Below are positions 1-64,000 of a stretch of 64,000 nucleotides of DNA, in pieces (within the stretch, counting starts at the first letter, position 1; every line of letters starts with the position of its first letter). Source of the stretch: Verrucomicrobiota bacterium (GTDB lineage Bacteria > Verrucomicrobiota > Verrucomicrobiia > Chthoniobacterales > UBA10450); NCBI GenBank assembly GCA_003219175.1, contig QHPU01000044.1, positions 62,001 to 126,000 of the forward strand, written 5' to 3'. A program made the translations under genes and the position numbers. The notes below the pieces were generated by a model. The model was not told the origin of the DNA and did no database searches. It was given only the letters and a program-made list of their open reading frames with translations.

Positions 1-71
1 GTAGATTCCCGCCGAGCGGGCGTTTCCGGAGAGACATGTTTCCGCATGTCCAGCGGAAGCGCGTCCTCCCG

Positions 72-1686
72 TTACTCTGCGCTACTTCCCATCACGCGCG
101 GGCGCAGTTTTTCGAAGGTTGAGTCGAGCTCGTCAACGCGTTCGACCAATTGCTGGTAATGTGCGCGCTGTGCCGTGCAGAAAGCGGTGAGGGGTTGGAT
201 AGCGGCGTTGATTTCGCCGTAGAACAAATCGATCGCGTGCGAGATCTGATTCTCGATCGCGGCCACGAGTTCAGTCCGTGTCGCGTCCATTTGTTGGGCG
301 TAAACACGCAGAATTTTCCCGCGCTGCCGTCTTGCCAGAAACGTTCCAATAATCGCGGCGGAAGCCGCCAGCACACCGGTGACATCTGCGACGGCCGCGC
401 TACTCATCGCTGCGACCAGTGCTACCAGACCACCCGCTGCCGCTACGCCCGCCGGAATCCGGAGCCGATCCGACGTTTCCCGAAATATTGTTCCCATTTG
501 TTCTGCAATGACATCTCCGCCACTTCGCTCGGCCAGGGCCAGCTGAATCGATTGCAACAACTCCCGCCGTTGTCGGGCAAAATCTGGCGGGGTGCGCGGC
601 GCCTGCGTTTTCACTCCGCCGCCAAAATGCGTTTCGATCATGTCCTGCAGTTGTGGCCAGATGCCCCGCAAATCGGTTTCAAGCAGCTGGATAGCGTTTT
701 CGATTTGGGGCTGGACCACCTCTCGAAGCTTCGTTTCCATTTCGTCCTGCAAATCACGCCGCCAATAATCGCGTCGCCAGATCATATTCACCGTGGTCCA
801 GAACGTCAGTTTGTTCTCGAGGAAACGCATTCCTTGGGCCGCGCAATCGCGACAAGCCTGGTCGATGCCGCGCACAAAACCGTGGACCTGCCGCAGCGTT
901 TGCTCTTTCCGTGCTTGCAGAGAATGGATCAGACGCTCGACGCGTTCTTCGTCCTGATTGATAACGCGAAAAGCTTCGCGCACTTCTGCTGCGATCTCGT
1001 GCAAAACAACCTGCGCGGTTTGCCAGGCCGAACGCAACTTGAGCGCATGCGCACTCGCGTCTGCCATGATCAAATCGATGTGCTCCTCCAAAGGAGCAAT
1101 TTCACTCTTTTCCTCAAGGCTGGCAGCGTTCGGCGCACCCGTGCGCGCGAGTAACGCCTGACGCGCGGAAACCGCAAAGATAGGTGGTATGGTTCCGAGC
1201 TTTTGCAGTGCGGTATCCTGTAGATGACGGCGAATCACCGCGATCTCCCCCGCCTCGCGCAAATCAGCCTGTTGTAAAACAAAAACGATATTTTTCAACC
1301 AACGCTTTTGCACGAAGGCGAGAAAATCCCACGCCGATTGCGTCCAGGGATTGATCACAGAAAAAACAAAGAGCACGAGATCGGCACGCGGGACGAATTC
1401 CTCGGTGATGCGCTGGTGTTCCGCGACCATGGTATTGGTGCCGGGAGTATCGACGACGTTGAAGTTGCGCAGGAAATCGATCGGCAGAAAACGCTCGATG
1501 AGTTGGGGTGAGACGTCGACCGTCTTTTCCACCTCGCCATGGCGAAAAATGCCGGATATCGGTAAGTAGGGCATGCAGTGTCTCCAATGAGGCGGAGTTG
1601 CGTTGCAAGTCGGCCCCGAGTCGGAGTAAGCGGATCAGTGCAGTTTCGAGGTTCGTTCGAAGCTGCAAATAATGATCGGCGATCAT
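72..1686 (-). pseudogene. Dynamin-family GTPase, frameshifted; P-loop segment missing
   Basis: 500-aa ORF has VVDTPGTN (G3) and VLQQADLRE (G4 region) plus C-terminal hydrophobic stretch, but no GxxxxGKS/T. N-terminal helical part (MIADHYLQLRTNLETALIRLLRLGADLQRNSASLETLHALLTDI) is in another frame of the 161-aa ORF. Confidence 0.6.
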
Positions 1687-1696
1687 GCCGGCGAGA

Positions 1697-2488
1697 TTAG
1701 GTGCTGGGCGATGCGGCGACGGACGGCGAGGGCGTGGCTGCGGGTGCAACCGGCTTGGGCGTTGGCGGCGGTATTGGTGTCTGAAGTTTCAACAATTCCG
1801 AAACGGTGACGAACTTGAATCCTTTCGCTTCCAGCTCTGTCAAGGTCGCCGGCATGGCCTGGATGGTTTGCGCGTGGATATCGTGGGCTAGGACGATCGA
1901 CCCCGGACGGGTTTCTTTCAAAATTCGGCTGCTAACAACATTCGGACCCGGATTTTTCCAATCGAGCGGATCGACTTCCCACAAAATAATTTCGTAACCG
2001 AGCTCGTCGTGAATGAAACGTTTTTGGTGCGCGGTAACGGAACCATAGGGCGGACGAAATAAAGTAGGTTGCGAACCAATAGCGCTCCTAATGGCCTCTT
2101 CCGTGCGTTGGATCTGACTGCGCACGTTCTCGTCGGTCATTTTCGCCAGGTTCGGATGCGACCAGGTGTGATTCCCGATCTCGTGGCCTTCGCGGACCGC
2201 GCGTTGAAGGATTTCAGGATGCTCTGCCGCATTTTCTCCAATCACAAAAAAGGTCACGTGGATATGGTGTTCTGCCAGTAAATCGAGCAGACGCGGCGTT
2301 AACTTTTGGTGTGGGCCGTCGTCAAAAGTGAGAGCGATGTAGGGACCATCGACACGAACTGAGCTGATTGTTATCTTTGGTTCCGGCTTGGGCGGCGTTT
2401 TCGTTTTTGTGGGCGAAGGCGAGGGTTGCTGCGCCCATAAAGTGGTCGCGGGAATGAGAAAAAACAGGGCGCTGAATTTTCGCAACAT
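1697..2488 (-). CDS. Polysaccharide deacetylase (NodB-like), secreted
   Basis: ALTFDDGPH, HVTFFVIGENA, GHEIGNHTWSHPNL, FRPPYG motifs; signal peptide from internal Met MLRKFSALFFLIPATTLWA. Confidence 0.9.
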   Translation of the reverse strand: MLRKFSALFFLIPATTLWAQQPSPSPTKTKTPPKPEPKITISSVRVDGPYIALTFDDGPHQKLTPRLLDLLAEHHIHVTFFVIGENAAEHPEILQRAVREGHEIGNHTWSHPNLAKMTDENVRSQIQRTEEAIRSAIGSQPTLFRPPYGSVTAHQKRFIHDELGYEIILWEVDPLDWKNPGPNVVSSRILKETRPGSIVLAHDIHAQTIQAMPATLTELEAKGFKFVTVSELLKLQTPIPPPTPKPVAPAATPSPSVAASPST

Positions 2489-2698
2489 GAGTCCAGGAAG
2501 AGCGACAGATTGCCCTATTTTTGCGGGCATACAAGTGCGCTAGTGTCTTATGAAGATCGGATTGGATAGACTTTGCCGAGGGCGATGCAAGGCCGATTTT
2601 TGGCAACTAATCTGCTGCGCTGAGAAACGGGGATCGACGTTGGGGGAATGGAGCTTCGGCGGGAGGCCGAGAGGCCACACTAACGCCGAGATCGCTTG

Positions 2699-4579
2699 AT
2701 GAATATTCTTCTTGTCGAAGACCAGGACGACAGCCGGCAGGCGCTAAGCCGGTTAATCGCAATGCGCGGCCACAACGTGACGCAGGTCGCTACCGCGGAG
2801 GAAGCTGAGCGCGCTCTGACGACCGAAAGGTTCCCATTCCTTATCCTCGACTGGGTATTGCCGGGGAAAAGCGGTGTTGATTTGTGTCGCGAGTTGCGAG
2901 CCCGGCACTACGGCGACGAAATGTTCATTCTGCTGGTGACGGCGAAAGCCGACCACGCTGACCTCGAGATGGCGCTAGAGGCCGGGGCCAACGATTACCT
3001 CACCAAACCGATTGATCTGGCGTTGCTCAATGTGCGCCTCGCGGTCGCAGAGAGACAAATTCGTGATTTAACCGAACGCAATCAGGCGCGCGTCGCACTC
3101 CAACAATCGGCTCGAACGTTGACGGACATCCTCGAGAACACGACCGACGGGTTTTTTGTCTTGGATTATGCGTGGCGATTTACGTATGTGAATCCGCAGG
3201 CCGAGAGGTTGTTTGGCCGAGCCCGAACAGAACTTCTCGGCGGCGAACTTTGGCAGAAATTTCCGGAGCTTCAGAACACGCCTTTCGAGGAGAATTATCG
3301 GAAGGTGATGGCGAACCAAACGCCGGCGGAGTTTGAAGCACGCGAGCCAAATGGCACGACCAGATGGTTTGAAGTTCATGCCTATCCGAGCGGTGGCGGG
3401 GTGTCGGCATTCTTTCGCGATGTGACCGAACGCAAGCGCGCGGAAGATGATCGGCTTACCAAAGGCAAAATCGAGTCGCTGGGGACCCTGGCCGGCGGTA
3501 TTGCCCATGACCTGAATAACATTTTGACGGTAATTTCCGGCAACATCGGTCTCGCCCAGCTTGAAGCGCCGTCGGAAGAAAAAAATCTTCTCGGCTGTCT
3601 GGCAAAAGCATCACAAGCGGCGCAGGAAGCCGCCCACATGTCGAGTCAGCTGCTGACCTTTTCCAAAGGCGGTTCGCCGGTGAAGAAGATTGTGCGCATG
3701 TCCGAGTTGTTGGCGAAATCGGCCCATTTCTCACTGCATGGCTCGAACTTGCGCGCGGAAATGGATATTCCCCCTGACCTTTGGACAACCGAGGTCGATC
3801 CCACCCAAATCGAGCAAGTGATCAACGCTCTTATGATCAATGCGCGCGAAGTGATGCCGTCCGGAGGAACAGTGGATATTTCGGCGCGCAATGTTGAGTT
3901 GGAAAACAAACCGGGCGCCGTCCTGCCCGGCGGCCGTTATATAAAAGTAGCGATCGCAGATCACGGCAACGGTGTTCCATCTGACATCGCGACGAAGATT
4001 TTCGATCCCTATTTCACAACCAAGCCGGTGAGCAGCGGACTCGGACTTTCGATTAGCTTTTCTATCGTCAAGAAACACGGCGGTATGTTGCATCTGGAGC
4101 AATCGTCGCCGTGCGGAGCGGTCTTCTCCTTTTATCTTCCAGCAGCCCGGGGGGAACCGGCGGTGATAAAGCCGATGGGCAACGGTCCTGGGATGCCATC
4201 TCCGCTGCAACGGATCCTTGTTATGGACGATGAGGAAGGAATTCGTGAACTCACCTCGCAGTTGCTTAATACACTCGGTTACGAAGTAACGGTCGTCACC
4301 GATGGCGTCGAAGCGATCAACACTTACGAACGCGCCATGCGCCGGGGCGAAAATTTCCAGGCCGTGATTTTGGACGCCACCATCCGTGGCGGCATGGGCG
4401 GACTGGCGACTATCGCGCGATTGCGTAACATTGATCCCAGCGTTGTTGCCATTATTTGCAGCGGTTATTCGGACGAGGCGGCGCTGGCGGAGTTCCTGCA
4501 ATATGGATTCCGCGGGGCGTTGCCGAAGCCATTTACCCGACGCGACCTGGCCGACGTGCTGCAGCGCGCCTGCGGCTGA
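2699..4579 (+). CDS. Hybrid sensor kinase: receiver-PAS-HisKA-HATPase-receiver
   Basis: Receiver N-terminus (NILLVEDQDDSRQAL), PAS, GGIAHDLNNILTVISG H-box, GLGLSISFSIVKKHGG, C-terminal receiver RILVMDDEE. Confidence 0.92.
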   Translation: MNILLVEDQDDSRQALSRLIAMRGHNVTQVATAEEAERALTTERFPFLILDWVLPGKSGVDLCRELRARHYGDEMFILLVTAKADHADLEMALEAGANDYLTKPIDLALLNVRLAVAERQIRDLTERNQARVALQQSARTLTDILENTTDGFFVLDYAWRFTYVNPQAERLFGRARTELLGGELWQKFPELQNTPFEENYRKVMANQTPAEFEAREPNGTTRWFEVHAYPSGGGVSAFFRDVTERKRAEDDRLTKGKIESLGTLAGGIAHDLNNILTVISGNIGLAQLEAPSEEKNLLGCLAKASQAAQEAAHMSSQLLTFSKGGSPVKKIVRMSELLAKSAHFSLHGSNLRAEMDIPPDLWTTEVDPTQIEQVINALMINAREVMPSGGTVDISARNVELENKPGAVLPGGRYIKVAIADHGNGVPSDIATKIFDPYFTTKPVSSGLGLSISFSIVKKHGGMLHLEQSSPCGAVFSFYLPAARGEPAVIKPMGNGPGMPSPLQRILVMDDEEGIRELTSQLLNTLGYEVTVVTDGVEAINTYERAMRRGENFQAVILDATIRGGMGGLATIARLRNIDPSVVAIICSGYSDEAALAEFLQYGFRGALPKPFTRRDLADVLQRACG

Positions 4580-4650
4580 TTTAGGAGACGCCGTCGGCGT
4601 CCCTACGGAAAGGTGGTCGTTACCTGATCAGTCCGTGCTATGACAGCCGG

Positions 4651-5109
4651 CTAACTTTTGCGCAATTTTTCCAGCGCGGCTATGAGCGGCTCCGGGCCGC
4701 CCTCAATGTAACCAAAGAAATTGGCGACTCGTTTCCCATCCGGGGTCAACACGATCGTGGTCGGGAAACCTTCGACGTCATATTCATTCGCCAGTTGCAT
4801 ATTCTGCTTTCGGACGGTGTCGCTCTGGGGCTTTGCGCGCGGGAAATCGAGCTCCACCAAAATCAGGTTCTTGGCGGCGTAATCCTGGAACTGCGGTTTT
4901 GCAAAAATCTCGGCCTGCATGCGTTTGCAGTAACCGCACCAATCCGAGCCGGTAAACTCGAGCAGGACCAGCTTATTGTCCGATTTCGCCTTGGCTTTGG
5001 CTGCGTTGTAGTCTGTTAGCCAGGTGATATCGGCGTGAGCGAACCCGCACGAAATCAAAAAGAGACAGCTCAGGAAGAATAGTTTCTTCACGTCACAAGA
5101 TTCCGCCAA
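4651..5109 (-). CDS. Thioredoxin-fold secreted protein
   Basis: FTGSDWCGYCKRMQAEIF redox motif, signal peptide, FPTTIVLTPDG cis-Pro region. Confidence 0.85.
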   Translation of the reverse strand: MAESCDVKKLFFLSCLFLISCGFAHADITWLTDYNAAKAKAKSDNKLVLLEFTGSDWCGYCKRMQAEIFAKPQFQDYAAKNLILVELDFPRAKPQSDTVRKQNMQLANEYDVEGFPTTIVLTPDGKRVANFFGYIEGGPEPLIAALEKLRKS

Positions 5110-5161
5110 AGAAGCGGCTTGCGCAACTCTACTCGGTTCCCTCTGCCTTGGAAGAAGGGAG

Positions 5162-5190
5162 AAGCCCGGCGCGGCAAAAACGCCGGGCTT
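5162..5190. terminator. Perfect 10-bp inverted repeat, possible transcription terminator
   Basis: aagcccggcg / cgccgggctt separated by 9 nt, between convergence-free genes 4651..5109 and 5203..5484; short T tract only. Confidence 0.4.
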
Positions 5191-5202
5191 TCACCAGAAA
5201 TT

Positions 5203-5484
5203 CTATCGGATATGCCCGGAGACGAGCTTGGTCATCTCGAACATGCTCACCTGACTCTTGCCGTTGAAAACGGGACGAAGCGCGTCATCGGCATTAATCT
5301 GGGTTCGTTTCTTTTTATCCTGACAACCGTGTTTCTTAATGTAGTCCCACAGTTTTTTCGTGAGCTCGGAACGCGGGAGCGGTTTCGAGCCAACGATGGC
5401 AGAGAGTTTTTCATCAGGCTGGACGGGGCGCATGAATGCGGCGTTCGGCTTGCGTTTGGACTTTTTAGCTTTGGTTTTCGGCAT
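5203..5484 (-). CDS. SWIB/MDM2-domain small basic protein
   Basis: ELTKKLWDYIKKHGCQDKKKRTQINADDALRPVFNGKSQVSMFEMTKLVSGHI matches SWIB fold pattern with Lys-rich N-terminus. Confidence 0.85.
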   Translation of the reverse strand: MPKTKAKKSKRKPNAAFMRPVQPDEKLSAIVGSKPLPRSELTKKLWDYIKKHGCQDKKKRTQINADDALRPVFNGKSQVSMFEMTKLVSGHIR

Positions 5485-5555
5485 GACCGCTGATTAAAAC
5501 CGAAGCAACGAGCAGGGCAATAAGATTTTTTGCCTTGGAGAAATTAATTTTTCCC

Positions 5556-6716
5556 CTAGAGACGCCGGACGGCGAGCGCAGCAATATCATCCGGGGGCAC
5601 GACGTGGGAGGGCGTCGGGGCAGGTTGATGCAAGAAATCCCGCAGAAAGGACTGGGCGTTGCCCGGCGCGCAGCGTAATTGTTTCGCGATGTGGGCGGGT
5701 GCGAGCCGGCGGTCGTCGCCTTCGTCAACGCCATACAAACCATCGGTGTAGAGAAGGAACAAATCGCCGCCGCGCAGTTCCATCTCTGTTTCGGTAAAAC
5801 GAGAGGTCGCGACGAGACCAAGCGGCGGCGAGGTCGACGCGATCGATTCGGTGGCGCCATTGCCTCGTGCTATCAGCAGGGGTGGATGACCCGCGCCCAC
5901 AATGCTGCCGGCGCCCCTCTTCATATCGAGCGCGACGCACATTGCGGTCATGAATGAGCGCGCTCCGAGGATGCTGCGAAAATCGCGATCCACCGCATGC
6001 ATGATTCCCGACGGGGTATCATTTTCGCCATTGGCGTGGTGAAAAAGTAATTTCGCCAGCGTCGTCAGCAAGGCGGCGGCCGCGCCGTGCCCAGTAGCAT
6101 CAGCGATCCAAAACAGCATGCGGCCGTCGCGCATTCGGAGCCATCCGTAAATGTCGCCCCCCACCTGAATGACTGGCCGATAAAAGGCGGCGACTTCCCA
6201 GCCTGGAAACTCTGGAGGCTTTGCGGGAATGAGCGAACGTTGTGTACGTTGCGCCGCTTCGAGGTCCTGCTCGAGGTTTCCCCGCCATGCTTCCAACTCT
6301 TCGTTTTGTTTGAGCAATTGTTCGCGCATTGAACGCAGACGCAGTTGCGTCTCGATGCGCGCGCGCAATACCTCGGGGTGAATGGGCTTGGTGACGAAAT
6401 CATCTGCTCCCGCCCGAAGACACAGCACTTCGCTTTCTTCGCCACCGTGACCGGTGAGCATGATGGTCGGAATCTGCGCGATTGCCGGAGACGGATTGGC
6501 CCGAATTTGTTTTGAGACATCGGCGCCATCAAGCCCGGGCATGTCGTAGTCCAGGAGGAGAAGGCAGGGTGGCTGTTTGCGCACAAACGCGAGCGCTTCT
6601 TCGCCACTCTCCGCTTCGGCGCATGAATATCCCGCAGCAGTTAATGTTCGTACCAGCAACCGCCGGCTCGCGCGATCGTCGTCAACCACCAGAATCGGAT
6701 TGTCCTCGCTAGTCAT
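5556..6716 (-). CDS. Response regulator with SpoIIE-type PP2C phosphatase output
   Basis: Receiver ILVVDDDRASRRLLVR; phosphatase VGGDIYGWLRM, IADATGHGAAAALL, DDIAALAVRR. Confidence 0.92.
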   Translation of the reverse strand: MTSEDNPILVVDDDRASRRLLVRTLTAAGYSCAEAESGEEALAFVRKQPPCLLLLDYDMPGLDGADVSKQIRANPSPAIAQIPTIMLTGHGGEESEVLCLRAGADDFVTKPIHPEVLRARIETQLRLRSMREQLLKQNEELEAWRGNLEQDLEAAQRTQRSLIPAKPPEFPGWEVAAFYRPVIQVGGDIYGWLRMRDGRMLFWIADATGHGAAAALLTTLAKLLFHHANGENDTPSGIMHAVDRDFRSILGARSFMTAMCVALDMKRGAGSIVGAGHPPLLIARGNGATESIASTSPPLGLVATSRFTETEMELRGGDLFLLYTDGLYGVDEGDDRRLAPAHIAKQLRCAPGNAQSFLRDFLHQPAPTPSHVVPPDDIAALAVRRL

Positions 6717-6768
6717 TCCTTAAAAATAGAATCGTAAGACGATCCTGTGTGACATGTATTGCTGAAAC

Positions 6769-6794
6769 GATACATCATGGTGATACATCATGGT
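6769..6794. repeat. 13-bp perfect tandem direct repeat GATACATCATGGT x2
   Basis: Read directly: gatacatcatggt gatacatcatggt, in the region between divergent genes. Confidence 0.85.
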
Positions 6795-6882
6795 GTTGCA
6801 ATTATCGAAGCGCGCGCGCTTTTGAATTGTCAGTATATTAAGGTTGAATTAGAAAAGGGGCGGGTTCGTCGAATCGATTCTT

Positions 6883-7257
6883 ATGAAATGCTTACCGTGG
6901 CTCGTGTTTCTTGCTGGCTTTGCTTTTGTTTCATGCGCAGATAATGAGCCGCCGGTCCGTCATCGTGTGGCCCGTTATCCAAACGCGCCAGAAGAGCCGA
7001 TCACGCAACCCTACAATCCAAACCAGCCGCCTCCGCCACCGCAGACGACGGAAGAAAACGCGCCGCCAGAAGCCTCGGCTTCGCCGGCAGCGCGGACGAC
7101 CAAAGGCGATCTGCCGTACGGTATTCCGGTTCCGAATAAGCCTGGATTTGTGACCAGTCCTTACGCACCGAATCAGGGCTACGTCGACGTTCGTGGGTTT
7201 CCGCCGGGCACCGAAGTAAAAGATCCCTACACGAACAAAATCTTTCTCGTACCGTAA
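6883..7257 (+). CDS. Pro-rich lipoprotein-like hypothetical protein
   Basis: [24 protein letters not shown] lipobox-like start; Pro/Gln-rich body. Confidence 0.65.
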
Positions 7258-7536
7258 CGTCGCTAAGGTTCTGCCCGATCGGTTCGGGTGGGCGACTTGA
7301 TACTCGCCCAGTTAGGGCTTCTCATTTGCCTGCCGGTCGCCGAGCGAATTCGGATGACTTGACTAGGAGCGGCAGTTGCCAAGCCGCCGGCCCTCGTGTT
7401 GCCTCGAGGTGACCTCAATGACGATGAAAAATCGACACAATTGTCTCATAAAACGGTTTGCCATTGCTGGACAAGCGCGCCGGATATCGGCATGATTCCT
7501 CCTCCCAGATTTGGGCGATTGGGGATTCGAAAGCAC

Positions 7537-8883
7537 ATGGAACTTCGGGTTAAACGCGCACCTCATATCGACACGGAAATCACTGTGCCGGGAGACAAGA
7601 GTATTTCTCATCGCGCCGCCATTATTGCCGCTCTCTCGAATGGGATTTGCCGGCTAAACGGATTTCTCATGGGCGATGATTGTCTGCGAACCGTGAATGC
7701 TTTGCGCGCTCTCGGTATTCGTATCGATGAACCGGAACCGGACACGATTGTCGTTCATGGAAAAAAACGCGTCCTCAATCCGCCGACCGATGAAATTAAT
7801 TGCGGCAATTCCGCAACCACGATGCGGCTGATGACGGGATTACTCGCCGGCCAAACATTCGAAAGCCGGCTGGTTGGCGATGCTTCGCTTTCCAAGCGCC
7901 CAATGGGGCGCGTTATCGCGCCGTTGCAGCGGATGGGCGCAAACATTACGGGGGAAGGTCCTGATGACACTCCGCCCCTGCGCATTCGTGGCGGGTCGCT
8001 GCGCGGCATTCGCTACGAGATGCCACTTCCGAGCGCGCAGGTGAAAAGCGCGATTCTGCTGGCCGGTCTCTTCGCCAAAGGCAAGACCTCAGTCATCGAG
8101 GAGACGCAGACGCGCGATCACACCGAGCGCATGCTGCGGTATTTTTTCGTGCGCACGACGCGCGATGAAAACGGAACCATCTCGATTTTTGGCGATCAAG
8201 TTCCCGAATCGCGCGACTTCCGCATCCCTGGCGATCTTTCCTCCGCGACTTATTGGCTTGCCGCTGCGGCGGCGCAGCCCGCCGGCCACCTCCTCGTTCG
8301 CAACGTCGGTTTGAATACCACCCGCACCCCAGTGCTCGGCGTGCTCGTGCGAATGGGCGCGCAAGTGCGGGAAGCGATTGAAGGTGTCGACCAACTCGAA
8401 CCGCACGGCATCGTGGAAGTGACCGGCGCTACGTTAAAAGGAACGGTCATTCAAGGGAAAGAAGTCGCGCAATTGCTCGACGAGCTTCCGGTGCTGGCTG
8501 TGGCTGGCGCGCTCGCTAATGGCACGACCATTATTCGTCAGGCCCAGGAATTACGGGTGAAAGAAACCGATCGGATTGCTGCCATCGCGCACAATTTGCG
8601 AGTGATGGGCGCGCAAGTGATTGAGCTTAGCGACGGGCTCGAGATTCACGGCCCCGCCCCGTTACGTGGCGGTCGCGTTGCCAGTTGTGGTGATCATCGC
8701 ATCGCTATGGCATTTGCCGTCGCAGGCCTTTTCGCAGATGGCGAAACCATCGTGCAGGAGGCCGAGTGCGTGGAAATTTCCTACCCCGGTTTCAAAGGCG
8801 CGCTCGAAAAATTTATGACTCCGAAGCGCGGTCCGGGAAGCACACCGGTAATTGGTTCGCTCTCGCTCGCCCCGGCAGAGTGA
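7537..8883 (+). CDS. aroA: 3-phosphoshikimate 1-carboxyvinyltransferase
   Basis: PGDKSISHRAAIIAALSNG, GNSATTMRLMTGLLAG, DLSSATYWLAAAA, RVKETDRIAA, DHRIAMAFAVAGL. Confidence 0.97.
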   Translation: MELRVKRAPHIDTEITVPGDKSISHRAAIIAALSNGICRLNGFLMGDDCLRTVNALRALGIRIDEPEPDTIVVHGKKRVLNPPTDEINCGNSATTMRLMTGLLAGQTFESRLVGDASLSKRPMGRVIAPLQRMGANITGEGPDDTPPLRIRGGSLRGIRYEMPLPSAQVKSAILLAGLFAKGKTSVIEETQTRDHTERMLRYFFVRTTRDENGTISIFGDQVPESRDFRIPGDLSSATYWLAAAAAQPAGHLLVRNVGLNTTRTPVLGVLVRMGAQVREAIEGVDQLEPHGIVEVTGATLKGTVIQGKEVAQLLDELPVLAVAGALANGTTIIRQAQELRVKETDRIAAIAHNLRVMGAQVIELSDGLEIHGPAPLRGGRVASCGDHRIAMAFAVAGLFADGETIVQEAECVEISYPGFKGALEKFMTPKRGPGSTPVIGSLSLAPAE

Positions 8884-9101
8884 TAGTTGCTTGTCATGTT
8901 CGCGTGTCATCCTGAACCCGAACGCTTTCGGGATTCGGGGCCTCACGAACTCCATGGTCTATGTAGACTATCTGGTGTGATCCGCCACTGTAGGTGAGAT
9001 CTCTCGCGTCCGCTTGGGATAACAGTCGGGTTTATTCCAAGGCCTCGGTCGGACTGACGCTGCGCTTGCTTCCCTGCAATTTCCAATGAAGAACACCCTG
9101 T

Positions 9102-9749
9102 ATGTCGTCTCATCGCATCGTTGCCATCGACGGCCCCGCTGCTTCCGGTAAGAGCAGTGTTGCCCTTGCTCTGGCACGGCGGCTCGGATTTTCCTATGTC
9201 AATTCCGGCGCGATGTACCGTGCGGTGACATGGCATGTCTTGCAGCACAGCGTGGATGTACGCGAACCCGCCGCCGTTGTCGCCAAACTCGAACAATCAA
9301 CGATCGTTTGTGAACTCGTCGACAACCAATCGCGAATCTTAATTGATGATCACGATCCCACTTCACATTTGCGGGATGACAATGTGAACCGTGCCGTCTC
9401 GATCGTGAGCAGCATCCCGCGCGTTCGCCAGATTTTGGTCGCCCGGATGCGCGAATGCGCAAAGGCAAACAACGTCGTCATGGAAGGGCGTGACATCGGC
9501 TCGGTCGTTTTTCCGGAAACGCCGTTCAAGTTTTATATCGACGCATCGCCGGAAGTGCGGGTGCAACGTCGACAGGCCGAAGGCCAGCGCGATGAAATCG
9601 CCGCGCGGGATCGCGCCGATTCTTCGCGCGCGGCGTCACCACTCATCGTCGCGCCTGACGCCGAATTGATCGATACTTCCGCCCTCACGATCGACGGCGT
9701 GGTCAACGAGATCATACGCCGGCTCAAACAAAAAGGACTCCCGATTTAG
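9102..9749 (+). CDS. cmk: Cytidylate kinase
   Basis: AIDGPAASGKSSVALALARRLGFSYVNSGAMYRAVTW; VMEGRDIGSVVFP. Confidence 0.97.
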   Translation: MSSHRIVAIDGPAASGKSSVALALARRLGFSYVNSGAMYRAVTWHVLQHSVDVREPAAVVAKLEQSTIVCELVDNQSRILIDDHDPTSHLRDDNVNRAVSIVSSIPRVRQILVARMRECAKANNVVMEGRDIGSVVFPETPFKFYIDASPEVRVQRRQAEGQRDEIAARDRADSSRAASPLIVAPDAELIDTSALTIDGVVNEIIRRLKQKGLPI

Positions 9750-9853
9750 CGTTCTAACAATTTAACGATTACCGATGCGTGGCCCCCCTTTCTCGAAAAT
9801 ACTAGCCCGGCTCGGACCTCTATGATTTCAATACGTCATCGGCTGCACTTGCC

Positions 9854-10477
9854 GTGAACTTTTACTATTGGCTGGGCTACTGGCTTTCACGTTTGCTCGC
9901 GAAAATCTTTTTCCGATTCCGCATTTTGCATCGGGAGCGAATGATCCAGAACGGGCCCGTGATTCTGGCGATGAATCATCAAAGCTTTTTCGATCCGCCG
10001 CTGGCCGGGAACGCATCGGATCGCGCGATTTTTTTTCTCGCCCGCAGGACGCTGCTCGACCATTGGTTTTGGGGGTGGTTGCTGCCAAAGTTAAATGTCA
10101 TTTCGGTTGAGCAGGAGGGTAGCGATCGCAGTGCCCTCAAGGCATTGATTCGAACTCTGCGAGCGGGGGAAGCGACGTTGGTGTTTCCGGAGGGCGCGCG
10201 CACTCTCAATGGCAATTTGCAGCCGGCCCAGCCCGGTCTTGGTCTGGTCATCGCTAAAACGCTCGCCCCGGTGGTTCCGATGCGCATCTTTGGCGCGCAC
10301 GAAGCATGGCCTCGTGGCAGCAACAAAATCCGGCTTTGTCCCATTACCATTGTTGTTGGACATCCGATTTTTTTTAGCGAAACGGACATCGCGGATCGCG
10401 GAAAAGGGATGTATCAAAGATTAAGCGAGCGGGTAATGAACGAAATCGCCAAGTTAACGATCAATGGAAACGACTAA
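9854..10477 (+). CDS. 1-acyl-sn-glycerol-3-phosphate acyltransferase (PlsC family)
   Basis: NHQSFFDPPL (NHxxxxD motif) and FPEGART motif; GTG start after cmk. Confidence 0.9.
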   Translation: MNFYYWLGYWLSRLLAKIFFRFRILHRERMIQNGPVILAMNHQSFFDPPLAGNASDRAIFFLARRTLLDHWFWGWLLPKLNVISVEQEGSDRSALKALIRTLRAGEATLVFPEGARTLNGNLQPAQPGLGLVIAKTLAPVVPMRIFGAHEAWPRGSNKIRLCPITIVVGHPIFFSETDIADRGKGMYQRLSERVMNEIAKLTINGND

Positions 10478-10661
10478 GGGTTCGAACAAGGAAGAGCGAA
10501 TTTCGATGGGCGCGTTCACCGCCATGATCGCGATCGTAGTTGGCCTTATTGTCGTCGCAGTCTACGCCAACTGGCAGAATCTGCATCGCGATGAGAGTGA
10601 AACAATGACCGTCACTCGAATCACACCAACTCCTTCGGCATCTGCTTCACCGACGCCCTGA
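10464..10661 (+). CDS. Small single-TM hypothetical protein
   Basis: Overlaps plsC end; TM segment FTAMIAIVVGLIVVAVYANW. Confidence 0.55.
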   Translation: METTKGSNKEERISMGAFTAMIAIVVGLIVVAVYANWQNLHRDESETMTVTRITPTPSASASPTP

Positions 10662-10712
10662 ATGGCATAGTGCGAACTTGAGGAAATGCCTGTTTATCTA
10701 CCGCAATAATCT

Positions 10713-13556
10713 TCAGGCGCTCTGCCCGCGATTTTGTTCAGCGGCCAGTTGCTGCGCGTAAGCAAGGGTATCGATATTCTCGATCGTCTTATCGCGGCGA
10801 ATGGCTTTGATGCGCGGGAAACGCAGGGCGAGGCCGCTGGTATGGCGCGTACTCGGTTGGATGGAATTGAAAGCAACTTCCAAAACAATGTCCGGCTTCA
10901 CTTTGCGATACCGGCCGCGATCAACCAGCGTGTTTTGTGTGAAATGCTCGGTTAGCTCCGCGATCTCAGCGTCAGTCAGTCCGCTATAGGCTTTGCCGAT
11001 GGGTAACAGTTCGCCGCTGTTTTCATCGCGCACGGCAAAGGTGTAATCGCTGAGCACATGATTGCGTTTACCGTGGCCAAGTTCCGCGGCCACGACCACC
11101 ACATCAAGCGTTGCCAGCTCTTTTTTGAGCTTGAACCAAAACAACCCGCGCCGTCCCGGCGAATAAAAACTCTCTGGATCCTTGATCATCAAGCCTTCGT
11201 TCAAACGCAGCCGCGCGCGTTTGAATTCAGTCTCGATTTCGTTAGCTGAATGGGCCGCAACTACGGTCGCGACTTGGAATTTTGGCGGGAGCTGGAGGCC
11301 GCGCAGAAGTTCGCGGCGCTCGCGTAACGGTGTTCGTAGAAGCGACCGGCCATCGAAAAATAACAAATCAAAAGCGACGAATATTACCGGCACATCCGCA
11401 GACGCGGCCTCGAACAAATCGAGTCCTTCGTTTTTTCGTCCCAGCCGCTTCTGCAAATCGAAAAAAGTTAGCTTGCGGTCTTCGGAATATGCCATGATCT
11501 CCCCATCCAGAATCACATCCGCCGAAAAGGCTCGCGCCTGTTCCGCCAGTTCCGGGAATTGACCAGTGATGCGTTTGAGATCGCGAGAGTAGATTTCGGC
11601 GCGATCGCTCTTCAAGTGAAGTTGCGCACGAATCCCATCGAACTTGTCTTCGACATAGATTGTCGGCTTTCCTGTAGAGGCTGCTGTCCTCAGCGCCGCT
11701 TCCGATGTAGTGGCCGCCGTCCCCGGTGGCAGGTCTTTCGGTTCTTCCGCTGAGACAGCGGAAGCTACATCAGCAAACCGCTTCCAAATCGCGTCTGCCG
11801 TCGGTTCAGGGGTGGCAAGCATGCACTTAATCGGCCGGAAGAGCCTGAGTTCGGCGCGATCGAGTTCCTGTTTTTTTGCCAGCACCGCGGTGCGGCCGAT
11901 GTCGCCGAGGAGCATGTTCGCTTCTTTCACTTCATCGAGTGGGGCCGCGAAGGCTTTGGTGATGGCCTCCTCGACCAGGCCCTCACGCAATCCGATGCGC
12001 AGATCACCGCTCAGAATCTTGACCACGTACTGACCTTCGCGGGCAGTAAGACGCGCCAAACGATTTTGCAGTGCATCTTTTTTCGCTACCGGTCCGCGCA
12101 GCTTGTGGAGCTGTTCAAAAAATTCATAAGAATCAGTCAAACCGAACGGTTCCGGAGTTGTCCGGCCATCGAGCACTTCGAATGCTGTCTTGCCCGCGTC
12201 ACCATGGCTGGAAGCGATACGACGAAATTCTGCCTCGCCCATCCTCGCGGCGCCGGCGAGCGCACGGTAAATAACCGAGCCGCCGACTTGCAGCGTGCGC
12301 AGATCTGTTTGCGGAAAAGCGTGCCCGGTAAAATAAACAGTGGCGATCGATAGCCGCGCCTCATCCAGTGTTGAAAAATATTTTGCCAATAGACCGACCT
12401 TCTCAAGTTTCGCGGCGGTCGCCGCAATCGCCTGGCCGACATTCGCGAACGCCAGAAATTCGGATGGCGCTGTAGAAGCCGCCGCCCTCGGCGGCACAGA
12501 ATTCCTTTCCGCCGCTGAGACAGCGGCCCCTACAGTTGTAGCTGCCGCCGTCACTGGCGGCAGAGTCGATTCAAGCATTGTCCCCAAGGTCAGCTCCATT
12601 TGGTTCTCCTCGGTCAATGCCCACGCTTCAATCCCACGCGCGCGTAAATCGCCGGCAAACTGCCCGGCGAATCCGTGCAACGTGAAAACCCGTTTTGGCT
12701 TTACCAAATCGACATAACGCAAGAGATCGTCGTAGTCGGCGTGATCAGAGAGCGGGAAAGCCGCATCGACTTGATAACGATAGATTGCGTTCGGTTCCAC
12801 CGCCCAACCGCTGATCATGGCCACGCGTTTGTGGGGGATCTTTTCGAGCATGCGCGAGCGATTCGCGCTTGGCGGACAGATCAAAACTTTTCCGGCGACA
12901 TCGTTTGCTCGGTAGCGAACGTACTCACAAAATTTCTGACCGTATTGTTCGTAGATGCGCGTCATCTGATAGACCGCGCCATGCAGCATTGGTATCAGTT
13001 CGGCTCCGGCCAATGCGCAAAGAATCTCCTGTGCTTTGCCGAGGGAATAGCCGAGCAACACTGGAACTTCGCTATTGTCGATCGCGTCCCGGCAGAAAGC
13101 GACGATCTGGGCAATTACTTCTTCGGTCGGCGGCAAGCGATAACGCGGAAGGCCGTAAGTGGTCTCCATGATCAATGTGTCGGCTGCTGTCCATTCCGCC
13201 GGTTCGGCCGATTGACCGCGACGCAATTTGAAATCGCCGGTGTAAAGCAACGAATCATCTTCCGTCCGCAGAAAGAACTGAGCTGAGCCAAAAATGTGGC
13301 CGGCTGGGAACAATGTGACCTGCATTCCGTGGACGTCGCTTTCCTGACCGAAGGGCAGAAGAATTTCCCTGCGTTTCCCGGGCAGCCGCGCCTGCATCAA
13401 GCGGGCTGTCCGTTCCGAGACAATAATCTGGCGATGCGGCGCGATGTGATCGCTATGCGCGTGAGAAACAAATGCAAAATCCTTGGCCTCCCACGGGTCG
13501 AGCCAGAGATTTTGTCGCGGCAAAAACACGCCGCAGTCGTATCGGACATCGATCAC
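10713..13556 (-). CDS. Fusion: N-terminal MBL-fold (ligase-associated) exonuclease + C-terminal ATP-dependent DNA ligase
   Basis: MBL motifs SHAHSDHIAPH, YTGDFKLRRG, LSDHADYDDLL; ligase KFDGIRAQ (KxDG), DGEIMAY, EGLMIKDP, FWFKLKK in one 947-aa frame. Confidence 0.93.
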   Translation of the reverse strand: MIDVRYDCGVFLPRQNLWLDPWEAKDFAFVSHAHSDHIAPHRQIIVSERTARLMQARLPGKRREILLPFGQESDVHGMQVTLFPAGHIFGSAQFFLRTEDDSLLYTGDFKLRRGQSAEPAEWTAADTLIMETTYGLPRYRLPPTEEVIAQIVAFCRDAIDNSEVPVLLGYSLGKAQEILCALAGAELIPMLHGAVYQMTRIYEQYGQKFCEYVRYRANDVAGKVLICPPSANRSRMLEKIPHKRVAMISGWAVEPNAIYRYQVDAAFPLSDHADYDDLLRYVDLVKPKRVFTLHGFAGQFAGDLRARGIEAWALTEENQMELTLGTMLESTLPPVTAAATTVGAAVSAAERNSVPPRAAASTAPSEFLAFANVGQAIAATAAKLEKVGLLAKYFSTLDEARLSIATVYFTGHAFPQTDLRTLQVGGSVIYRALAGAARMGEAEFRRIASSHGDAGKTAFEVLDGRTTPEPFGLTDSYEFFEQLHKLRGPVAKKDALQNRLARLTAREGQYVVKILSGDLRIGLREGLVEEAITKAFAAPLDEVKEANMLLGDIGRTAVLAKKQELDRAELRLFRPIKCMLATPEPTADAIWKRFADVASAVSAEEPKDLPPGTAATTSEAALRTAASTGKPTIYVEDKFDGIRAQLHLKSDRAEIYSRDLKRITGQFPELAEQARAFSADVILDGEIMAYSEDRKLTFFDLQKRLGRKNEGLDLFEAASADVPVIFVAFDLLFFDGRSLLRTPLRERRELLRGLQLPPKFQVATVVAAHSANEIETEFKRARLRLNEGLMIKDPESFYSPGRRGLFWFKLKKELATLDVVVVAAELGHGKRNHVLSDYTFAVRDENSGELLPIGKAYSGLTDAEIAELTEHFTQNTLVDRGRYRKVKPDIVLEVAFNSIQPSTRHTSGLALRFPRIKAIRRDKTIENIDTLAYAQQLAAEQNRGQSA
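11704..11771. repeat. Double-hairpin palindromic element (GATGTAG...CTACATC), inside ligase CDS
   Basis: Terminal inverted gatgtag/ctacatc with internal GC-rich hairpins; related half-copy immediately upstream 11673-11703. Confidence 0.75.
12471..12565. repeat. Double-hairpin palindromic element (TGTAG...CTACA) plus adjacent half-element, inside ligase CDS
   Basis: tgtagaagccgccgccctcggcggcacagaattcctttccgccgctgagacagcggcccctaca (12471-12534), then ttgtagctgccgccgtcactggcggcag. Confidence 0.8.
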
Positions 13557-14075
13557 GCCGAAATTTAGCTGGCAATTTTGCGCAGCGAAACCGCCATTCG
13601 GGGCTAAACTTTTAGTCCGCCACCGGACCGACTCGGCCGTGGTGAGCCTGACAGCACGTGGTTGCGCATATAGTTAATGACCCGATGCCGAAGTATGCGG
13701 CCGCGGCCCTCTTCTTTATGGCTACGACGATCCAGTTAGGATAGCGATTGTCGATCGCGACGGGGATGAAATTGAAGATCATTCTAAGACCAATCCTCTT
13801 CCGTGTTACCGCTGTCGCCTTAGACTTTTTGGTCGCAGCGTCACTTGGCGAGGTGGCCATCCGGCTGACGATGCCGTCGCGTTTGAGCAGATCCGATCAA
13901 GAACATACTTTCTTTTGTCGATTCGATCGACAATTGGGATCGGGCCGCTCGAGAACATTACGGCCTTTCACAAATTCAGGGGTACGTCCGCATTCGTTCA
14001 TCAATCGGCAGATCGGCCTTTTTATTATCCGGTCTACAATTGACAGGACTGCGCGCAGCCAGTTTGATATTGTTA

Positions 14076-14633
14076 ATGCGACTTACTTGCGCGTTCGCGC
14101 TTTTGCTGAGCGTTGGCTCTGTCGCCGGTGCAGATAGTCCTGCTAGGAAATATCCGGTCGCGCTCAACTCCGATTTCGCGTTTCGCAAAGTCAAGATTTA
14201 TACGTTAGGCCAGAACCCGTACGTAACGGGACAAAAAATGACGGCAGCTGCGGATACGAGTAAAAAAGGAGGATTATCCAGGTCGAGAACGGTGGATCAA
14301 GAAGCGTCGTTAATGTTTGAGCGAACCTATCGATTGCATGGTGCGGTCACCGGATTGGATCAACGGCAACGCTTTGGGCAATATTTTGACTTCTTCTGGC
14401 GGGTAAAGCGGCCAGCGGATCTGACCGTCCGTTTCGAGTACAAACAGGAAAAACTCAAAGCTTTTGTCCAAGCCAAAGAGCAGACCTACCAAAACGTCAA
14501 TGGAACAAATCGAAGCGAGTTTCGGGTTGTTGGCGACGAGTATTTTGATGATGGGGGGGTGCTGGCCTGGCGATGTTTACTGATCGAACACGGCCAGATT
14601 GTAGCTGAGAAACGCTCTTTTCTGTGGGATTAG
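14076..14633 (+). CDS. Secreted hypothetical protein
   Basis: Signal peptide MRLTCAFALLLSVGSVAGA; no recognised domain. Confidence 0.6.
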   Translation: MRLTCAFALLLSVGSVAGADSPARKYPVALNSDFAFRKVKIYTLGQNPYVTGQKMTAAADTSKKGGLSRSRTVDQEASLMFERTYRLHGAVTGLDQRQRFGQYFDFFWRVKRPADLTVRFEYKQEKLKAFVQAKEQTYQNVNGTNRSEFRVVGDEYFDDGGVLAWRCLLIEHGQIVAEKRSFLWD

Positions 14634-14681
14634 AGCGTTTGACTGATCGCGCTAAATTTAATAACTTTTTAATAGTTAATT

Positions 14682-15179
14682 GTGGAATCGTCCATTCAGG
14701 TCGGTGTAAGCGGCCCCGCCGTCTGGGTCCGGGTGGAGGGCAAAGGCAGTTTTTTAAATAGCGGAAATTTCAAGCAGTTTGCCCGGGAAATGGTAGACCG
14801 CGGCTATCGCGAGTTTGTGATTGACCTACATGACTGCGCGATGATGGATTCGACCTTCATGGGGACAATGGCCGGACTGGCTTTGCGGTTAAAAGAACTG
14901 GGCCAGGGCCATCTGAGGGTGGTGCATTGCGGCGAACGCAGCCGACAGTTGCTCTCTGGTCTCGGTCTCGATCAGCTTTTTCAAATTTCCACCAACGGCG
15001 CCCGCGCCCCGGAATGCGATGCTCTCGCAGCCACCACCATGGGGAAAAAGGAGCAGGCTAGGGAAATGCTGGCCGCTCACGAAGCGCTGTGTGAAGCGGC
15101 GCCGGAAAATATTTTGCGGTTCAAAGACGTTCTCGAGTACCTTAAGCAGGATCTTCACGACAACCCCCTAAAGAAGTAA
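14682..15179 (+). CDS. STAS-domain anti-sigma factor antagonist-like protein
   Basis: FVIDLHDCAMMDSTFMGTMAGLALRLKELGQGHLRVVHC STAS signature; GTG start. Confidence 0.85.
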   Translation: MESSIQVGVSGPAVWVRVEGKGSFLNSGNFKQFAREMVDRGYREFVIDLHDCAMMDSTFMGTMAGLALRLKELGQGHLRVVHCGERSRQLLSGLGLDQLFQISTNGARAPECDALAATTMGKKEQAREMLAAHEALCEAAPENILRFKDVLEYLKQDLHDNPLKK

Positions 15180-15180
15180 T

Positions 15181-16644
15181 TTGGCCTCGATCGTCATGTG
15201 GCCAAGCTTTCTGTTCGCGGCCTTGGCCTTCGCGATTTTGGGTTGGGCCTTCACCGCCTTTCGGCAGACTCGGAAAGTTCATGCCCTCGAACGGTCGAAG
15301 GAGGAGATCCAGGTCGAAGAAACTCTTGTCTTCGATTTCCTGCACGGCCTGGGGGAAGCCTTTCGTGAAACGATCAAACCGCATGATCTGCACCGGTTGA
15401 TTGTCGAAGGAGCGACGCGGATTCTCGATGCCCATGGCGGCGCGCTTTATCTCTCCGATCGCAGCGGCAACAAACTTGTGCCGGTATTTCTTTCCAAGGG
15501 TTGTCCGCCGTTGGTGCTGGTGCCGGGCCACATCTTACATCAAGCCGCGACGACGCCTGCTGCTTTGGAAGGTTTTTTGCGTATGCACAATGTGGCGGCC
15601 GGTGAGGGTCTGATCGGTTCGGTCTGGCAAACGAGACAACCAGTCTCGCTGGGTAATGTCTCGGAAGTGCCCGAATTGGCGCGTCTGCGCGATACATCTC
15701 TCGGCACCGCCTCACTGATGGCGACGCCGTTGCTTTACGGCAAGCAAAACATGGGGGTACTCGCGGTCGGCAATGGACCGATGGGCGCCCCATTTACATC
15801 GAGTGACTTTGTCGTTTTCAAATCAATCGCCGAGCAATCCGCTTTCGCCCTTTACAACGCGATTATTTACTCGGAGGCGAACGAAAAGAAGCGGCTCGAT
15901 CACGATCTCGAAATTGCGCGCGACATTCAGCGGATTTTGCTTCCGGAAAAATCGCCGGCCATTCCGGGTTTCGAAATTGCCGGGATCAATATTCCGGCGA
16001 AACAGGTGAGCGGCGATTACTTTGATTACATCAGAGTCGACGAGAATCGGCTTGGGCTGGCGATTGCAGATGTTTCGGGCAAAGGCGTGCCGGCGTCGCT
16101 GATCATGGCGATTTGTCGAAGCGTGTTGCGGAGCCAGGCGCCGCAGAATCCCTCGCCGGCCGAAGTGTTAAAGGCGGTGAATCGCCAGCTTTATCCTGAC
16201 ATCAAAGAGGACATGTTTATCAGCATGGCATATTTGGTGGTGGATCATTCTCTTGGCTCGATTACACTGGCACGTGCAGGTCATGACGCGCCGCTGCTTT
16301 ATCGCCGCGCCCAGCAAACGGTGGAACTAATCAAGCCACCGGGGATGGTGGTCGGGATCGACAGCGGGAGCGTTTTCGATCGGATCACAAACGATTTCGC
16401 CATTCCGCTGGAAGAGGATGATTGCCTTGTGCTCTACACCGACGGCGTGACGGAAGCTTTGGATGCAGAGGGATTTGAGTTCGGCGCTGATCGGATGATC
16501 CAATCGGTGCGGGCGAGCGCTGCGCAAGGCGCTTCGGCCATCATCACGCGATTAATTGATGATGTGCGCAATTTTGTGGGCTCGCATCCGCAGAACGACG
16601 ACATCACTGTGATTACCATTCGTAAACATGAAAAAAACCCCTGA
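15181..16644 (+). CDS. GAF-domain SpoIIE-type PP2C phosphatase (RsbU-like)
   Basis: TM N-terminus, GAF region, QVSGDYFDYIRVDENRLGLAIADVSGKGVPASLIMA, DDITVITIRK. Confidence 0.9.
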   Translation: MASIVMWPSFLFAALAFAILGWAFTAFRQTRKVHALERSKEEIQVEETLVFDFLHGLGEAFRETIKPHDLHRLIVEGATRILDAHGGALYLSDRSGNKLVPVFLSKGCPPLVLVPGHILHQAATTPAALEGFLRMHNVAAGEGLIGSVWQTRQPVSLGNVSEVPELARLRDTSLGTASLMATPLLYGKQNMGVLAVGNGPMGAPFTSSDFVVFKSIAEQSAFALYNAIIYSEANEKKRLDHDLEIARDIQRILLPEKSPAIPGFEIAGINIPAKQVSGDYFDYIRVDENRLGLAIADVSGKGVPASLIMAICRSVLRSQAPQNPSPAEVLKAVNRQLYPDIKEDMFISMAYLVVDHSLGSITLARAGHDAPLLYRRAQQTVELIKPPGMVVGIDSGSVFDRITNDFAIPLEEDDCLVLYTDGVTEALDAEGFEFGADRMIQSVRASAAQGASAIITRLIDDVRNFVGSHPQNDDITVITIRKHEKNP

Positions 16645-17188
16645 ACCGCGCGAAGAAGACAAGATTCCACCCCCGGTTGCGACGGAGTCGGAAAACGATG
16701 CCGCCGAGGCCGAAACCGCCGATGAACTGGTTGCCAGTTTGCAAAGCGATCTGGATCGATTTCGCGATCTGGCCTTACGAACGCAAGCAGACTTTGAAAA
16801 TTACAAGAAACGCGGTGCGCGCGAGAAAGATGAGGCGATCAAATTTGCCAATCGCACTCTGCTCGAGCGGCTCGTTCCGATCGTGGATAATTTTGAGCTT
16901 GGACTGTCCGTCGCCCGCGACCAAAGCGAACACTCGCCGATTTATTCGGGGATGAGCATGATCTTGAAGCAACTTACCGATTTTCTAACGGAAAATGGGC
17001 TGGAGCCGATCGATGCAATGGGCAAACAGTTTGATCCCAACCTGCATGAAGCGATCGGCCACGAACCGAGCAATAAAGTTCCCGAAGGGCATGTCATTCG
17101 ACAAACCCGCCGCGGCTATCGCTTGAAGGATCGCCTTCTGCGGCCGGCGACAGTGGTGGTTTCGAGCGGGCCGACTGGAAGAAAGTGA
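16628..17188 (+). CDS. grpE: GrpE nucleotide exchange factor
   Basis: RTQADFENYKKRGAREKDEAIKFANRTLLERLVPIVDNFELGL; DPNLHEAIGHEPS; GYRLKDRLLRPATVVVSSG. Confidence 0.95.
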   Translation: MKKTPEPREEDKIPPPVATESENDAAEAETADELVASLQSDLDRFRDLALRTQADFENYKKRGAREKDEAIKFANRTLLERLVPIVDNFELGLSVARDQSEHSPIYSGMSMILKQLTDFLTENGLEPIDAMGKQFDPNLHEAIGHEPSNKVPEGHVIRQTRRGYRLKDRLLRPATVVVSSGPTGRK

Positions 17189-17298
17189 ATAGTGCTCCGT
17201 GATCAGCAAGAGGTGATAAGTGAGAAATGAGACGTAATCCCGGTGCGGCGATTGCTGACTCTTGTCAGCCGTAATCCGTCACTCATCACTATTTTTAG

Positions 17299-18435
17299 AT
17301 GCCAACGACCAAACGCGATTATTACGAAGTGCTCGGTGTCCCGCGGGGTGCGCCCGAGGACGATGTCAAGCGCGCCTATCGCAAACTCGCGGTTAAATTC
17401 CATCCGGACAAAAATCCGAATGATCCGCACGCCGAGGAGAGATTTAAGGAGCTCGGTGAAGCCTACGATGTATTGATCGATGCCGATAAGCGCGCCGCTT
17501 ATGATCGCTACGGGCACGCCGCTTTTGCGCAGGGGGGAGCCGGATTTGGCGGCGGCTTCCACGATCCATTCGATATTTTTCGCGAGGTTTTTGGTGGGGG
17601 CGGTAGCGGGATTTTCGAAAGCTTTTTTGCTGGCGGCGGAGTTGGCCGCGCTGATGAACGGCAGCGCGGTTCCGACCTGCGTTACGACATGCAGATCACC
17701 CTGGAAGAAGCAGCCTTCGGAACGGAAAAAGAAATCGAGGTCCGCAAACTCGACGTCTGCGATCAATGCCAGGGCTCGGGCGCCGAGCCGGGCTCGCGTT
17801 CGATCAACTGCCCGACCTGCGGCGGTCGCGGGCAGGTGATCAGTTCTCGTGGCTTTTTCCAGGTGTCGCAAACCTGTCCACGCTGTCGCGGCGTGGGTCA
17901 AATCATTGAGAAACCGTGTCGTAAGTGTAGCGGGGAAGGGCGGGTCGAAAATTCCAGCCGGATCAAACTAAAAATTCCGGCTGGTATTGGTAGCGGCTCG
18001 AGGCTGCGTTCTTCGCGGAATGGCGAGGCCGGCATTCGCGGTGGGCCGCCGGGGGATCTTTACGTCGTGCTCCACACCAAGGAACATCCGGTCTTTCAAC
18101 GCGATGAGGACGATCTTTATTGCGAGGTCCCGATTTCCTTCCCGCTGGCCGCGCTGGGGGGCGAGGTCCCGGTGCCGACGCTGGAAGGCAGGGCGAAGGT
18201 AAAGATTCCCGCCGGTACGCAAACGGGTCAGATATTCAAATTGCGTGGCAAAGGCATCGTCAACGTCGAAGGTCGCGGCCGCGGAGATTTACTCGCCCGA
18301 GTGGTGGTGGAGGTGCCGACACGCTTGAATGCGGAACAACGCAGGAAACTGGAGGAATTTTCCGCGCTCGTCGGCGAGGAGAACAGCCCGTTGCACAAGA
18401 GCTTCTTCGAACGCGCCAGAAATTTCTTTCGCTAG
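17299..18435 (+). CDS. dnaJ: Chaperone DnaJ
   Basis: J domain [34 protein letters not shown]; four CxxCxGxG-like zinc repeats. Confidence 0.97.
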
Positions 18436-18640
18436 TCGAAGATATATCTGGAAGACAGGAATCCAGGGAAGGAACCGCCAGCCAGGTAAGTCTCCTGGAT
18501 TCCAGCTATTTGATAGCCGCAACGATTTTGCTGTATTTAAGACGCTAAAGTTCGACGAAAATTTCCTGACGCTTTCCTCGACATTCGAGCTTCGCCATTG
18601 TTTCGTCTTTCGTCATTCGAGAGCTTCGTCATTTTCTTTC

Positions 18641-19459
18641 ATGCATCGTTTTTACATCGCGCCCGAAGACTGGAACGCTGACGCATTAGTTTTGCGCGAA
18701 TCGGAGGTACATCATGCGCGGGATGTACTCCGCCTCGAGCCTGGCGAGCGGGTCGTGGTATTCAACGGGCGGGGACATGAAATCACGGCCGTGATTACGA
18801 AGGTAACGCGCGAGGAAATTCAACTGCGCAAACTGCACCAAGCGCGGGTACCGCCGTTGCGCTGTGAGATCACGCTGGCGCAGGCCATTCCGAAAGGAAA
18901 AAACATGGATCTGATCGTGCAGAAAGCGGTCGAGCTGGGCGTAGCGAAAATCGCCCCGATTATTTCCGACCGCACCATTGTCCATCTCCAGGAAAAGGAA
19001 GCTGTCCAGAAAAAGTCGAAATGGCAACAAGCCGCGGTCGAAGCCGCAAAACAGTGTGGACAGAACTGGCTGTCGATGGTGCAAAGGCCGAGAAAGCTGA
19101 AAGAGTTTTTTGCGACTGTGGAGGCAGGCGTGTCGCCTGCATCGAATCCTGGAATGCAGCCGACACGGCTGCCACCACAGGAAAGAGGTCTCGATCTGCG
19201 CTTAATCGGCTCACTTCAATCCGATGCGGTGCATTTGAAAAGAGTGCTCGCTGAATACGAGTGTGAACATCAGTCCCGTCCCACCAGCGTTCTGATGTGC
19301 ATTGGCCCGGAAGGAGATTTCACTCCGGCGGAACTCAACCTCGCCCGAAGTCACGGTTGTCGTCCCATTACTCTCGGCCCGATTATTTTGCGCGTAGAAA
19401 CCGCCGCCATCTATTGCCTGAGCGTGCTGTCCTACGAATTGTTAGCTGAGCCGCTCTAA
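18641..19459 (+). CDS. rsmE: 16S rRNA m3U1498 methyltransferase (contains in-frame repeat element)
   Basis: HRFYIAPEDW, HHARDVLRLEPGE, LAQAIPKGKNMDLIVQKAVELGV, IGPEGDFTPAEL. Confidence 0.92.
   Translation: MHRFYIAPEDWNADALVLRESEVHHARDVLRLEPGERVVVFNGRGHEITAVITKVTREEIQLRKLHQARVPPLRCEITLAQAIPKGKNMDLIVQKAVELGVAKIAPIISDRTIVHLQEKEAVQKKSKWQQAAVEAAKQCGQNWLSMVQRPRKLKEFFATVEAGVSPASNPGMQPTRLPPQERGLDLRLIGSLQSDAVHLKRVLAEYECEHQSRPTSVLMCIGPEGDFTPAELNLARSHGCRPITLGPIILRVETAAIYCLSVLSYELLAEPL
19117..19179. repeat. 63-bp double-hairpin element (TGTGG...CCACA) in frame inside rsmE
   Basis: ggcaggcgtgtcgcctgc and gcagccgacacggctgc hairpins with TGTGG/CCACA ends; length 63 = 21 codons. Confidence 0.75.
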
Positions 19460-19616
19460 TGGAGGGCGCTCGAGCCGTCTACCCGGCTGCTGATCGCACG
19501 ATTTCAACGACGGAAAAGACGAAAGGGACTGCTTTTCCTGTGCAATTCGATCTGGTCAACTGGTATCGCCTTGTCTTTTCAGTCCTTTTAGTCCCTTCAT
19601 TTACTTGGAAAGTCGA

Positions 19617-20187
19617 ATGGCCGAGCATTTCATTCTCACTCACGGAGGATACGAGAATCTCCTCTCTTTTCAGAAAGCGCGCATTGTTTACGATGGCACC
19701 GTGCGCTTTTGCCAGCGCTTCCTGAAAAAGTCCGACCGCACCGTGGACCAGATGGTTCAAGCAGCGCGCTCGGGTAAACAGAATATTCTTGAGGCAAGTC
19801 GCGCCTCGGGCACCTCGAAAGAAACCGAAATCAAGCTCACTAATGTGGCGCGGGCCAGCCTTGAGGAGTTGCTTGAGGACTACCGTGATTTTCTCCGTCT
19901 CCGTGGGATCGCGGAATGGACGAAGGATCACTCCTAGACTCGTCGTCTGCGGCAGCTGAACCGCATGCCCGACGGCTAATTATGAAACGTTCAGGAAAGG
20001 CATCGAACATCCCGATCCAGCCATCGCGGGTAACGTGATGATCGGCTTGATCAAGCTGACAAATTACCTGCTCGATCAGCAGCTGCGGTATTTGGAAGAA
20101 GCATTCGTCAAAGAGGGTGGTCTGCGCGAGCGCATGACTCGCGCCCGTCTAGCCGAGCGCGCAAAAGCTCGCCGCTCCTCAAACTAG
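19617..20187 (+). pseudogene. Four-helix-bundle suffix-domain protein, disrupted by nonsense and frameshift
   Basis: MAEHFILTHGGYENLLSFQKARIVYDGTVRFCQRF...WTKDHS* then TRRLRQLNRMPDG* then, shifted frame, NYETFRKGIEHPDPAIAGNVMIGLIKLTNYLLDQQLRYLEEAFVKEGGLRERM...*. Confidence 0.75.
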
Positions 20188-20230
20188 TCAGTCACTTTCG
20201 CCCTTTCCGCGGCCATCGTCGGGGCATGTC

Positions 20231-20689
20231 TTAGTAAATGTACGGCTTCGAAAGTTCGAAGGCGTCGGGAATCAGTTCGAAGCGCGGTTCTCCGTCCTCG
20301 GCTAGCACGATTTCGACGACATCGAATCGCGACACGATGTCGGGGTTATCAAGCAACTGCAGCCAGGCCAGTGCACCGCGCGAAATCAATTTGCGTTTGG
20401 CAGCGTTGATCGCTTCTGACGGCCGCGTGATATCATCGCGCCGGCGCGTCTTTACTTCGATGAAGACGAGTGCGTCGCCATCGCGGCAAACAATGTCGAC
20501 CTCGCCGCCGTGCCGTGCCCGGAAATTGCGGTAGAGAATTTTATAGCCCTCACGTCGGAGAAAACCGCAGGCCAGTTTCTCTCCCCGCGCACCGAGCTGG
20601 ACGTGCTCAGATAATTCCTTCGAGCGCGAGAAGCGGCTCCGCCACCAGTTTGAAAGGTCGGTGACCGAACGAGCAAAGCCAATGTTCAT
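20231..20689 (-). CDS. UPF0102/YraN family endonuclease-like protein
   Basis: GARGEKLACGFLRREGYKILYRNFRARHGGEVDIVCRDGDALVFIEVKTRR. Confidence 0.92.
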   Translation of the reverse strand: MNIGFARSVTDLSNWWRSRFSRSKELSEHVQLGARGEKLACGFLRREGYKILYRNFRARHGGEVDIVCRDGDALVFIEVKTRRRDDITRPSEAINAAKRKLISRGALAWLQLLDNPDIVSRFDVVEIVLAEDGEPRFELIPDAFELSKPYIY

Positions 20690-20741
20690 CTTGGGATGCA
20701 AGGGCATTGAAGCTGAGCAGCTGCATGCGATCAAGTCTCCG

Positions 20742-21503
20742 TCATTCCGACCGAAGCGGAGGCTGCAACACAGCCGACGTGGTCTGCGAGGCCAGGCTTT
20801 CAATCTCTGATTTTTCAAGAGAAGTTAGGGATGTCTCGGTCCGAGCCGGACTGGCGTAATTCGCTCGACATGACATTAGGTCGAGCGCGAGGAGCGGCTG
20901 CGCCACCGGCTCGAAGGATCGGCGATGGATCGGACAAGGCCCATGTTCATGAAGTTTGATGAGGTGGAGTTCGGTGCCGTAGCCCTTGTGCTGGCCGAAA
21001 CAATACTCGGGGAATTGCGCGCAAAATTCACGCATTAAACGATCGCGTGTTACTTTGGCAATGACGCTGGCGGCGGCGATGGACAGACTGATGCAATCGC
21101 CATCGATGATCGCGGTTTGTGGCAGCGGGAATGGCAAGACGGGAAGCCCGTCGATGAGTACATGCTCGGCTATCGCGGGCAGCCGATTAAGCGCGAACCG
21201 CATCGCTTTGTGTGTAGCCCGCAGAATATTGATCTGGTCGATCTCGACCGAATCGACAATCCCAACGCTCCAACAGATATCGGCGCGCGAGACCAGCTCA
21301 TCGTAAATTTCCTGGCGCAACTCTGGCAGTAGTTGTTTCGAGTCTTTTAATCTCCGGTGCCGGAATTTCTCCGGCAAAATCACGGCTGCCGCAACTACCG
21401 GGCCAGCGAGCGCGCCCCGCCCCGCTTCGTCAATTCCGGCGATGCGAACGACACCGAGTGCGCGCAGTTTCTTTTCGTGACGAAATCCGCAGCGACGGTA
21501 CAT
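20742..21503 (-). CDS. rnhB: Ribonuclease HII
   Basis: IAGIDEAGRGALAGPVVAAAVIL; AAASVIAKVTRDRLM; C-terminal extension from repeat-like sequence. Confidence 0.95.
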   Translation of the reverse strand: MYRRCGFRHEKKLRALGVVRIAGIDEAGRGALAGPVVAAAVILPEKFRHRRLKDSKQLLPELRQEIYDELVSRADICWSVGIVDSVEIDQINILRATHKAMRFALNRLPAIAEHVLIDGLPVLPFPLPQTAIIDGDCISLSIAAASVIAKVTRDRLMREFCAQFPEYCFGQHKGYGTELHLIKLHEHGPCPIHRRSFEPVAQPLLALDLMSCRANYASPARTETSLTSLEKSEIESLASQTTSAVLQPPLRSE

Positions 21504-21593
21504 CGCTGCAAATCAAGTCAGATTTGCGGCGAGTGGCAAGTGATGAGTGACGAATGGACGAGAAAAAGCAGATCAGTTGGAGCTTGTCAGTGG

Positions 21594-21935
21594 TCACTCT
21601 CTTACGGCCGTGGCTTCCTTACCTTTCCGAGTGCGCAGGTAATTCAGCTTGGCGCGTCGAGCCTTGCCTTCTTTTTCTACTTCCACTTTCGCGATCCGCG
21701 GTGAATGCATCGGAAACACGCGCTCGACTCCTTCGCCGTACGAAATACGGCGAACGGTAAAGGTTTCATTCAAACCGCGCCCTTTCCGGCCGATCACAAT
21801 CCCGGCGAAAATCTGAATACGCTCCTTGTCGCCTTCCACCACTCGAGTATGGACTCGGACGGAATCGCCGACGCGAAATTGCGGCAACTCCGTTTTGAAT
21901 TGTTCTTTCTCAATGGCGTCAATGATGCGGTTCAT
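21594..21935 (-). CDS. rplS: 50S ribosomal protein L19
   Basis: [60 protein letters not shown]. Confidence 0.97.
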
Positions 21936-22083
21936 GACAGATAGGTTACTGGCCGCGGAGACCGGGATCATCGATCCCGGCTATAATAGCGGGCGCTCAA
22001 TCTCCGCAGATACCGGCGGAACGCAAGTGTCCGAGACATTGTTGTGATTGGCTCCCCGCCAATTATAATCCCGTTCCGCAGCA

Positions 22084-22157
<74 letters not shown>

Positions 22158-22289
22158 TTTTTTAATCCAAACGGCATTGGCCGTTGGCGTACGGAGTTTG
22201 ACGCCCCCTCCCGACAGCCCTCTCCTGCAGGACGAACCTGCTTTTGGAGGAACTGCCATGTTTACTAGATCCTCCGTCGTTTTCTAATT

Positions 22290-22699
22290 TCGCGGTTTAC
22301 CTGCGGAATCGTGAGTGCCCGGCACTTCTCGCCGAAGGACCTTGAACAACCCACGGCATTATGTCGGCGGTGGAGATCTCGATCCAGGTGATCCCGATAA
22401 CGCGCGCACTGCAATCTCGAGCGATCGCGGTCAAACGTGGGCTCTGACCCATGCTCCTCCGGTAACAGGGGCCATCTTCGGCCAGAGCCATGTCGGTCGG
22501 GCTGGTGGCGGCGCCGCAGGCGATCCCGGCCGCGCGGTCGCGATCACGGCCGAGGGAGGTGCGGCTTGGACTCCGGATGCCTGAAACACCTGGTTTGCGT
22601 TGCCTGGAGTGACTGGCTTCTGGGCGGTAGCGTTTGTCAGTCCCAAAGTCCGGCTGGCTCGTGGGCACGGACGGGCGCATTCTAAAGATCAGTTTCTAG
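22290..22699 (+). pseudogene. BNR/WD40-like repeat protein remnant
   Basis: RTLNNPRHYVGGGDLDPGDPDNARTAISSDRGQTWALTHAPPVTGAIFGQSHV...VAITAEGGAAWTPDA* NTWFALPGVTGFWAVAFVSPKV then shifted WLVGTDGRILKISF*. Confidence 0.65.
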
Positions 22700-22739
22700 C
22701 AGCCGTATCAGCGCTGGGGCTCCGCCCGTCCCACATTAA

Positions 22740-23063
22740 TTAAGCTAGCGCTTCAATTCGGCCGACCAAATCTTTCTTGCTGGTCATACCGGTGACCTGA
22801 TCGCGCACCTGCCCGTTTTTGAAAATTAACAGCGTGGGGATGGCCCGAATGTTGAATTTAAAGGAAAGGCTTTGGTTCTCGTCGACGTTCACTTTGCCGA
22901 CTTTAACGGAACCGGCTTTTTCGCGGGCGATTTCTTCGATCAGTGGCGCGATTAATTTGCAAGGCCCACACCATTCCGCCCAGAAATCAACCAGGACGGG
23001 CTTGTCGCTGTTGTTTACTTCACGATCAAAGTTCGATTCGTTAAGAGTGATGGCGTTTTCCAT
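22740..23063 (-). CDS. trxA: Thioredoxin
   Basis: VLVDFWAEWCGPCKLIAPLIEEIA; IRAIPTLLIFKNG. Confidence 0.96.
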   Translation of the reverse strand: MENAITLNESNFDREVNNSDKPVLVDFWAEWCGPCKLIAPLIEEIAREKAGSVKVGKVNVDENQSLSFKFNIRAIPTLLIFKNGQVRDQVTGMTSKKDLVGRIEALA

Positions 23064-23680
23064 CACGAAATATAATTCCAAATCTCAATGATCAAAATGG
23101 CGGCTGAGACCAAGACCAGTCCCCAGCAAAGCGAGGTGGGAATGCTTTCGATAACCTGTGGCGCCGCCGCGGGCGCGATTGTTACGGGTGCCGTTGGCCG
23201 AGTAAGTGGAGTCGCTGCCAAAGTAACAAGTGGCTGAGTTTTGGACATTTTCACTGGCCCCGACTTCGGGGGATCGGGCAGGATACTGATACGAGCTGTT
23301 TCCTTGGCCAGCGGGGTTGTCGCTGGCCTAGCGGGCGCGGGGGCGGCCGGGGGTGCCGGAGCGGCTGCCGCGGCTCCCATGGGTCGAGGCACGGGTGTCT
23401 TGGCGGCCGGCGGCGGAGGCGGAGCGAACGTCCGCGGTACCGGCACACCGGCGACCGGTGGTTTAGGCAACGGAACCTGCGACACCGGCGGTCGCGGAAT
23501 TGGGACGGTACCCGGTTTCGGTATGGATGGCGTCGATGTCGGCGCAGGCTCCGACGTCGGTGGCCGCGCGGGCAGGGTGATCCGCACAGTATCATCATCT
23601 TGCGGGGCGACGGCCTCTCCACGACGGGGCGGGAGAGCAATCCGGACAGTTTCTTTTTTTGGTTCGTTGGCTTCGGCCAT
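23063..23680 (-). CDS. Pro-rich protein with C-terminal TM segment
   Basis: Low-complexity PxP body, C-terminal SLCWGLVLVSAAILIIEIWNYIS; stop overlaps trxA start. Confidence 0.55.
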   Translation of the reverse strand: MAEANEPKKETVRIALPPRRGEAVAPQDDDTVRITLPARPPTSEPAPTSTPSIPKPGTVPIPRPPVSQVPLPKPPVAGVPVPRTFAPPPPPAAKTPVPRPMGAAAAAPAPPAAPAPARPATTPLAKETARISILPDPPKSGPVKMSKTQPLVTLAATPLTRPTAPVTIAPAAAPQVIESIPTSLCWGLVLVSAAILIIEIWNYIS

Positions 23681-23836
23681 GGTCACGTTAACGGGTGGAA
23701 AAGTAAGTCTGTCAGAAATCTCGGGATTTGTCACCGTCAATTAACGCTCGAACCAGAAAAAGCGAACCCTCTACGGGTGATAGTTGGTAGTTCTGCAGCT
23801 GGTGACAGCGGCAGCTACACAATCGTTTATGCAGCC

Positions 23837-25363
23837 CTAAGCCAGCAGATCGTAGCCTCGACTGCCGCGAATCCGGCGGTTGGTGAACTCGCCGACTGGC
23901 GCCGGTTCGGAAAGCAAAACGCGCGCGTCAACATCCGGCGCGTCGGCTTCTGTTCGGGCGACGAGGGGTTGATCGACTAACAACTTCAGTTCAGTCCCAA
24001 CCTTAGCAGCCGCAATTTCATGCGCGATTTTCTGCTGCAATGTCATGGCACGACGATGGCGTTCGTTTTTAACCTTCGCCGGAATTTGCCCAGGCATTTT
24101 CGCCGCGCGCGATCCTTCCTCCCGCGAATACTTGAAAATCCCGAGCCGCTCGAACCGCGTTCGGTCTAGAAAATCCAGCAGTGTTTCAAATTCGGCTTCG
24201 GTTTCGGTCGGAAAACCGACAATGAACGTGGTGCGCAATGCCACTCCAGGAATTCCGGCACGCAACTTCGCTATCAAATCTTCGATATGCGCCCGGCTCG
24301 TTTCCCGCCGCATCCGACGAAGCATGGATTCGTCGATGTGCTGCAACGGGATGTCGATATAACGCGCCACATGCCGGCATGCGGCGATGGTTGCGATAAG
24401 CTCGTCGCTCCAGTGCGCCGGATGGGTGTAAAGAAGTCGGATCCAAAAGTTGCCCTCGATTTTTTCGATCTCGCGCAAGAGCCCGGCCAGCGTGAGCCCG
24501 CGGGTGGAATCGACCGGCTGACGCGGCCCAGCTTTTTCCTCCCATAAATCCATTCCGTAGTAGGTAGTGTCCTGGCTGATTAGATTGATTTCGCGTACAC
24601 CCTCTGCCACGAGCGCGCGAATTTCGGTCAGGACTGATTCCGGGGTGCGGCTGCGATGGCGCCCGCGCATTTGGGGGATAACACAGAAACTGCAGGGATG
24701 ATTGCAGCCCTCGGCTATCTTCAAGTAAGCGGAGTGCGGCGGAGTTAAACGAAAGCGCGGCGTGTCGTAATCGGGAATATAGGTGGGACGGGGGGTGACG
24801 AAATTGAGCGCCGGTTGAGTGGGATCAGAATCAACATCCAACCTCCGACGTCCAACGCCTAACGCGCAATTGTCCGCATTGGGCGTTGAGCGGTGTGCGT
24901 TGAGGGTTCGGGGTTGTTGTAAAACTCTCTCCACAATCGTGCCCAATTCTCGCACCTGATCGAGTCCGATGAATGCATCGACCTCCGGCAACTGCTCCTG
25001 CAATTCGTCGGAAAACCGCTGTGACATGCAGCCACTCACAATCAATCTTTGGTTCGCGCGTTTGTGCAGTCCGCGTTGTTCATGTGCTTCCAAAATGGCG
25101 TCGATCGACTCTTCTTTAGCGGAGTCGATAAAGGCGCAGGTATTGATTACGAGCACATCGGCCTCTTCGGCGCTCGAAGTAAGTTGCATGCCGCGCTCGA
25201 GCACACTCCCAAGCATGATTTCAGCGTCGACCAGATTTTTGGCGCAGCCGAGACTGATGATGCCGACTTTAGGGCGGGGTAGCGGCGGCCATGTCGGCCG
25301 CGCGGGTTTTCGTGTTGCCGCCGAGACAGCGGCCGCTACTGAAAAATTTCTGCGATCGCTCAC
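23837..25363 (-). CDS. rimO: Ribosomal protein S12 methylthiotransferase
   Basis: KVGIISLGCAKNLVDAEIMLG; EGCNHPCSFCVIPQMRG radical SAM; ALRTTFIVGFPTETEAEF. Confidence 0.95.
   Translation of the reverse strand: MSDRRNFSVAAAVSAATRKPARPTWPPLPRPKVGIISLGCAKNLVDAEIMLGSVLERGMQLTSSAEEADVLVINTCAFIDSAKEESIDAILEAHEQRGLHKRANQRLIVSGCMSQRFSDELQEQLPEVDAFIGLDQVRELGTIVERVLQQPRTLNAHRSTPNADNCALGVGRRRLDVDSDPTQPALNFVTPRPTYIPDYDTPRFRLTPPHSAYLKIAEGCNHPCSFCVIPQMRGRHRSRTPESVLTEIRALVAEGVREINLISQDTTYYGMDLWEEKAGPRQPVDSTRGLTLAGLLREIEKIEGNFWIRLLYTHPAHWSDELIATIAACRHVARYIDIPLQHIDESMLRRMRRETSRAHIEDLIAKLRAGIPGVALRTTFIVGFPTETEAEFETLLDFLDRTRFERLGIFKYSREEGSRAAKMPGQIPAKVKNERHRRAMTLQQKIAHEIAAAKVGTELKLLVDQPLVARTEADAPDVDARVLLSEPAPVGEFTNRRIRGSRGYDLLA
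25279..25339. repeat. 61-bp double-hairpin element (GTAG...CTAC) encoding the RimO N-terminal extension
   Basis: gtagcggcggccatgtcggccgcgcgggttttcgtgttgccgccgagacagcggccgctac; translates as VAAAVSAATRKPARPTWPPL. Confidence 0.8.
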
Positions 25364-26188
25364 TGCGCAGTGATTCGCAAATCAGTGTCGCTTTCGGAGA
25401 CGACCTTACCGTTCTTGCGGATCTGAACGGCGTCGCGATCGAGAACGGTTACGCTGAAGCGGTGACCGCGAAATTCCACCGTGCCGTCAGAAGGCGAGAC
25501 CCAGCGTTCAAATGCGGGCTTAGTTGGGTCATCATCAATTGTCACCCGCATATAAGTTTTCTTTAATGGTTTAATATCGACGCGATTCGGAGCGTTAACG
25601 TCTGCTGCTGCGTTTTCAGCCCGGGCAGCAGCGAGTTCTTCGGGACGCACCGGCTCGGCGCGGCGAACTTCCGGCTCGACCGCTCGTGCAACCGGGATGA
25701 CTGGAGTTGCGATCGCGATGGCCGTCGGCACAGGTGTCGCAACCGGAATGGTCGGCGTGGCTTTTACCGGTGGTGGCGTGGTTGCCGTTGCCGCTGCGAC
25801 CTGGGCGGACAGTGCCGGCGACTCCACGGGTTCTGCGCGGGGAGCGACAAGCCTCGCAACCGGAGCGGTCGGACCGGGAGTAGCGGTAGCAGTTGCTTCG
25901 GCTTGCCGCGGCAGAGTCCGTAGGTAATTCGAAACCAATCGCAGGAGCGAGAAGCCGCCGACCAGAATCGCAATCCCAATGAGAAATGGGAGCAACGAAG
26001 GTCGCGCATTTTCAGTTCGGCGTGCGACCGCTGTGCGCGGTGCCTTGGGCGCCGGTCGAGAAATCGTCGGCCTCGATCTCGGCCAGGCGCGATTGTCTAA
26101 TTCTCGTTAGCCTGGCGGCCTCCTCAAGCGAAAGATTGCGTGCGTTGCGCGCTTCCTGGAATTTTCTGCCGAGTCCTTCGATGGACAT
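25360..26188 (-). pseudogene. RodZ-like HTH/TM protein split by frame change; middle of HTH region missing
   Basis: Frame 1 (26012-26188): MSIEGLGRKFQEARNARNLSLEEAARLTRIRQSRLAEIEADDFST...*; other frame: PAPKAPRTAVARRTENARPSLLPFLIGIAILVGGFSLLRLVSNYL plus Pro/Ala linker and C-terminal beta domain. Confidence 0.65.
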
Positions 26189-26203
26189 TTTACCTCTTGC
26201 CGG

Positions 26204-28636
26204 CTACACGGCGGCGTCGAGATCGACCAGAATCTCGCGCGGCTTCGCGCCTTCGCCGGGACCTAAAATACCGCGCTGCTCAAGAATATCAACGATGCGC
26301 GCGGCCCTAGTATACCCAAGTCGCAACCGACGCTGCAAAAGGGAAGTTGAAGCGCGTTTCTCCTGACGAATGATCTCGAGACATTTCTCCACCAGTTCTT
26401 CGTCTTCCTCTGTAACATCTTCCTCCGCAGCGGCTCCCGACTGGAGTTTTTCCTGCATTCCGGTGTCGAACGCCGGTGCTCCTTGTCCGGACACGAACTC
26501 TACCAGTTCGCGGATCTCCTCGTCTGTCACCAACACACCTTGGGCGCGGATCATCCGCGAGGTACTTGGCGGCAGATAGAGCATGTCCCCCTGGCCGATC
26601 AACCGGTCGGCGCCATTTTCATCAAGAATCACACGGCTATCGATTTTGCTTGCGACCTGGAAAGCGATCCGGCTCGGAACGTTCGCTTTGATCACCCCGG
26701 TGATGACGTCGGCTCGCGGCGTCTGTGTTGCCAGAACAAGATGAATCCCAGCAGCGCGCGCGATCGCAGCCATCCGCGCGATCGCGTTCTCAACGTCAGC
26801 CGGCGCGGTCTGCATTAAATCCGCCAGTTCGTCGATTATGAGGACGATGTACGGGAGCTTGTCGGGAATGATCAGTTCGTCCTCGCGGGGGACGCGGATT
26901 GCAGCTGACGCCATCTCGACGGCAGAATCATCCTTCCTGCCACCAGAGACGGCGGCAGCTACATCATCTAATTCCCTTTGTCTTTTCTTCGGCGGCCGGG
27001 CATTGAAGCTGGTGATGTTGCGAACCCCTACCCGCGCAAAAATCTTGTAGCGGCGATCGATCTCATCGTTCAACCAGCGCAACGCCAGCAGCACCTTTTT
27101 CGGATCCGTCACCACCGGAAAAGCCAGGTGAGGCAATCTTTCGTAAATCTGCATCTCCACCACCTTGGGGTCGATCATGATGAAGCGCAGTTCTTCGGGG
27201 GTGAACCGAAAGAGAATGCTGGAGATTAGGGCGTTGATGCAAACGCTCTTGCCACTGCCGGTCGTTCCCGCGATGAGCAGGTGTGGCATCTGCGCCAGAT
27301 CGGCAATGATCACGTTACCGTAAACGTCCTTGCCCAGCGCCAGCGGAATTTTGCAGCGCGCCTTGGCTTCTTCCCAATCGGCTGATTGCATCAATTCGCG
27401 CAACGTCACTTTGATCTTGCGCGTGTTTGCGATCTCAATTCCGACAGTATCCTTGCCCGGTATTGGTGCCAGAATGTTTATGCGTTCGGCTCGGGTAGCG
27501 CGTGCCAAATCGCGCTCGAGCGAGACGATTTTGTCCACCCGCACTCCCTTGGCCGGGTAGACTTCATAACGCGTGATCGTCGGTCCTTTGGTGATGTCGC
27601 CAGCGGCAACGGCGATGCCGAATTGCCCGAGGGTTTCAATCAAAACTTCCTGGACTTTTTCGAGTTCGGACAGGTCTGTTCCGCCGCGGCCTTCGGGATC
27701 ATGTTCGTCGAGCAGGTCTATGCTCGGAAGCATGTAATGTTCGGCGTCGAATCTGCGCGCTTCCGTCATCTTGAGTGGCGCTCTCATCTTCGACGGCTGC
27801 AATTCCGCGAGCGACGGTTTCTTCCGCGGTGGCGACGCCACCTCTTCTGGCAACGCGGTGGTGTCAACAACTTTCGGTTTCGGGCGACCAACCAGTTCCT
27901 CTGGCGGCACTACCATTTTCTCGGGAACCGGTGCGCCCTTTTTCTTCAGCTGCTTTTCAATTAGCCGGCGTTGCTTGGCCAGTTCGCGCTCGCTAATCGC
28001 CAACTGACCCTTGATATCGGCGCGGCGCATTTCGCGGCGCAATCGCCACTCGCGAAAACAAACCACGCCATTGCGAATGCCCCAGACCGTTTCGCGGACA
28101 AGATGGATCGGGCGCAATCCCGTCATCAAAATGAGCGCGCTGATATAGATTCCGGCGAGAAGAATCATCGAGCCGACGTCGCCCATCGCGCCGAGCAAGA
28201 TTTTTTTGCCAAAGAAATAGCCGATCGATCCGCCCGGGCCCTGGATGTTTAGTTTCTTCCATTCGAAGAAATAGCGGGTCTGCAGTTGCAATAGACACGC
28301 GCCGGACAGGAGGAACAGGACAATCCAGGGCAGACGTGTCAGTACGCGCAAACGCGGATAGAAAAGTTTGGCGGCGCCGAAGCCGAGCAGGACCGCCGCG
28401 AGAAAATAAGAGGCCGCGCCGATGAGTAAATAGAAAATGCTGGCGAAGATGGCGCCGAATGGACCGATGAAATTTTGTGCCGGGCGGTTCGGCGGCGACA
28501 AATAACTCCACGGCACCCATGAAGGCAGATCACGCGGGCTATAGGAAATCAACGCGAAGAAGAGAAGAGTGCCGGTGAGAAGCAGAATGATGGCGAAGAC
28601 TTCATTCCACGCGCTATTCTTTGCCGAGCGAGCCAC
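26204..28636 (-). CDS. ftsK: DNA translocase FtsK/SpoIIIE
   Basis: N-terminal TM domain; PHLLIAGTTGSGKSVCINALISSIL; LPYIVLIIDELADLM; C-terminal winged-helix gamma domain. Confidence 0.95.
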   Translation of the reverse strand: MARSAKNSAWNEVFAIILLLTGTLLFFALISYSPRDLPSWVPWSYLSPPNRPAQNFIGPFGAIFASIFYLLIGAASYFLAAVLLGFGAAKLFYPRLRVLTRLPWIVLFLLSGACLLQLQTRYFFEWKKLNIQGPGGSIGYFFGKKILLGAMGDVGSMILLAGIYISALILMTGLRPIHLVRETVWGIRNGVVCFREWRLRREMRRADIKGQLAISERELAKQRRLIEKQLKKKGAPVPEKMVVPPEELVGRPKPKVVDTTALPEEVASPPRKKPSLAELQPSKMRAPLKMTEARRFDAEHYMLPSIDLLDEHDPEGRGGTDLSELEKVQEVLIETLGQFGIAVAAGDITKGPTITRYEVYPAKGVRVDKIVSLERDLARATRAERINILAPIPGKDTVGIEIANTRKIKVTLRELMQSADWEEAKARCKIPLALGKDVYGNVIIADLAQMPHLLIAGTTGSGKSVCINALISSILFRFTPEELRFIMIDPKVVEMQIYERLPHLAFPVVTDPKKVLLALRWLNDEIDRRYKIFARVGVRNITSFNARPPKKRQRELDDVAAAVSGGRKDDSAVEMASAAIRVPREDELIIPDKLPYIVLIIDELADLMQTAPADVENAIARMAAIARAAGIHLVLATQTPRADVITGVIKANVPSRIAFQVASKIDSRVILDENGADRLIGQGDMLYLPPSTSRMIRAQGVLVTDEEIRELVEFVSGQGAPAFDTGMQEKLQSGAAAEEDVTEEDEELVEKCLEIIRQEKRASTSLLQRRLRLGYTRAARIVDILEQRGILGPGEGAKPREILVDLDAAV

Positions 28637-28799
28637 TTTGTCGGGATAGTAATCCCGTCGGCGCGCCTTTCAATTCAATACCCAACGATTGCACGGTCGA
28701 AGTGGTGACACATCGGGGCAAAAAAAGGGTTTGGGATTGGGCGGGTGTGCCGAATTTTATTAGCGCGCGCGGTCGATTTGATCTCGCCCGGAATCCGGA

Positions 28800-29474
28800 T
28801 CAGCTTCGCAGTGGTATCCTGACAAATCCCGCCAACTCTTTTTCGCTATATTCTGAGATCGATTTGAAGAGCCGCGCGACCCGCTCATCGTGGTTGCCCG
28901 CGCGTTGCATCAATGCGCGCGAAAGCCAGGTCTTGGCGAAACTCCAATCACCCAAGACCGTTTTTTCCGGAACATTTAAGACCTCCGCGATTTCTCGCGT
29001 CTCCATTCCGCCGAAGACCTTCATCTCTACGACTGCGCTTGCCCGCGGGTAACTGAGCCCGAATCCTTCTAACGCCTCGTTCAGCGCGATCAGGACCAGG
29101 ACGCCTTCCTGATATATCGCGCGCGTTTCGTGCAGGGAAACCTTCGCCCCCTGACCGTTGCATTTTTGCCCGTTGTGATCCCGGGCGTGCTTCACGAAGA
29201 TCCGGCGCATCAAGGTGGCTGCGACGGCACAGAAATAAGCGCGGTTCTTCGAGGTGACCTGGTCTTCCATTGCCAGTTTCAAGTAAGCTTGGTGTACAAG
29301 AGCGGTTGCCAGAAGCGTGCAATCAGGGCGTTCCCGACGGACGTAATCGGACGCCCGTGCCCGCAATTCCTGGTTGACTAGCAGCATCAGACGCGAGGCT
29401 GCATTGCGATCGCCATCACCCCATTGCTCTAATGTTTGAGTGGCGTCGGCAGGATGGTCGGGAGGGACTTCCAT
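28800..29474 (-). CDS. ECF-type RNA polymerase sigma factor
   Basis: ATALVHQAYLKLAMEDQVTSKNRAYFCAVAATLMRRIFVKHAR; region 4 METREIAEVLNVPEKTVLGDWSFAKTWL. Confidence 0.88.
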   Translation of the reverse strand: MEVPPDHPADATQTLEQWGDGDRNAASRLMLLVNQELRARASDYVRRERPDCTLLATALVHQAYLKLAMEDQVTSKNRAYFCAVAATLMRRIFVKHARDHNGQKCNGQGAKVSLHETRAIYQEGVLVLIALNEALEGFGLSYPRASAVVEMKVFGGMETREIAEVLNVPEKTVLGDWSFAKTWLSRALMQRAGNHDERVARLFKSISEYSEKELAGFVRIPLRS

Positions 29475-29864
29475 TCTAGAAAATTTACTCTTTTTGGTAT
29501 TTAAACTGAAGGTTTTTCTGTCTTCTGAGACGCAAGTAGTTGCGGCTGAGGCATAAAAACTTGTCGGTCATGAACGTTATTCGGCATTAGGCGGAGTCCT
29601 ACAGAATATCTCAAAAGCTGAAGGCTGTGGAAGTTAACGTGCGCTCAATCGTTAGCATCGGGGATTGCTATTTTAGGTCCAACTTAGTAGAAGCGGACAT
29701 GCCCCGTGCATTCCTCACGGTCTTGCTGGTAGGCTCGCGGCCAGAATCGTCATCGCTAACAAACTACACAGTTATTAGTACGGCCCATTCCGGCGCCCGT
29801 TCGCTTCGTCAGGCGATAACAGTGGTTGCGTGACGGTGAAATCCTTTGTTACTGTCCCCCACGC

Positions 29865-30071
29865 ATGAGCTTTTCACGGTGCGCCGGCATCATTCTTACC
29901 GGTGCCGCAATTCTTTTTTCCATTTCCTGTGAAAAACATCATCTCGGCGAATATCCGGAAGTTCAAAAAGATCTGACGGCAACGCTGGACAAAGAAGCGT
30001 CCAACCCCGCGCCCGGCGGGTCCGCTGCGCCAACGCCGGTAAAATTTTTCCCTGAGAAAAAAGCCCCTTAG
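29865..30071 (+). CDS. Small lipoprotein
   Basis: MSFSRCAGIILTGAAILFSISCEKH lipobox. Confidence 0.6.
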   Translation: MSFSRCAGIILTGAAILFSISCEKHHLGEYPEVQKDLTATLDKEASNPAPGGSAAPTPVKFFPEKKAP

Positions 30072-30082
30072 AAGAAAACAAT

Positions 30083-31582
30083 ATGGCCAGGGAAAAATAT
30101 CTGACTTCGCCACCCAAAATCACAACGATGCCCCCGGGTGTGCCCTACATCATCGGCAATGAGGCCGCCGAACGGTTCTCCTACTACGGCATGAATGGGA
30201 TCCTCACCATTTTCATGACGAAATATCTCATGGACAAGACCGGGAATCTCGCGGTGATGGCGCCGCACCAGGCCGAAGGATGGTATCACACATTCGTCTC
30301 GACGCTTTACATTCTGCCAATCATCGGCGCATTCCTCGCTGACGCGCTCTTTGGGAAATTCTGGGTCGTCTTCTGGTTGTCGATCGTTTATTGCGGTGGC
30401 CACGCCACGTTGGCGTTGATGGGCTCCCCAGTAGCGCACATAATTGACCCACGGATCCTGCTCGCGATCGGTCTTTTCCAGATTGCGCTGGGTGCCGGCG
30501 GTATCAAGCCGTGCGTCTCAACAAACGTCGGCGATCAGTTCGGAGAGTCGAACAAGCATTTGCTCACCCGTCTTTTCAACTGGTTCTATTTTTCCATTAA
30601 TGCCGGGTCGGCCATCTCGACTTTGCTGATTCCGTGGTTGCTCGAGCCCTACCGCGCGGATCCGAACGGCTTAATCGCCAAGATGGGACCATCTGTCGTG
30701 AGTTTTCTGGAAAGCTCGCGCTTGCATAGTCCGGACATTGCCTTCGGGCTGCCGGGCATTTTCATGGCCGTCGCCACTGTCATTTTCTGGTGGGGTCGCA
30801 AAAAATTCGTGCATATTCCGCCGGCTGGTCTGCGTAATTACGCGCGGGCTCTTTTCAACCGTGAAACCGGCAAAATCTTGCTGAACATTCTGATTCCAGT
30901 TCCATTTGTTGCCATCTTCTGGGCGCTCTGGCAGCAAAACTTTTCTTCCTGGATCGTTCAGGCCGAGTCGATGGATCGGCGCCTTTTCGGGATCGAGTGG
31001 CTCTCCTCGCAGATTCAGACTGTGAATCCGATTTTCATTTTGATCATGCTGCCGCTCTTTTCCTACTGGCTATATCCCTTTGTGGAAAAGCTTGGCGTCA
31101 AGCTAACTCCGTTGCGAAAAATCGGAGCTGGATTGTTCGTAACCGCGGCATCATTTTTTATCGTCGCGATGATTCAAACGCGCATCGATGCCGGAGCGCG
31201 CCCGGCTATTATTTGGCAGATTTGGGCGTTTGTGGTCCTGACTGCGGGCGAAACACTGGTTTCCCCGACACATCTCGAGTTTTCCTACACCCAGGGGCCG
31301 GTGAAACTCAAATCACTTTGCATGTGCACATATTTGCTCGCCGTTTCACTGGGCAATCAGTTTACCGCCGCAGTCGATTTCTTCATTCAAAATCCTGACG
31401 GCACGGTAAAGTTACACGGCGCCAGCTACTTCATGTTTTTCGTGTGGGTCCTATTAGGGACAGCGGTACTATTCGCCATTGTGACGCCGTTCTACAAGGG
31501 TCGGACCTATTTGCAGGACCAGGCCGAAGCTTCAGTTGAAGCGGAAACCACCGTTGGCTTTGCCGTTCAGCCGGAAGCTTAA
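30083..31582 (+). CDS. POT-family (proton-dependent oligopeptide) MFS transporter
   Basis: NEAAERFSYYGMNGILTIFMTKYLMD; LGAGGIKPCVSTNVGDQF; multiple TM segments. Confidence 0.93.
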   Translation: MAREKYLTSPPKITTMPPGVPYIIGNEAAERFSYYGMNGILTIFMTKYLMDKTGNLAVMAPHQAEGWYHTFVSTLYILPIIGAFLADALFGKFWVVFWLSIVYCGGHATLALMGSPVAHIIDPRILLAIGLFQIALGAGGIKPCVSTNVGDQFGESNKHLLTRLFNWFYFSINAGSAISTLLIPWLLEPYRADPNGLIAKMGPSVVSFLESSRLHSPDIAFGLPGIFMAVATVIFWWGRKKFVHIPPAGLRNYARALFNRETGKILLNILIPVPFVAIFWALWQQNFSSWIVQAESMDRRLFGIEWLSSQIQTVNPIFILIMLPLFSYWLYPFVEKLGVKLTPLRKIGAGLFVTAASFFIVAMIQTRIDAGARPAIIWQIWAFVVLTAGETLVSPTHLEFSYTQGPVKLKSLCMCTYLLAVSLGNQFTAAVDFFIQNPDGTVKLHGASYFMFFVWVLLGTAVLFAIVTPFYKGRTYLQDQAEASVEAETTVGFAVQPEA

Positions 31583-31631
31583 CATCCAAACATTGTAGGG
31601 CGTCAGTGTCACACGCGAGGGAATCGTAATT

Positions 31632-33368
31632 ATGAAAAAGAACATTCCAATATTTGTATTGTTCTCGTTAGCTATGTCGTTCACAAGTGTTCGTGCTACC
31701 CCGCAGGACGAACAGTTTCAACAAATTGCGCACGATTACATTGAAGGATACCTGGGCGCCAATCCCGAGGATGCCACGGAGCTCGGTGATCACCGGTTTG
31801 ACGACAAACTGACTGATTACTCAGCTGAAGCGCGGGCCCAGGAATTGGCGCGCGCGAAAGAGGCGCGACAGAAGCTCGAAGCATTAACCGACCTTTCACA
31901 GCTGACCGGGGCCAACAAGGTCGATCTCCGGTTGCTCAAGGATAAGATCGACTATCAGATCTTCAGTCTCGAAGAATTGAAGGAATGGGAATGGAACCCG
32001 CTCGTTTATAATCAGAGCCTCGCCAATAGCATTTATTTATTGGTTGCGCGCGATTTTGCTCCGGCCGAACAGCGCATCCCGAATTTGCGGAAGCGCCTTG
32101 AAGGAATTCCCGCCGTCATCGCCCAGGGTAAGGCCAATCTGAAACACTCGTCGAAGATTCATACCGAAACGGCCATTGAGCAGACACAAGGCGCAATCTC
32201 GTTAGTCCGCGAAGGTCTTTCACCTTTGCTCAATCAGGCGCCCCAGGCCGCGAAAGATTTTGGACCGATCCAGGAAAAGACGGCCAAGGCGCTGGAAGAC
32301 TATAAAGCGTGGTTGCAAAGAGATTTGCTTCCGCGTTCCGACGGTGATTTCCGAATCGGTGTCGACAAATTTCGCAAGAAATTACGCTTCGCGCTCGCTT
32401 CCGACCTATCAATGGAAGAGATCATGAAGCGGGCCCAGGCTGATCTCGCGGCAACCCAGAAGGCGATCTACGAAACCGCCCTGCCCTTTTACGAAAAGTA
32501 TTTTCCGAATGCCGCCAAATCGGCCCTGGATGATAAGAAGAAAGTCACCGTTGCTGTGCTCGAGAAACTAGCGGAGCAACATCCGGACGACAATACCATC
32601 GTCGGTTGCGCGCAGAAAATTGTCCGAGAAGCAACCGACTTCACCAAACAACACGACCTCGTAACAGTGCCGGACAAACCGCTTGATGTCATTGTCATGC
32701 CTGAATTCAAACGGGGGCAGGGGATCGCTTACTGCGATCCGCCGGGACCGCTCGAGCAGAATGGAAAGACATTCTTTGCGGTCGAGCCGACGCCGAAAGA
32801 TTGGAATGCGCAACGCAAGGAATCCTTCTTCAAGGAATACAACAATTACATGTGCCGCGACTTGACCGTACACGAAGCAATGCCGGGACATTATTTGCAG
32901 CTGGCCCACTCCAACGAATTCCGGGCCCCCACATTAGTGCGCGCAATTTTTCAGAGCGGCACGTTCATTGAAGGCTGGGCTGTTTATTGCGAACAAGTGA
33001 TGGCAGAACAGGGCTACGGCGGGCCGGAAGTGAAGATGCAGCAATTGAAAATGCGATTGCGCGTCATCTGCAACGCTATCCTCGACCAGGGGATTCACGC
33101 CAAAAACATGAGCGAAAAAGAGGCGATGGACCTGATGTTGAAGGAAGGTTTTCAGCAGGAAGGCGAAGCTGTTGCGAAATGGAAACGGGCACGGCTTAGT
33201 TCAGCACAACTATCGACTTACTTCGTTGGTGTGACCGAGCATCTTGACCTGCGCGATCGTGCCAAGGCGAGAGATGGCAGCGCCTTCAATCTTAAGAAAT
33301 ACAACGATACCGTCCTTTCCTTCGGCAGCCCGCCGGTGAAATACGTCCGCGAATTAATGGGTTTGTAA
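31632..33368 (+). CDS. DUF885-family protein (putative secreted peptidase)
   Basis: Signal peptide; LTVHEAMPGHYLQLAHS (HExxGHxxQ-type motif), GWAVYCEQVMAEQGY. Confidence 0.88.
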   Translation: MKKNIPIFVLFSLAMSFTSVRATPQDEQFQQIAHDYIEGYLGANPEDATELGDHRFDDKLTDYSAEARAQELARAKEARQKLEALTDLSQLTGANKVDLRLLKDKIDYQIFSLEELKEWEWNPLVYNQSLANSIYLLVARDFAPAEQRIPNLRKRLEGIPAVIAQGKANLKHSSKIHTETAIEQTQGAISLVREGLSPLLNQAPQAAKDFGPIQEKTAKALEDYKAWLQRDLLPRSDGDFRIGVDKFRKKLRFALASDLSMEEIMKRAQADLAATQKAIYETALPFYEKYFPNAAKSALDDKKKVTVAVLEKLAEQHPDDNTIVGCAQKIVREATDFTKQHDLVTVPDKPLDVIVMPEFKRGQGIAYCDPPGPLEQNGKTFFAVEPTPKDWNAQRKESFFKEYNNYMCRDLTVHEAMPGHYLQLAHSNEFRAPTLVRAIFQSGTFIEGWAVYCEQVMAEQGYGGPEVKMQQLKMRLRVICNAILDQGIHAKNMSEKEAMDLMLKEGFQQEGEAVAKWKRARLSSAQLSTYFVGVTEHLDLRDRAKARDGSAFNLKKYNDTVLSFGSPPVKYVRELMGL

Positions 33369-33520
33369 GCGGCGTGCTGTAGCTGCCGCTATCCTCAGCG
33401 GCAGGTGGAGGGATGGTGGGTGCGATCCTTTCAGGTTTGGAGACAACGAAGCATGCCCCTCCAAGTGTTAGTTCGCATAATTGGCGTGACATCGAACGTG
33501 GAATGCAAATTATCAGCCCC

Positions 33521-33625
33521 ATGACCTTCACGAAAAACATCGGAATGCTTTTGCTGGCGATTTTTCTAATCCTTTACGGTCTGATTGCCGTTTTTGGCTT
33601 CGCTATTGGTGTTGTTTCTACCTGA
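33521..33625 (+). CDS. 34-aa single-TM peptide
   Basis: MTFTKNIGMLLLAIFLILYGLIAVFGFAIGVVST. Confidence 0.45.
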   Translation: MTFTKNIGMLLLAIFLILYGLIAVFGFAIGVVST

Positions 33626-33670
33626 TCGTCGCCTCTCGACTTCGGTCCAAATGACACCACCTTTCGACCT

Positions 33671-34309
33671 ATGGCCAATCTCGCAACCTGGATGCGGCGC
33701 TCAGATGAAAAATATTTCGCGCCATTTCTCTCGCGCTATCCAGAGGTGAAGGTTTGGAATGCCGCCAGGCGCAAACTTCCGATTGAACAAATGAACGGTC
33801 TCTTGCTAACCGGCGGTCCCGATATCGCTCCGGAATGTTTAAACCAGCCGGTGCCCGATCCATCCTTGATCGAAAAGGATGTGCATCCAGATCGCGACCG
33901 ATGGGAACTGGAAGCGATTAAGAAAGCGATCGAGCGCGGCCTGCCGATATTCGCGATCTGTAAAGGATTACAGGCTCTCAACGTTGCCCTCGGCGGCACG
34001 CTTCATCTCGACATCCGCGGTCATAACCTGCCGGATCAGAAGACGCAGGACATTCAGCCGCTTCGCTCCGATCGCAAAACGCACCATCGTTTTGAGAAAG
34101 TAAACAGCTCGCACCATCAAGCGATCGACCAGCTTGGCGCCGGCCTCGAAGTAGAATCGTGGTGTGCCACAGATGACGTTATCGAACAGGTTCGATTACG
34201 CGATTATCCCTTTGCCCTGGCGGTGCAATATCATCCCGAGCGCGGCCGGATTTATGATGAGCTGTTCGACGATTTTATGTCGCGAATTGGGAATTCGCTA
34301 AAGCGTTGA
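33671..34309 (+). CDS. Gamma-glutamyl-GABA hydrolase-like class I amidotransferase (peptidase C26)
   Basis: LLLTGGPDIAPE, FAICKGLQALNVALGG nucleophile elbow, AVQYHPE. Confidence 0.9.
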   Translation: MANLATWMRRSDEKYFAPFLSRYPEVKVWNAARRKLPIEQMNGLLLTGGPDIAPECLNQPVPDPSLIEKDVHPDRDRWELEAIKKAIERGLPIFAICKGLQALNVALGGTLHLDIRGHNLPDQKTQDIQPLRSDRKTHHRFEKVNSSHHQAIDQLGAGLEVESWCATDDVIEQVRLRDYPFALAVQYHPERGRIYDELFDDFMSRIGNSLKR

Positions 34310-34399
34310 AGAGCTGAAGCGTTGCAACGACCTGCGACGTCACTTATTCCTTGCGCTTAACTTCACCACCTTAACGATTTAACGTTTCAACCATAAAGA

Positions 34400-35287
34400 G
34401 TGAGCGCCCCGCAAAATACCATCGCCATCGTCTACGATTACGATCAGACGCTGAGTCCAAGCTACATGCAGGATGAAGTCGTCTTCCCTGCGTTTGGGAT
34501 AAACAGCGAGATTTTCTGGCGGCGTTGTTCTGAGCTGGTCCGCGATCACGGCTACGATAACGAGCTCGCATACATGAAAGTATTACTCGATCAGCTCGGG
34601 ATGGATCGGCCCACCAATGAGGAACTCAAGAAGCTGGGCGCAAAGTTGAATTTTTATCAAGGCTTGCCGGAAATGTTTGAGGAATTTCGTGGCGGCAAAG
34701 GTTTGCTTACGGCCGAGCACGTGGCTCACGGCATCACCGTCGAGCATTATATTATTTCATCGGGGCTAAAGGTGTTGATCGATGGCAGCCGGCTCGCCCC
34801 ATATGTCCGCGCCATTTTCGGCTGCGAATTCGCGACTGATTCCGAAGGCCGCATCACCTTTCCCAAGCGCGTGATTAGTCACACCCAAAAGACCCAGTTT
34901 CTCTTCCGCATTAATAAAGGGTTTCTCGATATGTCTCAGGACGTGAACGATCACATGGATCCGGAAATCAGGCCGATTCCTTTCTCGAATATGATTTACA
35001 TCGGCGACGGGCCGACCGATGTCCCATGCTTCACTGTGATGAAGAAAAACGGAGGACAGGCGATCGCGGTTTACAATCCCGACGATTCGCAGCGCGTTGG
35101 TTTTAAGAAATGTTACCAGCTTTCCACGCACGCCGATCGCGTCAGACACATCGCGCCGGCCGATTATCGAAAAAACACTCACCTGCGGATGTTGCTCGAG
35201 CAGATGGTGGAAGAAACGGCGAATCGGATCGTCGAACAACGGAAGCTCGCAATCGAGAGCGGCACCGTCCGCGCGCCCCAGCATTGA
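34400..35287 (+). CDS. HAD-superfamily hydrolase
   Basis: VYDYDQTLSPSYMQ motif I; YIIISSGLK-like motif II; MIYIGDGPTDVPCF motif III-IV. Confidence 0.85.
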   Translation: MSAPQNTIAIVYDYDQTLSPSYMQDEVVFPAFGINSEIFWRRCSELVRDHGYDNELAYMKVLLDQLGMDRPTNEELKKLGAKLNFYQGLPEMFEEFRGGKGLLTAEHVAHGITVEHYIISSGLKVLIDGSRLAPYVRAIFGCEFATDSEGRITFPKRVISHTQKTQFLFRINKGFLDMSQDVNDHMDPEIRPIPFSNMIYIGDGPTDVPCFTVMKKNGGQAIAVYNPDDSQRVGFKKCYQLSTHADRVRHIAPADYRKNTHLRMLLEQMVEETANRIVEQRKLAIESGTVRAPQH

Positions 35288-35289
35288 TC

Positions 35290-35396
35290 CGGAACATAGA
35301 CTTCCAAGCCTGTGCGCCCAGCGGGTATGTCACCCGCTGAGTTGCTAAAGCGCACAGGATATTCGCTTGGCACACAGGCAGAATGCCTATGTTCCG
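35290..35396. repeat. 107-bp intergenic element with 10-bp perfect terminal inverted repeat and nested hairpins
   Basis: cggaacatag / ctatgttccg termini; inner cctgtgcg/cgcacagg and agcgggt/acccgct. Confidence 0.8.
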
Positions 35397-35457
35397 CAAT
35401 GCAAGCTCAGGATTGAGCCGGGCAACCCTCGAATAAATTTTGGTCCGTCAGCTACAA

Positions 35458-35961
35458 TCAGAGTATGGGTCGGGCACCCTGCATTTCGAGGTACCTGATG
35501 TAATCTCGTCCTACTACCATAATATCAATGTTCTGGCGCTTGATGACATGGCCATTAGCATCCAGCTCCGCCCAGTGGCCTCTGCCAATATTGGTCCCGG
35601 CAGGTTGGTCTGGGATCCAAACCATATGTTTATCTGATGACCGGTTCGCCGGACGCAGATAGAAACTGAGTTCGGCCGGCTTATCCGCACCAGCGCGGAC
35701 ATTCAGAAGGGATGCTTTGATCGGTCCGTTGACGATAAGACTCAATTTGTAGTCAGTACCGATAGCCAGGCCATCGGCAAAATAATGGCCTCTTGCATCG
35801 GACTTGATCGCCTTTACAAGATTTCCATCTATCCCCTCAATTCGGATCTCGGCGCCTTTAATCGGATGCCCGCCGGAATCTTTCACAGTTCCCTGAAGAG
35901 CGCCTGCCCAAGCCAATGCGCTCGACACCCACAGCAATAAACCGAACGCGATGATTTTCAT
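35458..35961 (-). CDS. Secreted carboxypeptidase-regulatory-like protein (paralog 1)
   Basis: LQGTVKDSGGHPIKGAEIRIEGIDGNLVKAIKSDARGHYFADGLAIGTDYKLSLIVNG; signal peptide. Confidence 0.75.
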   Translation of the reverse strand: MKIIAFGLLLWVSSALAWAGALQGTVKDSGGHPIKGAEIRIEGIDGNLVKAIKSDARGHYFADGLAIGTDYKLSLIVNGPIKASLLNVRAGADKPAELSFYLRPANRSSDKHMVWIPDQPAGTNIGRGHWAELDANGHVIKRQNIDIMVVGRDYIRYLEMQGARPIL

Positions 35962-36131
35962 ACTTAGTTTACCTCTGCCTATAGGAAACCACAGCATATT
36001 AAGCCGGGCAAGGCCGATCATGCCTGCGGGCCGATCCACCTCTGCGATTTGGGCCAGACCACTTTTGTACTCAGATAAACTTGGTCAGCTGGGAGAGAAA
36101 CCTGCCACCTCGGTAGCGGAAGATTTGCCGC

Positions 36132-36647
36132 CTAATTTCCTGGTGGTCGACGGGCGCCGCTAAGTTCAAGCTGTTTGGCGTAGTTTGAATCAGTCTTTAC
36201 CATTTCGGCGTTGTCGCTAACGACTTTGCCGTTTTCGTCGACTTCCACCCACTTACCGTTGCTGCCAATATGAGTCCCGGTCTCTAGCGGGACCCAAACC
36301 ATGTGCCTTTTTCCTGAGCTTGCTAAGCCCTTTGCCTGGCGCAGATCAAAGTTCAGTTCCGTCGGCTTTCCCGCGCCCGTTCTTGTATTCAAGATGGAAG
36401 CTTTAACCGATCCGTTGACGACAAGCGTCACTTTGTAATCAGTACCAGCAGTCAAGCCATCGCACAAGTAATGTCCCTTAGCGTCAGTCGTTATCGTCTT
36501 TGCAAATTTCGCATTTTTCGCCTCGATCTGTACCTGAGCATTTTTGATTGGCCGCCCGTCAGGAGCTTGCACAATTCCCTCCAGCGCGGTCGCAGAAGCC
36601 CACACCCCCGAAGCCAATAGCAACAAACAAATCGCAGTTATTCTCAT
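36132..36647 (-). CDS. Secreted carboxypeptidase-regulatory-like protein (paralog 2)
   Basis: LEGIVQAPDGRPIKNAQVQIEAKNAKFAKTITTDAKGHYLCDGLTAGTDYKVTLVVNG; aligns with 35458..35961. Confidence 0.75.
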   Translation of the reverse strand: MRITAICLLLLASGVWASATALEGIVQAPDGRPIKNAQVQIEAKNAKFAKTITTDAKGHYLCDGLTAGTDYKVTLVVNGSVKASILNTRTGAGKPTELNFDLRQAKGLASSGKRHMVWVPLETGTHIGSNGKWVEVDENGKVVSDNAEMVKTDSNYAKQLELSGARRPPGN

Positions 36648-36794
36648 CGCCTACCTTCGCTTAATCCGAATAAATATTTTTATCATGTTGGCCGATCGGA
36701 AGCAAGCCTGCTCGATCGGCGGCTAGTGCCAGAAATCCGACAATTTCTGCCATTGCAAAAATCAGCGTGATCACACTGGCCAATTTGTTTGGTC

Positions 36795-37484
36795 TCACAC
36801 ACCGCGTTGGGTGGGTGCCCAGATGAATTTGTGCATCTGCAATTGAAAACGCGCTTCCAAGTCCGGGCCGGACTCGCGGGAATCGGCCAGCATCCATTCC
36901 ACAATTTCGCGCGGTTCGATACGTCCAAAAATTGGCGAAAATAAAACGGCGTGGCAGCGTGTCGCGAGATTGTATTCGCGCATTTTTTCGCGCGACCATT
37001 CGTAATCTTCGCGTGAGCCGACGACGAACTTCACTTCGTCATGTTTGGTCAAATGTTCAATGTTCGACCACAAATTACGCTCGCACTCGCCGCTCCCGGG
37101 CGTCTTCAAATCCATGATCCGATGCACCCGGAGATCGACTTGGGAAATATCGTGTGCGCCGCTCGTTTCCAGAAGCACGGTTTTTCCAACGTCAGCCAGC
37201 GCGGTCATCAAGGACAGAACGTTTTTTTGCAATAGCGGTTCGCCGCCGGTGATCTCGACCAGTGGACAATTGAATTTCAGAACCTCTTCCACGATGTCGG
37301 GCACCGTCTTTTTTTCGCCCTCATAAAAGGCGTAAGCGGTGTCGCAATAATTGCAGCGCAGATCGCAAAACGTAAGTCGCACAAACACACAGGGCAGCCC
37401 GGCCCACGTGCTTTCACCCTGAATCGAGTGATAAATCTCGTTCACGGTCAACGTCTTGGTGCGCGGTTCGGGGATGGTTTTCAT
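36795..37484 (-). CDS. queE: 7-carboxy-7-deazaguanine synthase (radical SAM)
   Basis: VNEIYHSIQGESTWAGLPCVFVRLTFCDLRCNYCDTAYAF. Confidence 0.93.
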   Translation of the reverse strand: MKTIPEPRTKTLTVNEIYHSIQGESTWAGLPCVFVRLTFCDLRCNYCDTAYAFYEGEKKTVPDIVEEVLKFNCPLVEITGGEPLLQKNVLSLMTALADVGKTVLLETSGAHDISQVDLRVHRIMDLKTPGSGECERNLWSNIEHLTKHDEVKFVVGSREDYEWSREKMREYNLATRCHAVLFSPIFGRIEPREIVEWMLADSRESGPDLEARFQLQMHKFIWAPTQRGV

Positions 37485-37575
37485 GGAAAATGGAGCAGCA
37501 AACGGATGGCAAACCATACCATAACCGCACCGTGCTCAGCGTCATCGTTTCAAGTGGACTAATTCTGCGTTAAGA

Positions 37576-38394
37576 ATGCCAGCGATGTCGGAGCGAATCG
37601 AACGGCTGTTTGCCCGGTGCCGGGAAGAGAAGCGCGCCGCGTTCATTCCCTACATCTGCGCAGGCGATCCAAGGTTTGCGCGCAGCGTGGAGATCGCGCT
37701 GGCTCTGGAAAAGGCGGGAGCGGATTTACTGGAGCTCGGCATTCCATTTTCAGATCCATTGGCGGACGGCATCGTCAATCAACTCGCCGCCCAACGCGCG
37801 CTTGAGGCCGGTGCGACTGTTTCAGGTGTGCTGAAATGTGTGTGTGAGATTCGCAGCACGTCTGAAATCCCGATCGTCCTCTACACTTATCTAAACCCAC
37901 TGTTGCGGTACGGCCTCGACGTGTTCGAACGCGATGCGGCAGATGCCGGAGTCGACGGCCTTCTCATTCTCGATCTTCCCCCGGAAGAAGATCCCAACGA
38001 TTCGCGAGGAAACAAAAATGAAAATCTGTTACGGATTCGTCTGATTGCACCGACGACCCCGGCAGCCCGGATTGCCGCGATTGCTGCGGCGGCGCGCGGT
38101 TTTATTTATTATGTCTCGCGAGAAGGCGTGACTGGTGCGCGGGATTCCATTGCCGAGTCGCTCAAACAAAAGCTAACGATAATCAGACAACATACTCGTC
38201 TCCCAATTGCGGTCGGTTTTGGCATTTCCAATCCGGAACAGGCTGCGACCGTTGCCGGTGTGGCCGACGCCGTCGTCGTCGGCAGCGCGATTGTCGATTT
38301 GATCGGGAAGGTCGGCGATCGCGAGGACCTGGCCGATCGTGTCGGCAAATTTGTCTCGCCGATTGTGTCGGCGATCCGACCATCCCGAGCGTAG
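37576..38394 (+). CDS. trpA: Tryptophan synthase alpha chain
   Basis: FIPYICAGDP, LLELGIPFSDPLADG, VGFGISNPEQAATV. Confidence 0.95.
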   Translation: MPAMSERIERLFARCREEKRAAFIPYICAGDPRFARSVEIALALEKAGADLLELGIPFSDPLADGIVNQLAAQRALEAGATVSGVLKCVCEIRSTSEIPIVLYTYLNPLLRYGLDVFERDAADAGVDGLLILDLPPEEDPNDSRGNKNENLLRIRLIAPTTPAARIAAIAAAARGFIYYVSREGVTGARDSIAESLKQKLTIIRQHTRLPIAVGFGISNPEQAATVAGVADAVVVGSAIVDLIGKVGDREDLADRVGKFVSPIVSAIRPSRA

Positions 38395-38520
38395 GCTTGG
38401 GGGAGCTGGATAAGCCCGTTGTCTCAGTGCATAATCCAAACATCCTGCCGCCGGAGACGGCGGCCGCTACAGCCGGAGCGAGCGGTTGGCATTGCGCCGA
38501 GCCTGTGGTACACAAATCAC

Positions 38521-39324
38521 ATGCTGCGATTCACCAAGATGAACGGCGCCGGGAATGATTTTGTCATGATCGACAATCGCGCTGGCGAGGTGCGATTGAG
38601 CCCGGAGCAAATCGCGAAAATCTGTGATCGTCATCGCGGTGTCGGAGCTGACGGAATTTTGTTGATCGAGCCGGCGAGCAACGGCGCCGATTTCCGGATG
38701 CGTTACTACAACAGTGACGGCGGAGAAGCGGAGATGTGCGGCAACGGGGCGCGTTGCTTTGCTCGTTTTGCGGAGAAGATCGCTGGTACGGGCAAGGATC
38801 TTTCGTTTGAAACCCCTGCCGGAATCATTGCCGCACACCTGCACGGTGAGCTTGTGACTTTGAACATGGGCGAACCAACCGATTTGCAATTGAACGTCAC
38901 GCTCGCGGTCGGCTACGAAACCAAAACTATTCACTTCATTAACACCGGTGTGCCCCATGTTGTCGTTCCAGTGGTGAATATCGAAGAAGTGGATGTGCCG
39001 CGAGAAGGTGCCGCCATCCGGCGCCACGAAATGTTTGCACCCAAGGGGACGAACGTAAACTTCCTGGAAAGATGTGGCGGAAACAAGATCGCAATTCGGA
39101 CTTACGAGCGAGGGGTCGAAAACGAGACGCTTGCTTGTGGCACGGGAGTGGTGGCGAGCGCGCTCATTTTTGGCGCCCGGGAAAAAACCAGCGGGCCGAT
39201 CGGCGTGCTGGTACGCGGCGGCAGTGAATTGAGCGTTGATTTTCGCCGCGACGGTGAGCATTTCACGGAAGTGACCCTGACCGGACCGGCTGAGTTTGCC
39301 TTTGAAGGCACAATTGAAATCTAG
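38521..39324 (+). CDS. dapF: Diaminopimelate epimerase
   Basis: FTKMNGAGNDFVMIDN; GEAEMCGNGARCFARF; TLACGTGVVASAL. Confidence 0.96.
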   Translation: MLRFTKMNGAGNDFVMIDNRAGEVRLSPEQIAKICDRHRGVGADGILLIEPASNGADFRMRYYNSDGGEAEMCGNGARCFARFAEKIAGTGKDLSFETPAGIIAAHLHGELVTLNMGEPTDLQLNVTLAVGYETKTIHFINTGVPHVVVPVVNIEEVDVPREGAAIRRHEMFAPKGTNVNFLERCGGNKIAIRTYERGVENETLACGTGVVASALIFGAREKTSGPIGVLVRGGSELSVDFRRDGEHFTEVTLTGPAEFAFEGTIEI

Positions 39325-39420
39325 GAATGGAGTGTTGGAGTAATGGAGTTCTGGAGTATTGAATTCGTTCTGCGCAACATGGTCTCATCACTCCACTGCT
39401 CCATTACTCCATAACTCCAG
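39324..39420. repeat. Octameric TGGAGTNN array as an inverted pair
   Basis: Arms 39328-39357 and 39390-39420; 25/30 matches when right arm is reverse-complemented. Confidence 0.85.
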
Positions 39421-39429
39421 CGATTCTAT

Positions 39430-40305
39430 ATGTTCCGCGGCACGTTCACCGCCTTGGTCACACCCTTTCGTGAAGGCGCGGTTGATTACACCGCGCTCAA
39501 AGGATTAATCGAATCGCAAATTGCAGCGGGAATCGACGGAATTGTCGCCGTTGGCACGACCGGTGAGTCACCGACGCTAACGCACGACGAGCGGAAAGAG
39601 GTAATTCGTTTTTCAATTCAAACTGCGAACAAACGCTGTCTCGTTCTCGCCGGCACTGGTTCCTACTCAACCAGGGAAGCAATTAGTGCCACCGAGCAGG
39701 CCGAGAAAATGGGGGTCGATGGAGCCCTCGTGGTGGCGCCATACTATAATAAGCCGACGCAGGAAGGACTATTTCGCCATTTTTCCGCGATCGCGAAATC
39801 GACCAATTTGCGGATAATGCTTTACAACATTCCCGGACGCTGTGGCGTTGATATCGGCGCGGAAACTGTGGCGCGAATCCAGAGCGATTGTCCGAACGTT
39901 GTTTCGATTAAAGAAGCCGGCGGAAATGTTGATCGTGTGAGTGAATTGCGTGCGCGTTTGCCCGACGCCTTCACGATCTTGAGTGGCGACGATGGATTGA
40001 CGCTACCGTTTCTGGCGGCGGGTGCAGTTGGATTAGTGAGCGTGGCGTCCAATTTGTTACCAGCGGAAATGTGCGAACTCGTACGCTCGGTGACGAACGG
40101 GCACGTCAAGCGCGGGGAAGAGTTGCACCGCAAGCTCTATTGGTTGTTCAAAGATTTATTCATCGAACCGAATCCGGTGCCAATAAAAACCGTGCTCTCG
40201 TGGCGAGGGAATATGTCCGCTGAGGTGCGTTTGCCGCTGTGCGAGATGAGCTCGGCAAACCAGGCGCGTCTGCGCAAGACGCTGGAGGAATTTGAAGGCG
40301 AATAG
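39430..40305 (+). CDS. dapA: 4-hydroxy-tetrahydrodipicolinate synthase
   Basis: GTFTALVTPF, GTTGESPTLTHDE, YNIPGRCGVDI, SIKEAGG. Confidence 0.96.
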   Translation: MFRGTFTALVTPFREGAVDYTALKGLIESQIAAGIDGIVAVGTTGESPTLTHDERKEVIRFSIQTANKRCLVLAGTGSYSTREAISATEQAEKMGVDGALVVAPYYNKPTQEGLFRHFSAIAKSTNLRIMLYNIPGRCGVDIGAETVARIQSDCPNVVSIKEAGGNVDRVSELRARLPDAFTILSGDDGLTLPFLAAGAVGLVSVASNLLPAEMCELVRSVTNGHVKRGEELHRKLYWLFKDLFIEPNPVPIKTVLSWRGNMSAEVRLPLCEMSSANQARLRKTLEEFEGE

Positions 40306-40315
40306 CGCTCTGCTT

Positions 40316-40379
40316 GTAGCTGCCGCCGTCACTTGTGGCAGAATTTCTAATCCTGCCGCTGAGGACAGCGGCAGCTACA
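40316..40379. repeat. 64-bp double-hairpin element (TGTAGCTGCCGC...GCGGCAGCTACA) in dapA-dapB spacer
   Basis: tgtagctgccgccgtcacttgtggcagaatttctaatcctgccgctgaggacagcggcagctaca. Confidence 0.9.
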
Positions 40380-40403
40380 CCAGCACAGGCTGAAACGGAA
40401 ACG

Positions 40404-41132
40404 ATGACAAACCTCCGTGTGGCATTGATTGGCGCGGCTGGCCGCATGGGGCAGGCAATCATTGCTCTCGCCAAGAGTGAAGGTGTCGAGGTTGTAGCCA
40501 GGATTGATCTCGGCGATCAACTCACCTTTGCGGACGCAGACGTTGCGATCGACTTCAGTCATGCTGACGCCGCGAGTTCGATCTGTGAAGTGGCGATAAA
40601 ATCGAAGACTCCATTAGTGATCGGAACCACAGCTCATTCCGCGAAACAGCGCGACGATATTGTCGCCGTGTCGAAACAAATCCCCGTTGTCCTCGCGTCG
40701 AACTTCAGCGTCGGGGTAAGCACGCTCTTTGCCTTGACCGAGCATGCTGCGAAAATTCTCGGCGACGATTTCGATTTGGAAATTGTCGAAGCACATCACC
40801 GGATGAAGAAAGATGCGCCAAGCGGAACGGCAAAAGCTCTGGCGGAAATTTTACAGCGTGCTCGCCAAACGAAAGTCCTGCGTCATGGGCGTGAAGGAAT
40901 AGTAGGCGAGCGCGGCAAGTCGGAGATCGGGATTCACTCGGTGCGCGGCGGTGACGTGGCGGGCGATCACACCGTGATTTTTGCCGGGCAGAGTGAGCGC
41001 CTTGAGTTGACGCATCGCGCGAGCAGCCGGGACACCTTCGCGCGCGGCGCAATACGTGCAGCGCGTTGGTTGATCGGAAAATCGCCGGGGCTTTATGATA
41101 TGAGGGATGTCCTCGGGTTGTCGCACGAATAA
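40404..41132 (+). CDS. dapB: 4-hydroxy-tetrahydrodipicolinate reductase
   Basis: VALIGAAGRMGQAI; EAHHRMKKDAPSGTA; GDVAGDHTVIFAG. Confidence 0.96.
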   Translation: MTNLRVALIGAAGRMGQAIIALAKSEGVEVVARIDLGDQLTFADADVAIDFSHADAASSICEVAIKSKTPLVIGTTAHSAKQRDDIVAVSKQIPVVLASNFSVGVSTLFALTEHAAKILGDDFDLEIVEAHHRMKKDAPSGTAKALAEILQRARQTKVLRHGREGIVGERGKSEIGIHSVRGGDVAGDHTVIFAGQSERLELTHRASSRDTFARGAIRAARWLIGKSPGLYDMRDVLGLSHE

Positions 41133-41198
41133 CGAATGACCCGGCTTCACCAAGGTTACGGCGGCAGGCGAAGCACGAATGACGGATGACGAAGTGCG

Positions 41199-41705
41199 AT
41201 GAGTAAGAGAGCGGCGATTGCGATTGGTTCTAATCTGGGGGATCGCCTCGGGAATTTGCAAATGGCGCGCGATCGGATTCGAACGCTGGATGGCGTGACC
41301 TTGCCGGCGGTGCAATCGGCGGTTTATGAAACTTCGCCGGTCGATTGCGAAGCGGGCACGGAAAAATTCTACAACGCAGTGATTGAAATCGGTTTTGAAA
41401 AGTCAGCCGACGAATTGTTTGAGGCGCTACAAGAGATCGAGCGTGCGCTGGGAAGAGAACCCAACCACAGACGCAATGTTTCACGCACGATCGATCTCGA
41501 CCTGCTGTATTTCGGCAGCGAAGAACGCGCTGGGCCGCCTCTGCAACTGCCCCATCCGCGCATGACGGGGCGCAAATTCGTGCTGCAACCGTTGTGCGAT
41601 ATCGCGCCGGATTTGCGTTTACCAGGACAAACAAAAAATGTGGGCGAACTACTCGTGGAGTTACCCGGGCAGGGTAAAATAACGCGCCTGATGGATAAAT
41701 GGTAA
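41199..41705 (+). CDS. folK: 2-amino-4-hydroxy-6-hydroxymethyldihydropteridine pyrophosphokinase
   Basis: AIAIGSNLGDRLGNLQMA; VYETSPV; RTIDLDLLYF; HPRMTGRKFVLQPL. Confidence 0.95.
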   Translation: MSKRAAIAIGSNLGDRLGNLQMARDRIRTLDGVTLPAVQSAVYETSPVDCEAGTEKFYNAVIEIGFEKSADELFEALQEIERALGREPNHRRNVSRTIDLDLLYFGSEERAGPPLQLPHPRMTGRKFVLQPLCDIAPDLRLPGQTKNVGELLVELPGQGKITRLMDKW

Positions 41706-41785
41706 TTTAACGTAGCTGCGCGACTTCCGGAGCCGTAGTTTGTTTCGGACCGGTCTCGGAGAGGTCGATCCTCCAAGTTTAATTT

Positions 41786-42544
41786 GTGAACCTGACGGAA
41801 AAATATCGCGAAATGAAGCGACGCGGAGAACGCGTCACCGCGCTGACTGCTTACGATTATCCGACGGCACGTCTGCTCGATGAAAGCGGCCTCGACATCA
41901 TCCTGGTCGGCGATTCGGTTGGGATGGTTGTGCTGGGTTACGAAGACACCACGGAGGTGACGCTGGATGAAATGGTGCACCACACTCGCGCGGTCGCGCG
42001 GGGAGTGAAGCGTGCCTTGATCGTAGCCGACATGCCGATTCACAGCTACGATACTCCAGAGCAATCCCTCGAGACGGCGCGAACGCTTGTCAAGGCGGGT
42101 GCGCAAGCGGTAAAACTCGAGGGCGGCGTGAGTCACCTCCGGCAAATTGAGGCGATCGTGTCGTCGGGAATTCCGTTCATGGCACACATTGGAATGTTGC
42201 CGCAAAGCGTGCGCGAAGAAGGTGGCTACAAAGTGAAAGGCCGCACCCTGGAACAGGCGGAAGCGTTGCTGCACGACGCGCGCGCCGTTGAAAGGGCGGG
42301 TGCGTTCTCGGTGGTGTTGGAAATCGTTGCGCCGGAAACCGCGAAGATGATTTCACAGGCGATCGCAATTCCAAGCATTGGGATCGGTTCGGGGAAAGAA
42401 TGCGATGGGCAGATTTTGGTGACGCACGATTTGATTGGATTCTTTCCGTGGTTCACACCGAAATTCGTCGCGCCGGAAGCAAAGGTGGCCGAGCAAATTC
42501 GTCAGGCGGCGCGGGCATTTGTCGCAAGAACCCGGCGAGGTTGA
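41786..42544 (+). CDS. panB: 3-methyl-2-oxobutanoate hydroxymethyltransferase
   Basis: VTALTAYDYPTARLLDESGLDIILVGDSVGMVVLGYEDT; GIGSGKECDGQILV. Confidence 0.96.
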   Translation: MNLTEKYREMKRRGERVTALTAYDYPTARLLDESGLDIILVGDSVGMVVLGYEDTTEVTLDEMVHHTRAVARGVKRALIVADMPIHSYDTPEQSLETARTLVKAGAQAVKLEGGVSHLRQIEAIVSSGIPFMAHIGMLPQSVREEGGYKVKGRTLEQAEALLHDARAVERAGAFSVVLEIVAPETAKMISQAIAIPSIGIGSGKECDGQILVTHDLIGFFPWFTPKFVAPEAKVAEQIRQAARAFVARTRRG

Positions 42545-42577
42545 CAAGGCCGCGGGGTTGCCGGTTCGTTTAAGGAA

Positions 42578-43642
42578 ATGGAGTTTCGCGATTCTGATTA
42601 CAATGACGCGTTATTGAACGCGACCGGCCAGCGAAACTGGCTATTTCTGGGGCTGGTGCTGTCGCTCGCGCTTCACCTCCTGCTCTGTGTTTACCTTTAC
42701 AAAACAAAGTTCGCGCCAGCGGATCTCGCGCTGGCGCCTAAGAGTGAGCCACCACTCTTCAAAGTAAAACCGATCGACACGCAATCGGCGCTGGACAAAG
42801 CGAGTGTGGACCAAACGAACCCCGCGGCAAAACCCGAACCGGACAATACCAAAGTGCAATTGCCCGATGAGAAAAAATCATTCGACGCGCTGTTGCAGGA
42901 AGTACAGGCGACTACAGCAATGCCAGATGACACGCAGAATGTGTTGCCCGACAAACCAAGAGTCGATCCGGCGCCTGCGACATCGATGTTGAACGAGATC
43001 GAGCGAAGCACCGCGCAGGTACTTTCCAATAGCCCGAATGCTACGCACGAACAATCGTTGCTGAACGACTCCGCCGTGTCGGGTCGTCCGCAGCCCGCTC
43101 TCAGTGGGACCGAACTGGCGACGAGCACTTCTATTAAGAGGCCGAACACCTTTACCAGCAAGATCCAGGCAGATAGTGCCGGGCCGATCAAGAATCGCGT
43201 CGCTGGCTTCAGCGACCTGGACTCTTTGCTGGCACAAAAGGGTCCGCTCGGTTCGGGAACAGCGATTCGGATGCCAGACGATCAGCTGTTCCAATATGAC
43301 AGCGCGGAGTTGCAGGCGAGTTCGGTCGAGCAACTACAAAAGCTTGGGACGCTGATCCGACGCAATCCGAAGGCGACGTTTTCGATTGAAGGTTACACAG
43401 ACGCCTTTGGCGGCTACGAATACAACTTAGATCTCAGTCAGCGTCGGGCTGATAGTGTGAAGAATTACTTGGTGAGCGTGATGGGAATTAATTCCGCGCA
43501 AATCCAGACGCGCGGCTACGGGGCGACGAAGTTTTTGGTGCCACCGCGTCCGGTGATGGATCCATCGATGGAGCAAGCTGAGATCGCGCGACAACAGCCG
43601 AACCGGCGAGTCGTGATTGTCGTTCACACGACAGGGGAGTAG
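42578..43642 (+). CDS. OmpA-family protein with N-terminal TM
   Basis: FSIEGYTDAFGGYEYNLDLSQRRADSVKNYLVSVMGINSAQIQTRGYGATKF. Confidence 0.9.
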   Translation: MEFRDSDYNDALLNATGQRNWLFLGLVLSLALHLLLCVYLYKTKFAPADLALAPKSEPPLFKVKPIDTQSALDKASVDQTNPAAKPEPDNTKVQLPDEKKSFDALLQEVQATTAMPDDTQNVLPDKPRVDPAPATSMLNEIERSTAQVLSNSPNATHEQSLLNDSAVSGRPQPALSGTELATSTSIKRPNTFTSKIQADSAGPIKNRVAGFSDLDSLLAQKGPLGSGTAIRMPDDQLFQYDSAELQASSVEQLQKLGTLIRRNPKATFSIEGYTDAFGGYEYNLDLSQRRADSVKNYLVSVMGINSAQIQTRGYGATKFLVPPRPVMDPSMEQAEIARQQPNRRVVIVVHTTGE

Positions 43643-43702
43643 TAGAGGCGCTTTTGCCAAGCGCATGTTTCTTAGATCGGCGTTTGACACAAACGCCGAT
43701 AC
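43642..43702. repeat. 61-bp double-hairpin element, divergent stems
   Basis: gtagaggcgcttttgccaagcgc...ggcgtttgacacaaacgccgatac. Confidence 0.65.
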
Positions 43703-43865
43703 AACAGGCTCTCTGTCATCCCGAGCGCAGTCGGGGGGTCGTTACAGTGTCACGTCGCTTCTGCTGCCGCTGTCGTCCTGAGCCGCGGAGAGGGCGAAGG
43801 ATCTCGCACATCCTCAGGGGCGTTCATGAGATCCCTTGTTTGCGTTCGGGATGACGGCTGATGCG

Positions 43866-44573
43866 CTACCAATTCTTGACCCACTTCGGTATGTCGCTCG
43901 AGGCCGTCCCCCCACTCGTACACCAAAGGTCAAACGTAGGATTGTTACCAGCCGCTGCAGCGTAGCCGGCGGGATTGAGTACCGGGTTCTTCGAAGTGGA
44001 ATAGCCGTAAAGATTCCCGAATGGATCACTAATTCCGACGATATCCTTGGACGTATCCTTTGGAGAAAGCATACTCGGTTTGAAGCTAAAGTAGGACTTA
44101 CTAGAGGGGGTTTGCGAGCGAGCGCCCGACGTGACTCCTGCTAGCTGCTCATACAGCCACAAGCCAGCTTTACTATACTTGTTAGTCCCAGAGGTGGGGG
44201 GTGATGAATTGACGTCAACTGTAGGATCGAGTGAATTCGTGTCGTTGTTACCCGGATAGATCCCGTTATCCGCCTTGTAACTTTCCAGCGCGGCCGAGAA
44301 AGCGGCGATCTCGGTTTCGGCGCGGGCGCGCGCGCCTTTATTTTGCACGTAGCTGCTGGCGGCCAGCACCAACGCCGCGAGAATGAAGATAACCATGATG
44401 ACCACCAGCATTTCGATGATGGTCACCGCGCCTTCGGCCCGGAATGACGAATGACGAATGGTCCGAACCGGACTGGCGTTGAATGACGAATGGCTTCGCC
44501 GCGTTGAAAAGTTAAATCGTTGAATCGTTGAATCGTAAATCCGATGTAACGATGTAACGGTATAACGAATCAC
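43866..44573 (-). CDS. Type II secretion/type IV pilus pseudopilin; N-terminal leader runs through repeat arrays
   Basis: AVTIIEMLVVIMVIFILAALVLAASSYVQNKGARARAETEIAAFSAALESYKADNGIYP. Confidence 0.8.
   Translation of the reverse strand: MIRYTVTSLHRIYDSTIQRFNFSTRRSHSSFNASPVRTIRHSSFRAEGAVTIIEMLVVIMVIFILAALVLAASSYVQNKGARARAETEIAAFSAALESYKADNGIYPGNNDTNSLDPTVDVNSSPPTSGTNKYSKAGLWLYEQLAGVTSGARSQTPSSKSYFSFKPSMLSPKDTSKDIVGISDPFGNLYGYSTSKNPVLNPAGYAAAAGNNPTFDLWCTSGGTASSDIPKWVKNW
44442..44571. repeat. Heptamer (GAATGAC) and octamer (GTTGAATC/GATGTAAC) arrays
   Basis: gaatgacgaatgacgaatgg at 44442; gttgaatcgttgaatcgtaaatccgatgtaacgatgtaacgg at 44518-44559. Confidence 0.85.
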
Positions 44574-44578
44574 GCTGC

Positions 44579-45883
44579 TTAGGTCTGCTGTTGCAGTGTG
44601 GTGATGATGCTGATGAGCGGAAGAAACAGCGCGATTACGATTGTTCCGACCACGACGGCGAGAAAGACAATCATGATGGGTTCGAGAATGGAAGTGAGCG
44701 CGGCAACGGAATTGTCGACTTCGCCATCATAAACATCAGCGATCTTCAACAACATATCGGGCAACTGACCGGTTTCCTCGCCGACGTCGATCATGCTCAC
44801 GACCATGGGTGGAAACGCGCCACTGGTTTCGAGTGGTTGCACGATGGATTCACCTTCCTTCACCCGATCGTGCACTTGCGAAATGGCGTTAGCGATCACT
44901 GTATTGCCGGCGGTGTCGCGGGTAATATTTAGCGCCTGCAAAATGGAGACGCCGCTGGTGACCAGAGTGCCGAGGGTGCGAGAGAAACGCGAGATCGAAG
45001 TCTTGCGAATGAGGTCACCGAAAAGCGGCAGGCGCAGTTTAAATTGATCGATCAAGCTGCGGCCGCCACTGGTTCGCCCGAGGAGCTTTATTCCGAAAAT
45101 CAACGCGACTACGGCGCCGATCAGCATCGCCCAGTTACTCTGGGCAAATCGGCTGATAGTAATGACGAAAATTGTGATTCCGGGCAGCGGTTTATCACCG
45201 AGCATATCCTTAAAGATCGCTTCGAATCTCGGAACGATGAAGACGAGGAGAAATCCCATGATCGTCACCGCCATGGTCATGACGATCGCCGGATAAATCA
45301 TCGCTGAGAGAACTTTGCCTTTGATTTTTTGCGCTTTTTCCTGGAATTCGGCTAACCGTGCCAGCACGACTTCGAGCACACCGCCAAGTTCGCCCGCTTT
45401 CACCATGCTGACATAGAGTTCGTTAAAAATTTTCGGATGCTGCGCGAGCGAATCAGAAAACGTGTTACCGCACTGCACCGAATCGGCCAGAGCTTCTGTA
45501 GTGCGTTTGAGCACAGCATCGCGCTCTTGCCTTGCCAGCACGTTGAGCGACCGCAATAGCGGCAGGCCGGAATCGATCAGCGTCGCAAGTTGCCGCGTGA
45601 AAATCATCAGCACTTTCGATTTCACCTTCGTTTTTTTGAACAAAGTGATGCTGACTCCCTTGCGCTTCACGGCCGGTGCGGCCGCAGGAGCGGCGCGAGC
45701 CGTGCGCGGTCTTTTTACTTTGCCGTCGCGCGAGGCCGGCGCTTTTCCTTCTTCATAAACGCCGGTTGGAAAATATCCCGCCTGGCGTAGCTGACCGATC
45801 GCTTCATTGGCGGAGTTGGCTTCCATGGAGCCGGTCGATTCCTGCCCGCGAGCATCGAGGGCGACGTATTGGAAATGGGGCAT
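44579..45883 (-). CDS. Type II secretion/type IV pilus inner-membrane protein (GspF/PilC)
   Basis: MPHFQYVALDARGQESTGSMEA; FTRQLATLIDSGLPLLRSLNVLARQE; IVGTIVIALFLPLISI. Confidence 0.94.
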   Translation of the reverse strand: MPHFQYVALDARGQESTGSMEANSANEAIGQLRQAGYFPTGVYEEGKAPASRDGKVKRPRTARAAPAAAPAVKRKGVSITLFKKTKVKSKVLMIFTRQLATLIDSGLPLLRSLNVLARQERDAVLKRTTEALADSVQCGNTFSDSLAQHPKIFNELYVSMVKAGELGGVLEVVLARLAEFQEKAQKIKGKVLSAMIYPAIVMTMAVTIMGFLLVFIVPRFEAIFKDMLGDKPLPGITIFVITISRFAQSNWAMLIGAVVALIFGIKLLGRTSGGRSLIDQFKLRLPLFGDLIRKTSISRFSRTLGTLVTSGVSILQALNITRDTAGNTVIANAISQVHDRVKEGESIVQPLETSGAFPPMVVSMIDVGEETGQLPDMLLKIADVYDGEVDNSVAALTSILEPIMIVFLAVVVGTIVIALFLPLISIITTLQQQT

Positions 45884-45898
45884 GGGGTAAATTATTAT

Positions 45899-46050
45899 CG
45901 ATTTAACGGTTTAACTATTCAACGATTTAACGAGAGGGAAGTCGATCTTATTTGTTGAAGCGTTGCAGGATCGAACGGTTGAAGCGAAGAGATCGAGATC
46001 TCGATCGCTTTACCCTTCAACGCCTTAACGATTCAACCCTTCAACGGTTA
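45899..46050. repeat. Octameric (CNNTTYAA / TTGAANCG) arrays around a 16-bp palindrome
   Basis: cgatttaacggtttaactattcaacgatttaacg...gatcgagatctcgatc (45991-46006)...cccttcaacgccttaacgattcaacccttcaacgg. Confidence 0.85.
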
Positions 46051-47733
46051 GGTATACTTCAGCACCTCTTCTACCGTGGTGTCGCCGTCGAAGACGCTGC
46101 GTAATCCGTCCTGACGCAGGGTGATCATTCCAAGCTCAATGGCTTTTTGTTTCAGCGTTACGGTCGGCGCGCGTTCATTAATTAATTCACGCAGCGGATC
46201 GGTAATCCGCATCAATTCGTAAATACCTTTCCGGCCCTTGTATCCGGTCTGGTTACAGGTGTCGCATCCCTTGCCGTAATAAAATTTCTTTTCGCCCAAT
46301 TCACGCCGGCTTAGCCCGAGTTGATCCAGAGTATTTGTGTTGGGTTCGTATCTGGCCCGACAATTTGGACAAATACTCCGGAGCAATCGCTGGCCGAGGA
46401 CGGCTTCGAGCGTGGAGGAGATCAAAAATGGTTCCACGCCCATGTCGATCAAACGTGTGATCGCCCCGGGCGCATCGTTCGTGTGCAGGGTGGTGAAAAC
46501 GAGATGGCCGGTGAGGGACGCTTGAATCGCAATCTGCGCTGTCTCCAAATCGCGGGTTTCGCCGACCATGATCCGATCTGGGTCCTGTCGCAAAAATGCC
46601 CGCAAAACGCGTGCGAAAGTGAGCCCGATATTTTCGTTTACCGGCACCTGCATAATGCCTTCCAGATCGTACTCCACCGGCTCTTCCGCCGTCAGCAGCT
46701 TGGAATCGAGCGTGTTGATTTTGCGCAAGCACGAGTAAAGCGTCGTAGTTTTCCCGGAACCGGTCGGTCCGGTGACAATAAAGATGCCGTTCGGTCGCTC
46801 GATGACTTCGTGAATGTAATCGTAGAGGTACTTCGGCATGCCGAGCAGCTCGAGATCGAGATTCACGGTGCTGCGATCAAGCACGCGGAGCACAACGCTT
46901 TCGCCGAACTGCGTGGGCAAGGTCGAGACGCGAAGGTCAACATTGCGGCCGCCTATATTCTTTTGAATGCGCCCGTCCTGCGGCAAACGGCGCTCGGCGA
47001 TGTTCATGTTTGCCATCACCTTGACGCGCGAAATTACGGGCGGGGCGAGATGCCGGGGCGGCGGGGCCATTTCGTAGAGCGCGCCGTCGACGCGATAGCG
47101 AATTTTGAATTCGTTTTCAAACGGCTCGAAATGAATGTCACTGGCTCGGTCCTGAATCGCCTGGTACAAAATCAGATCGACGAAACGAATAATCGGGGTG
47201 GCATTGGCCTCGACTTCCGCTCCGCTCGTGCCGTCGCCTTCCCGCAACTGCATAAGCTCGCCCACTTCCCCGAGTTGTTTCAGCACCTCCTCCATGCTTG
47301 AGGTGTCGCTGCCGTAAAAGATCCGGATGCGGTCTTCGATTTGTTCGACCGGCGCGACGACCACCTCGATATCTCGCCCTAGGGCGAAGCGTAGATCTTC
47401 AGCGGTACGCGATTCCAACGGGTCGGCCAGCGCAACCCGCAGAGTATTATCGACAAGATCGACCGGCAGCGCGCGATGCAGACGCGCGAGACCGGCGGGA
47501 ACAAACTTCACCACCGCGGGCGAAATTTCGTGATCGTTTAAATCGATGAATTGCGCTCCGATTCCTTCAGCGACGGTGTGATAAAATCCGGATTCATCCA
47601 TGAATCCGCTATCTACCATCGCTTGCACGATAGTTTTGCCGTTCTGCTGTGCTTCGGTCAGGACATCGTCGGCCTGCGTTTTTTGCAAGACGTTTTGATC
47701 GACGAAAAGCTCGAGAACCTGTTGATGATTCAT
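46048..47733 (-). CDS. GspE/PilB-type ATPase (copy 1)
   Basis: GIFIVTGPTGSGKTTTLYSCL; VGETRDLETAQIAIQASLTGHLVFTTLHTNDAP; CxxC zinc motif. Confidence 0.93.
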   Translation of the reverse strand: MNHQQVLELFVDQNVLQKTQADDVLTEAQQNGKTIVQAMVDSGFMDESGFYHTVAEGIGAQFIDLNDHEISPAVVKFVPAGLARLHRALPVDLVDNTLRVALADPLESRTAEDLRFALGRDIEVVVAPVEQIEDRIRIFYGSDTSSMEEVLKQLGEVGELMQLREGDGTSGAEVEANATPIIRFVDLILYQAIQDRASDIHFEPFENEFKIRYRVDGALYEMAPPPRHLAPPVISRVKVMANMNIAERRLPQDGRIQKNIGGRNVDLRVSTLPTQFGESVVLRVLDRSTVNLDLELLGMPKYLYDYIHEVIERPNGIFIVTGPTGSGKTTTLYSCLRKINTLDSKLLTAEEPVEYDLEGIMQVPVNENIGLTFARVLRAFLRQDPDRIMVGETRDLETAQIAIQASLTGHLVFTTLHTNDAPGAITRLIDMGVEPFLISSTLEAVLGQRLLRSICPNCRARYEPNTNTLDQLGLSRRELGEKKFYYGKGCDTCNQTGYKGRKGIYELMRITDPLRELINERAPTVTLKQKAIELGMITLRQDGLRSVFDGDTTVEEVLKYT

Positions 47734-47807
47734 GCCGTCCCCCGGATAATCGCAGCGCGTGTCGTGTAGACACCGTCTAATCTGAGCGCTCGATTGGCTT
47801 TGCCTGC

Positions 47808-47954
47808 GTAGCGGGCGCGTCTCGCGTGCTGGTTTTGGCGTCTCGGCAAAACGATCTCCCCATCTGTTTTCCCCATACACTGTAATTGCGCGATTCGTCC
47901 GAAAACTCCGTGAACGCGGGACGCATTCGCCAGCACGCGAGACGCGCGCGCTAC
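47808..47954. repeat. 147-bp element with 25-bp terminal inverted repeats (1 mismatch)
   Basis: gtagcgggcgcgtctcgcgtgctgg / ccagcacgcgagacgcgcgcgctac. Confidence 0.85.
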
Positions 47955-47992
47955 CCGAATCGGATTTTGCGGCCGTGTCGTTCTATTCATCG

Positions 47993-49696
47993 TTAGCTTA
48001 AATCGGCAATCGTCACGGAAATCACTTCATCGGCTGAGGTCAGGCCGGCAAGGACCTTGCGCACGCCATCTTCGCGCAAAGTGCGCATGCCCAGTTCGCG
48101 CGCGCGTTGGCGCAGCAGAAACGTGGAGGTCCGTTTGTTGATCATGTGCCGGACTTCGTCGTCGATGATGAAGATTTCGAAAATTCCCATTCGCCCGCGG
48201 TAGCCGGTATGCCGGCACTGTTCGCAGCCGGGTGCCTTCATGACTTGCGCATCTGCCATCTGCGAGGGCTCGATCCGGAGCGCGCGCATTTCAGTTTCAC
48301 TTAGCTCGGCCGGATGTTTGCAATGGGTGCACAGGCGACGGACCAGGCGTTGGGCCATGATTGCGTGCACCGAAGACGCGACCAGAAATGGCTGCACACC
48401 GATATCGACAAGACGCGCGATCGCCGACGGCGCGTCGTTGGTGTGCAGAGTACTGAACACGAGGTGGCCGGTCAGGCTGGCGTTGGTGGCAATCGACGCC
48501 GTCTCCAGATCGCGAATCTCGCCGATCATGATGATATTCGGGGCCTGACGCAAAATGGAGCGCAACGCGATCGGAAACGTCATTCCGACTTCAGTGTTCA
48601 CCTGCACTTGATTGATTCCAGTCATCTGATACTCGATCGGTTCTTCCACCGTAATGATTTTGCGGTCGGGCTTGTTGATGTAATTGAGGCAGGCGTAGAG
48701 GGTGCTGGTCTTCCCCGAACCGGTCGGGCCGGTTACGAGCAAAATTCCATCGGGCGAACGCAACAGCCGTCCGAATTTTTCCTGATCGTCGCTGAGGAAG
48801 CCGAGTTCAGGCAGACCGAGAAGCAGACTCGACTTGTCAAGCACGCGCATGACGATGCTTTCGCCATGATTGGTCGGGATGGTGGAAACGCGCAGATCAA
48901 TCGGTTTCTTTTTGATCTTCACTTGAATGCGCCCATCCTGCGGCAAACGCTTTTCCGCGATGCTCATCGAACCGGTCATGATTTTGAGCCGGCTGATGAT
49001 GGCAGATTGCAAACGCTTCGGCGGCGCCTGCATTTCTTGGAGAACGCCGTCGATGCGAAAACGGACACGGAATTTTTTGTCGAGCGGCTCGAGATGAATG
49101 TCGCTGGCACCAAGCTTGTGTGCCTCGATGATCAACATCGAAACTAGCCGGATGATTGGCGCGTCGGCTTCATCGGCCGCGATCGCTTCAATGCCGTCAC
49201 CGATCTCGAGGCCAAGATCGATATCCTCGCCGATTTTGTCCCGCAGAACGTCGGCCGCTTCTTCGGCGGTGCCATAGTACTTGATTAGCGCCTGCTTAAT
49301 TTTTTCAGGCGAGGTGCAAACCAGCTCGAGGTCGCGTTGAAGAAGAAAGTTCAGACTGTCGATGGTGTCGACATCGAGCGGATCGCTAATGGCGAGGACC
49401 AATCCACTTTCGCCAAAGGTGACGGGAATGACTTTGAAACGCCGTGCATCGGCTACACTAATTTGCGCAATGATTTCGGGCGGAATGACCACCGCAGAAA
49501 GATCGATCCAGTGCATCTGCGCCTGGGCCGCGAGGGAGCGGGAAATGTCATCGGCCGAAACAACCCCATCGCGGACCAGGACGTCGACCACGCTGGGCGC
49601 GCCGTTAAGTTTGGCGCGCGCCTGCGCGATTTGCTTGCGCGAAACCAGCCCGATTTCCTCGAGCACTTTCAGCACATAATCGTCGTTAGCTTGCAC
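47993..49696 (-). CDS. GspE/PilB-type ATPase (copy 2)
   Basis: GILLVTGPTGSGKTSTLYACL; IGEIRDLETASIATNASLTGHLVFSTLHTNDAP; CTHCK...CEQCRHTGYRGR. Confidence 0.93.
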   Translation of the reverse strand: MQANDDYVLKVLEEIGLVSRKQIAQARAKLNGAPSVVDVLVRDGVVSADDISRSLAAQAQMHWIDLSAVVIPPEIIAQISVADARRFKVIPVTFGESGLVLAISDPLDVDTIDSLNFLLQRDLELVCTSPEKIKQALIKYYGTAEEAADVLRDKIGEDIDLGLEIGDGIEAIAADEADAPIIRLVSMLIIEAHKLGASDIHLEPLDKKFRVRFRIDGVLQEMQAPPKRLQSAIISRLKIMTGSMSIAEKRLPQDGRIQVKIKKKPIDLRVSTIPTNHGESIVMRVLDKSSLLLGLPELGFLSDDQEKFGRLLRSPDGILLVTGPTGSGKTSTLYACLNYINKPDRKIITVEEPIEYQMTGINQVQVNTEVGMTFPIALRSILRQAPNIIMIGEIRDLETASIATNASLTGHLVFSTLHTNDAPSAIARLVDIGVQPFLVASSVHAIMAQRLVRRLCTHCKHPAELSETEMRALRIEPSQMADAQVMKAPGCEQCRHTGYRGRMGIFEIFIIDDEVRHMINKRTSTFLLRQRARELGMRTLREDGVRKVLAGLTSADEVISVTIADLS

Positions 49697-49904
49697 GGTA
49701 AGCTCTCCCGTTGACCCTTAAAGCGTACGAATCTCGCTCTCGGGTGTCAACGAATCAGCAATTATTAGATCGAGTTGGACGCGCTGGATGGCGTGCAAAT
49801 CCAGCTACTAACGTCAAAGACATCGTAGCTTCTACGTTGTGGGGGCGTCGTTACTAAAGGACGGCTAGCGCGCTCGCTTTCCGGCGTGCCGGGGCCAGTG
49901 CGGT

Positions 49905-51059
49905 CTACGTACTGGCGTAATCAGCGACCGCTTTGGCTACCTCGAGCGTGGAATTCTTGCCACCCATGTCGTAGGTGCGCACCCTCCCTTCGGCAATGAC
50001 ACGAGCGACGGCAGCTTCGAGACGATTTGCCATTTCGGTTTCCTTCAACCAGTCGAGCATCAGTTTGGCGGTCAAAAGCATCGCAATCGGATTGACCTTG
50101 TATTGCCCCGCATACTTCGGCGCCGAGCCGTGGGTTGGTTCGAACACGGCGTAGTTGTCCCCAAGATTCGCGCTGGGTGCGAACCCGAGTCCGCCCACCA
50201 GCCCGGCGCACAAATCGCTAACGATGTCGCCGAACATGTTTTCCGCGACCAGAACGGAGTAGTCCTGCGGATTCTTGAACATCCACATGCAAATAGCATC
50301 GATGTTGGCGTCGTCGGCGCGGATGCCGGGATAATTCTTCGCCACATCTTTAAAACACCGCATCATCAAGCCGCCGGTTTCACGCAGAACATTCGGTTTC
50401 TCGATCAGCGTCACTCGCTTGCGTCCGGTTTTCTTGGCGAATTCGAACGCTTGCCGGCAAATGTTAGTGCAACCCTGCTTGCTCATGATGCGGGTCGAGA
50501 GCGCAACGTTCTCAAAGCCCTTCTCTTTCCACTTTTTCATCTTCGGGTTTGCGCATAGCGCTGTGTAAACTGATTCCAGCAACGGAAAAAATTCGACGCC
50601 GCCGTAACTGCCTTCGGTATTTTCTCGGAACACGACCTGATCGATTGGAACGTCTTCGCCGCTCGGATTCGTGATTTTGTTGCCACGATAATTCAGCGGA
50701 TTCCCCGGATAACTTCTGCACGGCCGCATGTTGGTATGCAGGTTGAACATCTGTCGCAGTCCTACAATGGGCGAGAAATAGACCAGGCCTTTTCCCTTAA
50801 GTTCCGGGCTCAATTCCTCCTTCGCTTCCGATTGCGGTTTGCTCGTGATCGCGCCAAAAAGCCCGCAGGTCGTTTCCTTTAAAACTTTAACGGTGCGATC
50901 GGGCAGCGCATTGCCTTCCTTGCACCAGAATTCCCAGCCGATGTCACATGGCACGTATTCCGCGTCCAGTTTAAGACGATCGAGGACACGGCGCGCCGCC
51001 TCCATCACATCATTGCCAACTCCATCACCGGGCATCCAAGCGATTTTGTATTTTGCCAT
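49905..51059 (-). CDS. Isocitrate/homoisocitrate/isopropylmalate dehydrogenase family protein
   Basis: MPGDGVGNDVMEAARRVLD; VFRENTEGSYGGVEF; ENMFGDIVSDLCAGLVGGLGFAPSANLGDNYAVFEPTHGSAPKYAG. Confidence 0.9.
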   Translation of the reverse strand: MAKYKIAWMPGDGVGNDVMEAARRVLDRLKLDAEYVPCDIGWEFWCKEGNALPDRTVKVLKETTCGLFGAITSKPQSEAKEELSPELKGKGLVYFSPIVGLRQMFNLHTNMRPCRSYPGNPLNYRGNKITNPSGEDVPIDQVVFRENTEGSYGGVEFFPLLESVYTALCANPKMKKWKEKGFENVALSTRIMSKQGCTNICRQAFEFAKKTGRKRVTLIEKPNVLRETGGLMMRCFKDVAKNYPGIRADDANIDAICMWMFKNPQDYSVLVAENMFGDIVSDLCAGLVGGLGFAPSANLGDNYAVFEPTHGSAPKYAGQYKVNPIAMLLTAKLMLDWLKETEMANRLEAAVARVIAEGRVRTYDMGGKNSTLEVAKAVADYAST

Positions 51060-51150
51060 AGGGGTTCGACCTTATCGCCGCATTATCGACCCGCAAGCAT
51101 CGGTAAATTATGAAACCCCGGGTGACGTGGATGCAGAGGAGAGTCTCCCG

Positions 51151-51256
51151 GTAGCGCACAGGTCTCGTGTGTTGGTTTTGGCGTCTCGCCCAAGCACTCT
51201 TTTAAAAAGTTCGTCTCGGCGGCCGCCGAGACCAGCACGCGAGCCGCCTGCGCTAC
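51151..51256. repeat. 106-bp element related to 47808-47954; contains the stop codon of the homoaconitase-like gene
   Basis: gtagcgcacaggtctcgtgtgttggttttggcgtctcg ... accagcacgcgagccgcctgcgctac; shared core GGTTTTGGCGTCTCG. Confidence 0.75.
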
Positions 51257-53325
51257 CCAGTTGAAGATTTCCCGCGCAATCTGCTCGCCACCAGATTTTC
51301 CGCGCCGCCGGCGACAATCAACTCCTGCGCTGCCGGACTGAGCGGAGGGAAGGAAAACGATTTTTCATCTGTGGTCAGGATAGATTTGCCGTAATCAATT
51401 GTGATCTCAGATGCCACCGTCGTCGGTGTGCGGTCCTTCAGGGTTTCGCGCAGGTGAGTCACGAGTTCGGGACATTCGAAGGCAACAAACCCGTTGTTAA
51501 ACGCATTGCGTTTGTAGGTCTCGGAAAAGCTCGCCGCGATGACACAGGGGATACCTTTGAACTTTAATGCCGTCGCTGCCTGCTCGCGGCTGGAACCGCT
51601 GCCAAAATTGAGGCCCCCGACTACAATGTCGCCTTTTTGGTAAAGCGCATTGAAATTCGGATCGTAATTTTCAAATGTCACCGCCGCCATTTCCTCCGGC
51701 GTCATGTCATCGCGGTAGGTGTGTTTGCTTCCGTAAATCCCGTCGGTGTTCAGATTGTCCTTGTCGAGGAAAAGAATCCGGCCGCGCACACTTGGCGGAA
51801 ACCCCGCGATAATCTTGACCGACTCCGCCGGCTTTGGTTTGCGTTCGGCTCGTCGAACAGCTGTGCCGGCCGCGCGCTCCGTGAATCTTTGCGGGGCGCA
51901 GATAAACCCGGCCAGGGCGCTCGCCGCCACCACCGCTGGCGAACCCAAATACACCAGCGCGTCGCGATCGCCCATCCGGCCCTTAAAGTTTCGATTTGTC
52001 GCGCTGATCGCGGTCTCACCTTTTTGTACTAGCCCGCGACCCAAACCGATGCAGGCTCCGCAACCGGGCGGCAGTGGAATCGCACCGGCGTTTATCAGTG
52101 CTTGCCAGTCTCCGTTGGACTCCGACCTTGCTTGAACTTCAGCGCTAGCCGGAGCCAGATAAAATTCAACTCCCGCGGCGACGTGCCCCCCGCGGAACCG
52201 AATGACCTCGGCAGCGTCGTGCAAATCTTCGAAACGCGCATTTACGCACGACAACAAGTAGGCCTTCTGAATAGAAACGCGCTTTCGCTCCATCTCCGGA
52301 AGCGAGACCATTGTCTTAACCTCGTTAGGTCCGGAGACATGTGGGACAACCGTGGCCAGGTCGAGTTCCAGTTCTATTGCATACTCTGCGTCTGCATCCG
52401 CACTCAGCTCCGCGCGATTCTTCCACCATTCATCAATATCGGCATTCGTATAACCGGAACGAGTTTTCCGGCTCCGTTTCCCCGGCCGATTCGGATTGCT
52501 GAACTCGCCGATGCGCGAATGCAAGTAGTTAACGGTCACTTCATCAAAAGGAAACACCCCGGCCAACGTGCCCCACTCGGTCGTCATGTTAGCGATCGTC
52601 ATTCGTGCTGACATGGGAAGCTTCGCAACGCCGTCGCCCAGGAACTCCACGGCATGATTGAGCACCTCGTCTTTATTAAAGAGGCCGCACAAGGCGATGA
52701 TGACATCTTTGCCCGTAACACCCGGCGAAAGATTTCCCTTCAACACCACCTTCGCCACCTTTGGCACCTGCCACCATGTCACTCCGGTAGCCCAAATACT
52801 GGCAGCATCGGTTCGGACGACCGGCGTGCCGAGCGCTCCCATCGCGCCATATAAATTAGAGTGCGAATCGCTCGCCACGACCAAAGCGCCGGGCACGACG
52901 TAACCCTGTTCCACCATCACTTGATGCGAGATGCCGGTTCCTGCCGGATAGAAATCAATCCCGTGTTCTGCGGCGAACGCCTCGATCTTTGCGTACTTCT
53001 CCAGATTTTTCGGCGTAACGTTTTGAATGTCGTGATCAATCGCGAATACCGGTTGCGCCGGATCCGCGATTTTCGTCGCGCCAATTTGTTTGAACTTGGG
53101 AATCACCGCGCCGGTGTTGTCATGCGTCATGACATGACGCGGCCGAATCGAAACAAAATCCCCCGCGCAAACCACCGTGCCGGGCGCCAGCCCATCAGCG
53201 TGTTGTGCCGCGATCTTTTCTACAAGCGTAAGACCCATTTCGATAACGGTATCCAGCCTGTGTTCGTCCGTCCAGTCCTGTAGCCGGTGTCGATGATGCC
53301 ATCTGGCTACGGTCGAAAGAGCCAT
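51253..53325 (-). CDS. Fused large+small subunit aconitase-family enzyme, homoaconitase-like
   Basis: VVASDSHSNLYGAMGALGTPVVRTDAASIWATGVTWWQVP; GCGACIGLGRGLVQKGETAISATNRNFKGRMG; swivel domain GSGSSREQAATALKFKGIPCVIAASFSETYKRNAFNNG. Confidence 0.9.
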   Translation of the reverse strand: MALSTVARWHHRHRLQDWTDEHRLDTVIEMGLTLVEKIAAQHADGLAPGTVVCAGDFVSIRPRHVMTHDNTGAVIPKFKQIGATKIADPAQPVFAIDHDIQNVTPKNLEKYAKIEAFAAEHGIDFYPAGTGISHQVMVEQGYVVPGALVVASDSHSNLYGAMGALGTPVVRTDAASIWATGVTWWQVPKVAKVVLKGNLSPGVTGKDVIIALCGLFNKDEVLNHAVEFLGDGVAKLPMSARMTIANMTTEWGTLAGVFPFDEVTVNYLHSRIGEFSNPNRPGKRSRKTRSGYTNADIDEWWKNRAELSADADAEYAIELELDLATVVPHVSGPNEVKTMVSLPEMERKRVSIQKAYLLSCVNARFEDLHDAAEVIRFRGGHVAAGVEFYLAPASAEVQARSESNGDWQALINAGAIPLPPGCGACIGLGRGLVQKGETAISATNRNFKGRMGDRDALVYLGSPAVVAASALAGFICAPQRFTERAAGTAVRRAERKPKPAESVKIIAGFPPSVRGRILFLDKDNLNTDGIYGSKHTYRDDMTPEEMAAVTFENYDPNFNALYQKGDIVVGGLNFGSGSSREQAATALKFKGIPCVIAASFSETYKRNAFNNGFVAFECPELVTHLRETLKDRTPTTVASEITIDYGKSILTTDEKSFSFPPLSPAAQELIVAGGAENLVASRLRGKSSTG

Positions 53326-53399
53326 TTTTTGTAGGGCCAGCGCATCGCTTGCCGGGCATTCAGATTGGCAAGGGGCGCGCTTGCCCTACAATGCCCCGT

Positions 53400-54017
53400 T
53401 CACGCTTCCCGTTTCTTGGCTGCGCGCTTCCCCAAGAACTTCGCAATATCGAAATCCACGAAATCGGCGTGATGAAAGATGATGGATTCGATCGAGCGCT
53501 CGACTTTGTCGCCCTCGTGACTGTGAGTGGCGATCATATGCATGACTTCCGCGGGAATGCCGTGCTTGTAGGCGAGAGCGACTCCGCTGAACGGATGTCG
53601 AAGTTGTTGGCCGAACTTTCCTTGAACCACTGTTCCGGACGGATCCTTGTCATACTCGAGCGGCTTGCCCACATCGGCGAGGAGCGCACCGGCAATGAGA
53701 TAATCGCGCTGGATAGGAATACGGCAGCGAAACGATTTTTTCAGCACGTCTGTGATGGCGATGCATTGTCGCGCGCAGGAATTAAGATGCTCGACGAACT
53801 TCATGTCGATGTCGCCGGCGAGAAGGGTGAACTTGACCGCACGCAGTTCAGCAAAGGTCCAGCCTTTCCCGCCGCAACCGGTCGTCATCGCCTCATTCCA
53901 AACGGCCGCGACTTTTTTGCGCAGTGACTTCTTTTTGATCTTCATCAAGCTGGGAAAAAGTTTCGCGATTTCTTTAACTCCATATTCGCGTTGTTGAGTT
54001 GGTTTCATGGCAGCCAT
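53400..54017 (-). CDS. HD-domain phosphohydrolase-like protein
   Basis: VEHLNSCARQC, LIAGALLADVGKPLEYD, HPFSGVALAYKHGIPAEVMHMIATHSHEGD. Confidence 0.75.
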   Translation of the reverse strand: MAAMKPTQQREYGVKEIAKLFPSLMKIKKKSLRKKVAAVWNEAMTTGCGGKGWTFAELRAVKFTLLAGDIDMKFVEHLNSCARQCIAITDVLKKSFRCRIPIQRDYLIAGALLADVGKPLEYDKDPSGTVVQGKFGQQLRHPFSGVALAYKHGIPAEVMHMIATHSHEGDKVERSIESIIFHHADFVDFDIAKFLGKRAAKKREA

Positions 54018-54061
54018 CTTGATTATTTGAGGTCTTTCTATTTTTGGTTAGCCCAGCGGTG

Positions 54062-54261
54062 GAATGACGAATGACGAATGACGAATGACGTATGACGTAT
54101 GACGAAGGAAATCCGAATGACGAAGCACTGTCTCTCATTTGGGCATTCTCACATGTCGGATAATCCCAATGAGCTCCCGACGATGCAATTCGTAGGGTAA
54201 CGTAATTAGTCATTCGTGCTTCTACATTAATTCGTCATTCGTCATTCGAGCTTCGTCATTG
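54062..54261. repeat. Heptameric array inverted pair (GAATGAC)n / (GTCATTC)n
   Basis: 54062-54103 = (GAATGAC)4(GTATGAC)2; 54209-54261 contains GTCATTC copies. Confidence 0.9.
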
Positions 54262-55960
54262 TTCTTGGTGCCGGCCCATCATATCCGTGCCGGACCGGAT
54301 CGATGCGGCGCATCGGTTTTTCGCGCGTTTGTTCTTCGATCACATGCGCAATCAATCCCGGCGTGCGCGCAATCATGAAAATGCCATTGAACGCCGCTGG
54401 ATTTAGTCCGAGATCGGCCAGAATCGCACCGATGGCGCCATCGACGTTGATCGGTAGGGCCTTCTTCGCGTCGACGAACGATTTTTCAACGGCGCGCGCC
54501 GCTTTCATGTGCACTCCATCCACGCCGGCTTCGCGCGCGAGCTCGAACAATCGCGCAGTGCGCGGGTCCTTGGTGTGAACACGGTGACCGAATCCTGACA
54601 TTCGTTCTCCGGTTTCCCGCATGTCCGCAAGCGTGTGCGTTGCTGCTTCCTCGATTGAAATTGATTCGCGCGTGGCGCGATCGGCGATTGCTTTGAGTTG
54701 GTGCGCACAATCTTCGATTGCTCCGCCGTGATGACGGTTGATCGATAGGATGCCAGCGGCAACGGCCGCGCTGAGCGATGCGCCGGTTGAAGCAGCAGTC
54801 CGCGCCGCCAAGGCGCTTGGAGGTGTCGCGCCGTGATCAATCGATGAAACCAAAATCGCATCCATCAAACGCGCGACCGCCGGGGAAGGCAGCTCGCTCG
54901 TCAAAATTAAATAGACCGCCGCCCCAAATGAGGCACGGCCCATCAGCTCGGCGATGTCGTATCCGCGGACTGCGACTCGATTGGGTTCAATGCGCGTAAC
55001 GCCCGTATTCCAGACTGCATTTTTATCGGCTTCGCTCATCAAACTTTGCCCCTTCATTTCTTTCAAAATTTCGACCACTGCGCCGGGTAATTCTCCAAAT
55101 GCATCAACCACGGTCGCACCCGCTTCGCGCAACGCTTTCACTTTTCCGGCGTGCGTGCCTCGCCCGCCTTCAATGATCGCGCCGGCATGACTGAATCGCG
55201 TTCCTTCGCGCGCCGCTTTTCCCCCGATATACGCGATGACCGGCTTGGTTACTTTTCGATCGCGGACTAACTGTGCCAGCTCTTCTTCTTGCGATGAACC
55301 AATTTCACCAAAGATGACAATCGCTTCCGTAAGCGGATCCGCTTCGAACATCAGTGCAGCATCGGGAATTCGAATACCGAGCACCGCATCGCCACCGATG
55401 TGCGCGATGGTCGAAATGCGGACACCGGCTTGTCCTAAATAATAGCCGGTACTCGACGCCATTCCGCCGGAGCGACTGATCACACCAACGCCTTTCGGAA
55501 TGCCGGGCTTGAACCACTGCCGCGCGCTTTCCGCGCGACCACCGATCATGCCGACCACACCTTTGCCTGGGCTTAACACTCCGAGTGTGTTTGGCCCGAG
55601 AAATCTCGCGTCATTGGTTTTCGCCGCTGCCGCGATCTCCATTGCATCCCACACCGGCACGCGGTCGGGCACGAGCACGGTAAGCTTAATTCCCGCATCA
55701 ATCGCGGAGACGGCCGCCTCCTTCACCCCCGCCGCGGGAACAAAAAGCACGGAAATGTCGATCTTGCCCAAAGCTTTCACCGCTTCCTGTGGCGTATCGA
55801 ATACCGGGACCCCCAGCACCGTTTGTCCCGCTTTGCCTGGGGTTACGCCGGCGACGACATTCGTTCCATACTCGCGCATCAACTTCGTGCGCGCTCGTCC
55901 TTCGCGCCCGGTGATACCTTGCACCAGCACGCGCTTCTTTTCGTCGATCAAGATTGCCAT
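54242..55960 (-). CDS. ATP-citrate lyase alpha-like: succinyl-CoA synthetase alpha + citrate synthase/citryl-CoA lyase domain
   Basis: VLVQGITGREGRARTKLM; SHAGAIIEGGRGTHAGK; DHGATPPSALAARTAAS; GFGHRVHTKDPRTARL. Confidence 0.85.
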   Translation of the reverse strand: MAILIDEKKRVLVQGITGREGRARTKLMREYGTNVVAGVTPGKAGQTVLGVPVFDTPQEAVKALGKIDISVLFVPAAGVKEAAVSAIDAGIKLTVLVPDRVPVWDAMEIAAAAKTNDARFLGPNTLGVLSPGKGVVGMIGGRAESARQWFKPGIPKGVGVISRSGGMASSTGYYLGQAGVRISTIAHIGGDAVLGIRIPDAALMFEADPLTEAIVIFGEIGSSQEEELAQLVRDRKVTKPVIAYIGGKAAREGTRFSHAGAIIEGGRGTHAGKVKALREAGATVVDAFGELPGAVVEILKEMKGQSLMSEADKNAVWNTGVTRIEPNRVAVRGYDIAELMGRASFGAAVYLILTSELPSPAVARLMDAILVSSIDHGATPPSALAARTAASTGASLSAAVAAGILSINRHHGGAIEDCAHQLKAIADRATRESISIEEAATHTLADMRETGERMSGFGHRVHTKDPRTARLFELAREAGVDGVHMKAARAVEKSFVDAKKALPINVDGAIGAILADLGLNPAAFNGIFMIARTPGLIAHVIEEQTREKPMRRIDPVRHGYDGPAPRTMTKLE

Positions 55961-55977
55961 CGCGATTCCATGATGGG

Positions 55978-57480
55978 TTAACTCTTTTCAGCGGAAACTA
56001 TCTGGCGAGCCCGGGCCTGGCCCATCAATGCGCCACGTCGTTGCGGCGCCATTGTCAGGGCCTTTTCGAATTCGTGAAGGGCCTCTGGCGCGCGGTTGGA
56101 TTCCAAAAGCATGTCGCCCAGTTGCTCGCGTGCCGGGACAATTGCACCGGGTGTGACCGGACGTTTCTCGATCGCGTCTTCTTCGTCCGCGGCTGCGCGC
56201 ATGAGTTTAAGAGCATCATCCTTTTTGCCTTCGGCATAAGCAATCCATGCCAGCGCCTCGTTCGACTGCACATGAACCTGCGTGGCCCAGTAGTCGTCGC
56301 CGGCTAATTTTTTATAAGTGTCCTCCAAGCAGTCGAGTTCCCGGCGCGCCGCTGCTGGATTTCCACTGCGCGCCAATCCAATCGTCCGCGCCCATACCGT
56401 GATGGCGGAGACCTGCGGTTGTGCCCCGGCGATAGGTTCAAGCTGCGCAGCCTCCGCCCATTTCCTGCGCTCGATGGCATAACGAACGGGCATCGCACTC
56501 GCCGCATAACCTATCTTGAACATGTCAGCCTGCAGACCGGATATTCCGTGGAGATCCGCCAGCACGCCCGCAGCTTCGGCGTCGCGACCGAGCTGTAAAT
56601 ATGCGTAAGTGAGATAATCCATGGCGTGCAATTCTTCACCGATGTCTCCTTGAACATGCGCTGCTTTTCTAGCAGCGACGTTTGAGGCGATGCACTGCTC
56701 CCACATTCCTAATCGCGTATAAATGTGCGACGGCATGTGCAAGGCGTGAGGTGCCGACGGAGCAATTTCCGAATACACTTGTGCAGGAGCGAGCCCGCGG
56801 TTGGCCATTTCGGAATTGTCGCAGGCGTGAATCAAATAATGTGGAATTCCTGGGTGTTGCGGATGTTTTTGAAATAAAGGCTCAAGCAAAGCGGCCGCTT
56901 TCTTTTCGTTGGCATGAGTTTTGTCGGACGGCGACGCGGTGCCGATTAGTGCCAGCGCATAAAAGACCTGACATTCAACGTCTTCGGGGAAGCGGGCAGC
57001 GAGTTTACCCATAGCTTCGCTATAGGCTTTAGCGCGCACCGCATAAGGCACCGATTTCGCTTTTGCGTAGATGATGTTCAAGGCATCGATGAATGCTCGC
57101 TCGCGCTCTGAACCGCCGAGACGCTTTGCTTGATCAATTTCGGCCTGGCCAGGTGCCAGATCTGTTGCCGCAACGTAAGGCTCCCACAGTTGGTGGAAAT
57201 AAGTCATCGCTACACCCCAATGGGCCATCGCGCAGTTCGGGTCTTTGGCTATTAAATCGCGAAAAGCTTTTTCCGCCGCGGAGTAAGCGAAGGAATGTAA
57301 AAGTGCGACGGCGCGTTCAAACTCCGGTTGCACGTTGGCAGAACACGAGAGCGTAAATTTTACGGTGCCGAGCTTTTCCGGTACCGGATGCTCATGTTCG
57401 GATGGGGCCGCGACCTTTTGCCACGCCACCAGTGTCAGAGATCCGACCGCCAGTAGCGTCGCGAAGATAGTGCGGCTCAT
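55978..57480 (-). CDS. TPR-repeat periplasmic or lipoprotein-like protein
   Basis: TPR-like helices (AYSAAEKAFRDLIAKDPNCAMAHWGVAM; PEALHEFEKALTMAPQRRGALMGQARA); overlaps 57477 start by ATGA. Confidence 0.75.
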   Translation of the reverse strand: MSRTIFATLLAVGSLTLVAWQKVAAPSEHEHPVPEKLGTVKFTLSCSANVQPEFERAVALLHSFAYSAAEKAFRDLIAKDPNCAMAHWGVAMTYFHQLWEPYVAATDLAPGQAEIDQAKRLGGSERERAFIDALNIIYAKAKSVPYAVRAKAYSEAMGKLAARFPEDVECQVFYALALIGTASPSDKTHANEKKAAALLEPLFQKHPQHPGIPHYLIHACDNSEMANRGLAPAQVYSEIAPSAPHALHMPSHIYTRLGMWEQCIASNVAARKAAHVQGDIGEELHAMDYLTYAYLQLGRDAEAAGVLADLHGISGLQADMFKIGYAASAMPVRYAIERRKWAEAAQLEPIAGAQPQVSAITVWARTIGLARSGNPAAARRELDCLEDTYKKLAGDDYWATQVHVQSNEALAWIAYAEGKKDDALKLMRAAADEEDAIEKRPVTPGAIVPAREQLGDMLLESNRAPEALHEFEKALTMAPQRRGALMGQARARQIVSAEKS

Positions 57481-59030
57481 CGGGGCGCCCCTCCAATCAG
57501 GTCATCCAATCCGGGAATATCCAGCTCCAAATAGAAGCCTTCCACTCCGGCGAGGCGGCATTCGACATCGCACGCTAGTAGTTCGGAATCCTTGGTCGCG
57601 AACTCTTCGTTTGGCAGTGATGATGTCGGTGCGTCGCCACGATCAATGATCAAGCCGGCGGAGTGAGTTTCGATCGCCCGCCGAATCTGTGACCACTTCG
57701 AGCCATCCATCCAGACCCGACCGCCTTTCACTTGAATCATCGTTGCCGCGGGACTCTTCATGAAGTCCGGCTTGCGCGGAGCGCGCGGTTTCCATTTAGT
57801 TCCTTTCCCCCCGGCGACGAGTTCGGCGAAATGCTCCGCAATCGTAGCCGGCGCATCGGTTTTTCGATAACCCTCGATCGAGGCACCCAGCAGCCGTGCC
57901 ATTCGTTGCAGGATATTAACCGCGCGATCCTCCGTGTTGCCGCCCAAACGAATTACCGCCGGAATGTTTAGCTCGAGTTCCCAAAACGCCTTCGCCAGTC
58001 CGTAGGCCGACCAATATTGTTCCTGGCTGGCAACACCGGAGCCGGAGCCGAAATATCCCACCAAATCCGGCTGGGCCAGGATGATTCGACTGGCGCGATA
58101 CACCTTGGAGGCAGATGGATTGCCACTCGTGTCGGTAAAATTCGCGATGGTGAATCCGGCATTAACAATCGCGTCCATCGACATCATCGACCCGCCGCCG
58201 CCGGCGCCATGAAATCCAACCAAGCCTTTGGAATCTTTCGATGTCGTTGTGGCGAGCTGCGCGAAATAAAATGTGCCGCGATGATCATTTTGTTCAACCG
58301 CGTAGGCTACGCGCTCGAGGGGAGTCGGCGGATGATCGAACTCGCGCGCAATCTCGATTTTCAATTCCGGATGTCGTGCGACCGCGTAATCATCAATCGT
58401 GATCCGGCAATCCGCGGCAACAAATTGCCCCTCTTTCGTTAGGACCAACGGATTGATTTCGAGTGAGCGCGCTTCGACTTTGCGCGCCGCTAAAAATAAT
58501 TTTCGGATAGAGTCGCCGAGTTGCGCGGCGGACGCAGCGGACAGTCCGGATGTGGTCGTCGCGTCCGCAATGGCCGATTCGTCCGGGCCGCGTTGAACAT
58601 CGCATAGAATCCGTCGCGTCGAAGCAGCGCGCTCTTCTATTCCAGTCCCGCCGCCGCCTGCGAAAATGATGATCGGAGTCCGCGCAGCGTCATCTATAGC
58701 AAACGAAAGAAAAAACTCCCGTTCAATATCGATCTTTTCTTCGACCAGGACGGTATCAACCGGGAATTGACCAACTTTCATGTCGAGCATACGTGCCGCG
58801 TGACCACGGGCATCCGCTGGTCTTTTGGCAAAAGCGACACCGCCAATTCCGGCCCGTCCAGTTGTCCAAGCTTGGATCTTGATCACGACCTCGCTGTTTT
58901 TTCTTCCGTCGGCGAGTTCCTTAAAGGCGGTCACCGCGTCGTCAGCGCTGGAGACGGCACGGCCACGCGGAATGTTAAATCCATTCGCCGCCAGAATGGC
59001 TTTACCTTGATATTCGTGCAGTCGGGCCAT
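57477..59030 (-). CDS. ATP-citrate lyase beta-like/citryl-CoA synthetase large subunit-like ATP-grasp protein
   Basis: MARLHEYQGKAILAANGFNIPRG; RSLEINPLVLTKEGQFVAADCRITIDDYA; GFHGAGGGGSMMSMDAIVNAGF. Confidence 0.8.
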   Translation of the reverse strand: MARLHEYQGKAILAANGFNIPRGRAVSSADDAVTAFKELADGRKNSEVVIKIQAWTTGRAGIGGVAFAKRPADARGHAARMLDMKVGQFPVDTVLVEEKIDIEREFFLSFAIDDAARTPIIIFAGGGGTGIEERAASTRRILCDVQRGPDESAIADATTTSGLSAASAAQLGDSIRKLFLAARKVEARSLEINPLVLTKEGQFVAADCRITIDDYAVARHPELKIEIAREFDHPPTPLERVAYAVEQNDHRGTFYFAQLATTTSKDSKGLVGFHGAGGGGSMMSMDAIVNAGFTIANFTDTSGNPSASKVYRASRIILAQPDLVGYFGSGSGVASQEQYWSAYGLAKAFWELELNIPAVIRLGGNTEDRAVNILQRMARLLGASIEGYRKTDAPATIAEHFAELVAGGKGTKWKPRAPRKPDFMKSPAATMIQVKGGRVWMDGSKWSQIRRAIETHSAGLIIDRGDAPTSSLPNEEFATKDSELLACDVECRLAGVEGFYLELDIPGLDDLIGGAPR

Positions 59031-59349
59031 GGCCGGGTGCTATGTCGGATGAAAACGCGCAACGTTCAACGTGCAAGGCAGGAATTGATAGAATCCAATT
59101 TTTGTTTGGTGATTTAGACTTCCGCTTTGTTCTCGACAGTAATCGCTCCGAAATTGAATTATTGGTTCACGTAAGCTCGCGAGATGGCTGCTGAAGTTAA
59201 AGCTGCGACCGGAGATCGCCCATGTCCTCTTCATCTACATTGTCGGTTATTCGAAGCTGCCCATTAAGCGGCAGAGCGACTACTGCGCGAGCTTGGGCGA
59301 AGTCATTTGCGGGGTAAATGAATTCCGGTAGCGGAACTCAGCAGGAAAG

Positions 59350-60480
59350 CTAAGACTGAGCCGACACTCGCCGATAGACTGCTTCGTAACGCGGTACTGC
59401 CTTTTGCGCTGTGAAATCCGCTGACGCTCGCTTTCGACCGGCCTCACCTATTTGACGAGCTTGTTCCGGCGATTCGATCAATTCGTCCACCGTTTTCGCC
59501 ATGGCATCGATATCGCCAAACTGGTGAAGCGAGCCAGTGTTGCCTACTACTTCAGGGATTCCGCCCACTCTAAAAGCGATGATCGGCTTGGCAAAGAACA
59601 TCGTTTCTAAAATGCTCAAACCGAAGCTCTCAATCTCAGACGTGTAAAGCCCGGCGTCGGTCGCCTGGAGATAATTTTCAACCGGTTCGGCCGCGGTCCG
59701 CACAATCACGTTTTGCCGAATGTTCAGTTCATCGAGGAGAGGTTCGCAAGAAGCGAAGGAGCCGCCGGCGAGAATCAGCAGCCGGACTCGATTTCGCTGT
59801 TTCATCTTTGCGATGATTCTCAAGAGAAGATCAATCCGCTTCGATGGACGAAGGTTCGACATGTGTAGCACCAGAAACTCGTCGGTTAAGCCGAGATCGC
59901 GACGGACTTCCTCGCGACTTCGAGTCGGCGCACTTGGAGTAAAAAAGTTTGGAATTACGTCAACTGTTCGGATGAGGGCAAATGTTTCGATAGTCTGTTG
60001 TCGCAAACTTTCGGAGACGGCCGTGACCGCATCGGAGTGGTTGAGAGCATGCGCGATCGCGCCGCGATATTGCGGGTTCGGGCCAAGCATGGTCGTATCG
60101 GTCCCGTGAAGCGTCGTCACGATTTTAGGCGCCGTCTTGCCGATCATCTCCGCCGCTAAAAAGGCTGCTGTCGCATGGGGCACAGCATAGTGGACATGGA
60201 ATAAATCAAGGCGCTCGGCTCGGCCTACATCCGCCATCTTCACGGCCAACGGCAAGGTGTAATCGGGACACGGAAACACGCTGTGCTTGCCTACGGCAAC
60301 CTCATGGAAATGAATTCGGGGTGCCGTTAGGTCGAGGCGAACCGGTTTGGCATAGCTAAAGAAATGAACCTCGTGGTTACGTGTCGCGAGCTCCATCCCC
60401 AACGATGTCGCGAGAATGCCACTTCCGCCGATCAGTGGGAAACAGGTAATGCCAATTCTAAATGGTCTCTGCTCCATCAA
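59350..60480 (-). CDS. bshA: N-acetyl-alpha-D-glucosaminyl L-malate synthase-like glycosyltransferase
   Basis: IGITCFPLIGGSGILATSLGMELATRNHEVHFFSYAKPVRL; HVHYAVPHATAAFLA; SEIESFGLSILETMFFAKPIIAFRVGGIPEVV. Confidence 0.92.
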   Translation of the reverse strand: MMEQRPFRIGITCFPLIGGSGILATSLGMELATRNHEVHFFSYAKPVRLDLTAPRIHFHEVAVGKHSVFPCPDYTLPLAVKMADVGRAERLDLFHVHYAVPHATAAFLAAEMIGKTAPKIVTTLHGTDTTMLGPNPQYRGAIAHALNHSDAVTAVSESLRQQTIETFALIRTVDVIPNFFTPSAPTRSREEVRRDLGLTDEFLVLHMSNLRPSKRIDLLLRIIAKMKQRNRVRLLILAGGSFASCEPLLDELNIRQNVIVRTAAEPVENYLQATDAGLYTSEIESFGLSILETMFFAKPIIAFRVGGIPEVVGNTGSLHQFGDIDAMAKTVDELIESPEQARQIGEAGRKRASADFTAQKAVPRYEAVYRRVSAQS

Positions 60481-61244
60481 TTTTCCGTATAAGCCTTGTC
60501 TGCTTCGGAAATGTCCATTCGGAGTACGAACGTGATGCCCGGCGCATCAGCTTCGTTCAAGTACTCCTGTTCACCGGCACCGGTGACGTAGTGGGTACAT
60601 TGAATGACCGATTGCATCCACCGTAGACGAGTATCACGCGCAGGACTGATCTGAGTGGCGTCGAAATCCTGGGAAGGGAGTTCGATGAATCGGTCGGCGC
60701 CTTTGTGCAGCAGCAATTTTCCGTTCCGGCACCGGGCGCGAACCGTTTCGCCTTCCCACTGGACATCGACAAAATAATCGTCCACCGAAACTGCACGCTT
60801 TCTGAATTCGGGTGAGCTTGATCTTTCCACTCGGACGTCGTCCAGCAGGCCCATCCTCCCATACATCTTCAGGCAAAAATCAGCCGGGTTGTGGCAGTCA
60901 ACTTCCTGGAACTTGTCGACTAGTTCGCGGTCAACGTAGTTTGGCAGCTGCCGTACCATTTTTGAATGCCAGTTCGGAAGAATGCGCTTTGCGTAGAGCG
61001 GTGAGAATTCTTTCTGAATCGAGTTCAGGAACCGGAAATTGACGCGATGTTCACGACCGGAATTTCGTTCTCGCAAGATCGTTATCGTCTCGCGCGGATC
61101 ATGATCGCTGTCGTGAAAGAAAAACACGATTTCGCCACCGATTTCCTGTTGAAGCTGTCTGGCGGTAACAATCTTGGCAAAGAGAAATCGTTTTGGAAAA
61201 AAACCACACGGTTGTTGCCCAAAACAGATAATCGGCGCGGCCAT
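60477..61244 (-). CDS. Compact BshC-like protein (candidate cysteine-adding enzyme)
   Basis: FGQQPCGFFPKRFLFAKIVTARQL...FFFHDSDHDPRETI near N-terminus and CTHYVTGAGEQEYL near C-terminus resemble BshC segments; ATGA overlap with bshA. Confidence 0.6.
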   Translation of the reverse strand: MAAPIICFGQQPCGFFPKRFLFAKIVTARQLQQEIGGEIVFFFHDSDHDPRETITILRERNSGREHRVNFRFLNSIQKEFSPLYAKRILPNWHSKMVRQLPNYVDRELVDKFQEVDCHNPADFCLKMYGRMGLLDDVRVERSSSPEFRKRAVSVDDYFVDVQWEGETVRARCRNGKLLLHKGADRFIELPSQDFDATQISPARDTRLRWMQSVIQCTHYVTGAGEQEYLNEADAPGITFVLRMDISEADKAYTEN

Positions 61245-61249
61245 GGTTT

Positions 61250-62953
61250 TTAGGCTGGAGATGACTTCGCGAAAATGGTTCGCTGCAGCGCCAGACTAAA
61301 CACCAGCACCGCCACACAACCGATCAGGTTGTACCAGAGATAACTGATGTTCAGGGTCCAAAAAAGGATCAGCACCAGGCTTTGAGCAAGAAGCGCGGCG
61401 AAAAATACTGCTGAACCGCGAACAGAGCGCAAGAAGAACGCCACCAAAAACAACCCGAGAATACTGCCGTAGAAGATTGATCCGAGAATGTTGCCGGCTT
61501 CGATCAGGTTCTCGACCAGGCTCGCGTATGAAGCCACACCAATCGCCACCACTCCCCACGCGATCGTCAATAACTCGGTCGCCACCACGTAATGGTGATC
61601 GGGCGCGTTCGGTCGGATCAGGGGTCGATAAAAATCCACCGCGCTAGTTGAGCCCAGCGCATTCAGTGTCGCGGAAGTAGCCGACATCGTAGCGCACAGG
61701 ATCACCGCAATCAGCAGCCCAACAACACCGTGCGGCAGATGCTGGAGTATGAAAGTGATAAAAACGTAATCGGAATCCTTGCTTTTCGGGCTGGCGCCGG
61801 CGCGTTCAAGAATCGTTCTTACTTGATCGCGCAGTTCGCGCGCCCTGGCGTCGAGCTGCAGAATCTCCTGGCGAGATCCGCCTTCGCGTGAAGTTTTGGC
61901 GCGGTTAAACGCGGAGTTTACCCCCGATGAATTCAGCAAGTCACGTTTACGCGCGAATACGTCATCGAACTCGGCCTGTAACTCATTCAACTCGGCACCA
62001 TGCCCGAGGGCGATTGCTCTGTCATAGGCAGGGCGATTGAAATAAATAGGCGGCTTTTCGAACTGGTAGAACAGGAAAACCATCGCTCCCAGCAGCAGAA
62101 TGAGAAATTGCATCGGCACTTTTACGACTGCGTTAAAAAGGAGACCGAATCGGCTGGCGGTTAACGACCCGCCGGCGAGATACCGTTGAACTTGAGACTG
62201 GTCGGCGCCGAAATACGAAAGTGCGAGAAAAAATCCGCCAAAGATTCCCGACCAAAACGTGTAGCGCCGATCCGGGTCTAACGAGAAATCGATCGCCTGT
62301 AGTTTTCCCATCCCACCGGCGACGCTCAGGGCACGGCCGAACGATAATCCGGCGGGCAGTCGATGCACTGCGATGATAAAGGCAAGAGCCATCCCGACAA
62401 AGATGATCAGAATTTGATATCGCTGAGTGATGCTAACGATCTTTGTGCCCCCAAATGCGGTATAAGCTACGACGAGCCCGCCGGCGAACCAGATCGTTAG
62501 ATTCAATCGCCAACCGAGTAGTGCGGAGAGAATAATTGCCGGTGCGTAAAGGGTGATTCCGGCGGCCAGACCACGCTGAATAAGGAATAAAAAAGCGCCT
62601 AACAATCGCGTTTTTTGGTCGAAGCGTTGACCCAGATATTCGTAAGCGGTGTAAACTTTAAGCCGCTGAAAAATGGGCACGAAAACAGCGCAAACGGTGA
62701 TCAGCGCGAACGGTTGACCGAAGTAATTCTGAACAAAGCCGATCCCGCTTTCGTAAGCCTGACCGGGCATGGAGAGGAATGTGATCGGCCCGGCCTGGGT
62801 GGCGAGCACTGAAAGTCCGATGGTCGCCCACCGAATGCTTTCGTCCCCCTTGATGTAATGGCCAAGCGTCTCGCGACCGCGCGTGCGCCACAGGCCGTAC
62901 AACGGGATTGCTAAAATCGTCGCAACCAGCACGACGTAATCGAGCCGGTTCAC
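61250..62953 (-). CDS. Sodium:solute symporter (SSS family)
   Basis: VVLVATILAIPLYGLW; GDESIRWATIGLSVLATQAGPITFLSMPGQAYESGIGFVQNYFGQP; many TM segments; GTG start. Confidence 0.93.
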   Translation of the reverse strand: MNRLDYVVLVATILAIPLYGLWRTRGRETLGHYIKGDESIRWATIGLSVLATQAGPITFLSMPGQAYESGIGFVQNYFGQPFALITVCAVFVPIFQRLKVYTAYEYLGQRFDQKTRLLGAFLFLIQRGLAAGITLYAPAIILSALLGWRLNLTIWFAGGLVVAYTAFGGTKIVSITQRYQILIIFVGMALAFIIAVHRLPAGLSFGRALSVAGGMGKLQAIDFSLDPDRRYTFWSGIFGGFFLALSYFGADQSQVQRYLAGGSLTASRFGLLFNAVVKVPMQFLILLLGAMVFLFYQFEKPPIYFNRPAYDRAIALGHGAELNELQAEFDDVFARKRDLLNSSGVNSAFNRAKTSREGGSRQEILQLDARARELRDQVRTILERAGASPKSKDSDYVFITFILQHLPHGVVGLLIAVILCATMSATSATLNALGSTSAVDFYRPLIRPNAPDHHYVVATELLTIAWGVVAIGVASYASLVENLIEAGNILGSIFYGSILGLFLVAFFLRSVRGSAVFFAALLAQSLVLILFWTLNISYLWYNLIGCVAVLVFSLALQRTIFAKSSPA

Positions 62954-63093
62954 GAAAATATGGCCGTAAACGCGTAGAACAATACGATCTCAAACGCGAA
63001 TATTCCGAGCGCTACGCAGTACGCTTTGGGCCAGCTGCCAAACAAAGGAGCAGAGTCGCCGTTAGGCTCGCTTTGAGGGTTGGTTCCTTTCAT
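62950..63093 (-). CDS. 47-aa single-TM peptide between PIG-L-like gene and symporter
   Basis: MKGTNPQSEPNGDSAPLFGSWPKAYCVALGIFAFEIVLFYAFTAIFS; 4-nt overlaps with both neighbours. Confidence 0.7.
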   Translation of the reverse strand: MKGTNPQSEPNGDSAPLFGSWPKAYCVALGIFAFEIVLFYAFTAIFS

Positions 63094-63998
63094 TCCGCGC
63101 CGCGCAGCGAAACAAGATTGGCAAACAACCGATAGGCACCGGGAACTCCGGCCGGCAATTGCCGAAACCACGAGTAGCCAGTGTAAACAAAGTAACCTTT
63201 ACCGGCTTTCGCGACCAGCAACCCGCCGTCCATCGGTTTTTCGCCAGGATCATTGGACGACAAAATGGCGGTCCACCGCGGATCCCACTTGTTTGAAAAA
63301 TACAGTCCGCGTTCCTGAACCCATCCTTTGAAATCTTCAGTAGTGATCTTGTTAGGCCTGTTTAAGACCGGATGGTCCGGCGCCAGAATTCGAACCTCCG
63401 CGGTTTCGTCTGTCACGCGGTCGCGCGAGATTTCGAGCGGATAAGGTCCGATGTCCTTGGTCTTGAGTTCGGCGGTGGTGTTGTATTGCGCGACGACCAC
63501 GCCACCAGCCTGGACATAGTCCAGCAACTTGCGTTGCAGATCGGCAATTCGACTCTGGGTGTTGTAAGCGCGAATGCCGAGCACAACGGCATCGAATCGG
63601 GAAAGATTTTCGGGCGTCACATCTGCTGGCTCGAGCATTTTAACATCGTAGCCGATCTGTTTCAGACACTGGGGAACCTCATCTCCTGCACCGGGCAGAT
63701 AACCAATCTGCTGTCCCGTTTTTCGAATGTCGGCCCGGAGAACCCTGGCCTCGGCCGCAGGCATTAATACATGCACGCCGATGTGCGGATAAGCGATTTG
63801 CTCGCGACTGAACGAGAATTCCTTGCCGCCAGTAACTACCACGGCGGCGAACGTTCCCTCCCCTGCTCCAGCCGGAGGTGTCACTGAGAATTCGGCGAAC
63901 ATTTTTTCGTCAGGCGCGTTCAAATCAACCGGAACAGATTTTAGAGTGACCTGCCAGCCGGCTGGAACACTGAGATGCACCTCGCCCTGCACTGCCAA
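63090..63998 (-). CDS. C-terminal part of a large PIG-L family deacetylase-type protein (truncated by window edge)
   Basis: FDAVVLGIRAYNTQSRIADLQRKLLDYVQAGGVVVAQYNTTAEL...RVTDETAEVRILAPDHPVLNRPNKIT..DFKGWVQERGLYFSNKWD...YVYTGYSWFRQLPAGVPGAYRLFANL resembles C-terminal module of long PIG-L proteins; catalytic domain would lie beyond 64000. Confidence 0.65.
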   Translation of the reverse strand: MAVQGEVHLSVPAGWQVTLKSVPVDLNAPDEKMFAEFSVTPPAGAGEGTFAAVVVTGGKEFSFSREQIAYPHIGVHVLMPAAEARVLRADIRKTGQQIGYLPGAGDEVPQCLKQIGYDVKMLEPADVTPENLSRFDAVVLGIRAYNTQSRIADLQRKLLDYVQAGGVVVAQYNTTAELKTKDIGPYPLEISRDRVTDETAEVRILAPDHPVLNRPNKITTEDFKGWVQERGLYFSNKWDPRWTAILSSNDPGEKPMDGGLLVAKAGKGYFVYTGYSWFRQLPAGVPGAYRLFANLVSLRGAE

Positions 63999-64000
63999 AG

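Follow-up and report, generated by a model that had tools for sequence, protein, structure and literature searches.

How did several palindromes come to lie, in frame, inside the gene for one DNA ligase? The host is a soil bacterium of an uncultured Chthoniobacterales lineage, and the window, the whole stretch of DNA analysed, comprises 64,000 nt of one contig of its assembly (C154, positions 62001-126000). The gene and its palindromes are as follows.

10713-13556, minus strand: ORF of 947 aa, MBL-fold/ATP-dependent DNA ligase fusion (Pfam DNA_ligase_A_N/M/C and RMMBL), host of the elements
11673-11700, plus strand: degenerate single GTAG REP beside the linker-2 REPIN
11706-11769, no strand: REPIN (inverted GTAG-REP doublet), 64 nt, in linker 2, 5' of the KFDG adenylation motif; encodes DVASAVSAEEPKDLPPGTAATT
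12471-12534, no strand: REPIN, 64 nt, in linker 1, between the MBL and ligase parts; encodes VGAAVSAAERNSVPPRAAAST
12537-12564, plus strand: single REP, perfect family match, beside the linker-1 REPIN; encodes LPPVTAAAT

A sequence-only reading of the window had described TGTAG...CTACA doublets within one open frame that encode Ala/Ser/Pro-rich segments, and the translation agrees: the frame remains open through both doublets and all elements are read through. The first doublet had been given as 11704-11771, which adds symmetric GA/TC flanks. The two extra half-copies noted beside the doublets are both single REPs, of which the one at 12537 is a perfect family match, whereas the half beginning at 11673 is degenerate, with 3 mismatches of 16 (by eye). 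Pfam domain limits bear out the placement claimed for the inserts, at the MBL-ligase junction and before the KxDG motif. For linker 1, MBL/RMMBL ends at residue 295 and DNA_ligase_A_N begins at 367; for linker 2, DNA_ligase_A_N ends at 532, the adenylation domain begins at 627 and KFDG lies at about 638. The structure predicted for the ligase is of poor overall quality (mean pLDDT 62.7, pTM 0.40), and both inserts lie within stretches modelled with low confidence (313-361 and 603-627), a placement that may hint at their linker nature.

The ligase elements are REPINs of a GTAG-tagged REP family. Each family half reads TGTAGCTGCCGCYGTC-loop-GGCGGCAG, a short palindrome present in many copies per genome with the GTAG tag outside a 7-9 bp stem, at one end. 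Two inverted halves and a short spacer fold as one hairpin, with consensus folds of -52 and -59 kcal/mol. The family, which had been called unidentified, can thus be assigned. It had also been likened to the Rickettsia palindromic elements, and the resemblance, as cited in the Di Nocera et al. 2013 survey (PMC3733652), is that of a palindrome in frame in many unrelated protein genes. That survey classes RPE-4 and RPE-6 as CGTC repeats without a transposase link; the family here, in contrast, is GTAG-tagged and linked to RAYT transposases, which sets it apart from RPE.

The elements are repeated well beyond the ligase, as had been claimed for the window and proposed as a check for the genome. 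With ≤2 mismatches allowed, the window contains eleven family halves, whereas shuffled sequences average 0.05, and a looser pattern gave 55 matches where 16 were expected. In the whole assembly (3.24 Mb, 166 contigs) there are 29 half-copies at ≤1 mismatch, with none for the reversed-pattern control. The family is also present in nine of ten genus mates, with 5-49 halves each, the exception being G007 with zero family halves, and a more distant genus, represented by G014, holds 45 halves. Doublets make up 62 of the 119 loci examined, most commonly 64-67 nt in length. The shuffles and reversed-pattern controls rule out chance palindromes arising from base composition, and an Rfam search of the window for known structured RNAs matched only a tRNA. 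It should be borne in mind that MAG assemblies can misjoin repeats. Several further GTAG REPIN families occur in the same genome. The contig that contains the window holds about 10 of the family's 22 genomic loci while making up 5% of the assembly (binomial P ~3e-8), an excess that could possibly reflect misbinning from a REP-richer relative.

Outside the ligase gene, the following copies lie in the window.

23792-23819, minus strand: single REP of the same family; overlapping ORF without a Pfam match
25278-25340, no strand: divergent GTAG doublet at the 5' end of a rimO-like gene; coding status unsure
26900-26963, no strand: REPIN of the same family, in frame in ftsK (26207-28636, minus strand), in a variable loop that precedes the IIDEL (Walker B) segment; encoded peptide DVAAAVSGGRKDDSAVEMASAA
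33378-33405, plus strand: single REP, intergenic
38444-38471, minus strand: single REP at the 5' end of dapF, whose true start probably lies downstream of it
40315-40379, no strand: REPIN, 65 nt, at the 5' end of dapB, whose true start probably lies downstream of it

A TGTAG...CTACA palindrome of a different family (TGTAGGGCCAGCGC...) was seen at 53330-53390.

The ligase is one of many host genes, and about a third of the examined doublets sit in frame within genes. Copies inside Pfam-supported ORFs were found in FtsK, aconitase, fumarylacetoacetase (FAA hydrolase), tRNA-guanine transglycosylase (TGT), GluRS-like proteins, two groups of AMP-binding enzymes, PheT and a 2-oxoacid dehydrogenase fusion; these genic counts were taken from the stretches of genome around copies. 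One frame, xxT GTA GCT GCC GCC GTC, coding VAAAV...TAAAT, is used in 33 of 38 ORF-internal placements, and a length of 1 mod 3, by which both arms stay in the readable frame, is found in 19 of 21 genic doublets versus 12 of 41 others (Fisher P 7e-6); since many genic copies are common by descent, neither the 38 placements nor the 21 doublets are independent. Counted by gene family, the frame preference is about 11 of 12 (P ~0.008). Phase 1 of the element runs into a TAG stop, and the two usable frames are about equally open in the other doublets (24-30 of 41). Phase 0 is open in ~60% of these and phase 2 in ~70%, so the bias is not accounted for by openness alone. PheT, in which one arm is read in the other frame, was retained as a genuine exception. 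Other apparent exceptions were dropped: a SAICAR synthetase match (L175) because the copy looks upstream of the real start, and the ORFs at L159, L140:2-625 and window 23108-23977 because they lack a Pfam match.

The clearest single insertion, judged from aligned orthologs, is that in aconitase, where this species alone has the full 22-aa insert, short Ala-rich remnants remain in several genus mates, and the outgroups compared have neither insert nor remnant. The FtsK copy lies in a loop that varies among orthologs anyway. In another genome (G008:C345 15819-18145, L118), ftsK is split over two frames near a family REP, as a real break or an assembly error.

To follow the ligase inserts, we aligned 64 ligase sequences, with orthologs from Chthoniobacterales/Candidatus Udaeobacter MAGs. 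Both linkers vary freely in length and sequence, with medians of ~30 and 18 aa and maxima of 50 and 45 aa. The palindromes are concentrated in them: of the TGTAG...CTACA pairs, 22 fall within the 9.4 kb of linker and one in the remaining 163 kb of the ligases, and 72 of 74 tags inside the linkers are in a single phase. They stem from several REP families (for example those of L003, L006/L008/L054, L040, L061 and L044/L045), while linkers exist at both places in orthologs without the window's family. REPs thus lengthened and rewrote the linkers but did not create them; the linkers came first and were then repeatedly colonised. The sequence-only reading had proposed this ortholog comparison, and its idea of a mobile repeat donating linker-like segments is supported, with the correction that the linkers pre-existed. 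The family is multi-copy, has matching RAYTs, and is present in the genus and missing at these sites from outgroups. Linker 1 of L012, L056, L020, L026 and L042, from other genera, holds palindromes without the TGTAG tag, with ends such as GGGAGCGCGGGC...GCCCGCGCTCC; these appear to be further element families at the same site.

A search for an associated transposase had also been proposed. Y1_Tnp genes were found in 36 of 39 relatives, and in four genomes a RAYT is flanked by REPs of this very family, the arrangement that defines a REPtron: on both sides in G006 (C74), G004 (C238) and G014 (C170), and on the side present in G062 (C43). In the assembly that contains the window, which is 90% complete, we found no family-flanked RAYT; the RAYTs examined there have other REP families at their sides or none. 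The four family-flanked genes encode Pfam Y1_Tnp proteins and form one well-supported clade; the G014 protein matches the E. coli TnpA-REP structure (PDB 4ER8) at 4.8e-10. The HUH motif and the tyrosine are kept (H57, H59 and Y119/Y125, in invariant or near-invariant columns), and a short segment is missing from the G062 copy. Since no matching RAYT was found in the own assembly, mobilisation there by a family-flanked RAYT is a probable event projected from sister species.

We therefore favour, with a probability of roughly 0.92, the explanation that the elements are non-autonomous REPINs of a GTAG-tagged REP, moved in trans by a RAYT, and that genic copies persist in linkers as Ala-rich segments. 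A TnpA-REP-type (HUH/Y1) RAYT, encoded by same-REP-flanked genes of the bacterial family, would move the REPINs, and most insertions in genes would be lost. Survivors would mainly be those that entered a flexible linker or loop already present, in the readable frame T/GTA/GCT (VAAAV...TAAAT) and at an in-frame length, and they would persist as alanine-rich linkers while decaying. The encoded linkers are then probably tolerated rather than useful. A quite unlikely alternative is that the inserted peptides were domesticated, selected for improving their host proteins, so that in-frame position would mark a benefit and not mere tolerance. The linker-2 insert is indeed kept in several genus mates whose ligases are 84-85% identical, and both ligase linkers were colonised repeatedly. 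However, ortholog linkers vary freely in length and sequence, genus mates retain mere remnants of the aconitase insert, and tolerance alone yields a frame bias.

Two other explanations concern the origin of the palindromes. That they are a by-product of codon composition in ordinary low-complexity Ala/Ser/Pro linkers of a GC-rich gene can be drawn from the many orthologs with such linkers and no palindromes, but it is refuted by the same DNA forming long hairpins outside genes and flanking transposases, and by the contrasts given above (29 halves versus none in the control; 22 tag pairs versus one); its probability is negligible. A spread that relies chiefly on gene conversion or template switching among hairpins, with no transposase acting now, would fit the failure to find a matching RAYT in the own assembly and the gathering of about half of the own-genome loci on one contig. 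It would also fit a paired change on both stem sides of the window's linker-2 arm, a single case in five sequences from which we claim no selection on the hairpin. This explanation is nevertheless unlikely in the face of intact-looking, family-flanked RAYTs in sister species and another genus.

Several known systems come close to the ligase elements. GTAG REPs inside genes, a verrucomicrobial DNA ligase among them, are already on record: the part of the survey available to us (PMC3733652) records them in Opitutus terrae, in genes that include a DNA ligase and uvrA, and suggests flexible linkers as tolerated sites. The REPs described there share with ours the GTAG outside the stem, a 7-9 bp stem, inverted dimers and in-frame genic copies encoding 20-30 aa, a likeness at the level of description; the host here differs, being an uncultured Chthoniobacterales lineage. 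Frame and length bias, recurrent colonisation of orthologs and a REP within the RAYT frame, all seen here, are not reported in that part of the survey. Our doublets resemble the REPINs of Bertels and Rainey 2011 (PMC3116915) in being inverted REPs with a spacer that form one long hairpin and in their link to a RAYT, but those were studied in extragenic space, whereas about a third of ours are in frame in genes. A literature search for REPs in Udaeobacter found none. As far as the searched literature goes, what is new here is the filter of frame and length, the recurrent entry of several families into the linkers of one protein, and a REP inside its own RAYT. The family, with orthologs that lack the element, offers a clean case of a mobile palindrome repeatedly adding protein linkers to essential enzymes at the same places, with the survival of genic REPINs filtered by reading frame and length, and the matching of one REP family with candidate transposases is directly testable.

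The family-flanked RAYTs carry the element themselves. In G006, G004, G014 and G062, a REP or REP doublet lies in frame at one site (LKRV/VAAAVSGGR.../WQRGFFDH), behind the helix that follows the HUH strand and ahead of the next strand, and a G043 RAYT has a short remnant of an internal REP. In the AlphaFold model of the G014 protein (mean pLDDT 90.7), the insert lengthens the helix and adds a loop of lower confidence (~58). Known REPtrons and TnpA-REP (PMC8266576; 4ER8) likewise keep the HUH and tyrosine residues and have REPs flanking the gene on both sides; the difference here is that a REP or doublet is part of the gene's reading frame, in the loop that joins the helix to the WQxxFFDH strand. 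A second RAYT lineage is paired with REP family F4 (TGTAGCCGCGGTCGCTGGCCGCGGC and close variants), and its own REP occupies this same loop in the window's own genome (C90, L077), G002 (C183, L126) and G005 (C189, L134). The tree separates this lineage from that of the window's family (F1) by well-supported branches holding many RAYTs without an internal REP, which makes two gains the simpler reading.

We offer as a tentative and rather doubtful proposal that, in at least two RAYT lineages (families F1 and F4), REPs insert in frame in one and the same variable loop of the RAYT gene they belong to, which would make the substrate of the transposase part of its own coding sequence. One possible role is self-regulation, with the RAYT acting on its own gene's ssDNA or mRNA; another is that selection on the protein would preserve the REP, and the length and frame of the REP may be tuned for readability. 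In the REP/RAYT literature searched we found no report of a REP inside its own RAYT gene; subscription journals were mostly outside our reach, which leaves absence unproven. Such a REP is a testable clue to the persistence of REP systems. Most of the RAYTs examined in this bacterial family (L121-L149 and L221-L250) have flanks with their own GTAG REP variant, and these paired REP/RAYT families provide a large set for recognition studies.
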